Shown piece by piece: positions 1 to 64,000 of a stretch of DNA of 64,000 bases. A program made the position numbers and the translations under genes. The notes beneath the pieces are model-generated. The model saw nothing but the letters and a program-made list of their open reading frames with translations. It was not told the DNA's origin and did no database searches. This DNA comes from Siphonodentalium dalli (Eukaryota; Mollusca; Scaphopoda; Gadilida; Siphonodentaliidae): the NCBI GenBank assembly GCA_032622095.1, contig CP136063.1:207315934-207379933 (forward strand), written 5' to 3'. Position 1 is the first letter of the stretch; each line of letters begins with the position of its first letter.

Positions 1-649
1 ATAGTCACAGGCAAGCCGTGTAATATTTATTATTTTTTATCGAACGTTCTTCATGCTGTCCCAGATTCCATATTTAATATATGTCTTTTTCATCATAGAA
101 AGATTTTAGAATTTCCAGTGTGACTTTTGTTGTCTCTTTATTTTTTGCTGCATGGTCAAATTCGCTTCAATAAATTGTCCTGCTTCTAACTGTGCAAATC
201 TTAAATCTTCTTCATGAGTTATTGTTACCATTTCGACTTATTTCGAAAGCAATGGAAAGCAGGCGTCAGATTAAAACAATACTTTTTTTTATCGAAAACA
301 GACTGAAGATTTCGTTTAGAAAAAACTGTAGTGCTAACTTAGGAAATTGACAACAAATATCGAAGCGATATTGTGAACAAGGGTGAGGAAAAACATGATA
401 AATCGTCACCAAAAATTGAGAAAACATCACATATAACAATTTGCTTACGATCATTTATTGTGCTCTAGTTGTCGATTACAAAGACATTTCGGACAAAAAA
501 AAGGTTGAACTTTTGCAGCGAGGCGGAGATTACTTTCAAATTACCTCCCCGGAATAGTGGGCATGCCAAAAATATATTTCTATATTTTCAAAGCGATAAT
601 TGGTGGGCTAAAATTAGGAGGCCCACTATCGTGTCGTGGAGGACACTAT
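1..649. other. Gene-free AT-rich stretch
   Basis: I see no supported gene here. The open frames are short (62-75 codons), lack domain signatures and overlap on opposite strands. A small inverted pair (GTGGGC at 602-607, GCCCAC at 621-626) lies just before the end of the LINE copy. Confidence 0.5.
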
Positions 650-832
650 CTTCTTCTTCTTCTTCTTCTCTTTATCTATCCATCCATTTAGGATAACCTC
701 TTTCGAGTAAAAACATTGTAGTACATGTATGTACATATGTACAGTAGCTAAATTGATAAAAAATTAGATAAAAGATTCGGAAACGTGCAGGTCTGACTAT
801 CAGTCTATACATAGTTTCGAGTGTGAACATCT

Positions 833-2245
833 TCAGCCAAGAGAGAGAGAACGGTATCTTGCACAGTGTAGATGGTAGCACAATATGGTTGAGTAGTGAT
901 AGGCATCACAGACATCAGTCGAAGCCACAGATGAGGAGAAGTCGTCGAACATTGATGGATCTAGAATGTACTGTAGCTTGACTTCCGTTGGTATTGAGAA
1001 GAAATCAGTGTCAAATATACATTTGTAGCTTTCAGCTAACTTCGGCATAACACGATCACGGACTGGTTGTAGGTATGAACAGGTTAACAGAATATGTTGA
1101 ATAGACTCTTCACCATCATTACATAGCTGACACACAGGAGATGAGTTTGAGTATCGATGTATATTTACTTCCAAAGAATATGTGTTGGTCAGAAGACGAA
1201 GCTTAGTGGAAAGTTTAAATATACAGCGATGTTGATCAGGATTTACAGTCAGTATTTTGTTGATGACACCAGGTGTGTATGCTCGAGCATTAAGATACTT
1301 GAGAGTGCTGTACAGAGAGGCTTCTTCACAAATGCGATTTTTCCAATATGAGAAAACTGCTTCTTTGACACAGGTTTTCCAAGCATTTTTTGTTTGTGGT
1401 GAAGAAAGTTCATTAAAGATACATGGTAGATTATATTTGTGGAAGAGTGACTTTACTACTACAAACCAGCTGTGACTGGTTTTGTCCTTCATCAGCAGTT
1501 GACGAAATGCGAGCTGTTTTTCAACTGAGGAATCATCTTGGCGACAGACATTGTTGAATAATATAATAATCTTCTTGTCGATTTGTCCTTCAACTGGTAA
1601 AAGTCCAGAAAGAATATACACCACTGGGTCAGCTGTAGACTGAGATAAAGATAGAACCTGTTTAATAAATTTCTTCTGGTATAGTTCTAGCTTGAGAACA
1701 GCTTTCTGGTCCACACTAATAACTTCACAACCATATGTGAGAGCAGGAGCCACATATATCTTGTATAGATGAATGCAAGTTCTGGGGTCAAGACCGTTGT
1801 TACCATGAAGCCCCATAGGCATCAAGCTGTATGCTGTCCGTCTCGCTTTCTTTATATTATTATCGATTGTTTCAGTAACAGTTCTGTTCGAATTTGTGGA
1901 ACGAATTATACCAAGATGAGAGGAAGATTGTACATTTGGCATCTGCACTCCATCCATTAGGAATTTCATATCACTGGTCTGTCGTTTGCCACACTGAGAA
2001 ACTTTAATAATCACACTTTTCTGTGGTTGCAGCATATATCGATGTTCACGACTATATTGATGCGCAATGTTAATGAGAATTTGCAAATCACCTGGATTTG
2101 AGCTGACCAATGCAATGTCGTCGGCACATGCAGTGGCACTAACGTTGATGTTTCCAATCTTAACGCCGAGATCATTGGTGGATAATCTATGTAGGAGTTC
2201 ATTTATATAAAGTTTATACAGATCAGCGCTGAGATTCCTCTTGTC
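833..2245 (-). pseudogene. LINE ORF2, C-terminal part with ADD catalytic motif
   Basis: Continuation of the reverse transcriptase in a shifted frame; the residues encoded between about 2266 and 2245 are out-of-frame sequence. The catalytic motif C appears as ATACADDIALVS, followed by the thumb segment (SSHLGIIRS) and a tyrosine/glycine-rich connection (APALTYGCEVIS). Near the C-terminus a C-x2-C-x8-H-x4-C knuckle (CQLCNDGEESIQHILLTC) is visible, as in many LINE ORF2 proteins. The rest of the frame is open for over 400 codons, so the copy is not very old, but the frameshift and lost endonuclease make it inactive. Confidence 0.85.
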
Positions 2246-3419
2246 GAACTCCTTGCAGTATTTCAAAGACTTCTGATTTACATGAGTCCCATTTCACAAT
2301 GGATGAGCAGTTAGAATGAAGGTCATCAATCAACTTCCAATAAATATGGTTAATTGAAGTTAAATATGTTTTTCGAAGAAGCATTTCCTTGTTAACAACA
2401 TCGAAGGCAGATTTAGCATCCAAGAGACCAATGTAAACATCACTTTTCAGATCTTGCTGTTCTCGGAGAGCTTCCTCAAGCATGAGGGCACTGTTCAGAG
2501 GAGAGGCATTGGCAGTGAAGCCGCGTTGAATTGGAGCTTGTTCAGGCAAGGTGAATTTTCTGAATTCTTCACGAATAATTACTTCCATTATTTTCAGCAT
2601 GACGGGCAAGACAGTTATTCCTCTATAACTAGAAGCATATGCTTTGTCACCTTTGTTTTTATATACCGGATTCAGAAGACCGGTTTTAAGTGAGGTTGGA
2701 ATCTGTCCATCAGATAGAATCACATTGATAATTTGAGTCAGAATTTTAATAAGATTGTCACTTGTATAAACAAAATGTTCCGCAGAGAGTCCAAATATGT
2801 CTTCAGCTTTTCCTTTTTTCAAAGTGGAAATAGCTTTTCTTACTGTAGCGCTATCAACTTGGGTAGAAGTTGTATCCATAGAATTAGCTTTTATGGCAAG
2901 ATAGTCTATAATAACATCTTGAAAATGTTTAAAGTCATAGGAGTTATTATCGCTAGGTTGAGCTAGCTGACTGAAGTGTAGTTTCCATCCATCAATAACA
3001 TCCTCATTACAGAAGACCTCATCCCCAACATGAAGATCGGTCAAGAAGACACTTGCTCTACTTCGCTGTCGCTTTACGAGAGAATAGAAGAGATCCTTGT
3101 TGTTTTCGCCAGCTTGTATGATAGAAACTTTCAGATCCTGGTTTTGATGATGTACGGCTTTACGTACCTCAAGTCGGTATTGTCGGCGAGTTTCATTTCT
3201 ATGTATACATAGGCTGTCCTCTGGATCAATAGGTTTACCGGCGCGTACCCATTCAGAATGTGCAGCACGATTAACATGGAGAGCCGTAGAAATGTTACTA
3301 TTCCAAACAGACAGTTTTGGCTTGTTTTTATTTACTTTCCTTCCTCGAGATGTCTCTTTCGCAGCTTTACAAAGGATGTCGGACATATCGATAATAGTAA
3401 ATGCCAAGCAACCAATCAC
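2223..3419 (-). pseudogene. LINE ORF2, N-terminal part of reverse transcriptase (frameshifted)
   Basis: A 398-codon frame encoding the basic pre-RT linker and the first half of a LINE reverse transcriptase. Visible motifs are the fingers segment (GLLNPVYKNKGDKAYASSYR), a G-F-T-A-N-A-S segment, motif A with the first catalytic aspartate (LLDAKSAFDVV) and the start of motif B (QGVRQ). The frame then runs into a stop because of what looks like a single-base indel near 2245-2255. The continuation lies in the next frame at 833-2266. The first methionine at 3419 is only the first ATG after truncation. The protein would have copied element RNA at the chromosomal target. Confidence 0.85.
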
Positions 3420-3554
3420 AAGCGTGGATAAGGCTTAGATAGTCACGTGATATAAAATATATGCAGATAACACACAACACAGTTGACGTCGTGATGCGTC
3501 GCCATCAAGACTGATGTCATCAACCATCAAAATGTGTAAAAATTGGTCAGAATA

Positions 3555-3899
3555 ACCATACTAATAACCATACTAATAACCATACTAATAACCATACTAA
3601 TAACCATACTAATAACCATACTAATAACCATACTAATAACCATACTAATAACCATACTAATAACCATACTAATAACCATACTAATAACCATACTAATAAC
3701 CATACTAATAACCATACTAATAACCATACTAATAACCATACTAATAACCATACTAATAACCATACTAATAACCATACTAATAACCATACTAATAACCATA
3801 CTAATAACCATACTAATAACCATACTAATAACCATACTAATAACCATACTAATAACCATACTAATAACCATACTAATAACCATACTAATAACCATACTA
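3555..3899. repeat. 12-bp minisatellite, about 29 near-perfect copies
   Basis: The unit ACCATACTAATA repeats without visible substitution for about 345 bp. Because 12 is a multiple of three and the unit has no stop in several frames, it creates long artificial open frames on both strands (repeated ITIL, MVIS and WLLV peptides). These should not be annotated as proteins. Confidence 0.97.
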
Positions 3900-5906
3900 T
3901 TGGAAAATAATATGACTTACTCAATCTCCACACCTCACGCACGGTCACTGTTGCCGCCCAATGTGTTCTATGTTATTCAATACATAGTTTTGTATATTTG
4001 AACAAAGTCAACACACTATTATGATGTTGGTCACATATATATGTTATAGTTTTGAATATATATATGTCACTACTCAATAATTATTGAAACTATATATACG
4101 ACATCGACTTGTACACGGGAACTGGGTGTTCGATGTTTTGAACATACATGTGCTATTTTATAATGAATATGTGAGCAGTTTGTATTGCGTGCACTATGTG
4201 TTATACCTTATAGCATTGGTGTTCGATCTTATCACACGGTGTTGTAAACATTGCATATATATGTGTGTATAGTGTTATACATGGTTCGATGTGCTTAGCA
4301 CATTATAGTTTGCAACGACCAGAATATTGAACCCATACCTGGTATATAATATAGTTACAATAATAATACCATAATACAGGATACGAATTGTTGCCATGCA
4401 GGATATACGATCGGAAACCGTGTATTTGAGGAGAAATAGCTAAATTGTAAGATAAATAAAATATATTATAGTTATAATTATACCAACATAATATGACCAG
4501 CATGCCTGATGGGAACAGGTCCGGAACTAATTTTCCCATTCAATTATAAAAGTATACATTGGAATAGTCCATTATTCATTTGGAGAGATGTTCAGATCAT
4601 AAAAGCAGCCCACAGACAGGCGAAAAGCTAATACAAGTGCATTTAGAAAGTTTCACATTCTTTGGTGGGAAATGTTCAGATCATAAATTCAACAAACGAA
4701 CTTATTATCTGTACATTTCCTAAGGAAACTATTCATCAATGATTATTTAGCAAAGTAACGGTTAAACAATGGTCGAAACAATAAATAGAGCAGCCGGTAA
4801 TCATTATACTATGCAATGTATGCGGTACCATGTCCTGTTGTCATTTAAAGTGCTAATCTCTAATACATGTAATTGCGATTTAGTCGTTCCCTGTCGGGTT
4901 TTGGACCTGCTGTGTAAGACATCAGGTAGACAAGGATTTCATTCACACACGTCTGTCACTCAAGGTGTTTGGTGAATTGTCGGGGAATGTTGTAGGACTG
5001 TCTCATGACAGTCCCTACACCGTATGCCAATGCAACAATTTTGTAGACCCAGTTTATCCCACACAACATAATATGTGGTGTCTTTTGTTACCCAGTGTCT
5101 GTTTCGCAGTTCAATATTCAAATGGTGAACAATTGTTTATTAATTTGCAAAAGCGCGACATATGTCCACCAGCGTTCGAATTTCTTATCAATGTCACGTG
5201 TAAAACATACGCTTAGGAAAATAGAACACGGATGAGCACCGGACAGAGAAACGTAATCTTTTCCAGAGTTTATGGAAGTAGTGGCATGTCGTTTTTTTTG
5301 CACTGGTGGTTTGGGGGGGGGGGGTGGGGTAGCACCGGGATGGTCGAAATGCCCTTTCCTTCACCCCTCATATTTTTGCCTTTAATAAACATTAAACATA
5401 ACAAGAAAAAAAAGATAGCAATTTTGAACTTTTTTTGTTCTTTGGTGTTCACTTTCTTTTATCCGGTTGTGGTGGATACATGTACTTTGTACAGGAAACC
5501 GAAAACTGGCCCTGTGTCTTTTTGACCGTCACTATCCCAGGTGTTTTTTCAAATTGGTCTGTCCCTCCGTAGACCTGGCGATCCCTCAGCAGGAAGAATT
5601 CAAAGTTGTTGAGATGGTAAGTCCTTCCTGCTGAGTATAGTGTGTTGTTATCGCTGTCTTTATCCGGCTTCTTTCTGTTTCGATTTCTGTCCTACTCAGC
5701 AACGCCGGCCTCTCCGCATGTCGTCGTATAATTGCAAGATTTTGTACAGTGCCAGCACTTTTAGTGAACGAACAGCACTCAGACAGTGTAACACTATATC
5801 GGTGTTGAAAAATGAATTGTAACACATTCATGATTAAGTGCTGGATAACCACTTTAATGTGTTGGGATAAACACTTAAACGTGTTGGCGTGACACCTTTA
5901 AGTGTC
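3900..5906. other. Gene-free stretch
   Basis: No supported gene. Short frames of 60-97 codons have no recognisable domains. A TGTTCAGATCATAAA motif occurs twice about 100 bp apart (4588-4690), and a run of 12 G lies at 5313-5324. A short hairpin (GTGACAC/GTGTCAC, about 5889-5908) abuts the hAT target duplication. Confidence 0.5.
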
Positions 5907-5914
5907 ACCGCATG

Positions 5915-6626
5915 CAGGGATGTGGCTAGAGGGTCTCCGCTGGGGGTGTCCACCTTCGGAATTTCCAACTACACGCCCCCCCCCCCCTTGAGTCGGAATC
6001 GCAACACAGCTTTTTGCATAATTTCATTTGCACCCCCCCCCCCCCCTTGTACCTCATGCTCAGGCTTAATTTCCTATATATTCATAAGCCATGCTTCTAT
6101 TTTCCCAGTATGAGAACATTAAGATATTTTGACCTGAAAATTGCCCCAAAAAAAAAAGCTAGTGATCTAATTCCAGACAAATTCACACAGCTACCGACAA
6201 CAGACCAGGAAACACCGGGCCGACCATGGTTGTTTGGCCCGGTGTGAGAAATTTTTTTAAACTATATACAAGAAAATCGCAAATCCTAGCATCTAGACTG
6301 GCATCAACTGAAGCTTTCCTAGTTATTGACTGGCCACGGGGGAGGGACCAGGACACAAGCTTTCCAAGTGTTGGAAATTTCCAACCTGTCACCCCCCTAA
6401 GGTTGGAAAATTTCCAACTGATGTCCATTTCTGTCAAAATTTTTGACAAAAAATAGGAACCAATAAATTACCCCCAATAAATTGTTTTATAATCAAACTA
6501 CAAGAACATTTTCAACCTATTGTTGGTGTGAAATTTCGTTGTGGCAGGTATGAAATTTCCAACTATTGAAAATATAGCTCTCTGCTGGGGGTGAGACACC
6601 CCCCCCCCCCTCTAGCCACATCCCTG
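5915..6626. mobile_element. hAT-like non-autonomous DNA transposon with exact 8-bp TSD
   Basis: A 712-bp element bounded by 18-bp terminal inverted repeats CAGGGATGTGGCTAGAGG (left) and its complement (right). It is flanked by the perfect 8-bp direct repeat ACCGCATG at 5907-5914 and 6627-6634. CAGGG termini with an 8-bp duplication are hallmarks of the hAT superfamily. The interior has no transposase frame but carries several GGAAATTTCCAAC-type subterminal motifs, long C-runs near 5980, 6035 and 6600, and an internal 10-bp hairpin (ACACCGGGCC 6212-6221 with GGCCCGGTGT 6236-6245). It must have been mobilised in trans. Confidence 0.9.
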
Positions 6627-6683
6627 ACCGCATGGTTAGTCCGCCCAACACCCCACAGGTGTCGACCACTATAAATTACTGGA

Positions 6684-6717
6684 ATACATGTTAGCAACAT
6701 ACCTTGCTAACATGTAT
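6684..6717. repeat. Short perfect hairpin
   Basis: Thirteen-base arms (ATACATGTTAGCA at 6684-6696 and its complement at 6705-6717) with an 8-base loop. No function is evident. Confidence 0.7.
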
Positions 6718-8460
6718 AGGCAATGGGGCCAATACAAAGTTTTACTCCGCATATATATATAATTCCACAACGAGGCACCAATCGAATGACGTGCCGTAGA
6801 CACGTCGTGCACTATAATTTGCATGTATGTGCAATTTCACGTGCCCCTTATGATTGTATATTGTCAATGCTAACCTTAAAGGGTGTTATTCCGATTTCAG
6901 AACTCTGCGAAGATGTTACAATTGGAAATGCAAGTGTCAGATACAGCACTATAGGGGTTGGGAAAATGTAACACTTGGTTGGAATATCCATTTTAACACT
7001 TGAATTTTTAGAGTGCATGTCTTTATCGTGATTGAAAGTGTTTGTTGTATCTCCAATGGTTGGGCCCAGAGAGCCAACATGTTTGTAATCATGAACTCGC
7101 GAAACATCTCCATTGGTCAACAAACAATTAGCCTTGGGAGGATTGGTTGTTATGAGATTTCAAAGTATGAACAGTAGTATGTTATAGAAGACATAGAACT
7201 GGCTGGATAACTCAAAGTTCGTGCTTTAAAAAGCTGATATATGAGCACGTTTACAAAGACATTCTTAAACATCCACGCAATAGTATTGTAGACTTGACAT
7301 AATATAAGAGCACTAGTAAAGTGGCGTTGAACACTCCGCCGTGTTGATCGAATGGGATTACACAATGTATGGGTGTGATTGTGTATTCTCAAGTTAGCAG
7401 CACGGAACGTCATTCTTATATATACATTACATGCAGTGACTCTCTTTTGTTGAATCAATGCCGTTTGATTGTCATCGAAACTTCGCCCCGAAGTAAGTAT
7501 TAAATAACTACATACAATATGCATAGGCGCATGCGTGTACATGTATCTGCGGAGATAAAACATTGTGTCTTAGTGAATGGTAATGTCGGCGTTTTTCTGT
7601 ATTTCAATGTATTTAACGTCGCGTCTGAACTAAACTGTTATATCTCCATTTTTGGCAGGAAAATGAGGTATTGATATCTTTCGATTCTGTGTGGGATTTC
7701 CTGTCCGAAAATCACCAGATATCGTGTCTAAAATCTACCAAATTTGAAGGAGAGGCTATGGAAATATGTTCCATCTCAACAACTCAATTTTTGGACAGTG
7801 CAATATTGTTCTATCTCCACTGTGGGCCAATGAGTATATTTATTTTGTACCACGTCATTAAATCAATTTCAGTGCTATAATGTTGTATATCTGATCTTGA
7901 ATAGAAAGCTACGGGACCCGAATTTGACAGAGTGTCAGCGAAGTGACTAGTTGGAAAGAATGCTTTCTCACTCCTATGTGTGAACATCTTATTTCTAGGA
8001 GAATTATTGGGTAAAATAGCGCAAAAAAATGGCGCGATTTAAGATTTGTGCACGTTGATTGAAAAACACGAAATCACTATAGCACCCAAACCCACCCGCA
8101 TCAGGTCCATGTCCACACAGTCTCCATAAATAAACCCCACGGAACCACCCTCGCCACGTCCCAGTCTTAAACGTCAACGTCCCCATGTGCGAGGTCGTCG
8201 CCTGAATGAACCTAACATTCAAAGTTTTATTACCAGAGGCCCGGCTTGAGCTGCACTGGAATTAACAGTGAATAAAATAACACAATCCGAGTACTATACG
8301 ACACGGTACAATATTTTAACTTATATAATACTAGCTGGGGTATCCGGCGTTGCTCGGGTAAAGAAGATTGGAAACAAAATGAAGTTTTTTGAAATACATT
8401 TCCACAATTTCAAAGAACGTACATCTGTTCATCACATTCTGCTGCTTGGATGCATAGTTT
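6718..8460. other. Gene-free stretch with a short repeat fragment
   Basis: No supported gene. Around 8330-8360 there is a CTAGCTGGGG...GGCGTTGCTCGGGTA segment resembling a dispersed repeat remnant that I recall from many animal genomes; the family name is uncertain. Confidence 0.4.
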
Positions 8461-8462
8461 GA

Positions 8463-8915
8463 CTGTTGATCTATTCCTGTTATGGTTGAGATAAAGAGCG
8501 TTCTGGTAGCTTACGCTATTCGAGGCGGCGTGTGGCGTGAGCTACAGTCTCTGTGCAGACTGACGATAAAGAGCGTTCCCAATCGCCCTGTTACTGATAT
8601 CTATGAATAAAGAGCGTTTTGCTCGTTTATGGGCGCAACACGTTAAAGCCACATGGCGGATTGCGCTCCAAAATACATATAATATTATTCGCTTTTGAAT
8701 TTTTCTCAGTATCTATATAGGTCGATACATATCTGAACTACCTTCCTATGAGCATTATGTAACCCAAAAAGACGCATTGAAGTAATGAAAAATACAACTA
8801 TGAATGCGGTGTTTGGGTCCCAAACACAAACCAGCCATTTGCACGACATGAAATATAAAAGAGCGTTCCGTTGTAGTCTATTCCTGATATGGTATCAATA
8901 AAGAGCGTTTGTCTG
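8463..8915. repeat. Dispersed AAAGAGCGTT cassette repeats
   Basis: The cassette TATTCCTGATATGG...AATAAAGAGCGTT, or variants of it, occurs several times here (near 8490, 8565, 8610, 8865 and 8900). It also lies inside the TTAA-flanked elements at 13.1 and 41.8 kb. A TTAAAGCCACATGGCG segment near 8644 resembles the end of that same family, so this is probably a degraded cluster of its copies. Confidence 0.5.
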
Positions 8916-9288
8916 ACTTCTGGCGAAAAGTTGAAAAGAATGGCTGTGACTTTGGCAAGTGCTTTTCAGATCATATGAAGCCGGTATATCAAAGATTCAT
9001 TTATTTATCGGCCTATCGTATCCGTCGCTCCAAATTACGTAGAACAAAATTGTAGGTTCGAATGAGCCATATCCGTTTAACTACATTCCGTGCAGAATAT
9101 CATAGCAGTGTATGACATTGTCAGATATCTTATCTATGTTATTACACCAAACCAACACACAAACCAGTCTCGAGTACCAGCTGCTATGTACATGCATTAT
9201 TGTTCACGCGAAGTAATCACTCGACAGGTATGTTTGCTCGTTTTTTATTTTAAATGTGTTATGTAATAGTATTATGCTCAGGGGCGGT

Positions 9289-9317
9289 TGCGGTGTCTAT
9301 GGTACCCCCCCCCCCCC
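9289..9317 (+). other. Solitary hAT-like end with C-run
   Basis: CAGGGGCGG followed closely by a 13-base C-run, resembling one end of a hAT-type element. No partner end or target duplication could be placed. Confidence 0.3.
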
Positions 9318-9349
9318 AACTTTGGTCAAAATTACCAATAATTGCAAGT

Positions 9350-10090
9350 TTCATGTCGTGTTAACAATTATATACTCTGGTAAACGTCATGTAAAAGCCA
9401 TGTAATATAGACATACCCTTGTAAACCGCAAGTAAATCATGGTAAATACGGGTTAACAATGATTAAATGTGATAAGAGCCATGTGCATCCATGTAAAAAG
9501 ACACACCCTTCTAATTTCCATGCGAATAAAGGCATGGTGTACCCCACTTTACTCTTGTAAAATGCTTGTGAAACATGACATACATGGATCAAACCATGTA
9601 AATCAGAACATACAGTAGTAAATCACTTCTTCTGGAAGATTGCTCTTTACAAACGCTCTTTAAGAGTTTGTATTGTTTTTTCATTTCTGAATGCATCCGT
9701 TATTTAGTCAATATAGATTTCTTCGAGGAAAAAAACTGCCGTTAAAAACGCTTTACTTCAAAAGTAGTCAATTACTTCAAAACGGGGCGCTATACAACCA
9801 TGGTGCTTTCTCTATGGATTGGTTCCAATCAGAGATGGATTTTGTGAATAACTGACTTCTAAATTATCTAGTATTAATGTTACATGGCAGTAAATAAGAC
9901 ACATCCTTTCATTTCGAATGATGTGAGGTAATGCCATACATTAATATACTTAATACAAGGGGAATGATAGTTATGAATCTTAGACCTATTTCTAGACTTG
10001 CACTATGGATCCTAACAAAACGTATTTCAACCAGGGAAAATAATTTAGGTGGGTTGGGGTTTTGTATATTTAAGTCCAAAACGAAACAAC
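9350..10090 (+). repeat. Partial copy of the 46-47 kb tandem-core element
   Basis: This block aligns along its length with the segment from about 46.3 to 47.0 kb. It shares the CATGTAAA/GGTAAA tandem core, a TTACTTCAAAA motif, and a TAGGTGGGTTGGG...TTTGTATAT...AAGTCCAAAA tail. The left end is truncated and the terminal inverted repeats of the 46-kb copy are missing. Confidence 0.75.
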
Positions 10091-10534
10091 AAAGTTATAT
10101 TTTTAATAAATACGAGAGATATATGGGACCGTTATGTGGTATATGAATGCGTTGAGTTGGTCAGTAAAATATATATATTCTAATTAATGTTGATTGTGTC
10201 TTCGATGCGGGAGTTGGAGTGGACATCATATCGAACGAGTGAAGAAAAAACAGCCGCCGGTCTGCGTCAGACCTGTGCTCATAACCGGAGTTCCTCTAAA
10301 CAAATGTTTACACGAGGATTAATTTTCTCGCATCATTTCAGAATAAAACAATGGGGACTACTATTTCTTATGGTGGTTTTGCTCGATATTTGTCATTCAG
10401 TGGTGAGCAAATCAATTGAGGGAATGTAAACAAAATGCAAATGTCGAAGCTTTCTAACAATTTGAAGAAAACTGTAGGACAAAACTATCAATTTTGGTGC
10501 GGTTTATAACGTAGCGCATATAATAAAAAGAACA

Positions 10535-11216
10535 CCTACGTTTTTTGGTTGAATACCCGGATTATCTCATTCGTGGGTACAAGGAAATACAGATTTTCCA
10601 CTCATGAGATAATCCGGGTATTCAACCAAAAACCGTAGGTATTCTCTGTATATCTATATATGCGGCGTTTATGTAACATATAATATTATTGTGTAGTTTG
10701 AAAAATTTCGTGGACATTTATTTTTTATATTTGTTTTCATTTTTAAAACGTGTGATACCTGTCTGTAGGATTAAGTATTATTGGGGTGGGCTAAATTGTG
10801 TTACGGGGACCTGCATGTGAACTAAATCTTTAGTCTATTGATTTTTCAAACTACACAATAATATTATATGTTACATAAACGCCGCATATATAGATATACA
10901 GAGAATACCTACGGTTTTTGGTTGAATACCCGGATTATCTCATTCGTGGGTACAAGGAAATACAGATTTTCCACTCATGAGATAATCCGGGTATTCAACC
11001 AAAAACCGTAGGTATTCTCTGTATATCTATATATGCGGCGTTTATGTAACATATAATATTATTGTGTAGTTTGAAAAATTTCGTGGACATTTATTTTTTA
11101 TATTTGTTTTCATTTTTAAAACGTGTGATACCTGTCTGTAGGATTAAGTATTATTGGGGTGGGCTAAATTGTGTTACGGGGACCTGCATGTGAACTAAAT
11201 CTTTAGTCTATTGATT
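10535..11216. repeat. Tandem pair of long palindromes (373-bp period)
   Basis: The second unit contains a perfect 103-bp inverted repeat (10841-10943 with 10977-11079, 33-base loop). The first unit has the same palindrome with its left arm cut at about 10535. Each palindrome is followed by the same ~140-bp spacer, and I see no mismatch between the two spacers. The structure is therefore palindrome-spacer-palindrome-spacer at 373-bp spacing. Near identity implies a very recent duplication, or an assembly artefact. No coding potential is seen. A foldback or rolling-circle element is possible. Confidence 0.9.
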
Positions 11217-11674
11217 TGATCTTTCGGATTATTAACAAAGCTTATTTTGAAGAATGTAGTATGAAATGTCAGCAACATTGCCATTTGTGATTACAATCAC
11301 TATTTAAAAAACAAACGGCAAAACGTGAAGAGATCACCCGTTTTGACCATTATGTATGAGCGTTCGTTCTCCGCAGAAACAGAATCATTGTACATAGCGG
11401 TGGCCAAATCGTTTAAATTGTTAGATGATGTCACAGTTTGCCGTGATATTATATTTCTTTGATGGGTGAATGTTATGACTAAGTATCCCAATACAACAAA
11501 ACCCTCAAATCAGGCATCACCAAAATGCCCGTGAATTCACAGCTTAAGTGGGCATCATTCGCTAATTTGAACCTCGATGTGATATGTACGTAAATGGGAG
11601 GAGACTGATATCGTAAGATAACTATTTCCGATCGAATTCGTCCACATAGCATGTGATGATTCTCACGATTTGCC

Positions 11675-11938
11675 GTGCATTCTTCCCGTAAAATACTGAC
11701 TCATGAATTGCAACTTATAGATCACCCAAAGGAATTTGTCACAAATGAGAAATGCCTGTTACAACGTGAGGCACCAAACCACCATGGGATTGTAATTGAA
11801 GACTTCAGATTTGTCTCAATAATATCTAACACAATCGAACAACAGTTCCCCATACATTGTCGACACTATGTTAATGAAAATCCACATTATATGACATACA
11901 TGTATGATCAGAACTGTGTAAAAACTTTGATCAAATAA
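11675..11938 (+). CDS. Unrecognised 87-codon frame (doubtful)
   Basis: I do not recognise this frame. It has a balanced amino-acid composition with His, Asn and acidic residues rather than the low-complexity look of spurious frames, and it starts with MHSSRKILTHELQL. There is no signal peptide, membrane segment or known motif. A second protein-like run (SFSAETESLYIAVAKSF, near 11350-11440) lies upstream in the same orientation, so a decayed gene or transposon fragment is possible. Chance is equally plausible. Confidence 0.2.
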   Translation: MHSSRKILTHELQLIDHPKEFVTNEKCLLQREAPNHHGIVIEDFRFVSIISNTIEQQFPIHCRHYVNENPHYMTYMYDQNCVKTLIK

Positions 11939-12099
11939 TCGAATCCCAATAAGAGGTGCAGGCGAGTCGCAAACGAACGAGCATTGCCACCATTCATACG
12001 GTATTTGGCAAGTTTGGAAGAATTTTTAAAAAATTGTGAGATATAATTATTCGTTCTAGTTCTTCTTGCTGTTTGTCGGCAGGCGGAAGTTCGGAGGAA

Positions 12100-12285
12100 A
12101 CCTGATTATGCAAGGCTCTTTCGGTGTGTAGTAGACCTTACTATCTCAAGATGATATATTGCCCTCGAAACAACCCTGTTAGGCCACTTTAGAGCCATCT
12201 AGATTGTCCCCGTTAATTGCAATAGAACACATACACACATGTTAAGGACATGAGTAATAAATGAATTGAATTGAATTGAGTTGAA
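12100..12285 (+). repeat. Possible SINE/LINE 3' tail
   Basis: The segment ends in AATAAATGAATTGAATTGAA, a GAATT-type microsatellite tail like those that terminate some retroposons. No internal RNA polymerase III boxes or coding remnant could be identified, so the assignment is tentative. Confidence 0.35.
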
Positions 12286-13095
12286 ATACCGACAGACACT
12301 CGCAAATATAGATAATGGAATGTGTTCCCATTTTACTTATTAATAACGGCATTTTGCATGTTGAAACCACTGCTATGTTTATTAAGCATTCGGACGGAGG
12401 GCTTACAGTGACTTATAGGCCTTAAATGTTGTGTATATTGAACATGTACCACATAATGTGCAAATATATAATCTATTTAAAAACAAGTCACCAATATAAA
12501 CAAATCTAGTTCAACCTTACTTAGGTGAATGGTTTTATGTGAGGAACAACCTATGTGGTGTATTCCATGATTCCATGAGCCGTGTATGCGGGGATTTGGC
12601 ATTATCACTTTATTTGTGATCGATGCGTTGCTTTCACCCTAATGTACCACACTCACGGAATCGTCACATACAGAGCTTGAGCTGCATATAGACCCCCCTA
12701 TGCGGATTATTGATGGTTGTGACATATTTGTAGAACAATATCAGTCCTTCAGTGTGTCGGTTGTTTGCCATCTAGCTATGGGGGCTTTCTAGAGTTGTCG
12801 GTCGCTGAATCCAAGATGCCAACCAACATTGAATATCTGACCAGGTAAAATTCAATTCGCAAGGAAGATTATGAGGTATTACATCGTGCGATATCAGCTG
12901 GTGATAGGTTATTATGTTGCTAATTGAGTACCCCTTATTTGTATGTATGAGTACATTTCATATATTAAAAATGACCACCAAAATGGCCATTGGAAGTAGA
13001 AAATATGATATTTGTTCACTAATATCTTCTATATCAGTTTCTGCTGTTTGGAACTGGTTGAGAATTGTGACTTTATTTTGTATTTTTTATGTTAA

Positions 13096-13528
13096 AGGTA
13101 CGGTTGGCCTTGGCGGTGGGTATCCTGTGAAAATATTTACACCCGTCAAAAACCGCATCAAAATGTAGACAGACTTTGTCCGTATACAAATAAGAAATAT
13201 CGCATAAACAGTATGTTATTGTCATCTGTTTGACCATTGTTATGTAAACAAAAGCATAAAAAGAGCGTTCTTTGTTGGTGAATTCCTGATATGGAACTAA
13301 TAAAGAGCGGTTATGCCATTTGTGTGTGATTAGCCAGTAGCATTGTGCTGTCTTCTGTAACACAATCAGGCTCTTGCTTAGGTAAAATATAGTAGGTATT
13401 TGTGATAATATGCTGTTTACGCGATGGTCATGGTATATATGAACGAAGCTGTTGCGTTTTAATGTTTTTCTGTTTACGGTGATTGGAACAAATATGAATA
13501 TTTTCGACAACTAAGGCCTCACGTGCCT
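13096..13528. mobile_element. TTAA-flanked MITE (AGGYACG family), copy 1
   Basis: A 433-bp element with ends AGGTACGGTTGGCC and GGCCTCACGTGCCT (imperfect inverted repeats), flanked by TTAA at 13092-13095 and 13529-13532. The opposite arm of the host inverted repeat (near 17950-18030) lacks the insertion and so acts as a paralogous empty site. It closely matches copy 2 at 41780-42273. A TTAA target suggests piggyBac-like mobilisation, although the termini are not classic piggyBac. Confidence 0.85.
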
Positions 13529-14208
13529 TTAACTGAATAATTGTGGCAATAAAATAAGAAATTATTTGGGTCCTAGCACCTTCCGAATTTACAGAACTTG
13601 GTATACAAGTTCACAAAAAAAATTCACAATTGGGATTCTATTAACATTTCAACAAGGAATGAGCAGAAATGTGTTATTTAAGTGGGACATACCATTACCC
13701 GTGAATATTCCAAGTCATTGGACCAAAATTGTGACTTCGGTTCAAAATGACCGCCAAAATGGCGGCCAAAATATGGAAAATTGTAAATATTGCACCAGCG
13801 TGGCCTCCAATGGCTTACAAGTTGTGGCTGATGAACAAAATTGTCTATTCTGCCTTATATACATTGAAAACTGATGTGTCTGATTCACCTTTGTTGATTG
13901 TTAACCACTGACATTAACAGAAATATTGGATTTTACTCTCACAAACTTTGGACCATTTTTGGACCATTTTTTAAAAAAGTAAACTGTAACTAACTTTGGT
14001 ATGAAAGGTGTTTATTGTTTTGATATATTTTAAATGTGTCGCATTTAGGTGTTTATAGACAAAATTACTCAAGATTGCTTCCAGAATGGCAACCAACTTT
14101 GGTAAAAAGTTCATTTTTCACATATATCCGGAACATTATTCTCTGCTGTTCCGAAAAGTTATCAAATTGTGACTCACTTTGTTATAACTTTTTATGCACG
14201 TTAGGCCT

Positions 14209-15597
14209 AAAAAAATAATACCTTTGTTTCCGCTAACGAGCTAAAAAAAATTAGGGTAGGTAGGTAAGCTTAACTTTTGTTTGTTTGTTAACTTTGTTTT
14301 TTTCAGTATCTTTAAAAATAACTGTATAATACTTGTCAATAACCAAACTATGCACTTCTTAGCCCCAATCAGGTTAACCCAGATGACAGAGGAACTAGAA
14401 ACTCAAATTCAATCTTACATATGCTTTAATATTTACATATATACTAGTCTATATACTAAGATAGTCTTTGATAATCCTAATATTTCCTATATGGTCTGGC
14501 GACAACTGGAGTCAGTCCAGCACCACTGCACTGTTCACATATTGGAGTGACCGTCTTGTACCGATCTCTTAAGGATGGCTTCACAACACCACCTTCTCCG
14601 CATTCAGTGAAGGATCTAGGTATTTTTTGGAGACACCTGTTTTTGGGCAATGATATGCCGAAGGCATAACCTGAAGGCCTGATCGGAGGAATGTTTGGGA
14701 AGGGTGACCCCCTGATGAGGGTGGGGGTTTTTCCCCTGGAAATTTTTTGAAAATCCATTGCATTTAGAGCTAATCTAAGGCTCTTTGAGTCAGTATTTTG
14801 AATTTAACAGAGAGGTCAATTTTATCAAGTTTCTCAAGCATAACTTTGGAACTTTTTATATATGTATGGATTGGAAATGCTTATAAGTTATTGTCAGATA
14901 TCTTTTGGTTCTATGGATTATGCTTATCGGAAGCCTTATCCTGCTTGAAATTAGACTTGCCATCATCACTCTAATTCATAAATAGGCTATTTTATAAAAT
15001 TCAAGTGAGACACATACCGTACATAATATACTACATGTAATACAGAAATCCTACATGTACATGTAGTACAGAAACAATGTACATGTATTAAGGTATGTAT
15101 TAAGGTAGTAATGACTATATATGGTACTAATCTCTATGTTAATTTTTCATTTGATATTATGAGATCCCACTTGATAACCAGGTTGATTTGATCAAATTGT
15201 TAATGTTCCTGTGCTGTAATTGATTGAAATACTGAAGTCTGAACGCTGAATGATAACATACCGTACCTGAACTCAAATTATTTGAAGTTTTCACAGATGA
15301 AAGCTAGATAAAGCCAAACATACTTTACAGTATGATTCCAACTGTTAAACTTAAATCTTTTTGTAAACTTAAATTTCTTATGTCAATATATATAAATATA
15401 TAAATGTTTTGCATCTTGTTATGATATGAATTGGGACCTAAATTAAAAAAAAAAAAATTTAAATCAAATTTTTTTTATTTATTTTATATTTTTTTTGGTC
15501 CAATTTGTTTGTTTTTTTTGCAATGGCAATAAAAAGTTTAGGGTCGGCGGTTTAAAATAGGGTCGGTCGGGTTAGCGGAAACAAACGTATTTTTTGT
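14209..15597. mobile_element. 1.4-kb TIR element nested in inverted arm, 8-bp TSD
   Basis: Inverted ends share TTTGTTTCCGCTAAC (left near 14223-14237; complement near 15571-15587). The element is flanked by TTAGGCCT at 14201-14208 and 15598-15605. The host arm resumes after it, matching the opposite arm again (TTGACAACTAAA...). There is no transposase frame. An 8-bp duplication fits hAT-type integration, but the near-palindromic TTAGGCCT makes the exact boundary ambiguous. Confidence 0.7.
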
Positions 15598-15799
15598 TTA
15601 GGCCTTATGTAATCAGTTGACAACTAAATATTATATTTGGTTGTCCCAGTTCCTTATGGGGCATGACAAATTCATTTTAAAGTTGCAGTATGAAATTTTG
15701 CCGAAAACCTCTTTTGTGATACTGGCCATCTTTTAAAAAGGAAATGAGCAGATGAACCATAATATGTGGCTATTCTGGCTCATGATGAAATTGATCAAA

Positions 15800-17065
15800 T
15801 TGATACAAGATGGAGGACAATATGGCAGCAAGGGAGTTACCGCATTGTCACAGGTGAGGTGAATAGGTATACATGGAGTTATGTTATGCCCATGGATGAT
15901 ATGAATATATACAAGCAATGGAGTGACTGTATGGTCATGGGTGGGATGTAAGTATCATTGTGGCTGTATTATCACATGTGTATTTTCATATGTGTAATAT
16001 GTGTTGTCTCAACTTGTCTGTGTGATCATGGGTGGGGCATATGGATAAATAGGGAGTGGTTGAATGACTATGTGTAATGTGTATAGGTGTACATGGAATG
16101 ACAGTACGGTCATGCATATGCATGCCTGGGGTATATCTAGGTGGTCGTTGGCGAGCGTGCGCATGGGTATATAGGGAGTGCCCTTGTGACTGTGTGACTG
16201 TGATCATGAATGTGGTGAATATGTATACATGGAGTGACTATGTCATGGGTCAGGTGTAGGAGTATACCTGGTGTGTTTGTATGGTGACTCAAGGCTGTAT
16301 GGTCATGTGTTATGTGTACGGATAAACACTTGTTGTATGGGCATGGGTGATGGGCATGTGTATAGCACGTGTGGCTATATGACCATCGGCGATGTACATG
16401 TGTATACCTGGCGTGACTCTATGGTCATGGGTGGTGTGTATAATTATGTTTATCATAAGTGACTATTTCGCAATGGGCGTGCCGAATAGATATACAGGGA
16501 GTGACCGTATGGCTAATGGTGAAATGAATATGTGTACCAGTGGTGACTTTATTATCATGAATGTGGTGTGGTGACAGGAGTTTATCTGTATTTTGAATCA
16601 TGGCTGTGTGGATTGTATGGGTATACACACGTGTGGTTGTATGGTCATGGTTGAGGCGTATGTATATAAAGCGAGATGTTATATGACAATTGGTGAGGTG
16701 CATATGTATACATGTGTGGCTATATGACCATTGGCGATGTGCATATGTATACATGGAGTTACTCTATGGTCATGGGTGCTGTGCATATGTATATCTCGAG
16801 TGGCTATTTGGCAATGTGTGTGGGGAATAGGTACACATATGGCCAATGGTCAGATCAATAAGTATACAATGATTGACTGTATGGTCATGAATGTGATGAA
16901 GATGTATATATAGTGACGATATGCTCAGGTGCAGGACACAAATGTGGCTGTGTGGTGATGGGTGAGGTGTATATTTGTATAAAGCGAGCGACTGTATTGT
17001 CATTTGTATGGTGTTTGTTGGTTGGTTGTGGGGTGACTATTAACCTGGTGGGTTGTACATGTGTA
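15800..17065. repeat. GT-rich degenerate minisatellite core
   Basis: Repeated variants of GTATACATGGAGTGACTGTA followed by TGGTCATGGGTG recur at roughly 60-90 bp for about 1.2 kb. The array creates many short Tyr/Met/Val-rich frames that are not genes. It sits between the arms of the 12.8-18.3 kb composite, and a 14-base G-run follows at 17070-17083. Confidence 0.8.
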
Positions 17066-18290
17066 CTCTGGGGGGGGGGGGGGCTATCGATTTCCACAAT
17101 AACTCAATATGTTAATCGATAGAGAGGTCACGTCAGACAGTACCCCTTCTTGTTGGCGTTTATGACCAATTTCCGACTTCCCTGACGATAGTTGATAATT
17201 TTTTATGCTAATGAGCATTATGGGTTAGAGTAGCCACATAGTATGGTCCCTCTCAGTTCCTTTCAAAGTTCTGCCCATTTCTTTTTAAAAATATGGCCAG
17301 AATCCCAAAGGACGTTTTCGGCAAAATCCACACTGCATACTTTGAAATTAAATGCTAATGCCTCATAATGTACCGTGACAACCAGAATATACTGTTTAGT
17401 TGTCACTCGATTAAGTAGCATGTCTGATAATCAAGTGAATCACTCACTACCTTTTAGTGTGACACATTTGAGATAAATCAAAACAATAAACACTTTTCAT
17501 ACCAAAGATAGTTACATTTTACTTGAAGAAAAAATGGTTCAAGTCTGAGAAGAGAATTTTTGCCGATATATATGTCCAGTTTGTGAGAGTAAATTCCAAT
17601 ATTTCTGGTAATGTCTTTGTTACAATATTAACAATTAACCAAAGTGCATCATATATGTTAGTATTCAATGTATAGAAGGCAGAATAGCCAATTGTATTCA
17701 TCAACCACACTTTGTAAACGATTTCAAGTCACACTGTGGCAATATCTACTATTTTCCATATTTTGGCGGCCATTTTGGTGGCCATTTTGAGTAAAAGTAA
17801 CAACTTGTGTTCCTATGAGTATGCATCACCTCCATTCCACAGTTCTGCTCATTTCTTGTTGAATTAAGTCTAGAAATCCAATTGTGACTTTTTTGTGTGA
17901 AATTTTATACTGCGTTATGTAGAATCAAAATTGTGAGGGATCGGAAGAGGCTAGGACCCAACGCATTATTTTTTCCATTGCCCCAATGACTAGCTAATAA
18001 AAAACAAATTATAATAAGGTCACAATCCTCAACCAGTTCCAAACAGCAGAAAATGTTATAGAGGATATTAGTGAGAAGGCGTCATATTTTCCACTTCCGG
18101 TGGCCATTTTGGCGGCCATTTTGAATAAATGAAATGTGTTCATGCCTATAAACAAGTAGTAGTCAATTATCAATATAATTAAATACCGTATGACTTAATA
18201 CCTCATAAACTCACTGAGTAATTGTGAATTAAAATTTACCAGGTCAGACATTAAATTATGGCGGCCATCTTGAATTCAATGGTCTCGAAA

Positions 18291-18632
18291 CATGTGGACA
18301 TTGACTACCAATAAACATCCACGTGCTCGTGGTCCATCGTGGATTGTTATAAAAACTGCCTGGCATATGTTCTCGTGGAAAATGATGGAAACATCGGCGG
18401 TGTTCATAGTTTAATTACGATGCACGCGTAAATAAGTTCACACACTGTACTTTTTCAAATATATCTTCAAAATAAATAAATATCGAGTCAGGTACCCATA
18501 TAGCATTATAGCGATATCGACGCAGACATTTATTACATACAGTTCGAATGAAATTGAGTTTGAAAAGATACATATAGTTTTAGTATTAATTTTGAGAGAA
18601 ATATTTCCCCTACCCCAAATAAGGATTGCACC
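18291..18632. other. Gene-free stretch
   Basis: No gene, repeat or element boundary could be supported here. Confidence 0.5.
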
Positions 18633-19828
18633 GGGGGGGGGGGTGCAATTTTTTTCCGAACACTAGGCGGGGGTGGGTGGGTGGTTCAGCAGCCCGGCTT
18701 ACACATTTTTTCCTGGCCCTGTAATTTTTTTGCTAGAGTAATTTTTCTTCAAAATAATGGGACAAAATGTTTTAAGAATACTCCTATTATGTAATAGGTA
18801 TGCACTTAACTCTTGGTAGTGGGGTTTGAGTTCACCATCAGTTAATAATGAGGGATGACACCAAGGGGTAATAAAAAGGTCAGCTTGCTAAATGTTTTCA
18901 TCAAGGATCTATCAATGCACATGGACATGGAAAGGCTCAGATTTAAATAGTTCTGTTAAAAATCATTTATTCAACTTGTAAATGAAAACATAACACAATA
19001 ATAGATTCTTCAAATAAATGTAAACTCTTCACTGAACTCTTCAAATAAAAATAGACAATTCAAAAAACCATAATAAAATAAAACAAAGGTGTTAAAACAA
19101 TTTTTACCAATTTCAACGATATTCAGTACATTGGTCTAGGATCACCTCTAGATGGGAGCTGTCAAATTTGAATGATTTTTATGAAATATATGGCCGCTGG
19201 CAGCCATTTTGGATTTTACTCTTTGCATCACAAAATCCTTTAACACACCCTGCAGAGCTTATCTCTCATCCGATCATCACCAACCTTCATATGGACCTCT
19301 CGATGGGTTCCTACCATTTTTCCGGAATTTTGTAACAAAAAAGAAAAGAAATGGGGCTGTCAGCGGCCATCTTGGATTGTACTCTTTGTATGACCACACA
19401 TTACAGGTCACATTTCTCATCCAATTGTCACCAAACTTCATATGGATCTTCAAAGTGACATCTAGATGGGAGCCTCCATTTTTTTCCCAAATTTGTTTAA
19501 AACAAACATGGCCACCAGCAGCCATATTGGATTTCAAATGTCAATCCATCAGCATACCCTACAGCCCATATTTATTGGAGAATTGTTTTGAAATTTGACA
19601 GTCTTGTTGGTAAATAAAATAGTAGGAATGCTTCTATAATCATAAGGTACATTCGTCGGATAAGATCAGGATAACTGAGTAAAATAGTAATTTAGAGCAG
19701 TTTGGAGGGGGTGGGTCCCTATCCCAGAATCGGAACAAATTTAAATTAGGGGGTGGTGGGTACCCAGATGGCGGAAAAATTTAAAAGCGCGTAGTGTCCG
19801 GAAATTTTGTCCTGACCCCCCCCCCCCC
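18633..19828. mobile_element. Candidate G-run-ended element
   Basis: The left end is an 11-base G-run followed within 30 bp by TTTTTTTCCGAACACTA and GGGGGTGGGTGGGTGG. The right end is a 13-base C-run preceded by TAGTGTCCGGAAATTTTGTC, so the subterminal sequences are inverted relatives. No clean target duplication was found. Inside, 19140-19570 holds about 2.4 diverged copies of a ~175-bp tandem repeat containing CTAGATGGGAGC and CACCAAACTTCATATGGA motifs; the 129-codon frame over it is an artefact. Confidence 0.45.
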
Positions 19829-20080
19829 TTGGTTAACATCACTATAAAATGAAAAAGCCCCCACGCCGGAGTGGCAAACAAGCAGAAAAATGTGTGAAAT
19901 ACATCCGTCTATCGGAAAACATAGTCGGTGAAAATCCGCATAGGGGAGGAAGGAGGCCGGCCATATGGTAGCTCACGGTATAATATAGTTTACGTATGAC
20001 ATATCCCATAAATACACACATGCACCTATATTCTTAAATGTTGACATCGCTGCAAAAAACTCTACGCACAGTTACTCTCC

Positions 20081-20152
20081 TCTACCTCTACCTCTACCTC
20101 TCTCTCTATCTCTATATATATATATATCTCTCTCTCTCTCTCTCTCCCCCTC
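20081..20152. repeat. Pyrimidine/TA microsatellite
   Basis: A compound CTCTAC, CT and TA simple repeat, with no coding potential. Confidence 0.9.
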
Positions 20153-20519
20153 ACTTATTTGTTCTCGCTCATTCCTTTATCCTTTATTTCTCATAATCAT
20201 TTCCCAAATAACACACATAGTAAAATATACGACAATTAGAAATTTAGAGGCACAAACATTATGATATTCGAGATACCTGATACTCAATATTTTCTATTTT
20301 CAGACTCAGAGTGTGAAACGAAGATGAAACCGAAAGTAGTGATGATTTGAACCGCTAAACAATGGGAGGTATTTGGAGTTATGGACAATTTTTAATTAAG
20401 AAGATTAATGCAGATCCTGTCGTGAGTCATATATTGAGAAGAAATATTTATGGCTTGTGTTTTCCTATACCGACCATATTATAAAGCCCTTATCACTAAA
20501 ACAAATTACTGCTTCAGAG

Positions 20520-20755
20520 AAATAGGTCTCAGGTGCCCCCGTTTTCTTGCGACAAGATATGAAAACTCATTCCTACCAGCTACCGTATAACTATGGAATA
20601 CTATAGTAGCCTTCCTTCAGAAACGAAAAGTTGTGACTCAGTTTCTGAATTCGAGAGATATATCTCCAAAGATCGCAATACAAAACCGTCATATCGTTAT
20701 ACAACGTTTACAATACCTACCAAGTCCTACCACTCTTGTTTGAGAACATATTGCA
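20520..20755 (+). pseudogene. LINE ORF2 C-terminal fragment
   Basis: Two adjacent frames carry the usual end of a LINE reverse-transcriptase protein: RYENSFLPATV-stop-LW, then a shift to SLPSETKSCDSVSEFERYIS, and finally SYHSCLRTYC. This order (R-Y-x-S-F-x-P-x-x-x-x-x-W-N-x-L-P, then S-x-x-x-F, then L-R-x-x-C) is familiar from several animal LINE clades. The fragment contains a stop and a frameshift and is cut at 20756 by the TTAA-flanked MITE. Confidence 0.65.
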
Positions 20756-20759
20756 TTAA

Positions 20760-20973
20760 AGGCACGGGCGGTGTTCGTTGCAGATATATTCATATTTGTT
20801 CAAATCGCCATCAACATAAGGAATATTAAAATATATATAGTTTTGTTCATATGCCAAACATAATCAGCGCGTAAATAGTATATTGTTATCAGAGATTTGC
20901 CATATTTGGAAAATGTCTCAAAATTGGTGGAAATTTGGGTAATAAATTGTAATTAATCGAGCAGGAGATGCCT
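20760..20973. mobile_element. TTAA-flanked MITE (AGGYACG family), short copy 3
   Basis: A 214-bp element with ends AGGCACGGGCGG and GAGATGCCT, flanked by TTAA (20756-20759, 20974-20977). Internal similarity (GCGTAAATAGTATATTGTTA) to the 13.1 and 41.8 kb copies supports family membership. It interrupts the LINE fragment upstream. Confidence 0.65.
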
Positions 20974-20977
20974 TTAA

Positions 20978-23900
20978 TGTCCACGGCGCGCAGGCATTGC
21001 ACGACATAGACATTGTGTGTTCATCCTCTTTCAGATTATATGCTTCGTTAGACTGATATTCCCGGGTTTCTGAATAAAATGGCGGATTTTTATACCCCCC
21101 CCCCTGTACCAAAAAGCTATGAATTTCAGTGTGGTCGACAAGTTGGCAGCTACAATGTTAAAACTATTCGAGATATCAAGTATTTTTTGACGGTCAGTTA
21201 TCCACCACTAGATAAAGATATCGATGTGAAGTGGTTCCTCTCTTAATAGTCAGGAGGCAGGTCAGATAAATGATGGCTAGAACAATTTTTGCTAAACATT
21301 TTTAGTACCATACGCCAACAATATTATTAATGTGCTATGGGATACCCCGATAAATAAAATCATTGTTGGCAATTTTCTAGTTACCTCTGTCAAGGTCAAA
21401 GGTCAAGTTCAAATTAGATATGCCAAATTTGCATAAATTGGACTAAAACACATTTTTTATACCATTTTAGAGAGAAAGGGCAGAGACCGCCAGAAACGTT
21501 GTGTCCACATTAAAGGTTCCCTCGACATTCCCCTCACGTTGATTAGGTTGTTAAATGTGTTGTCCATAACCACAGTTGCTATGCAATTAAAATTACCATA
21601 GCAACGAGACCAAATTCTAACTTTAATCATTTTATTTTTATGCCAAATATACCAAACTTTGTATATTGTTCACAATTTAATTGTTACTTGGCATATGTGC
21701 TTCAAAAACATATATATTAATGAATACATTCTCTCTTCCTCTCTTAGTTATACACTTTGGAATAAGAACTGTTCTGTTGTTTTTCCTTATTTTTACTATT
21801 ATTTTCGTGAAAACACGTGAACTCTAAATAACTTTCAAAATTGCTGACAAATTATTTTATTCAGCAAACTCGGAAACATGAATGCACGCATGCATGCATA
21901 TAATGCTGTTATAATTGATGAAATACATTAACTTTATTTATATTCATAATAATTTTGAAATATTTATTAACCCAAACTATGAACCACAGGGGCTTGTAAC
22001 TTGGCCCCCTGCCAATATGCGTCACACCTAAGCACATACACGGGCCCCTGGCTTATGTCGAGTAATATTATAATATACTGAGACTAAATAGCGCAGCGAC
22101 CAAACGCCAAAAGTGGTTGGGTACCCCTACCCACAGTAGAACAAGTTGAAACATATATTGTTCAGGAAATTGATAGTGAAAAATATCGGAATTGGTGGTG
22201 GGTATTGTCAAATCGACGATGAAAGATACCCACCAGTCACTTTTTCCAGAAATTAACGATTTTGGTCAGGCGAACGATGTGGCGAAGTTCTAACTTATTT
22301 GCCAAGATTGTTTGTGTTAATATTGCCACATCATACCATACCTCTACTTTATAGGAAAAAGTGTTGGTAAATTTGGATTTTCCTGCCATTTGGAGCCGAA
22401 TCATTTATTTTCTGCTGAATTTAAACGTATATTATAATAACGCCAACATATTTAATCAATGCGGTGCAGTAGTTATCTAGCAAGCATACGGATAAAGTAG
22501 TTAACAGAAAGTTTGAACAGTTTGCGAGATACTTGATTTTAGCTACCCCTCCCCCAAACACGTTTTGGTCGAAAAATTACATATTTTTTATAACGACTTT
22601 ACAATTTTCTAATTGATCTTAATGTGACCCGATATAAATCGTGTACGGACAGGGGTGTCCAGAGATGCTGTTTCATTGATTACAAATATGTTTAGGCTTC
22701 CATATCCCAGTTACAACAACATATTTTATTGATAACAGGTAATTCTGTAAGAACGGAGAATGTTAGAGCGTCCCTAAGCTAATTATTGACACATCTGCAC
22801 ATAATTAACTGAGTGGGGTATATTACGTCTCACATAAGAACCCCCGTGCGTAAAAATCTAATTTTGGCCGTATACTGGTGTGATATTTCTATCCGTAATC
22901 GTATTCGTGATTTTGAGAAAGGTCTCTAGTACATAGAATTGTAATACTTCGTTTACAGATACATAAATGGCGCACCGCTCGAATCAGGGACGGTGGTAAA
23001 AATTGCCTCAGAGTTAATGCACACTTTTATTGTTGGCGGTTTCTACCAAACTTATATTTGGTCATCTCCGTGGTATAGGTAAGAGTATCATGCTGTGGTT
23101 TAGGGATACATATGTTGCATTGTGGCGTCGTCCCCGTCAGGGATGAGGAGAGGGGCACAAAATTTAGCTCGCTACCAAGCTATTATCTCCATTGTATAGG
23201 AAATATGTGCTATGATTCAAAGAAAGTGCAACCACCGGCGTGATGATTAGGTTTGGAGCACTTCGACACAAGAGTGCTTTGAGTCTGAATCACAGTTGTT
23301 TAACGAAATCGTTTGGGAATAGAAACGAGTGACTCTCCCATTTTCACAAGTATCACGTACGTCAATTTGAATGTCGCTTCAAGAAATCAAGCAACAATTA
23401 TTTTGCTTCAATATTATGAACTTCCTTGTTCAGACTTCTTAATAGCGGACGTTTTGGCTCGAGTATGTGTAAGTCATCGACCTCCTGGCTGTGTTCATAC
23501 TTGAACATATATACGAGAAGCTCAGAACTACTGAGCAAATGGGCGTTATTTTTCAAAGTGGTGTTCAGATATCTGATGGAGGCTGTTCAGTAGACACATT
23601 GTTGAGACTTGTTAACTGAGAATTATTGTATAAGTTAAACAATCAGCAAAGCTCTGTGAAAAATCATTGGACCAAATTTTGAAATTGTGCGTTCTTAAAT
23701 ACCATCTACATACCAACTCCACGGAATTTGTGCTTCATGTAATAATGTTTAATTTATATCTATTCATGTTCATAACTACTGAGGAAATTGATGTTATCTT
23801 TTAAAGTTGTGTGGAGATATCTTATAGAGGCTGTTCAATAGACACATTGTTGATACTTGGCCAACATTTATACAATTGTCTCTACTTCTTCCGTATGTGT

Positions 23901-24639
23901 ATACTGGTTGCGAACTTGTATTTGGATTTGTTTATCAGACAACCAAGCGGCTGTTAAAACATGATTATTGTGACATTGTTGAGAGGCAGTGCACATGCGC
24001 TCAACATATTTCATATAACCCGCTGTGCATACGATTCTTCATTTATATAGTGGGTCACAATAGATATGTTAAATTTTGATAAACTTGGAAACTATATTTT
24101 CACTGTCCATGCGGGTTTTATATTGACGACGCTTTGCAATTTTTCTTCCAGTGCCAATTATTTGAAGAAATGGCTAAATAGAATGTTTTGTTGATAGGTT
24201 TGAAGATATCCTCGTCGGTCAAAGCAACGTATTCAATACTCTAAATGAAATATTGTTTAGCAGCACGCAGGTAGATCTCATTGACGTAAAACTTTCAAAA
24301 TCACAATAAGCCTATATCTTCGCCTATGTATTCGCCCATATAGTTATCAAAAGTATCGGCTCATCTCGCCATAGGACCTACATCCCTTCCGTGATATATG
24401 TCCACTCACAACTCCAGACCTCACCCTGGATCTCGATCCCCTTTTTAGGTACTACATTCCAACTAAGCAAACTTTGAGACCAAACGTAATACAATATATA
24501 AATATTATTATATTATGCGTTTAAATATTGTTAAGGGAGAGGAACAATACTCTAAGTTGAATAACTTGCGCTCCCATCCCTTTTAATTAACTCGTGTCAT
24601 TTTTCAGATTATATTTGTCAAGTATAAAATGTAATAATA
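20978..24639. other. Gene-free stretch with a diverged tandem duplication
   Basis: No supported gene. Two diverged copies of a segment containing GGCTGTTCARTAGACACATT lie about 245 bp apart (near 23530-23620 and 23780-23860). A 9-base C-run is at about 21096. Frames of 63-67 codons have no recognisable features. Confidence 0.45.
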
Positions 24640-25480
24640 TCATATAGGGCAGTTTAAAAAGGGCGGCTGGCAAATAAGAAAGTTGAATTTCCTTGGTTTT
24701 TTTTACGGCCGCCTACCCCATTTAAAGTCTTAAATACACCACAAACTGAAAGGTATATGCTCCCAATATTAAATGAGTGAACGAAAGATAGTGTTGTCAT
24801 GGATTATATAGAATTGGTATGGGTGGTTCCAGAAAACTAGGGCACTTTACAAAAGGCAGCTGGAAAATACGAAATGTTAAGTTTCTTTGTTTTGAGGCTC
24901 CTATCCCATTTGAAGTCTACACACTACGAACTGAAAGGATGCTCCGAATGTCTGGGATACTTCACAAAATGAGGCTGGTGAACGAGAAAGGCGAATTCTC
25001 ACTGTTATTGGAGGACATTCTAACCCATTTAATATTTCGGACGCACCATAAACTGAAGTTATATATTCTCAAATTAGCTGGCTGTGTGAATGAAAGGTAA
25101 TGCTATTGGGAAACATACAATTGGTATGGGTGGGTTTTTCCCCCGAAATCCTGGGGCATTTTTACAAAAAGTGGCTGGCAAATACGAAAGGAGAATGTTC
25201 TGTTTTGAGGACCCCACTATCCCATTTGAAGTCTTAAACACGTCACGAACTGAAATTATATGCTTTCCATATTAGCTGATGCATGGTGTGGGAAAATGTA
25301 TTATATAAGGCAATACACTTTTTTATAGATGGGGTTGTTCGCGAAATCCTATTGAACTTTTCAAAAAGAAGGTGGCAAACGAAAAAGGCTAATGTTCACT
25401 GTCTCAGGGGACACCCAATCCCTAATTTAAGTATAGACCTTTCGACAGGGATATGCTATCGATATCACCATAAATTTTGG
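24640..25480. repeat. Satellite-like array, ~195-bp period, about 4-5 copies
   Basis: Diverged units share GGGCA-TTTTACAAAA, GGCTGGCAAATACGAAA, GTTTTGAGGAC, TATCCCATTTGAAGTCTTAA and AACTGAAATTATATGCT. The CCCATTT landmarks fall near 24716, 24905, 25024 (shortened unit), 25220 and 25424. Open frames of 61-93 codons across it are by-products. Confidence 0.75.
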
Positions 25481-25549
25481 TGGAATAGCTGTTCTATCAG
25501 AAAAGATGTAATATTTAATAATTACCATCCCAATTCATTTAGAATATAA

Positions 25550-25860
25550 TATGCCGATATTTGTCACGTATAACTAAATGAAAAAGTTCACTAAACGATA
25601 TTAAATAACATGTTAAACACCGATATAAACAAACACCTCGTATGATTCATGTTCGAATTAAATTTCTTATACAGTCGTCAAATCCCCGTGCAGTATAATA
25701 GTAGATAGCATTCCGATTTATGTCACGTGAAAATAAACGAAGGATGTTCAAATAACAATGCAACAAAACATGTTAAAAAACAATAGAAACAAATAACGCG
25801 CAGCGCGCTAATGGTTAACGCACGAATTCACGTTAGAATTAATCGCCTTGCACTTCTTGG
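25550..25860. repeat. Tandem duplication, ~170 bp
   Basis: Two diverged units share TGTCACGTRWAA, ACATGTTAAA, AACAAA and CACG-ATTCA--TT-GAATTAA in the same order. No gene is apparent. Confidence 0.55.
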
Positions 25861-28111
25861 CATCCGAATAACAGACCATGGGGCAATCAAGCATGTCTCG
25901 AGAGACGCCCGATGCATGAAATAATAATGTAAACGACAATAAACGAAATTGAAATTCCCAACTACACCTGTTACCGGACTCGGCCTCTGGGTCGCTGTTC
26001 GAATTTTAATCCGTCCCAAAAAGCCCAATTCTATAAATAAAACCCACATGCGCATATAGCTTACCAAGAAACTGTAGGATATAATACACCGGGGGCGTAA
26101 TGCCACTGATTTTTTAAATTTTGTTCAACCCTATGCTTCATTGACTGATTCAGCTATACACCGGCATTTGTTTTTGCAGCCTGGAAGGCCATGAACTATA
26201 CTAGTGGATGGATGTTCTCGACAATTTGAGTGAGAAAAATCAAAAAATTATTAAATGGTTTGATCTGGGAGAACTGACAGTGGGTGGGTAAATACTCCTG
26301 CTTCGTGTGGACGTATACATACACACCCTAGAACCAGCAGTTTTCATCATATGATATTCCAATGTCAATGATTCTCCAGTGTTAACAAAACAATGCATTG
26401 CAGTTATAATTGGAATTAAATATGCTGTGTGTGAAAGCCATGTTGCATGGTGTATTATAACTAACTAATTTCAATCTAAATTATAAATATTGGTATATTC
26501 AGAGATATAAATTTTGCTCTCAAGTGTGAATCTGACAGTCATTCCATTAAAAATAAATTCCTCTGTTATCGGGCCGTTACATATGAGAAACTAGATGAGG
26601 GTGGTGGCTTTTAGCTCACGTGAGACAAATTATCCAGTGTACACCAGATACAGAATGACGATAAATGTGCGAAAATATAAATAGGTCAATAGGTGCAAAT
26701 ATTCTCCACGCCGTGAAAAATGGCCATAAAATCAAAATCCGGTGTAGTATAATGTCTAACTATGGATGCTTCGCCAATCTAACAACAGCGATGTGATATT
26801 CCACCATATTTCTTCATCATAGGCCGAAATACGAAAAACTCGATTGTTTGTGCCTTTGGCCCCGCACACTGAATTTTCTACATACGATTTGCACGAAATC
26901 GTAAATTTCGTTAAGCCCAACCCTTCGCGCATCTTTTGCCATGTATGAAATACTATCCGAGCCACACATTTTTCAGCTTTCCAACACACGTTTTCCACAT
27001 TACCCCACTTTTTGCACAAAATTTGAACTGCTGACGAAAGCAAATACCCAGCCTTATTCAAACTATAGGGAAAACCCACATTTATACATGCGATAGGTAT
27101 AATATTTTTTAAATTTGTAAATATAATCTGTAAAACGCCAATCGCGTGCCAGAATGTTTTTAACTCGTATTCGAGATTGGGTGTAAAAACGAAAGGGACG
27201 TAATTCTACTTATTTAGTTCATTCTAACCGTGTCGGACCAACATCGATCAGCCATGGATATGCTCGCGGGTGTTTTTGCCTTTTTGGAGCACACAATTCA
27301 TTATTCGAGACCAAAACAAATAATGAAGCAATTTTATATCGTGGAAATGGCCACGAATAAACACAGATTCACTGTCATATCCCTTTATCTCTTATGTCCT
27401 ATTGTGTATTTTATAATTGTATGTTTGTTCCTACGTGAGAAATAAAATATTGGTTACACTAAGACCATGCAAATTCAATTATTTGTGGCGCGTGGATTAT
27501 CTACCAACCCCTAGAGCTCTCTTCATAGTTTTCAAGAACTAAAAAAAACTAAACAAACAACACTTTCCAAGATCTCTAAGTCAAAGAAGTGTGTACTTGT
27601 ACAGTTTAAGCAAACACACCCAAAGCTAGTTTTAGCTCAATCTTGCAGATACAATGAAATAATTGGTTAGAGCTGAAAACAATACACAGTTTATTAAACC
27701 ATCGTTACTATAAAGAACATGAAAACACAGAAAGAATGTATTCCTCCGTTTGTTATAATATAAAATCTTTGCATTATTATCTTATTATTACTGATGAAGA
27801 CAATGAGTCTCAATATTTACAGCCCAAATATTCAACGACAGGACATATGGCTGACGGAACTTATCAGCTGTTGGTCAGACAGTGGGTGGTCTGGGACAGT
27901 CTCAAGTCACTTGGAATGATGTTACAAGCAGAAGGCAGAACGATCCAGGTGGATTGAATACTTCCATTAGTCAAGCACAAGATTCTTTAATACGGGTCCG
28001 TATATACATATATATTTACTATATTTGCATCACGTTTTAGTATTTAGCCATTGGTTTCTGAAGTGCTAGTTTATTTAAATAGGATAATTACATTAGCCGA
28101 AGTTGCAGTGT
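25861..28111. other. Gene-free stretch
   Basis: No supported gene. The longest frame (26756-27079, minus, 107 codons) has a plausible composition but no motif, signal or homologue that I recognise. Confidence 0.4.
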
Positions 28112-28843
28112 GTTAACAGCGCGACAAGCCGAACGTCTAACCCATGAACCATCAGGCTTCAAATACGCGGGTGGGTGTTTCAATATAATATACCTTGCCA
28201 CCCCACACACACGAGCCGACAATTTATTAGACAAAAATCAATCAATCTAGAGACCGAGACTTTGGTGCCCTGTTTGACCCGCAAGGGTGGCTGACCATCT
28301 TTGGTTGATTGCATAGTTAGGCTTTTGGGGTTTATCGAGAGAAATAACTTTTCGGGGGGGGGGCAGCATAGTCTCCTTTGACCATAATCGCCAAAGGGAA
28401 GTGGGTGATAAATGACATGGTTGCCTCATTGTCCCGCACAGTTCAGAGCCAATCTTGGGTGAATGGTAGTTTTCGGGGTTTGCGACGGTATCCTGGACGC
28501 ATCTACAATAACCCTATACAACACATTAAATAACGTACCTACCTCGACCCACGGTCGGTGTATTGCTGAACAATGGGGCGATTTCGGTCAACGTATACTA
28601 TGTTGCATGACCCCCCGCAAATATATTTGTCTAGATATACCCGAACGCCTAACCAGTCACACAGAGATGGCCACCACTCTTGCGGGTCAAACAGGGCATA
28701 AAAGTATCAGCCTCCATATTGATTTTAGTCTAGTAAATTGTCGGCTCGTGTGTGGGTGCTGGCAATATGTTATATCGAAACACCATCTCGTATATGGAGC
28801 CTGATGGTTCATGGTTTAGACGTTCGGCTTGTCTCGCTGTTAA
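28112..28843. mobile_element. 730-bp TIR element
   Basis: Long imperfect inverted arms. The left begins GTTAACAGCGCGACAAGCCG and the right ends with the near-complement. Paired landmarks continue inward (AACGTCTAA, CCATGAACCATCAGGCT, GAGCCGACAATTTA, CCTGTTTGACCCGCAAG). The centre holds an 11-base G-run near 28356. There is no transposase frame, and target duplications are unclear. Confidence 0.75.
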
Positions 28844-28929
28844 TACTCAGCAATAATTGTGAACCCCCACCGACGGACTGTTGAGTTTCATAGCTGCCAT
28901 ATGTTTGACAGATGTCGACCAAGTACCCA

Positions 28930-29065
28930 AGCTACATAACTTGTTTAAACAAGTTAGTAACCCGTTTAAACAAGTTAGTAACTTGTTTAAACAGCTTTTA
29001 AAAACAATTGTAAACAAGATAACTAACTTGTTTAACAAGTTAACTAACGTGTTTAAACATATACG
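28930..29065. repeat. Cluster of TTGTTTAAACAAG palindromes
   Basis: The 16-bp perfect palindrome ACTTGTTTAAACAAGT and close variants recur about five times in 130 bp, in direct and inverted orientation. The Phe/Lys/Leu/Asn repeat frames over it are artefacts. Confidence 0.75.
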
Positions 29066-29407
29066 GAAGATGAGGTTCTCCGCTGCCGTAGAATTTCTAC
29101 TCGGTAGCACGCGACGTCATAGCACCGTCATAGCACCGTGACTATGATATTTAACCATATTTCAAACTCGAAATGCATTTCTAGATTGATATTTTCACTG
29201 AGATGTATTTATATGTCATAATAGCTATATATAGATAAAATAGTATAATCTATCTGTCCGCCTATCCGGATCTTTCTCCCAGACTGCTGGTCGATTTCAA
29301 CCAAATTTGGTGTGGTAACTCGGGGTGCCCTGGTGGAGGTTATAACGGTTTTACAAAATTTGATTTAAAACAATTTATTTAAATAAATAACAAAAACCAA
29401 AGTACCT

Positions 29408-29475
29408 ATGCGTTCTCTTATATATGTATATATGAGTCTCCCATAGGGAGCCTCACATATATAGAGAGAATACAT
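29408..29475. mobile_element. Hairpin MITE (CATTCTCTTATATATG family), copy 1
   Basis: Imperfect foldback ATGCGTTCTCTTATATATG ... GAGAGAATACAT with a loop near TCCCATAGGGA. TTGGCCTAAC follows, as it does near the other copies. Confidence 0.7.
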
Positions 29476-29504
29476 TGGCCTAACGATATTTACCTTGAAC
29501 TACC

Positions 29505-29567
29505 AGTGCATTCTCTTATACATGCGAGGCTCCCTATTGGAGACTCGTATATATAGGAGAATGCACT
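29505..29567. mobile_element. Hairpin MITE (CATTCTCTTATATATG family), copy 2
   Basis: Foldback AGTGCATTCTCTTATACATG ... GGAGAATGCACT with a GGCTCCCTATTGGAGA centre, only 30 bp from copy 1. Confidence 0.75.
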
Positions 29568-30333
29568 GACACAGGATATGTAATGTTGCACCAACCCAGC
29601 TCCCATCACGGAAGGGTTAATTGCATAACCCATTCGAGTTGAATGACGCTCGGAGACCTCTTCTCGGGATGTGATGATTCTAGACGTAGCAGTGCATGGA
29701 TTGTCCATTTCACCGTGTTATGTCTTTTTCTCAACAACAAGTCGCCCACACAATGTGTCGATTTCAGAGTAAAATCACGTAGCTCAGTGTAGCTTTTTAA
29801 TTTCACCTGAATTTTTCGATTCGCGACATATATAGTTAGTGCACACTTAATGGGTAAGTATGCCCACCAGCGCAAACTCGGACTTTTAATGTGGCTGAAA
29901 TTGTCCAGTTCGCAGGCTGTCATTGACGTATCAAGCTCGCAGGCTGCCAGTGATGAGGGTATATATACACCCACAATATCAGAACGTTCATTCCACCGGG
30001 GGGGGGGGGGGGTCGGAAAAAAATTCCGGACACGTATGCTACTTTTTTACCACTTTTTGGACCCATCCACCCCCGACCCCAATTTTTTTTCCATTTCATA
30101 GAGTTTTTTCGAGCCATCTTTTGACACCCACCCCTTTGTGGAACGCAAAACACAAACATACAGAGAAAACCAAGACCAAAACTCCTACATTAAGATTCAG
30201 TGAATCTACTAATGAACAGCAGGACTGGTCTCTAGTAGTATATTCTTGACTGCAGTGGATTTTTAATCGTTTTTGTTAAATATCATATTTCCACAGCTCT
30301 GCAGTCAATTTATTTTAAAGCTTAGTATATGAA

Positions 30334-30472
30334 TAGAGCATGGCTTGGAGTTGACTACGCGAATGTAGTGGCCAGTGGGAATGGTGTAGTTCATGAGCCG
30401 AAGGCGAGTGAACTACACCATTCCCACTGGCCACTACATTCGCGTAGTCAACGACAAGATAATTATGCTCTA
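30334..30472. repeat. Foldback with perfect 44-bp arms
   Basis: Arms 30350-30393 and 30409-30452 are exact complements around a 15-base spacer (TGAGCCGAAGGCGAG). An outer pair TAGAGCAT/ATGCTCTA extends the stem after a bulge. RNA from it would form a strong hairpin, but nothing shows that it is transcribed. Confidence 0.9.
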
Positions 30473-30807
30473 ATCATTATATTATATCGAACATTTATAG
30501 ACAAACTGGCGTTCTAATATTTATAATACCATCGAACATTTTGTTGCTAAACTGAAGTCATTGTATTGTGTCCAGGTTGCATTCAATTTCCTTCTCGTCA
30601 CAAAACCTATTAAGCAGCTTTATTGCTATTGTGAATAGCAGCTATGCCTGAGTGGGTAACCGGTCACTGACACAGCGCGCACGGTTAATAATAATTAATA
30701 GTCACTGTTTTAGTGCCAAAATGTATGTGGTAGTCCTTTTTAGAGATATTTTTAGTTTTTGTGTTTTGTTACTTTGTTATGGAAATTGATATTAATATTA
30801 TGTCTAT

Positions 30808-30925
30808 ACACCAGATATAGGTGATATTGCTGTACACCAGATAGGTGATTTTGTTTTACACCAGAGAGGTGATATTGTTTTACACCAGATAGGTGATTGT
30901 ATTATATCAGATAGGTTAAATGATT
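30808..30925. repeat. ~28-bp minisatellite, 4-5 copies
   Basis: The unit TACACCAGATAGGTGATATT plus a short T-rich linker repeats. Each unit contains the short inverted motif CACC...GGTG. Confidence 0.8.
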
Positions 30926-32794
30926 ATATGCTACGTGCCACCCAGACTCATTAGACATTACTAAAACATGTTTATCGCACATGTAGCAATACACTAGAGC
31001 ACACAGGAGCACCAATGGGAAATCAAAGAAAGTTAATGTTACGATTGATTCCAATTGATTCAGATTGGTCAGGATTGGTCAGGATTAGTTAGGAATTTTA
31101 TAACGTTCACAGTTTATCTTGTATGAATCCAGGAATCTTGTATGAGTTCAGAAAAGGCATTATTTCTATTGGACTGCTCCGGTGTAGCATGTGAGAGTAA
31201 AGCATATAATAAAAAACAAACCTACACTTTTAGTAGAAACCTGTATTAACCGTGACTCATTCATGACTAAATGAGATTGTGAATTATAACCATTTTCTAT
31301 CTCTTTTGTCACATATGAGATAATTGTGTTATCCACTCACAAGTCTAGGTATGTTACATGTTTTTTTCTTTATACATAAGTGTATACATCAGTGTTTAAT
31401 GTCCATATTTGACCAGATTTGGCATTGAATTTATTTCTTTAAAGTTATCCTTATTTGATGTTAATTACATAGAATACTGCAAGGGCGATTCAGCTGCATT
31501 AAGAATAATTTCCCTTGTCCTTGTCCTAAAGAGGCACAAACCAACATCAAATGGCCCTAGCGTGTTTAGTGTTGCTGCAGTTCCTTATTATTGATTTATT
31601 AGTGTTACAAACCAGTACAAACTAGTAAAAATCCAATAAAAGGTGTGAAGAAAAAAAAATAATTTTGTCACGGAAAAAATTGCTTTGGGCTTATTTTGAC
31701 GCCGACCACCCACAGGATACGTGTCGGAAAAAAAATCTGCCCCCCCCCCTGATTCGACTACCTATTATCGTCAAATCTCAATCAAGACAATAGAGCGCGG
31801 TCCTACTAAAAGCCGACCGCACCCGACCGCACCTCCCCAGGGGATTGGAACTTTGGTATATACAGGTCTATCCCTGGTGGTGATGGGGTCGGCGGATGTT
31901 ATTTTCGGCGTTTATGCATACATTCATAGCGAACTCGACAGCAGCGGATGGGTTATTATATTCACTTCCGCTACAGTTAGCGACTTGCCCGATTGCCCAT
32001 GGATGCAGAAGGATATTCTCTGCATGATATGATGCCCATTTCCGTTGTCAGGTTAATAGTTCCGTTTTCGCTCGAGCTATCGACTTGGGGATTGGAACAT
32101 GCAAGTCTATTCTGGACGATAATGCATGCCCATCACGCTCGGCGGTCCCCTGGTGGCGGTGCGGTCGGCAGGTGGTATTTTCGGCGTGTTTGACAAATTC
32201 GGCGTGTTTGGCAAATTCAACGGCAGTGCATGTGTTAATATATTCACTTCCGCTACAGCTAACGACTTGCCCTATCGCCCATGGATGAAAAATGGTATTC
32301 ACTGCATGATAAGACAAGAAAACCATAATCAGAAATGGTAACGCCCTCAAGATCATATTATTAGCCATAAATATATATTATAATATAAAATATATTGGTT
32401 ACATGAATGCACCGCCTCAGAATTTCGTTAAAACATCTAATCCTTCAAATTATTACAAAAAAACTACGGCTTATTACTGCAGGTTTCTCATTCACAACAC
32501 CAGAAAGCTTCTAAATGCGGATCAAAAATCGGAGGCATTGTGTTCCCGCCAAGAATACATGGCCCAGCCTAAACATCGAAAGCAATTAACGCGGTCATAA
32601 TAGTTACATACTGCAACTATAAGATATCAAGCGAATACACACCCCACGAAAACCCGAAATGTGTTGTCCTGCGAGAAATCCCATAGCTATAGCTAAATTT
32701 GACACGGCCAGATTAGCCTTCCTACAATATCCTAAAACAATAAAGCTTCTCAAATCATCGGCATAGTCAAAAGTCGCAAGACTTGTTCCGTATT

Positions 32795-32850
32795 ATGACG
32801 ATGATGATGATAATGATGATGATGCTGATTATGATATGATTGATAGAACA
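32795..32850. repeat. GAT-type microsatellite
   Basis: A run of GATGAT/AATGAT/TATGAT units. Confidence 0.85.
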
Positions 32851-33307
32851 AACCACTGTTATGATTATCGTGTCGTTATTTGTTTAAATTGACATATATG
32901 CACCCGTTCCCTAATTAAAATCAACATATTTCGACAATTTTAGGGGACCTCCGCAAATAGACGTCCGCAATTAGCGACCTACTGCGAATTGTCACAACCG
33001 GAAAAAAACGATTATATATTTTATATGCCCAGCGCACCACAGCTTTCTAAAATATGTACCACAGTATACACCCGAGGGGCGTTAATTAGATAAGATAAGA
33101 TAAGATAGTTTATTGCAATACACCAATGCAGGCAGTTGCAAATAACAAAGTACAAGTCAATTAAACATAATACATAATATATGTGCATATAACAGTAAAC
33201 AAACATATAATTATATCCTACATATGATTCTTAATTAAATATAAATTTCCCATAATTTTCATTTCCCCATATTTATAATTGTTCTCATTTGGAAGAATAA
33301 CCGGAAA

Positions 33308-34371
33308 CTAGTTGCACACGGAATTCATAATTACTTTGTCTTCATTTTTCATTATAGAAATGAATTTATCATCATCGTTCATATTTGTAAAGTGTATGTT
33401 ATTAGTGCTAGCAACATCAAATAATTCTTTCCTAAAGTCAGTGTACGCACTGCATTCCATTATGAAATGTTTTTCAGTTTCAACTTTTTTCCCATCACAC
33501 ATGACACAAATTCTGTCTTTTAATAACGTCTGTGGCTGTGTTTGTCGGCCTTTATCTATAGCTAATATATGGTTGCTAACACGCAGTCGGGTGAACATTT
33601 ATCTTGCCGCTGGTGATCGGACGTGTTTGAGGTATGGTTCTATTTCATATTTGTCTTTGAACGTTCTATATGTGCGTTGTTTATTAGCACCATTCTTTTT
33701 GTAGTCATCGGATATATCTTTTTTGAAATGATTTGCATGTTCTGATTTTAGTCTCAATTATAAGTTTGTCGGTGAATCCTATATTAGACTGTGATATATT
33801 GATACCGCTTTTCGCAAGATGTGTGTCCCACGTACGTTGGAAGATTACATAATAGAGATTCTGTGAAAGAATCATGTATTATATTTCCCGGCGGTTGTGC
33901 AAAACGAAGTTTATTTTGATATTTGAACATATTTCCGATGGCATTAGTTGTTATGGGGTATCGACCTATTTCATCCCTCGAAGCTTGATTTGACGCTTTT
34001 CTATAGAGTTGTTGTATATTTTTACTGAATTTTAAATGTGTCTGCTCAAGAGGGTAGTTATCAACAAACGGAAATTTCAACTCAGCAGCCCATATTTCGC
34101 AACCATACAACAGAATAGGCATTATTAATTTGTCAAACTATTCACATTTAGTACTGAGAGACAATTCTGTCTGTGAATTCAATGAGTTCGTCATGAAATA
34201 CATAGCCTTTGAAACTCGCCCGCTCAAGTTTTTACAAGCTCTCTCCATTTTACAGTCAAAACTGAAAATGAGACCCAAGTATTTATATTCTTCGACTACT
34301 AATAACGACCCACCATTTATATAAAACTTATTATCATTATGCAACTTCCGTTTATTTGGCTTAAATATCAT
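33308..34371 (-). pseudogene. LINE ORF2 thumb/connection and C-terminal knuckle (broken)
   Basis: Three frames in order: 34138-34371 with VEEYKYLGLIFSFD (thumb), 33784-34122 beginning MPILLYGCEIWAAE (connection), and 33308-33598 with CVMCDGKKVETEKHFIMEC, a C-x2-C-x8-H-x4-C knuckle. Frameshifts separate them. All follow the core at 34411-35006 in correct order. Confidence 0.8.
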
Positions 34372-34410
34372 ACATTTTGTTTTGTCTGAATTAACCGTTA
34401 GATCATTATT

Positions 34411-35006
34411 CTAAGTATATTTTTGCAACTCATTCAAATAATTTAACAAACCCTCAGCTGTTTCAGACAGTATAACGAGATCATCAGCAAAAAGTAAGTG
34501 ACCAATCGGGCGATTGTTTATGTAGCACGGATGGCCCATGGTATTGAATTGTCTGTCAATATCGTCAATATTTTGGAAAGGGTGGGCGACAACGAAGATC
34601 ATTGCTGTACTCCTATTTTCGATTGCAAAGGGGGAACAAATCCCGCTGACGTTTTAACGGAATAAAAACTCGACTTATAAATGGACTGTAGAATCGAGAA
34701 TACCGACCCGTTAACACTAACACCTTGACGTTTTGTAAATAAAATAGATCTATCAACGGAATCGAATGCTTTCTTGAAATCTATAAAAGCAGTATATAGA
34801 GGTCGTTTCTGCTCTGTTTTCTTATCCACTAACGTATGCAAGCCGAACGCACTGTCGATTGTACTGCGATTTGTTCTAAATCCGAATTGATTATCGCTTA
34901 TATGTTTGTTTGTTTCTAAAAAAGTTGTCGATTTTAGAGTTAATAATTTTATTGAACAGTTTTCGAACATTATTAAGGGCAATTGGCCTGTAATTGTTTG
35001 GACCAT
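34411..35006 (-). pseudogene. LINE reverse transcriptase core (broken)
   Basis: The frame 34599-35006 carries the palm start (DNQFGFRTNRSTIDSAF) and motif A (AFIDFKKAFDSVDR) with the first catalytic aspartate. After a stop and frame change, 34411-34602 carries motif C (GHLLFADDLVILSE). The motif B region near 34600-34630 (SKIGVQQ) is disrupted. Confidence 0.85.
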
Positions 35007-35333
35007 GTCTGTTTCCTTTCTTATATAATGTGTTGATGAATGAATGACTCTAGCATAATGGATAATGTCCTGTCTTTGTTACATATAGGTCTATTATGCA
35101 CGATAATGCATGCACCATCTCACTCGATCCCCTTGTGGCGGTGCTGTCGACGGGTGTTATTTTCGGTGTTTTTGCGTATATTCATAGCAAATTGGGCAAA
35201 CTCCGCTCGAGCTATCGACTTGGGGATTGGAACTTTGGTATATACATGTCTATTATGTACAAATAGTGCATACCCCATATCGCTCGGAACATGGGGGAGG
35301 TGCGGTCGGGTGCGTTCGGCTTTTAGTAGGACC

Positions 35334-36965
35334 CATACATCGGGATACTCTAACCAGGACGGTGGTGATCTCACAATATAATTTAAATTTACTGGGCACA
35401 CTTGACATGATTGCACAATAGAGTGACAAATGGTGATAAAATGCGAGTGCACATAATCGCCGAATGTCCTTATTTTGCCTTTGCACTTTCTGCACTAAAT
35501 ACTCATTGGCTATTACATGTACATGTAGTTTAGCTGGGCCTTGTGGTCTGGTGATGATCGGTTAATCCGGAATAAATTGGTAAAGAGTTTGGTGTCAAAA
35601 GACGCAGGAGACTCCTCATTATAACATATCTAAAATCCGCTTTGTGGAAACTTTGTTATCCAAGATGGCGTCCAATATGGTTGTCTATATGAATTGGTTC
35701 TCGAAATTATACGACATTTAGTGGCATAGGAATTACGATGTTATACCAGTTTGTGTAAAATTAGAGTATATTCGGAAGCGAATAGAGTGACATGGACATA
35801 GTCTAATCAAATCGTGGCCATTAAATGGCCGTCATAATGGCCGCGACTCCAAGCCATGCCACGACAAAAGCATCATATTTGATAACCAATGAAAATACGT
35901 TTTGGTAATATGCCAATTTTTTTTTAAATATCTTTAAAGGGACACAATCATTAAAACAGATCCATCTGAAGGATTTGTCGGTCACTGCAAAGCAAGTCAA
36001 ACCCAATGAGTTACGTCTTTAATGTTCGGGTTTTCTGCCTTGAATACATCCACAGTAGGGTCAAAATAATAATCTCTGGCATGCAACAAACGAAGTAATG
36101 TTTAGCCACACATTGCCTGGTAGTTTCAGTTTGCAGGATGATTAATTGTTGTAACACAGAAACTGAAGTGCATGCCCTTATGGTATGAACACTAGTTACA
36201 TTCCCGAATTGTTCAACACTCTCGTGATAATAAACGATACATGTATGCCGCAATGTTTATTATGCTGTAAAGAAAACACTCACCTCTTCAATTGAATACC
36301 ACACAGCTCACATTATGAAAGAGGCGGTACATCTTACATAGTGTTTAGGACTAATTTTCGTGCTGCTACCAAACCGGTTTAGAAGTAGACAATTTCGTTG
36401 AAATTACTTCAGTTTGCAATTTACAACTGGAATTAATATGCAACCACGCATTGCACAATATTAATTTTCAGTATCGTGTTGTTTGGAAATATCTTACCAA
36501 TACCACCCACACTTTTGTGCTAAATAGTAGTTTATCAGTGTTTACAGCTGTTACATCCGTTGACCATTCACTCAATGTTGCTATTTATGGTTTTGTATGA
36601 AGCAGATATGTGTAACATTATGGAAAAGGGGCAAACGCGGTGATGCGGTTGCAGAAATCGTAGTAAGTTTCACGTATATATGGCATTGGTGAATCTTATC
36701 AAGTATAATTTCCATGTGTAAACACAGAGTATGTAGGCAATTCTGGTCAAGCTTAGAATATTGAAGATACAATAAGATACTCCTTTGTGTTTTGATAAAT
36801 TGCGTTCATAGTATACCACCATGTATGCCTGTGATAAAAGCGACTATGACTACTATTTTGAGACTCGGACAATATCATTTGCACATTTTACCCAGACTCT
36901 ATGAATATATCTCAAACTGTTCTATAACAGACTTTGAACGGTTTGGTGTTGTAGATGTGTGGAAT
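35334..36965. other. Gene-free stretch with a gene-poor repeat remnant
   Basis: No supported gene. At 35660-35690 there is a CCAAGATGGCGTCCAATATG motif shared with repeats at 48.4, 59.8, 61.2 and 63.4 kb. Confidence 0.45.
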
Positions 36966-37114
36966 ATGTAGCTAGTGTCGTCGCTTAAACTGTTTATGTC
37001 GGTAAGGGTGATTTAAGCATCAGCGATTCTATTGAGCGAGGCTCTGTCGAGTCCAATAGATGCCAAATCACCCGAGCTGACATAAACAGTTTAAGCGACA
37101 ACATTAACTACATA
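36966..37114. mobile_element. 149-bp foldback MITE
   Basis: The left arm TATGTAG..GTCGCTTAAACTG pairs with the right arm CAGTTTAAGCGAC..CTACATA. The exact core is 36980-37000 with 37079-37099, and about 14 more bases outward pair with three mismatches. Inner pairs GGGTGATTT/AAATCACCC continue the stem. No coding capacity. Confidence 0.8.
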
Positions 37115-38293
37115 TTTTATTTACCCATCGCACAAAACCTGCGTTTTGTAAAGTAAACCTGTCATTTTCCTCAGTTTTTAAATCGTTTCTGTGGTGCCCT
37201 CACAGTTGTTAGGTCAATCAAACTAATTAGCATTCACGACGTGCACAAACTGGAGTGCAGCTTAGAGCGAAATAGTTCGTTGGTATTTCTTTATATTTAA
37301 TCTAAGCTGGTCTTGTGCTAAGGGTATATATATGTTTTAGAGCGAAAGGGCATATCCGTTTACGAATTTTGTATCAATTGCGGTGAAATATGGACGATAA
37401 AAACGTCCCAAAATCACAATGACATAATTTAGGTCGATTGACGTCCCTAGCTATCTCCGCAACTTGCATATGCAATGGCATCACGAAAGTAGTACTAACC
37501 TAATAAAGCTACATTGACATAATAAACGTTACGTCTATTAGTCATGCTTTATGTAGGGAATAGAGGTAGTGAGCTGTGGATAAATTAAAATAGATGACGA
37601 TCGGTCACATTCGTGAGTCTGCTCTGGGTACATATATCTCTGCTTTTAGGAAAGGTCAAATAATACACAGATTGCTATTAAATCCCATTTGGCTGTTTAA
37701 TTACACATATATCAACGTAATATAATATACGGTATATATAAATTATGATATTTTTCGTTTCTGGGCGCCTTTAAAGTTAGTAATTAAAAGTCTAGCTGCT
37801 GGTATTCAATTTTGCACAAAATGTAGATTTTATTCGATTTTGTCCCTTTCGGCGGCCATTTTGAGACATACATTCTTCTGATATGGTTTACGAATAAGCA
37901 TTGCTAGTGCATATTTCAATGTATCACAAACTAATTGGTGAACCTACCGCATAATTTCAAAATTTTCCGATACCAACTGCCACTTTGGACTCCATGTTGA
38001 ATTTGGAATTTCCCCAAACCGGATTTTAGCGGATTTTGGATCTACTGTTCATCAAACCAATCCGCACATTTGAGACCAAAAGCGTCTTCTTTGCCGATGT
38101 ATTCCGGGTCTAACCGCCTAGCAACCATACTATTGGGAAATGTACAGATACGTTAAAAGATTTTTATTGGCTGATTATCTGAACAGTTCCCACCAATGAA
38201 TATGAATACTTCTGCGCTTGAGTTTTATTTAGGTAATTTAATAAAAGTATTTTCAATTATTTGGACTCAATGTCATAGTGTTCTCATATTCAG
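37115..38293. other. Gene-free stretch upstream of the helicase-RBR locus
   Basis: No domain or exon could be supported, although upstream exons or the promoter of the gene that starts at or before 38294 should lie here if the locus is complete. Two ATTTTGGCGG/GGCCATTTTG-type repeat motifs occur near 37850. Confidence 0.35.
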
Positions 38294-38386
38294 ATGGGAT
38301 ATACCAGAAAAACATGTATCGAGGCTCTAAGTCACAGCTCAACATTAGAAGAAGATATCCAGTATAGCTTGATGTTCGAAGAAGAT
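38294..38386 (+). CDS. Predicted exon of the split helicase-RBR locus
   Basis: A 93-nt open segment (31 codons) with a splice acceptor (TTCTCATATTCAG) immediately before 38294 and a strong donor (GAT|GTAAGG) at 38386. It begins with ATG and encodes MGYTRKTCIEALSHS followed by a Glu/Asp-rich stretch ending FEED. It ends on a codon boundary, and the next acceptor (TTTAATATTCAG, AG at 38807-38808) opens a phase-0 exon at 38809, so the two join in frame across a 422-bp intron. Whether the ATG is the true start or chance at an internal exon is unclear. Too short to stand out as a frame alone. Confidence 0.55.
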
Positions 38387-38808
38387 GTAAGGAAATTTAT
38401 ATAAACCCTTTCTTTACTATCGCACTCAGTTATAACAGTACATATCAGAATGGTTTATTATTAATCTCGGGGATGTTCATTACATATACGAAGACGACAC
38501 ACAGACAAATGGGCATGATGATTCCTATTTGTTTGCGGGAAATGTACAGATACCAATCGAAATATCATTAGAGTATATATTTCAAATGTTCCACTCAGCT
38601 GGCCACTTGGTTCCAGCTGGTCATTTTCAACAATTTACAAATTTTGTCAAATATGGAATAAGTAACGGAATTCACGTTGCTGAAGATAGGAGTTTAACTT
38701 GATGTTGGAATTTTTTGAATCATTAGGTGATAATTGATAATTGTGACTTACACTGCCATAAACATATTCATATGTGTAATAATAATGAAGTATGTGTTTA
38801 ATATTCAG

Positions 38809-40830
38809 ACACGAATTCAGATGACAGAACGTATGATGCTGACACAAGAAAGACAGAGCGGGGAGAATCGAATGGCAGAACTTGATAGGGAGGCACACGA
38901 AAGCTGGATGGAAGAGGCTCCGATGGCAGACCTTGCGATGGCTACACAAGAATGGCGAATAGAGGGGGGTCGGAGTGCAGAAATTGAGAGGCTGGAACCA
39001 GAAAAGCCGATAGAGGATGTTCGAACGGCAAAACTTGATTGCGAGGCAGACGAAAATCGGATACAAGATGCTCCTATTGCCGAACATGAGGGGGCGGCAC
39101 AAGACTGGCATAAAGAGGAAGATCGGACAACAGAACTTGAGATGCTGGAACAAGAAAGGCTGATAGAGGAGGTTCGATGTGCTGAACTTTGTACTGAGGC
39201 ACAAGAGAGTCAAAGCGAGGAGAACAAAATGGCAGAAATTGAGAAGGAGGCACAAGAAAGGCAGACAGATGAAGATCGGAATGCAGAGCTTGAGCGACTG
39301 AGACAAGAAAGGCAGAGACGGGTGTATCGACGGGCAGTTTTTGAGAGGATGGCACAAGAAAGACAACGAGAAGAGGTTCGAAAAGCAGAACTTGAAAAAA
39401 GGGCAGAACTGGAGAAGAAGGCACACAAATGGCAGAAAGAGGAAGATCGGAACGCAGAACTTGAGCGGCTGGTACAAGAAAAACGGATAGAGGAGGATCG
39501 AAGGGCAGAACATGAGAGGCTGGCACAAGAAAGGCGGAAAGAGGAAGATCGGAATGCAAAACTTGAGAGCCTGGCACAAGAAAGGCGGACAGAGGAGGCT
39601 CGAGTGGCAGCAGTTGAGAGACAGACCCACAAAAGGCGACAAAAACAGATTATGCGGGCAGATTGTAAGAGGTTGCTACAAGAAAAGCAGTCAGTGGAAG
39701 ATCGGAATGCAAAACTTGAGCGGGAGGCACAAGAAAGACAGAAAGCGGAAGATCGGAATGCAGAACTTGAGAGGTTGGCAAGAAAAAGGCAGAAAGAGGA
39801 AGATCGGAATGCAAAACTTGAGAGGCTGGCGCAAAAACGACGGACAGCGGAAGCTCGGGTGGCGATTGAGAAGAAGGGCCAAACAAGGCGAGAAAAGCGG
39901 ATTATGCGGGCAGAACGTAAGAGTCTGCTGACAGAAGGGTGGGTAGAGAAGGACTGTAGGACAGAGGCTGAGAGGCAGGCACACGAAAGGCGGCGAGAAA
40001 TTGAAGCCCCGCGTCGAAAAGAAGAATTAGCCTTATTAGAAACCTCATCTTACTTTGGAAAGCTGCCCCCTTATGAAAGTATACATGTACTGAAACATCG
40101 GATTCAAAGGCAGAAAGTCGACCGAAGATTTGCTGAAGACACTGAGGAACCCATTGGACGATTACAGACGGCGATGGACATCGATCGGAAATCTCATAAG
40201 ATGAGAGGCAATAGGCAATGTGTTGCTGTTGTAGAATCAAAGGGAGATAACATGTCGTCTGTCACATTAGATTCAATTGATAATATACACGAAGGCACTG
40301 CAATCTTGGCTGCTGAGTCTCTGTGTGAGGTTAGCACACCAGCAGACTTACATAGTACAAAAACTCTGGCAGCTGGTAGTCACGACCATAACACCAACTG
40401 GAGAAATTGCAGTGAGAAAGAACATGTCGAATCACAAAATAATATCTTAGAATTGGCTAAATTTCATACCATTTATCACCAAAATATTCATGTGACGTCT
40501 ATCCAGACTACATTAGCTGGTAGTTTAAGTGGTCAAGATCACATGGAAGTCGGTCAAATTGAGAGCGATAATAATGCTACTGATACACTATTATTCGTCA
40601 AAATACCAGAAATATTTCCAGACTTCAACTTCTATCAATATTTTCGATATTGGCTGCCCGAAGAGTTGCAGTTCAAAATTCGAGATGTCAAACATTGCAG
40701 TGGGTGTACTTTTATGAAGTTGGTCTTCAGCAGTAAAATTAGCTGTAATCAGGCTAAAACAGAACTAGAAAAACATATGGTGTCATGTACGTCAAAGATC
40801 GAGCTATCACTTTCGCCGCTTCGAAGATGA
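38809..40830 (+). CDS. Large exon: 17-residue charged repeat protein with C-terminal alpha/beta domain
   Basis: Open for 673 codons. The frame stays open upstream to an ATG at 38734, but that part reads as intron (Ile/Tyr-rich) and the splice site at 38808 is a better start. Residues ~20-400 are about 22 tandem copies of a 17-residue (51-bp) unit, consensus AELERLAQERQKEEDRN, with one 6-residue insertion at 39385-39402. Arg/Lys/Glu density suggests a long solvent-exposed helix. A polar linker follows. The last ~80 residues (from LLFVKIPEIFP, about 40588) have a beta-alpha-beta-beta-alpha-beta look, possibly RRM/ferredoxin-like. I infer it is the N-terminal part of the helicase-RBR gene continued at 40811 and 44045. 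The antisense frame is a shadow. Confidence 0.7.
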   Translation, partial: TRIQMTERMMLTQERQSGENRMAELDREAHESWMEEAPMADLAMATQEWRIEGGRSAEIERLEPEKPIEDVRTAKLDCEADENRIQDAPIAEHEGAAQDWHKEEDRTTELEMLEQERLIEEVRCAELCTEAQESQSEENKMAEIEKEAQERQTDEDRNAELERLRQERQRRVYRRAVFERMAQERQREEVRKAELEKRAELEKKAHKWQKEEDRNAELERLVQEKRIEEDRRAEHERLAQERRKEEDRNAKLESLAQERRTEEARVAAVERQTHKRRQKQIMRADCKRLLQEKQSVEDRNAKLEREAQERQKAEDRNAELERLARKRQKEEDRNAKLERLAQKRRTAEARVAIEKKGQTRREKRIMRAERKSLLTEGWVEKDCRTEAERQAHERRREIEAPRRKEELALLETSSYFGKLPPYESIHVLKHRIQRQKVDRRFAEDTEEPIGRLQTAMDIDRKSHKMRGNRQCVAVVESKGDNMSSVTLDSIDNIHEGTAILAAESLCEVSTPADLHSTKTLAAGSHDHNTNWRNCSEKEHVESQNNILELAKFHTIYHQNIHVTSIQTTLAGSLSGQDHMEVGQIESDNNATDTLLFVKIPEIFPDFNFYQYFRYWLPEELQFKIRDVKHCSGCTFMKLVFSSKISCNQAKTELEKHMVSCTSKIELSLSPLRR

Positions 40831-40952
40831 TGAAATCCAAGTTGCGACTCAGTCATACCGTGAAATATCTTCAGGCTAAACGATTTCTGAATCCAAAGAA
40901 ACACTTGGAGATGACATTACAAAATGGGAAGCAAGTCATAAATAGGAGGAGC
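40811..40952 (+). pseudogene. Frameshifted continuation of the large exon
   Basis: Just before the 40830 stop, coding-like sequence passes to the +1 frame: FEDDEIQVATQSYREISSG, a TAA at 40877-40879, then SESKETLGDDITKWEASHK, a TAG at 40943-40945 and EEL. The composition matches a normal soluble protein, unlike the competing frames. It runs exactly to the TA at 40953 where the 3.1-kb element begins, and the same frame resumes at 44045. One indel and two stops mark inactivation. Confidence 0.6.
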
Positions 40953-41779
40953 TACACGGTTAGAAAAAAGACCATCGCTTTAACGGTTTGAGACCGCGCA
41001 ACATCGCTGCCAACCTTTGCCCGTTAAACATACGGTCAGACCGTAACATGTTCCACGGTATAAAACCGTTTAAGTAACTGGCAGACCGTAACCAGTAACT
41101 GTCAGACCGTTGTATTGTTCACGGTTCAACACCGTTTAATTAATATCAACAACGTAACTAATAAAGGTCAGACCAATGGTATTTGTCATGGATCAACGCC
41201 AATTTTGTCCTCTTAATTTGCTGATTTACCATAGAATTAGCCAGGTTCCCATGGTAACAATATGATTTCCCTGTAGGCATTACGATTCATATGTTTTTGA
41301 ATGGTCGAAACTAGTATTATTCATAACTGAAAAATACATCTTAGTTCTTATGTTACGATCATAGTTTTGATTAAATGTAAATCCTCAATGCATAAAGTGA
41401 TAGACAATACATATGAAACTTTGCAGTTTGCAGAGGATCAAGCTTGTTATCTGCCTCGTAGAATTTAATCTGGAAAAAGGCTATAATGTGTTCGCCTTTC
41501 GCTAACTACTGTATGAATATGGCTGTAAATAAAAAACGATACTAGTAATAGCTGATAAGCCAACCCAATGAAACCCATCGGTATTATGAGTAATACTAAT
41601 TTCAACCATTCTAAAACATAAATCGGCATGCCCTTTTAAGCCATAAAAAGAACAAAGCTTCACAGTTAAAACTCAAATTTATGCACATGTAAAAGTTAAA
41701 TATCTTAATGGCATACTTTTTGGTAACATGTAAGGCGTGAGATTGTCCAGTCACTTGTAAACACAGTTTTTTGTTTTAA

Positions 41780-42273
41780 AGGTACGGTTGGCCTTGGCGG
41801 TGGGTATCCTGTGAAAATATTTCCACCCGTCAAAAAACGCCACAAACAGAAAGAACAACAAAATGTAGACTGACTTTGTCCGTACACAAATAAGAAATAT
41901 CGCATAAACAGTATGTTATTGTCATATATTTGACCATTGTTATGTAAACAAAAGTATAAAAAGTTACTTTTCCGGTGTTTGTTTATATTATGATGGTAAA
42001 CATAAAGAGCGTTCTTTGTTGGTGAATTCCTGATATGGAACGAATAAAGAGCGTTTATTCTATGTGTGTGTGTTTAGCCAGCAGCATTGTGCTGTCTTCT
42101 GTAACACAATCAGGCTCTTGCTTAGGTAAAATATAGTAAATCTTTATGATAACATGCTGTTTACGCGATGGTCATGGTATATATGAACGAAACTGTATGC
42201 GTTTTAATGTTTTTCTGTTTACGGTGATTGGAACAAATATGAATATTTTCGACAACTAAGGCCTCACGTGGCT
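41780..42273. mobile_element. TTAA-flanked MITE (AGGYACG family), copy 2
   Basis: A 494-bp element flanked by TTAA (41776-41779, 42274-42277), with ends AGGTACGGTTGGCC and GGCCTCACGTGGCT. It is closely similar over its length to 13096-13528, with extra sequence near 41960-42000. It is nested in the 3.1-kb element. Confidence 0.85.
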
Positions 42274-42304
42274 TTAACAGGTAAATCCGTAGATCATGAC
42301 AATA

Positions 42305-42792
42305 CAGTGCCAGTCAGGGAGAAGTGGTATTTTTAGGCGCACCTTTATTGCGATATTGAGCGTGCTTAATTTAGAAAAAGGCGTGATTATAGCACAATAC
42401 CAAATATATGTCGCGCTTATTTTTGCAATATTGAACTAACCGCGCTGAATCATACAGACCCGATAGTGTTATATTCATATTAGATAAATACTGTGCATAT
42501 ATTGTACATATAGTGTACACATAGCATTTACAACTATAATTATATACATATCTAAAACATTGTCTCTATTTATACAATAAACAATATAGAAGAAGCAATA
42601 ATTTGATTTAAATGTCACAATTTTGAGCGCAAGATGTCGTAATATTAAGCGCAAAATATTGAGATATTAAGCGCAAAATAGTGCAATAATATCACAAGCG
42701 ACATGCTTATAAGCGTTTCCACTTGCAATATTATTGCGATATTGGGGGCGAAAATAGCGAGCTTAATATAGCACTTCTTTTGACTGGTACTG
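42305..42792. mobile_element. Tc1/mariner-like MITE
   Basis: Ends CAGTGCCAGTCAGGGAGAAG and the complement of CAGTACCAGTCAAAAGAAG, flanked by TA on both sides. CAGTRCCAGTCAAA is a familiar Tc1-type terminus. The interior (488 bp) lacks transposase but repeats TTAAGCGCAAAATA-like motifs near 42630-42690. Nested in the 3.1-kb element, next to the TTAA MITE. Confidence 0.8.
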
Positions 42793-44044
42793 TATATCAA
42801 TAACAGCTAGTTGCGATTGGAACCTTCAAGGCAACAGCAGATCCCATAATAACTGTGCGCAATGACTTGGCGGCAATGTTCTCCTGTAGTCGCACATTTT
42901 CCATGAAATTTTAAAGCATGATGCATCAAACTGTATACTGGTATCACGACACTTATTATCAATATCAGTGAGTCAGCCAAAGATAGTTTGATAAGAACAT
43001 CCAACCAATAGTGTACTCCCGGTAAATTGTCGTAATAACTTGACGATAACATGGCGAATGATTACAATGTCTCATATCCACACGTTTCAAGGAAAATTGA
43101 TGAATTTGTCCGTGTAATTGTAAAGTTGAAATTGTTTTTGTGATCATCTGTCACTGCGCGGAGTCAGTTCATTGTTTCATGTGTTTTTGTTGACATTGAA
43201 GCTCTTGTGAATTACACTGGTGCGTACAGTACATGTACATGTATATCTCTCTTTTAAATGTACATGCATGTGCTTTGAAACAATCAGATTCAGAACACTG
43301 TCAACTGGATTGTCAATATTCTAATAGTAATAGCTGCTCGTTGAGTCGTTGTTGTGATTATTGTCACTATTGATTGACATCGAAGCTCGTGTTAATTGTA
43401 CCTGTATCCGCTTGTGTCAGTAAATGTGCCAGTGTTTTGATAGTAAGTCACAACACTGTCAATTTCAACATCAGCACTGAGTCGAATGTAGTCAGACCCG
43501 GAACATGCCATGATTCACATGAATCTCTACTCTCGAATTTAGTGGAAAATGTCAATGATTAAGCCGGTTTTCGCAGAATTGAAACTTGTCCGGTTATCAA
43601 AGGAACCGAAATCAGACCGTCTTAACAACTGTCCACAATCGAAAAGGTAACAGTTTCCCAAAAAACAATAGTTTGCGATCAACGATAAATCATATTAAAT
43701 GGCGAAGAAATGAGCTGAGTGCTAAAGTGAGAACTTAACCCGGAATGAGAATAACGTACCGTACTCATGATAATTCGTACGGACCCGCTTACACAGAATG
43801 AATGCCGGATTAATAATACACATTCAATATCAGCAGAGTAAGATTCAGTCATACTGTATGGAGTCATTGCCGTATATAATATGGTCGCCGATAAATATAC
43901 TATTAAATTTTGACGGCATGACTTAGACAATTTTCATGGGCACATAAAATAACGGTAAAAACCCGTCAAACTGATGAAACGGTATGGGACCGTCGATTAT
44001 GACGGCCCGAAACCGTCGAACCGACATTATTTTCTAACAGTGTA

Positions 44045-45440
44045 GAATTGCAAAAGAAAGAATTTGAAATATATGTCGAAAGCCTCATACGGAAACTAGC
44101 TCCTCCTCGCTTCATATGAAAAACGATTTGGATGTATAAATCAAGGTATATATAATGGTGCACTTAAACATTATAACTATCGTCACAATATCGTGAATGG
44201 GATAACAAATAACCAAGTATGCGTGCTAATAGGGTAGACTGGATCAGAAAAAAGCAAGCAGTTAATTCATTATCTACACAAATTCTGGAATCGTCGTCTG
44301 TACGCAACCGAAGAAAATTGCAGCCCCATACACTCGCGGGTAGCATCTTAGATGGGCACAGGGGTATGCAAATCGAGTACGAAGTTGCCGATCATTTCCT
44401 TTTGGACGATTGCCTAAAAGATAAGAACCTATCTGCTTATTCGCGTATCATTCTAGACGAAACTCACGAGCGGGCAATCTACACGGACCTATACTGCTCG
44501 GAGTGATCAAACAGTTACTGACGTCGCGTCCAGAACGTCGTCTTGTCATATCATCAGCCACTATAAATCCATAAACTATTTTGCAAATATTTCGATAACA
44601 AGTGCGAAGTTTTACATGTTCCAGGAAGGACATTTCCAGTCGACGTCATTGGAGTATTGACGATTATGACCAGTGCAGTATTGACAATTACGAAGCTGAA
44701 GCAGTTCGTAAGACTATCGAAATTCACTTGAATATGCCACCGGGAGATATCCTGATTTTCCTACCAACGCCACTTGATAATGAAAGGTGCTGCAGAGTGG
44801 AAGATCCGAGGCAGACGTCGAAGAGGATATTGAATACAATGTTTGGTTTCGTGCGAAAGAGGAGGGTACCATGTACCGACTTGAAATATGCGGTCACGCA
44901 TATTGCAAGAGCTGTTTGCAACGGCGGTTTGAAACACACGTGAAGTCTGCAGATTTCCCAATGAAATGCTGCGCTGAAAATTGCACAACAATGGGCTTTG
45001 AAGGACTTAAGAAACTTGCTTTCTAGTGGCGTTACTACGGAAACAGTTTAAAGTAGTGGATAATTTTGTGATAGTCAACAACAAGGATTCTCGGTTCTGT
45101 CCGACACAAGATTACCCATTGGTTTACCGTGTTACTGAACATAGCCTAAGATTTTACCCTGATGTTTGCGGAAGAGTGACAGATCGAGGCTGCCATGTTC
45201 AGCACCATCCTTACCTGGGATATCGTGCGAAGTAACCATCGTGCTAACGTAGCCAATGAGAGCATTCAGACATGACTTCTAACTGATGAGGACACTTGAA
45301 TGAACGTGTCCGAATGGCGAGAACTTAATTACGTCGAGAAGACCGGTATATGTCAGCTAAATGATTGCAGCGGTTGTAAACTGCTAATTTGTTGGGGTTA
45401 CATGGAGTTCTTCAGATAGTGATGGCTGCTACAACTTCTT
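44045..45440 (+). pseudogene. Decayed DExH-box helicase fused to RBR ubiquitin-ligase (DEAH11/12-like)
   Basis: Pieces in order across several frames: LQKKEFEIYVESLIRKL (44048); NNQVCVLIG, then a stop at 44235-44237 inside Walker A, which survives as TGSEKSK with the key Gly and Thr changed; LLDDCLKDKNLSAYS; motif II DETHER (44456-44473); motif III SAT (44554-44562); VPGRTFPVDV (44618); GDILIFLP (44743). RING1 remnants follow at once (RCCRVEDP near 44785; ICGHAYCKSCLQRRFETHV), then an IBR (RFCPTQDYPLVYRV, where a Cys has become Tyr) and a RING2 tail (LICWGYMEFF). Helicase C, winged-helix and OB domains are missing, implying an internal deletion. The family couples an RNA helicase core to an E3 ligase; this copy cannot be active. 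Confidence 0.85.
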
Positions 45441-45969
45441 GAGGGAAAACATAGTGTTTAGTACTAAAATATAGCTTTTAGTTATATTCAGTAAAATTGA
45501 TGGCTGCCACATAATCTTAGCGAAAGAACATGGTGTTTTCAGTTAACCCTATAATGACGGGAGCTTCCTGATTTTTTACGAAAACCCTATGCCAATACAT
45601 TCTCTTATATATGCGAGTCGACCATATGTCGCCTCGCATATATAAGAGAATGCATTGACCTAACAAAGTTTATATTATTTTTTTATAATTGTTAAAATTT
45701 GTAAGAAAAATGAAAACAATAATACAATATTTTTTAAGAATGTAGGAAACAAAGATAACATATGATAAAGAATGTAAGAACAAATTATAAAAACAATGAA
45801 AAAATCGTTAAAGAATGTAAGGAAAAATGATAAAATTGTTAAAGAATATAAGAAAAAATGTTAAATTTGTTTTAAATTGTAAGAAAGAAATGATAAAAAT
45901 TTAAATTTAATTTTTTTAATTTTTTTTAGGCCAATGCATTCTCTATATTGTCCAGAAGCAAATAATCAC
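45441..45969. other. AT-rich gene-free stretch with hairpin fragments
   Basis: Apart from the hairpin MITE listed separately, this is AT-rich with repeated TGTAAGAAAAAATGATAAAA-like units (45690-45900) and a half MITE end (GGCCAATGCATTCTCTATAT, about 45931). No gene. Confidence 0.55.
45593..45658. mobile_element. Hairpin MITE (CATTCTCTTATATATG family), copy 3
   Basis: Foldback CATTCTCTTATATATGCGAG ... CTCGCATATATAAGAGAATG, nearly perfect, followed by TTGACCTAAC. Same family as 29408-29475 and 29505-29567. Confidence 0.85.
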
Positions 45970-47282
45970 CCTTATAAAAACAATTCTGGTAAATATCCGA
46001 TAAACCATGGTTTACCAGACTCTACTCTGGTCAAATGTGGTAAAGTCAGGTTAACACTGGTATGCTCTGGTAAAAGACATGTAAACCCCATGTAAAAAGG
46101 ACACACCCTTGTAAATTCCATGTAAAGCATGGTTAAACTCAGGTTTACAGTAATATACTCTGGTAAAACACATGTAAACAGTGCACACCTTGTACATTCC
46201 AAATAAAGGCATCGGACAGTCAGGTTAACAATACTATATTCTGGTAAAGGCCACATACACCCACGTAATAAGCATACACTTCTAAATTGCAAGTAAAGGC
46301 AGGTTAACAATGATATATTCTCGTAAAAGTCATGTACACCCATGTGAAAAACATACACTTGTGAATTATAAGTATATCACGGTAACGTCATGTTAACACT
46401 GATATACTCTGGTAAGTGTCATGTGCACCCATGTAAAATTACATACCCGTGTACATTCCAAGTAAACCATGGGGTACCACACTCGTCAAATGCTTGTGAA
46501 ACATGACATACATGGAGAAAACACATGTAAATCAGAACACGCTGTAGTAAATCACTGAAAAAACGCTCGTTAACTGTTTTTATTATTTTTTTTTCATTTC
46601 TGAATATATCTGCTATTTAGTAAAAAAAATAAACGCTCCATAAAAGACGATTTACTTCAAAAATCGTCAGTTACTTCAAAAGGTTGGCGCTACAACCTTG
46701 ATGTTTTTTATAGTTGGTTCCAGTCAGATGGAATTTGTAAATAACGGAGATCTACATTTATTCCCTAGTATTAATGATATGTGGCAGCTAATAACGCATC
46801 AATTGAATGAGGTGAAGTAATTCCACACAATAATATATAAGTAATATAAGGGAATTGATCGTATAAATCTTAGTCATATTCCTAGACTAAAGTCTGGTAC
46901 GTTGTCCTGGGAGCAGTTCAGACTTACACTACCGATACTTCAGAACGCATTTCAATCTGGTATAATAATTTAGGTGGGTTGGGTTTTTGTATATGTAAGT
47001 CCAAAATGTTAACAACCCTGGAATCCAATCAATCACAAAATTACGGGTTCATAGGTTACAATATTGTTCATGTCTGTACGTAATGGTAATACACCAGGAT
47101 TTATTAGAGTATAATGTAAATGGAGTAGACCACACCTTTACATGTAATTTAGAAGGGTATGAACATCTTGCGTGGTTTTTACCAGATTATATCATTGTTT
47201 ACCAAACTTAACTCATTTTACTAGAACAGGGCCTTGTAAATCATGGTTTGCCGCGGTATTTTACCAGCGTTATTTTACAAGG
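45970..47282. mobile_element. 1.3-kb TIR element with tandem core
   Basis: The left end CCTTATAAAAACAATTCTGG and the complement of the right end (CCTTGTAAAATAACGCTGG) match, and pairing continues for about 50 bp (GGTAAA..ATACC..AAACCATG.TTTAC). From 46015 to about 46500 the core is five or six ~85-bp units (CTCTGGTAAAAGTCATGTA, ACCCATGTAAAAA, ACACTTGTAAATTCC, GGTTAACA-TGATATA). No transposase frame. A partial copy lies at 9350-10090. Confidence 0.75.
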
Positions 47283-47999
47283 ACATGTGCGATAACTCTA
47301 TCTCACAATAACACATTTTATCACGTATTTCGCCCCTAAACCAGGCCTCATATTTTAGAAGACACACGTGTATTACCGGCACTACCAGTGACGTAAGAAC
47401 TTAGCACAATGACGTCGATGTCAATGCCGAAACTTTAGTATTATGTTAACTGGAATATAATTATGATATTCGATTTGTGCTGGGTGACTTAGTGTTGACT
47501 GTGAGATAAACATGGATGACAAGGGTGCTTGTATACTGTTGTCAGCATGAAAAGACACATTTAATCGAACTATATTTCTTCTTGAATGTGTCGTTACTTC
47601 CTCTTTGGTTGTTATCAATCAATATTAATTTGTTTTAACCGCAATCGTTTCGAGATCGTTTCTCCTTTCTAAAATGTGATTATGTGATAAAATGGATCAA
47701 ATTCGTCGCAATTCTATACACAATTATTTAGAGCCTCTTACCTAAATTGGATTAGAGCGTCGCTAAAGCTCGGCTCGAATCGAATTTAGTGCACTCGGTT
47801 AATACATTTCGTACAGAATGGCGACTCATTAGAGATCCTCTATATACGTAACTGAGGTGTTTTCTGTCACATGTTGTGAGACAAAAAATATGTTTTCATA
47901 GTTAGTCAGTGGAAATCAATTGTACCCGTGTCGTGCAATCAAAAGTTAACAGAATGTGATCCATATAGCATCCAACCTGTTATATCAACTGACAAAGCT
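47283..47999. other. Gene-free stretch
   Basis: No gene or clear repeat supported. Confidence 0.45.
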
Positions 48000-48270
48000 T
48001 CTTCCCAATGCGTACCTCGGTATTACCGTGGTAAATTTACCATAATATCGAGGTAAAGTACTCTGGTAGAATTACTATAGTAGATCCACCACATGCATAC
48101 TTACATCCCGGTGAAAGGCATGGGTGGGAACATTTTACTAGAGTAAAATTACATGAGTGGGTATACATGTATGCATATACTACGGCGACCATTTACTAGA
48201 GGAATTTTACCAGAGTAAAATTACTTTTTCCAATCACTCTGATAAAATACCAGAGCGCTTTCACCATGGT
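48000..48270. repeat. Degraded relative of the GGTAAA-type TIR element
   Basis: Dense CTGGTAAA, TTTACCAGAG and ACCATGGT motifs in both orientations, as in the termini of the 45970-47282 element. Ends and target duplications are not resolved. Confidence 0.45.
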
Positions 48271-48379
48271 TTTAGGAATATTTTTTAATAAGGGCAAATT
48301 TTAAGTGTGAGTCAAAATTCTCTTTTGATTTCTTTTCTCCGCTGATTCTAATTCTGATTCTCGATGGTATGTGCTTCAC

Positions 48380-48850
48380 TCTAAGGGTGGATGTGGAGTT
48401 CACACCCTTGAGAATTTCCTAGAATCCAAGATGGCGTCCAACATGGCCGACGTGTTACAGAATATGAACTATTGGTTCAATCCGCTTTATTTGAGAGAAG
48501 ATATTGTCAACAGTATACAGTATTGTGATTCTATTATATTGTACTACCTACTGTGGGAAATAGTTGTACTCCACTAGATGGCTGCCAAAATGTCGACCGG
48601 AATTGGAAAAAAGAATGTTTTTCACTCATATCTCCTAAATGCGTTTCTACTGCTTTCAACTGGTGGTATTGTGGTTTGTTTTCCTATTATGTATATCATA
48701 TGATAATTTCGTCGATGATATATGTTATTCCTTTGGTCTCAGTCTCTTCCAGTTCCTCCAAAACAATATTAAGATCGCACTATATTTCACCGATAATAAC
48801 TTTCGTGTTTCTAGCCATAGTTTACTGTGAACTGAACAGAACTGTGTGAT
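48380..48850 (+). repeat. Dispersed repeat, CCAAGATGGCGTCC family
   Basis: Shares, in order, GGTGGATGTG, TTGAG, ATCCAAGATGGCGTC.AACAT, ATGCCAAA..GACCG.AATTGGAAAA, TCATATCTCCTA and TTTCCTRTTAT with 60860-61275 read on the minus strand. The inner part (TTTCAACTGGTGG) also resembles the arms of the 12.8-18.3 kb composite. Frames here are artefacts. Confidence 0.7.
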
Positions 48851-49975
48851 TTAGGTGCAATCATATGAAATTCAATATCGTTAGTGTCTGAAATTGGCGG
48901 CGAAGTGTCAATTGTGTCGCAATTTGTTTACATTAGTCCAGAATCAATATGTTTAAACTAAAATTCACTATTAATATTTCCCTCTGTCGGTTATTTATCC
49001 ACTGATTGCGGTTCCATAGATGCACACATAGAGAGCAATTTTATAAAATTCAAAGTAGTGTCCATGATGGATGTCAAATTCATTATTTACTCTGATCTTT
49101 GGTATACGCAGTGAGGCATATTAACACATCTTCATAGGAGCAATGCGCACATGTGTTCATAAACAAAAGCATCAACGAGCTCAAATTGACGGAAACAAAA
49201 AAGCCAATTGTTCAAAAATTAAATATAATTTTGCTGTGGGAACGGCGATGTAACATTTCCTGGTAACATTATTATGGATGCTCAATAGTTTTGGAGAAAG
49301 CAATACCGAGTAACATCTGGGCGGCTGATGACTGCTCATTATAGGCCACCTCATGACAAGCAACTCTGACCAAACCTCAATGTAGAACCGATCGGGTACA
49401 TCCTTTGTCCATATATAATCCATGATCATGTGACTAAAGGTAATGTGGTGTACTGGGTCGGGAAAGATAATGCAGTATAACCATATTATCTAGAATTAAG
49501 ACCGGGTCCAACTGTGATGCTGGTTTCGGCAGGTCAAATACAATGATATGTAGTGTACTCACAACCCTGTATATGCATGCTGAATCACCAAGGTTGCCAT
49601 TTATCTCCTGGTGAATGTGTCTGGATCTACACCGCGATAAATCACAATCGGACATGCACTGGGTGCCTAACAAAATTAATACTATCACTCAGTCGGGAAC
49701 ATGTAGATTAACTAAGATTATGACCAGATGTCGAGGTATGAAAACAACAAAAGCAGTTGTTCACGTATCTAATACACCTTATTGTGCCATAAAAGTGCGT
49801 TCGTTCCAAATGATCTGTGCTAGTAAAACGCTTCCATCATAACTTTCCAAAATATGTGTAAATATACACTCAGAATCATATTAACATACCGAGTTTACCA
49901 TAGTCTCATCGAAATTTCATTTAATTCAAGTCTGCATTCTAAGCAGGCTTCCCCCGAATTACCTTAAATCGCTTA
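48851..49975. other. Gene-free stretch
   Basis: No supported gene. Frames of 75-84 codons occur on both strands without recognisable motifs. Confidence 0.45.
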
Positions 49976-50469
49976 AGGCCCGTTCCAAACGACGGATTTT
50001 TGTCGACTCGAATCTAATACCAGACCCACAATTGTATTAAATGCGTCAAAAATGCGACGTTTGAAACAATTAGATCCGTGTCAGACGCATCACAAACGAA
50101 TCTCCGTCCAATTCAGACGAATCTTCGTCGGTGATGCGTCTGAAATCCGTCTTGGTTTCAAACGACGGATTTTTGACGACTCGAATCTAATACATGTGAC
50201 GAGAAGAGCCGAAAGTTGCCGAAGAACGAATGCAAATGATATGATAATGATATGATAATGATATAATAATGAGGGGGCTCCCCTTATCTGAGGAAATACC
50301 CACATGACGTCATTTGTCGCACGTTCTCTTTGTCACAAAGAAAGATATATCTATAAGCATTGCTTAGGTAACATTGTGCAAATTGTAATTATTTTGGTAG
50401 TTTGATTCCTCAACGAACATGGCATGTCACTGAATCACATCTTATAATGGATATAGTATCAATGTTTTA

Positions 50470-51175
50470 GAATAATCCACATATACCGGTATAAGGGGTA
50501 GGGTTGTAGCAACTGATTTATAATAATTCATATAGACCGATATTCCTTATTGTAAGGAATAGGGGTGGTAGTCTCTGATGTATAATAATTAATATTTACC
50601 GGTATTACTTATTATAAGGGGCAGAGGTGGTACTACTGATTTATAATAATTCATATATACCGACATTACTTATTATGAGGGGTAAAGGGGTGGTAACCTC
50701 TTATTTATATTAATTCATATATTCAGGTATTACTTGTTATAAGGGGCAGAGTGGTAGCCTATGATTTATAATAATTTATATATACCGGTATTCCTTATTA
50801 TAAGGGGTAGGGGTGGTAGCCTCAGATTTATAATAATTCATATAAACCGGTATTACTTATTATGAGGGGTAGGGATGATAGCCTATGATTTATAATAATT
50901 CATAGATACCGGTATTCCTTATTATAAAGGATGTATAGGTGGTAGCCTATGATTTATAATATATAATTAATATATTCCGGTATTCCTCATTATAAGGGGT
51001 AGGGGTGGTACCACTGATCTTATTTATAATAATTCATATATACCGGCATTACTTATTATGAGGGGTATAGGGGTGGTAACCTCTTATTTATAATAAGTCA
51101 TATATTCCGGTGTTCCTTATTATAAGGGTAGGGGTGGCAGTATCTGATTTATAATAATTCTTGTATACCTGTATA
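50470..51175. repeat. 62-bp satellite, 11-12 copies
   Basis: Units of GATTTATAATAATTCATATA, TACCGGTATTACTTATTATA and AGGGGTAGGGGTGGTAGCCT, with landmark ACCGGTATT at about 50486, 50536, 50597, 50658, 50722, 50783, 50846, 50908, 50975, 51043 and 51107. It lies inside the 49976-52514 element. Confidence 0.9.
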
Positions 51176-51281
51176 TACATGCATGGTATAGACATATATG
51201 GCAATTAGTTGCACGATCTAACATTTATTAGTAGCGCCTATTATATTATATTATATAACTATATGTACTATATACATCCTC

Positions 51282-52230
51282 ATATACATTAGTCCAAGTC
51301 TTCTCGTACTAAAACTAGCTAAGATTTTGGGATGGATATGCTAGTATTTAGTCCGAGTTCCAGGCCCATGCATTCCTATGACACGACTTAAGCGTTAGTG
51401 ACCCGCTCAAATAAAACCACAATTATATGAAATAAAATATCACAATTGCGACAATAAACGGATATTTTCCACAGAAGACATGCTATTTGATCTGAAACCC
51501 ACATCGGTTGTGAATTGAAAGCGGTAATTTAATGTGAAAAGACACATTTGCCGCAGTGTTTACATATTTTTTAAAGTATGCGAACTCAGTTGACCTTGCG
51601 AACTGCGTTCGGCATTTTCCGGTGAAAATATTCCGTAGATTTTCAATCAACCACGCACGATGAATTCTCCATTGTAATCGTAATTATACGTGACAATAAA
51701 TAAATAAATACATAGATTAAATAAATATTGAAGATATAAATGTAATACATTAAATAAATTACGGGAATTACAACCATCTCACAGTTTAAAACAGTGTAAA
51801 CACAATGAGCATTAGAATTTCATGGGGGCCGCCATTTTGTTTGTATCGAAATTCGTCTCGGCCAAAACAAACACCGGACAATGCCGAAGTTCTTCGGAAC
51901 TTGAGTTCGGCTCTCAGTTAAGTAAACAAACAGAAAAAACAACGATGTTTGTGGCAATCAACCGGAATATTCTATGTGTAATTTAACATTAAAGTTAGAT
52001 TATTATACATCATTATGACCATAAGATGTCACTCTTTCCGATGTATATAGCATCATGTATTGCTTTGTTAGGTAAATCGAGTAAAATACACCACAGATTC
52101 CCGCCACAGATCCTGGGCGTAACTCGTGTCATAGGAATGCATGGGCCTGGAACTCGGACTAAATACTAGCATATCCATCCCAAAATCTTAGCTAGTTTTA
52201 GTACGAGAAGACTTGGACTACATATACATA
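51282..52230. mobile_element. Nested TIR element, ~110-bp arms
   Basis: The left arm 51282-51390 (TAGTCCAAGTCTTCTCGTAC ... CATTCCTATGACACG) is the inverted copy of the right arm 52120-52230, with very few differences. The ~730-bp interior contains GTTCGGCATTTTCCGG and a GGGGCCGCCATTTTG motif but no transposase frame. Confidence 0.85.
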
Positions 52231-52514
52231 TGCACATATATTCGCGCTGCAATCGCGCATATATTTATACATAATTTATACTGTATTTTAGTATATATAT
52301 GTATAACATACCGGTATATATAGGCCTCTATGTCTACGCGTGACCATTTTGTGAAGGTAACATGGAGTGCACCTTTAAATAAATCGACCGATGTATCAGA
52401 TTCGACGCGACAAAGATGCGTCCGTCTGAAACAAAATTGACCGCAGACGCATCACCGACGGATTTAATACAATTAGATTCGAGTCGACAAAAATCCGTCG
52501 TTTGGAACGGGCCT

Positions 52515-52960
52515 AGCTTAATTGATTCTATTGGACACTTGTATCTTGGTGCTACTAATTGTGAGCTCTGATTGGCGCTTCTGACGTGGAATCCCGCTGT
52601 TCGGTCAATAGCATGTTTTCGACAATTAATCAGACACACTATTTATGTGTGGTATAGTTAAATTAGACTGAACTATTCGTTGTGTATTACAATCGTCAAC
52701 TTTGTTCCACCATGACCGCGCGTCTTTGAAAATACTCCTTACAAGCAAAAAATGTTTTCAATCGCAAGATGTCGGTAGTAATCACCATATTTAGTGTGAT
52801 TTCTATTTAACCAAATATGCACCATATTGTTGTTGAGATGTTGTCTATAGTAAACCAAATGTGTGCTACGCTACATCAAACAGGTTGAGGAATAACCTGT
52901 GCCAATATTTTGACCGTACTCACATTGGGATCGGATCGCTATTGATTATATAATCTATGC
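52515..52960. other. Gene-free stretch
   Basis: No gene or repeat supported between the two elements. Confidence 0.45.
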
Positions 52961-54970
52961 CAATTAGTCCAGGATATATTGGTCGACCTCTTCACCCCCC
53001 CCCCCCCCCAGGACTCAACTTCACCCCACTAATTTTCTTCCTTAAGGTCTCCTATAAATTTTTTCACTTGTTAACAAGAAAAAAAAGTGGCCGCAGAGAC
53101 TCCAGACAAGATGGCGTCCATCATGGCGGCCATTTTTTTTAAATGCACCATGTCTCTCTGATCGCCGTTATAGTAAAGATGATATCACATGCGGTCTTGT
53201 TTTCCGCTCGATTTGTTAAGCTAATATACAACCCTTACAAATTAGCCAAAAATCCGACACCAGAATACAATATGGCGGCCAAGATGGCCGCCGAAATGTG
53301 AAAATATGCTATTTTTCTGACATGTTACCACCTTTCGTTTGTCTCTGTGGGAAAATGTTGGCATCTTTGCGTCATGTTATACATTTTACATATGGAGGAG
53401 TCATTTTCGACCACATGGGGACCATAATATACATTCATTGCGGGATATTTTTGTCCGATATCACGTTTTCCCCAAATGCCGGTATAATAGGTCAATATAT
53501 GCCGGTGTCCAGCTCACGTGTTTGTTTCGAAAGCTTGGAATTCTTAGCAGCGAGCTTCATTCGTGGTATAGCTTATGGTATATTCAGATGCTACATATGG
53601 GGTATAGGCGTCATCTTGTGCGATACACTAGAAAGGTATTCGGTCGATGCGTATACTAGCTTTCAGAAGGACCTATCTATCTGCGTATTGTCAGATTTGG
53701 TGACCCAATGGGGATAACAACGTGTACACCTGGTGATCTTCCCAAACAGCCACTTCCCAATATATGGTTCATCAATTCGCATACTCATCTAATGCACTGA
53801 CGTACCCGGAGAACTTCTGAATATGGCTTCGAATGTTGAAAGCCCGACATTTGACGGATGCATTTCTGCTAAGGCGTAGAAGACCATAATGCATAATATA
53901 CCCAAACTCCTTGAACATGATCATAAGAACAAGCTTGTTGGCGTCCAGCAATCGTCTCACCGAACAGATCCAAGCAGATGATAACAATACACACGGTGCT
54001 AGTTTGTGGGTATGTGTCATGATAGTGGAGATGAAATTGGACCATGACTGCACCGCCCCTTATTTTGTTATGTTTTAGATTCAAACAGGATCTCATGTGT
54101 GGCTTTGCTTTCCTTGTATATGCTAAGATTGTATGTTCCCATCCGTTTGGAACCCGTTCTTAAACAGCTGGACCAGGCGTGTGCCATTGGCTACTACTGT
54201 ATAAGCCCCGCCAAGACTGGAGTGTAATCTTAAAGGCGATACCTTTGATAGTTGGTTGATATGTCATACTCACGCTGGGTGGTATGATTCAAGAAAGTAA
54301 AATCCCAGAAGGATTCCAGGGACTCACATGCAGTGAGTAATGTACAACAAATATAAAAGTCTGTAAAAACATCAGCCCAGAAGGATTCCAGGGACTCACA
54401 TACAGTAAGTAATTCATTGATTCGAAACATTACATCGCGTTATTAACGTATATTCGGCTTTGACCTATTATACCGGCATTTGGGAAAACGTGATATCGGA
54501 CAAAAAAATCCCGCAATGACTGTATATTATGGTCCTCCTCCATATGATAAAAGTATAACATGACGCAAAGATGCCAACATTTTCCCACAGAGACAAACGA
54601 AAGGTGGTAACATGTCAGAAAAATAGCATATTTTCACATTTCGGCGGCCATCTTGGCCGCCATATTGGATTCTGGTGTCGGATTTTTGGCTAATTTGTAA
54701 GGGTTGTATATTAGCATAACAAATCGAGCGGAAAACAAGACCGCATGTGATATCATCTTTACTATAACGGCGATCAAAGAGACATAGTGCATTTAAAATA
54801 AATGGCCAACATGATGGACGCCATCTTGTTTGGAGTCTCTGCGGCCTCCAATTTTTCTTGTTAACAAGTGAAAACAATTAGAGGAGACCTTAAGGAAGAA
54901 AATTAGTAGGGTGAAGTTGAGTCCTGGGGGGGGGGTGCAGAGGTCGACCAATATCTCCTGGACTAAATTG
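52961..54970. mobile_element. 2-kb element with ~0.5-kb inverted arms
   Basis: The left arm (52961 to about 53500) and right arm (about 54450-54970) are near-identical inverted copies, beginning CAATTAGTCCAGGA.ATATT, followed by a C-run and GGACTCAACTTCACCC. The arms carry AAGATGGCGTCCATCATGG and GGCGGCCAAGATGGCCGCC motifs. The unique ~950-bp centre has a 65-bp-spaced direct repeat (AGAAGGATTCCAGGGACTCA at about 54307 and 54380). Similar peptides read from both strands (KICYFSDMLPPFVCLCGK) simply reflect the inverted arms. No transposase. Confidence 0.85.
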
Positions 54971-55660
54971 CTTTCAATCCGACGCCAGTCTCCGAGAGCT
55001 ATATATTCAAAAATATACCAAGAAGGATCATTGGGAAATTGATATATTACAATTGTCGCTGAGACATCATTGTATTTCCTACTATTAGCTATAGTTCTTA
55101 ATAATTTCACATGGGATTGGTATCCGTACCTTATTGCTCAGGGAAATTATATTGTACTTTATGCATATGCATACATAGGTTATTGAATAAATGTTAACTC
55201 ATGGAAATGTGGTCAATAATATCCGGATTGTTGATGTCTTAACTCAGAAAAGGCTCAGTAATAATAACATTTCATGATGGCACCATTATATTGTACCGGC
55301 ACCCCGTTGTATATACACATAGACCATACATGGCCGCAAGACCAATATGATAAGATTTCTATGTACATATATTCTCAGAATTATGAACAGCATCAGTACG
55401 CACGAATCATATTACCAATCATATCTTAGAATATATCGCGTGTGCATTATTCTGAGGTAACATCACTAAATGGCATCTGGAATAAATGAAAAAATGACGC
55501 GGAAGTATCTGGACTTCTGCAATATATACCCCGTACCACATGATCACTGTATATTCCATAACCATAGCGTCTTCTCTGTTGTTTCCTAAATTGTTATTAC
55601 GCCACCTGTGGTGTTTCTAGCTTCTGAGATTTTGATATTGCGTGGTGGACAGGGCGAATG
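54971..55660. other. Gene-free stretch
   Basis: No gene or repeat supported. Confidence 0.45.
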
Positions 55661-56120
55661 TATTCTTGGAGATTGTTTGTACCTTACTCAATCGTACCGA
55701 TAGAATCACGCAGATGCCGAAATTGTGAAGTTAACGCCACCGGTGTATAATACGTTTATGAAAATATGATAAATCGTATCGATAGAGTCAGGACAGGCTC
55801 AAATTGTAAACTTAAAGTCACCGGTGTAATAATATGTTGTTGAGAATATAAATAATTTGATAGACTGAAAATAATATATAACCCATTGGGAGCCCCTGAT
55901 GTATTCTTGTTTGTACCTTACTCAATCGTACCGATAGAATCACGTAGATGCTTAAATTGTAAAGTTAACGCCACCGGTGTATAATACGATTTTGAAAATG
56001 TGTTAAATCGTATCGATAGAGTCAGGACAGGCTGAAATTGTAAACTTAAAGTCACTTGTTGTTGAAAATATAAATAATCTGATAGACTGAAAATAATGTG
56101 TAACCCATTGAGAACCCCTG
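55661..56120. repeat. Tandem duplication, 234-bp period
   Basis: TTGTTTGTACCTTACTCAAT begins units at 55673 and 55907. Each unit contains two related halves (CGTACCGATAGAATCACG and CGTATCGATAGAGTCAGG, each followed by AAATTGTAAA.TTAA..CACC), so the array is a higher-order repeat. Confidence 0.85.
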
Positions 56121-56389
56121 GTTTAGTGAAGTGCATTGTGGGAAGTTTAATTGTGATTCACCTCCATCTTTATTTTCTGGAATTATCACCAAGATTTCTG
56201 CACTCTATTCTCTTAAAATGTACCCTGATCGGTCATATTCTTTTGATAATTCTATCTAAATACATCTTAGCTACTATTCGGATCTGCTGTCCCCGTCGAA
56301 GAAGGTTTAGTTTGACCAAAACGGCTATTGACAAAAGTTTGTTTACAAAAATTGAGCACACTCAATGACCCGTAGGCCGTACACGCTGT

Positions 56390-57440
56390 AAATTTTTGAT
56401 CGAAAACAAATTCAATTTCTTCCATCTAAAACATAATTACGCGCTGAACTCTGTCATTTTAAGAATATAGTAGTATTATACACATACACACCAAGTTTCA
56501 GCTCAAAATTTTGAAAAATGACAGTTTTATAGACATAAATCGATTTTAAATTTAATGGCAAATCCCATGTATGATGTATGATGTTAAATTTTATCATCGA
56601 AAAAAAAAAATATTTCTTCGATCTAGGAAATAATTACGTGCTGTACCCTGTCATATTTGACTGGTTCTACCTGATAATTGTGTGACAGTACAATCGCGTT
56701 ACTTTATACGTCATCATTGGTCATTATCACTCGACAAATTTATTTTGGTCTATCGTATCAACCCCTATTTCCCCCGCGTAGCCTGACTAAGTGTCTTTAT
56801 CGCTCCACTAATTTGTATCGTTTCATCGGTATGAATTCCATATCCAATTATCCACATATAACCAACCCAACCTCTAATCCCGGTCCAATTTATTTATTTC
56901 TTTCATCGGTATATAGTCATGTTACGTAATATTTTATCTCGTGATACTTGTACTTATATGTCTATGGTATTACTATAGTATACCGTATATGTATATCAAT
57001 TGCTATTCCTTTCTATATAATCCTGGTGCCAACTATAGAGATAATTTCAGACCCCCACCCCAATTTTATATAATTGCTGCTTTAGTACAGTCATGATGCA
57101 TTACATGGCAACATCGATCCACTAATTTATGTCAATTCATCAACTTCATCGGTACAAACCCCTTTTTTCTCCGAGTCCATATAACCAACCCAACATCTTA
57201 TAGAACTCCATAAATGACTATTCTGGCACTATATAGAGATGACGAAGATTCTGACACCCCCCTATTTTATAGCCTTGTTGCAACAGTAGAGTTGATATGC
57301 ATAATATGTCAACATTGGTCGTTATTGCTCTACAAATTTATATCGGTTCAACCCTTAGTTCCCTGTATCGCCCACCCCTCCCTCAATTTATTTTTTCATT
57401 TGTATTATAGTCTCGTCACATACACATTTTATCTTTTGTA
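56390..57440. repeat. Diverged tandem repeats, pyrimidine-rich
   Basis: Two diverged units at 56390-56660 share AATTTCTTC-ATCTA, AAATAATTACG and CTGTCAT. Between 56690 and 57440 at least three units share TCATTGGTCATTATC, CTCCACTAATTT, ATCGGT and ATAACCAACCCAAC. No gene. Confidence 0.55.
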
Positions 57441-57550
57441 ACTTTTGCTTCAAAGCGTCGAGATCCGCTGCAGACAATACAAAACTGACAACATTTTGAA
57501 ATGTAAGCAGGCTTCAAACTCATATTATCCAAGAAAAACTCTGGTTACAT

Positions 57551-59093
57551 CAGGGGGGGGGTCGGAAAAAAATTCCAGGCACGTAAGATGGGGTGGGTGG
57601 GTGTCTCTTGGGTCCAAAAAGCAGTTTTTTTCCATATGCCAAATTTTTTTTCCATTCCTGCTATTGAATCTTATTTTAATGTGTTTTGAACAGAAACAGG
57701 TCATATATAGTTAATAGTAATGCTATACTACATATAGAGGTTATCAAAAGTTGGATCAGTTGCACAATGGCCAACAATAACCCAAATTCAACTTGATATA
57801 ACTAGAAACAGCGCTATTCAAGTTGGAAAAATAAAATTTAATCAGGATTCCATCTACTGATACAACAAAATAAGAATAACTATGCCGAACTCAGTTGAAA
57901 ATAAGCGATAAAATGAAAGCACACTTGACCATATGTGACATGGATATAATAAATAATGGAATAAAATAGACTTTTGACAACGTAAAACATAAAATCTTAA
58001 CTACTAAATTGAAGGCCAGCCGGGCCAGCTTGAACAATTTCACATTGTTTTCCATGTTAATGTGGATCAGCTTGTAATCTTAATCACAGTAACGAAGATT
58101 TTATCGTCACTGATATCGTGAGCAAAAAAGAAGTGAAATTGGGCTATCCATCCATATTATTCCCAATTATTACGAAGCCTATTACTTCAGGCAGTGGCTA
58201 CCAGCCTGCCATTACATGCTATGACATGTTTCCTCAGTTCTGGTTTCTGAGATGCCCCAAGAAGAGTCATGCGGGTATATCATGGTTATGTTTGGTATTA
58301 GCATTATTCTTCAAACTGGGATGAACTGGGATGAACAGTTGTATTTCCACATGTTTTGATAAACAATTTGATTCCAGCAATACAGTGAGTAATGCCCTAA
58401 TTAAACGACTCCATAACCACAGCAGAATAATGGGTAATTTTTCAGGATTTAGTCAGAAATATGGCTTGTTGTCATTCATCGGAAAGCTCTCAGGGAGAAA
58501 ACTGAAAAATTACCCATTATTCTGCTCTGGTTATGGAGTCGATTAATTAGGGCATTACTGTATATCACATAGCAAATATCAAAATATCAAATAATCTGAA
58601 ATTTGTTGTACCGGTACCAGCCGGTACCATGTATTATGTAGAATACTCAAATGTGATTATGTGACTAGATCATGTGACTATATATTATGAAAATGAATGT
58701 TAATAAAAACTTTGGCACTCTGCCTATATATCCCTAGAAATGTGATTATGTTGACACATTTCTTGATTAATGACACTTATATGATAAATTCAAATAGTAT
58801 CGTTATCTCATTATGCACTGTTCTATTCAAATATCGCGCAATAAATTATGATAATGCAGGATAATCAGCTATTTTGTTGCTCAATTGATCATTTTCTCAA
58901 ATTTAGGGGGGGTGGGTGTCCAAACTGACCGGAAAAAACTTCCTGAAACGGAAACAAAAGGGTGGGTGTCCAAAATTGCCTGGAAAAAAAGGCCGGAAAC
59001 GGAAGAAATTGGGTGGGTGGGTCCCCCGAGGCCGGAAAAAATAAAAATCATCATACGTGCCTGGAAACTTTTTCCGACCCCCCCCCCCCCCTG
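57551..59093. mobile_element. CAGGG-ended element with GTTACAT flanks
   Basis: Left end CAGGGGGGGGGTCGGAAAAA and the complementary right end, with pairing continuing through TTCCAGGCACGTA-GATG. It is flanked by GTTACAT at 57544-57550 and 59094-59100 (CTGGTTACAT is shared at both sides). CAGGG termini with a 7-8 bp duplication fit hAT-like elements. GGGTGGGTGGGT tracts lie inside both ends. A TA-flanked MITE is nested at 58383-58560. No transposase frame seen. Confidence 0.75.
58383..58560. mobile_element. TA-flanked MITE (CAGTAATG family), long copy
   Basis: A 178-bp near-palindrome: CAGTGAGTAATGCCCTAATT ... AATTAGGGCATTACTG, TA on both sides. Arms include ATAACCACAGCAGAATAATG and its complement. 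It appears to fold into one long hairpin. Confidence 0.85.
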
Positions 59094-59211
59094 GTTACAT
59101 AAAAAATTTGTGTATACGGTGTACGCGCATTTGTTGCGTTAAAAACCAAAGGTCCCAAGTCAAGGTCCAAATCCCCAACACACTGATGTGAGGTTTAACT
59201 CCATCTACATA

Positions 59212-59340
59212 CAGTAATGTCCAAAGTAATTCATCACTTAACCACAGCAAAAGTGTGTGTATTTTTTCATGATTCTAAATCCTGAAAAATTACCCATAAT
59301 TATGCTGTGGTTAAAGGGTCAATTACTTTGGGCATTACTG
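59212..59340. mobile_element. TA-flanked MITE (CAGTAATG family), trio copy 1
   Basis: 129-bp hairpin element, CAGTAATGTCCAAAGTAATT ... GGGCATTACTG, TA on both sides. It is followed by a ~45-bp spacer (AACCAATATAAGGATTTGAG...) shared with the next copies. Confidence 0.9.
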
Positions 59341-59386
59341 TAACCAATATAAGGATTTGAGGTTTAATGATAACTCAATCATCATA

Positions 59387-59511
59387 CAGTAATGTTCAAA
59401 GCAATTGACCACTTAACCACAGCAGAATAATGGGTAATTTGAGGATTGTAAATGCTGAAAAAATACATAATTTTGCTGTGGTTAAGTGGTCAATTACTTT
59501 GGGCATTACTG
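59387..59511. mobile_element. TA-flanked MITE (CAGTAATG family), trio copy 2
   Basis: 125-bp hairpin element, 175 bp downstream of copy 1 with the same termini and the same following spacer. Confidence 0.9.
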
Positions 59512-59557
59512 TAACCAATATAAGGATTTGAGGTTTAAAGATAACTCAATCCTCATA

Positions 59558-59678
59558 CAGTAATGTCCAAAGTAATTGACCACAGCAAAATTATTGGTAA
59601 ATTTTCAGGATTTCAAATCCTGAAAAATTACCAATAATTATGATGTGGTTAAGTGGTCAATTACTTTGGGTATTACTG
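59558..59678. mobile_element. TA-flanked MITE (CAGTAATG family), trio copy 3
   Basis: 121-bp hairpin element, 171 bp downstream of copy 2. The spacer motif AACCAATA.AAGGAT.TGAGG repeats again after it. Confidence 0.9.
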
Positions 59679-60094
59679 TAACCAATACAAGGATGTGAGG
59701 TTTAATGAGAACTCCATCCATATAACTAATAATTATGTGTGAAAATCAAAACAAAATAAATTCCATGATGGCGTCCAATATGGACTGCCTAATTCTGCTC
59801 CAAAACATGTATATTCAATATATGGATGTTTATTGGGGGAAACCGATTATTTCAATGATATTTACATTAACCCGACTTACGGGAGCGTGCGACTGTGTCT
59901 TAAGCATATGTGCCTATTTAATGAGCCAACAATTGGAATCCCAACATAGAAGATTGGCGTGGGTCCCTTGCGCGATCTGTCCATCGAAAACTATTTAGAC
60001 ATCTCAAGACACGTAAGACCCAATAAGTTAATATACAGAATAGATACATCTATTGCCTGAGTGACTAATATTTATATTTGTTACAATGAGGTCA

Positions 60095-60315
60095 AATAGT
60101 TGCGAAGCCAGCACCACAATTCTTTCCCTCCATCGTAAATCTTAAAACAACTTCTAAATAATTAATAATTCACCTTATATTTGGTATGAAGCGTCCTTGG
60201 TTAACTGGAGTTCAGATTTGTTAACATCACGTCACCAAGGTAATTACTTGCGAAGCCACAGCCACAACTATTTCCCTCCATAGTAATTATCAAAAGAACT
60301 TCTTAAGAACAATTG
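60095..60315. repeat. Tandem duplication, ~140 bp
   Basis: GGTCAAATAGTTGCGAAGCC-AGC and GGTAATTACTTGCGAAGCC-AGC, each followed by CACAA.T.TTTCCCTCCAT-GTAA and AACTTCTTAA, mark two diverged copies. No gene is evident between 59690 and 60860. Confidence 0.6.
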
Positions 60316-60859
60316 ACCAGGTCAGTCGCGCAATTATTGGAAGAGCCACGGTCAATCATTTTTTTTAAACCAAATGTTACATTTAAATTATTGCTTTATT
60401 TAACCAAAACAAAAATGAGAAAATTTAACTTTTACTACTTGCTAAATTTTATCTTTTAATTATTTCATTTAGTATTTACAGTATACTATGTCCAAGTCTT
60501 TATAATCTGTTGAGTGACCCAACAGTCGTTTACTTTGTTAGTAATAATTTGAAGGATTACTTGTTTAAACGCAATTGTTATCAAAATATTTTATGTATTT
60601 TTTATAATTTCTATTTATATGTAATACCATAATCTTGGTGGCGTTACCATTTCTGACTATGGTTTTCTTGTTGTTTAATGACTCCAAGCGCTGAGTAGCC
60701 AACTCCACGCAGCAGTCACAGTACTAATATGGTATAAGTCTAGCATTTATATTAATTTGCCGCCAGTGTGACTGATACCATATACCATAGTAGCCATTTC
60801 AGGCCCCAATGAGATTGAATTTTATTAGAAATAATTCATCACGCGTAATTCATTATGTT

Positions 60860-61275
60860 ATGTTCAGTTTACATTAAAATATTGCCAGAAACCAAAAGTA
60901 AATTGCATACTATCATAATACCATACCATAATATGAATAACAGGAAAAGAAGTCATAAGTTGCAGCCAGTTCCAAACCATAGAAACAGGTCTAGGAGATA
61001 TGAGTAAACTATTGCTTATTTTCCAATTTCGGTCACCAGTTTGGCATCCATTTGTATTATGTAGTACAAAAAGTCCTAAAACGATAGTATCCAGGCATCC
61101 AAATAGTATATACATTTTTTATACATTTGATGAAATATTCCATCCAAATAAATGGATTAAATTGACTTCATTAATTGAGTTCATATTGTATACCACGGTG
61201 GCCATGTTAGACGCCATCTTGGATCCTACGAAAAGCTCAAGTGTGAGAAACTCACATCCACCGAGAAATTAAAAC
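60860..61275 (-). repeat. Dispersed repeat, CCAAGATGGCGTCC family (inverted copy)
   Basis: Minus-strand counterpart of 48380-48850 with the same ordered landmarks (GGTGGATGTG, GGATCCAAGATGGCGTCTAA, ACCGAAATTGGAAAAT, TCATATCTCCTA, TTTGGAACTGG). Confidence 0.7.
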
Positions 61276-61428
61276 CCCACACCGCCCAGAATCATAATAC
61301 ACAGAGACAAAACTTTAACAGAGACTGTCTACTTCACCCCTATTGCTCCCGACTAATTCCGAATGATCAGATCTTTTTGGTTTTGTTTTCCTTTTTTGCT
61401 TTGATTGAAATTGATGATTGGGGAAAAG

Positions 61429-61690
61429 TGACGCGACAAGGCTCCCATGTTCAACACCATTCTGGGATATCGTGCGACGGTAACAAAGGTGCTAAATCAG
61501 CCAACAGGTGCTCCCATGGATGGCTTCTGACCAATGATGATACTGTCTAGAAGAGTGTGTTAATAGCGACACCTACGTTGAAAAGATGTCATAAAATGAC
61601 TTGCGAAAGCACATCTGTTGGAATCGCATCGAGTTCTTCAAAAATAGTGATAATTGTTAAAAACACTTGAGGGAAAACATGGTGGCTATA
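61429..61690 (+). pseudogene. Second fragment of the helicase-RBR 3' end
   Basis: Aligns collinearly with about 45178-45470. Shared landmarks are CCATGTTCA.CACCAT, GGGATATCGTGCGA, GTGCTAA, TTCTGACCAATGATGA-type sequence, and a conserved RING2 tail that reads HICWNRIEFFKNSDNC here (61610-61660), followed by LREN. Several stops and shifts interrupt it, and no helicase sequence precedes it. It is a truncated duplicate of the last exon region of the same family; its RING2 tail is better preserved than that of the 45-kb copy. Confidence 0.75.
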
Positions 61691-61732
61691 ACCAAAATGT
61701 AGATTTCATATTTTTCAATCCTCAAATTGTAC

Positions 61733-61765
61733 CAGGGGCGTAGCGACAGGTCTGGTGGTGTTTGG
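61733..61765 (+). other. Solitary hAT-like end
   Basis: CAGGGGCGTAGCGACAGG resembles the terminus of widespread hAT-type elements. No partner end was placed. Confidence 0.35.
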
Positions 61766-64000
61766 GGTATCATCCCTTAACTGTGGACATAATGTTCATT
61801 CGTTGAAAATTTCGTATACCTCACACAACAGACCAACTTTAGGTTGAATTTGTTGTGATAGTTTGATATTACAACCAGTATGTAATTGTTGTTTTTAAAC
61901 CAAAGGTAATTTAATGCCAACTATTTTCCAACTTTCTGTCAATTGTGTAGACTGAGATGGCAATCAGTGGGAATTTTTCAACCATTTACGGGGCGTTCCA
62001 ACTCAGTGGGTGGATGTGGAATTCCGGGACTTTGCAAATTCGGTCTGGTTCAAATGGGTGGGACATCCGCAATGGAGACCATGTGTAGCCAAGTCCCTGA
62101 TTGTGCATTTGTCACACTAGGGATTAACAGTTTGTTGGTGAATACATTTCTAGATGAGCTACATAACAGCAGCGCAATGAAATATTACAGACGGCGAACG
62201 AACCGCACAATTCGCAGTGTACATGGCAGGACATCGCATGCAAATACTGAGAATCTACAGCGAAATATGTGAATATCAGGTCAATGATGCAGTAAATTCG
62301 GAATTTGGATTGAGGTAAAATTTACAATTGTAAAAGGAATATAATAATATATATATAATATTACGATAATGTAAAAATAAATTCAACTAAAGAAATATGT
62401 CCAAGAGAGGTAATTATAATGGATAATTAATTCAAGAAATACAGAAATGATGATTTTACACGATATATAAACAAAATCCACAATATTTAAAAATTACGCA
62501 GAATGATCCCCGCATCGCAAAATTCGCAGTGCCCCGCAAATCACAATCCGTGTCGCACGCCGTCCGACCTGGGAGACTTGTTTAATGTAACAGTCCGACA
62601 GAAAAAGCCCGATGTTTGGCCAATGCGTGTTTTTGCGTATAAGGTTATTTTCTATGCAGATTATGGTTATCTGCATGATGACATTCTCTGATGAATAAAC
62701 CTGCTGCCGCTACGAAAGCCGTGGGGAAATTGAACAATTTATGTAAATAATGGTGGTGGTCGAAATGGCCGAACTCGTCACAAAAAATGGCTTTTACCCC
62801 TATTAAGCCTATGCCGTGCTGGGGGTACCCGTCACACTTCGGGGAAATTTGTGCGACCATCATTTTCTGATGGGAAAATGACTCTAGTTTTCTATTTCAG
62901 AGGGCGCCGAGCCGAAATAGGTCACAAAATATCGATTTTCGCTATGTTAGATATGTTACCCTACCTAATAACATCTTTGCGCATTTATGAGGAAAATATT
63001 GACACTTAATCAGTTTCAACATTAGTTTTCTGCATTCGTTCTGATTTCGCGTCAAAACTTCACGGCGTTCAGTATCGTGCGTCTGGTCTACACAAATATA
63101 GCATATGTCCCAAATTCGTATGTATTATATAGTTTTGGAAATGGTGGGGTATTCCCTACATACAAGTAATAGTGCTCATGCAAATAGTCTATATCTTTTC
63201 AACTGTTGAAATAATATACAAACACTTGATCCTCCTCCCCAATGTTATATTTATCAACAAAGAGGCATCCATGCAGTTGTGTCCAAGAATAAATGAACAA
63301 TGCACAGTGTATGATGTTTTGTTGTGTAGAACTCTCCGGAGACACAGCAAATGTATCATTTCGTTAAAATCCTGGATTAGGAAGGTAATAGAATCCAAGA
63401 TGGCGTCCTAGATGATCGCGAATGTTGCTACTGACACTCTGTACACAACAAGAATGCAAACTGAACTAGAACATCCCCAGAGCTTTGAATGTTGTGGTAT
63501 TTTATTGCCTTGTCTGTATCTCAATATGTAAAAGGTATATGGTTAGAGAGCTTCACAGGAAGTATTTGCAAAAACACTGCATTATCTATCTTATTATCCC
63601 AACTTGGGTCTACACTCAGTCTGCTAACTGAAATCATGACTGTCTGCAAGAAAATATTTAAGAAAGTCTTCATTTTATTGTGTAGTTTTTTTTTGGTAGC
63701 CATTTGTTATCATTAACTATTTTTTGGAGGAAAAGTCATCATAAAACAACATAATATCTGAAATGATGAATCTGTATTGAGTTGTTATGTCTGTCGGATT
63801 ATTGCAAACGTGGTTGAATAATATTTATATTGTTTTATGTTGTTTTTGTCCTTCAAAGGACACAAAGATTGCTCTGCAAATGGCCACCAAAAAACTAAAA
63901 TACGCAATGAAATTTGTTTTATATTTATTTTGTCGCAGAGTCATGATTTCATATAGTAGACCATGTGCAGAACCTAGTTTGGATATTAAGCTTGATAATG
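61766..64000. other. Gene-free stretch to the window edge
   Basis: No recognisable gene. The frame 61943-62272 (109 codons, plus) is unremarkable. A good splice-acceptor-like tract (TTTTCTATTTCAG, ending near 62900) exists but no open exon follows. Another GAATCCAAGATGGCGTCC motif is at about 63391. Confidence 0.4.

Follow-up and report, generated by a model that had tools for sequence, protein, structure and literature searches.

A putative decayed gene for a DEAH helicase-RBR ubiquitin ligase with a charged-repeat N-terminal region and an inserted transposon

Proteins that combine an RNA helicase and an RBR ubiquitin ligase in one chain have seldom been studied; as far as the accessible text of PMC2904391 goes, they are on record in plants and animals and have been lost repeatedly. 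The same text (Marin, 2010) places the "Helicase" RBR subfamily in both unikonts and bikonts, with losses in multiple animal lineages. In venus clams, a gene named ATP-dependent RNA helicase DEAH12 serves as a nuclear marker in the accessible part of PMC8765752; it belongs to the same class by annotation, being known from its gene name alone, and since DEAH12 is annotated there in an invertebrate, the class is already on record in that group according to this part of the source. Among solved structures, the helicase core of the proteins described here is nearest to PRP22/DHX8 (E ~1e-123 to 1e-122), the closest solved kin of the helicase-OB core, where the match ends at the OB domain and for which no RBR is reported. 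The RBR module is nearest to ARIH1 (E 1.5e-14, with the RING2 GGC-HM motif aligned), and ARIH1/ARIH2 (Ariadne) are its closest solved kin, whereas here a helicase ends in the RBR, and the 223 residues searched, which reach the stop, showed no Ariadne domain after it.

We have analysed a stretch of 64,000 nucleotides (the window; C3:207315934-207379933) together with the genome from which it comes, 2.23 Gb in 9 contigs and, to judge by its size and interrupted genes, probably that of an animal, which was searched with four window pieces and the second large exon of a contig C7 paralogue as queries. Seven main loci were found: two on contig C3 (the window copy and a twin), two on C7 in mutually inverted orientation (C7a and C7b) and three on C5 (C5a, C5b and C5c). 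The C7 and C5 copies resemble members of the "Helicase" (Plant I) RBR subfamily, which includes plant DEAH11 and DEAH12, in having a DEAH helicase, an OB domain, a DEAH11-type KH domain and a C-terminal RBR; the C7 and C3 copies differ from that subfamily in two additions, an exon with weak likeness to UBA and a long, charged and probably helical repeat whose length varies. To our knowledge, the plant DEAH11/DEAH12 members have no such N-terminal extension. On sequence comparison, the joined DEAH-RBR class is already known and the C7/C3 branch with its arm is a variant of it, set apart within the class by its N-terminus. A literature search, with most subscription papers outside its reach, found no title that deals with repeats at the N-terminus of animal DEAH-RBR proteins.

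The features of the window copy and of one further fragment are as follows (positions are those of the window).

38294-38386, + strand: small exon, weakly UBA-like, 31 codons followed by GT; homologous exon at C7:96407183-96407284
38809-40014, + strand: about 400 residues of charged repeats with a 17-residue unit, predicted to form a continuous helix, from the period of 17, the helix model and charge pairing
39403-39858: 51-bp DNA repeat
40015-40830, + strand: conserved region with a small RRM-like/ferredoxin-like domain (about 40564-40827) and a stop common to the twin, from C7 identity, a model and the twin
40831-40954, + strand: out-of-frame remnant of the coiled-coil region preceding the helicase, from translation of the flank against C7
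40955-44042, no strand assigned: 3,088-bp DNA transposon, flanked by duplicated TA target sites (40953-40954 and 44043-44044) and inserted at this position in the twin too
44043-44797, + strand: RecA1 remnant of a DEAH helicase with degenerate Walker A, DETHER and SAT, from paralogue matches
44797-44799, + strand: deletion junction, with C7 residues ~724-1710 missing, from blastn of window and twin to C7
44798-45413, + strand: RING1-IBR-RING2 remnant, from paralogue matches
61404-61625, + strand: separate second IBR-RING2 fragment with a stop inside, 41% to C7, E 2.5e-6

Elsewhere in the window, reverse-transcriptase frames with RVT_1 matches lie on the minus strand at 833-3434 and 34599-35078; the matches are above the cut-off for 2223-3434 and 34599-35078 and below it for 833-2293. 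A simple array occupies 3515-4001, and its plus-strand frames read as NHTNNHTN or ITILITIL runs.

Judged from these comparisons, 38294-45413 is a decayed animal-type DEAH helicase-RBR gene with a transposon inside and a charged, probably helical region at its N-terminal side. It was only the comparison with paralogues that identified the gene; a Pfam search with the window pieces by themselves assigned no family to the 673-codon exon or to either helicase piece, and for RING1 returned weak RING matches below the cut-off. Matches of the tail before the transposon to DUF7339 (E 0.0091) and PH_SLA1 (E 0.14), and of the IBR piece to DUF2714 (E 0.066), were also below the Pfam cut-off and were dropped. 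The original prediction, made from the window's letters alone, had proposed the small exon, the long exon 38809-40830, a 3,088-bp element and helicase and RBR remnants in N-to-C order on one strand, and each is borne out: an exon homologous to the first lies upstream of a C7 paralogue, the second is open for 673 codons with a 17-residue period far above shuffles, the element measures exactly 3,088 bp with TA on either side and complementary ends, and the remnants match the paralogues in that order, with several frame changes. The frameshifted tail that it drew to 40952 is present on the plus strand, and has stops too when it is read in the homologous frame. The large internal deletion at 44797-44799 comes in addition to what had been predicted.

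The paralogues have shown what an unbroken gene of this kind looks like. At C7a, one frame of 745 codons combines the charged repeats with the alpha/beta domain and with helicase motifs I-III, and after an intron a frame of 1,217 codons carries Helicase_C, OB, RRM, KH_DEAH11 and RBR. RecA1 and RecA2 of a helicase have to act together, and since the repeats, the alpha/beta domain and RecA1 share a frame at C7a, the two frames are taken as one gene. With the UBA-like exon, the model of this gene has three exons, joined on the basis of splice-site ends and homology, and a predicted protein of 1,933 aa without internal stop, with the motifs GEPGSGKS, DEAHER, SATIN, QRKGRAGR and RING2 GGCQHMTC; it is the single predicted protein with repeats and DEAH-RBR domains for which a search had been proposed. 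C5a is an uninterrupted frame of 1,725 codons (1,699 from the first Met), 62.9% identical to C7 residues 211-1932, and joins the alpha/beta domain with all of DEAH-RBR. C5b is open for 1,616 codons and is without the alpha/beta stretch, C5c is split into two frames, and C7b has frame breaks. Thus, two of the seven loci are unbroken and complete (C7a and C5a), C5b is open though shorter, and the remaining four are broken; of the repeat-bearing copies, C7a is by its frames the only unbroken one.

Pfam matches for C7 exceeded the cut-offs for DEAD (37.4 bits), Helicase_C (43.7) and OB_NTP_bind (46.4), and likewise for C5a. In the C7 RBR, IBR, IBR_1 and IBR_2 were above and the RING models below their cut-offs. 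KH_DEAH11 (PF24471) was above the cut-off at four places in the genome, two on C7 and two on C5, and in 0 of 14 control genomes. The DEAH11-like RNA-binding domain PF24475 stayed below the cut-off (E 0.0036 for C7 and 0.00022 for C5a), and RRM_1 was above it at the same place. Omega between C7a and C5a was 0.13 over 1,196 codons of the second large exon, which shows clear purifying selection on that exon; among recent copies the values of 0.29 (C7a vs C7b), 0.54 (C5a vs C5b) and 0.44 (C5a vs C5c) indicate less constraint. The comparisons of C7b with C7a in the second exon (out of frame) and of C7a with C5a in the first exon (dS saturated) were left out; in the second exon, C7b has 89% protein identity to C7a over 644 aa.

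Two peculiarities of the C7 loci were also observed. A 48-bp tandem repeat of about 43.5 copies (C7:96420518-96422621) reaches into the start of the second helicase exon of C7a, and each unit carries the exon's own 3' splice site and first bases, TTACAG followed by GTGTAGAG..., so that the acceptor is present in dozens of successive copies; since 48 bp correspond to 16 codons, splicing at other copies of the acceptor need not shift the frame. Downstream of C7b, extra partial copies of the IBR-RING2 tail are found (7214-7600 of the C7b locus sequence; C7:96320359-96320548).

The claim that repeats, alpha/beta domain, helicase and RBR once formed one gene, split by the transposon, has to be weighed against two unrelated neighbours, a gene for a repeat/alpha-beta protein lying beside a DEAH-RBR gene. 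The window has no single frame joining both parts, the repeats were not found with the C5 DEAH-RBR frames, and repeat-only fragments exist (a 319-codon frame near the C7 cluster and a 99.6% identical copy on C4), so that the opposite arrangement named by the original prediction, with the repeat protein alone and DEAH-RBR proteins without it, is half present; yet the unbroken C7a frame unites repeats, alpha/beta domain and RecA1, C5a has the alpha/beta domain and the whole of DEAH-RBR in one frame, and the sequences on either side of the transposon adjoin each other in an unbroken stretch of C7. We regard two neighbours as highly improbable and retain the single gene.

The small exon has 59% identity to its C7 counterpart over 29 aa (E 5.8e-4). 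This exon is probably internal and not the first, because the C7 counterpart has an acceptor and in-frame codons ahead of the matching part. The term UBA-like is a description only, all UBA scores being below the cut-offs: Pfam UBA gave E 0.038 and 14.3 bits against a cut-off of 22.4 for the window exon, UBA_7 gave E 0.021 (15.1 against 27 bits) and UBA E 0.034 (14.4 against 22.4) for the C7 exon, and the twin's small exon had no UBA match in Pfam. When about 19 kb before the window repeat exon was compared with the C7 upstream region by tblastx, the UBA-like exon was the only convincing forward match, and the first exon or exons of the C7 gene were not found upstream of it.

The window repeats have an identity of 0.353 at lag 17, the shuffle maximum being 0.173 (lags 2-59, 2,000 shuffles). 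The period is about 17 in C3 and 18, 32 and 50 in C7, the repeats being of the same kind, and the length of the arm varies from about 90 residues in C7a to about 370 in C7b (in two frames) and about 400 in the window. A stretch of 144 residues of the window repeats was modelled from one sequence as a single helix (pLDDT 96.4); charged sequences like these often come out as helix in models, and the model gives modest support. Opposite charges at i+3/i+4, as looked for in a single alpha-helix (SAH) type region, exceeded shuffles in all three repeat regions tested. The pairing score was 46 in the window, with a shuffled value of 0.7 and 1 of 2,000 shuffles as high, lag 4 being nearly balanced (48 opposite vs 44 same); it was 40 vs 1.3 in C7a and 116 vs 0.7 in C7b, with 0 of 2,000 shuffles as high in both. 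Taken with the model, the repeats are probably helical. No repeats were found with the C5 paralogues in 9.5 kb searched upstream of C5a and about 3 kb upstream of C5b and C5c, and the one weak match at C5b, of 24.6 bits, lies within the coiled coil.

The repeat-only frame near the C7 cluster lies at C7:96268.1-96269.1 kb (in C7:96266500-96272499) and starts like the C7b repeat exon. Its counterpart on C4 is a 5-kb copy (C4:257889000-257893999), and their near identity points to either a very recent interchromosomal copy or an assembly duplicate.

The region 40015-40830, which follows the repeats, has 62% identity to both C7 copies. Its small domain was modelled with low confidence from one sequence (pLDDT 64.7) in the order beta-alpha-beta-beta-alpha-beta, and RRM-like is used as a label for this order of strands and helices only. 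With this model, Foldseek gave 0 matches at E <= 0.001, and VIA-align gave a best Z of 7.8, under its informative level, with ferredoxin-like domains of an efflux pump, DapE, aspartokinase and Nup54 as top matches.

The transposon has a TA target duplication and terminal inverted repeats and is, from these ends, a candidate Tc1/mariner-like element; the inverted end arms are 16 nt long and 94% complementary. A genome search for it listed at least 1,871 candidates; forty matches among them were scored, of which 36 start within query bases 6-8, at the element's edge. Downstream of the insertion, the helicase and RBR remnants run in changing frames, and between them the same two C7 positions form the breakpoints in the window and in the twin, with a 3-base overlap in blastn. 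Lost in this deletion are the end of RecA1, RecA2, OB, RRM and KH, amounting in C7 terms to 11,268 bp including an intron, or about 988 residues. With RecA2, OB, RRM and KH deleted and frame changes throughout the remnants, the window copy is, judged from its sequence, dead as a helicase-ligase gene.

The distance from the window copy to its twin is 95.9 to 97.0 kb. Since the transposon site, the deletion breakpoints and the early stop after the alpha/beta domain are shared by both, the gene was already broken before the segment was duplicated. Divergence between them is 2.5-3.9% in the transposon, the remnants and the alpha/beta region, and 1.1% to 11% in the remaining stretches; values of 11.6% and 20.3% in the repeat region were not used, as non-equivalent repeats may be paired. 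One stretch of 1.1 kb (window 46705-47802 vs 15712-16811 of the twin sequence) is 98.7% identical amid DNA of ~92-95%, a pattern as gene conversion or later insertion would give. Each C3 copy is followed downstream by an additional RBR fragment (window 61404-61625 and C3:207469721-207470005), which may come from a second dead RBR gene within the duplicated segment.

These data suggest that a C7-type gene reached contig C3 by DNA duplication with its first recognised intron kept. Processed retrocopying would be another route, for which it could be said that the deletion covers the site of the C7 RecA1/RecA2 intron, which is therefore not visible in C3; but the intron between the UBA-like and repeat exons is retained with GT...AG ends in both the window and C7 (GTAAGG...ATTCAG at 38387-38808), and retrocopies are very hard to credit. 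After DNA duplication, the C3 gene would have received the transposon at a TA site within the coiled-coil segment, a deletion between RecA1 and RING1 would have removed about 990 residues, and the dead gene would then have been duplicated about 96 kb away within a larger segment, the copies having since diverged by about 3%. As a whole, we consider it very probable that the window carries a pseudogene derived from a C7-type gene for a DEAH helicase-RBR ubiquitin ligase, formed by insertion and deletion with segment duplication afterwards, and that the unbroken C7 copy encodes a putative enzyme with an arm.

An unlikely alternative is that a shortened gene comprising the UBA-like exon, the charged helix and the RRM-like domain has survived from the N-terminal half, and that its product would regulate the intact C7/C5 enzymes or act as their decoy. 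Its 673 codons are open, and the stop falls directly after the last predicted strand. Between window and twin, no frame-breaking indel occurs in the 816 bp of the alpha/beta region, where 3.6 are expected (P 0.028), with P 0.012 for the entire frame on the window side alone; both of its two indels are multiples of three, in comparison with 0 of 17 in the transposon, the remnants and the adjacent downstream stretch (P 0.006) and 10 of 58 when every other counted stretch is taken (P 0.037). This lack of frame-breaking indels is at odds with simple death of the N-terminal half. The last 251 bp have one substitution, but control DNA also has stretches of this length with no more than one change, in 3 of 540 overlapping segments without 46705-47800 and 34 of 625 with it. 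Against survival, omega in the alpha/beta region is 1.06 between window and twin (5 synonymous and 19 other changes), its divergence of 3.0% matches that seen in the transposon and remnants, in the twin an insertion and frame changes disrupt the repeats, and the tests were picked after the data had been seen. When substitutions alone were simulated, about 27% of neutral frames of this kind remained open at 1.5% divergence and 7% at 3%. RING1 has an omega of 0.17 between window and twin, from 5 changes in 62 codons, which points against neutral decay and was given no weight.

For the unbroken C7 protein, the most likely mechanism, by analogy with known domains, is RNA unwinding coupled to ubiquitin transfer. 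It would act as a 3'-5' DEAH RNA helicase, with the OB, RRM, KH and N-terminal alpha/beta domains holding RNA, and the RBR with its kept RING2 cysteine would take ubiquitin from an E2 by thioester and transfer it to proteins associated with the bound RNA or ribonucleoprotein. A long arm formed by the UBA-like exon and the charged helix may dock ubiquitin or a partner at a distance. A role of the intact relatives in RNA sensing or RNA quality, as the original prediction raised, is conjecture. A more far-reaching proposal is that this DEAH-RBR branch has a fast-changing arm between a ubiquitin-binding-like exon and the RNA helicase, whose length would set the reach of the ligase on RNA, and that in C3 the arm and the RRM-like domain were freed by deletion and transposon and persist as a stand-alone decoy of the full enzyme; we think this unlikely.

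The window copy is a dated fossil, and its main value is that it shows how such genes get lost. The presence of at least two unbroken long copies in an animal-type genome, one of them with a predicted helical arm, provides concrete proteins in which RNA-coupled ubiquitination may be assayed.
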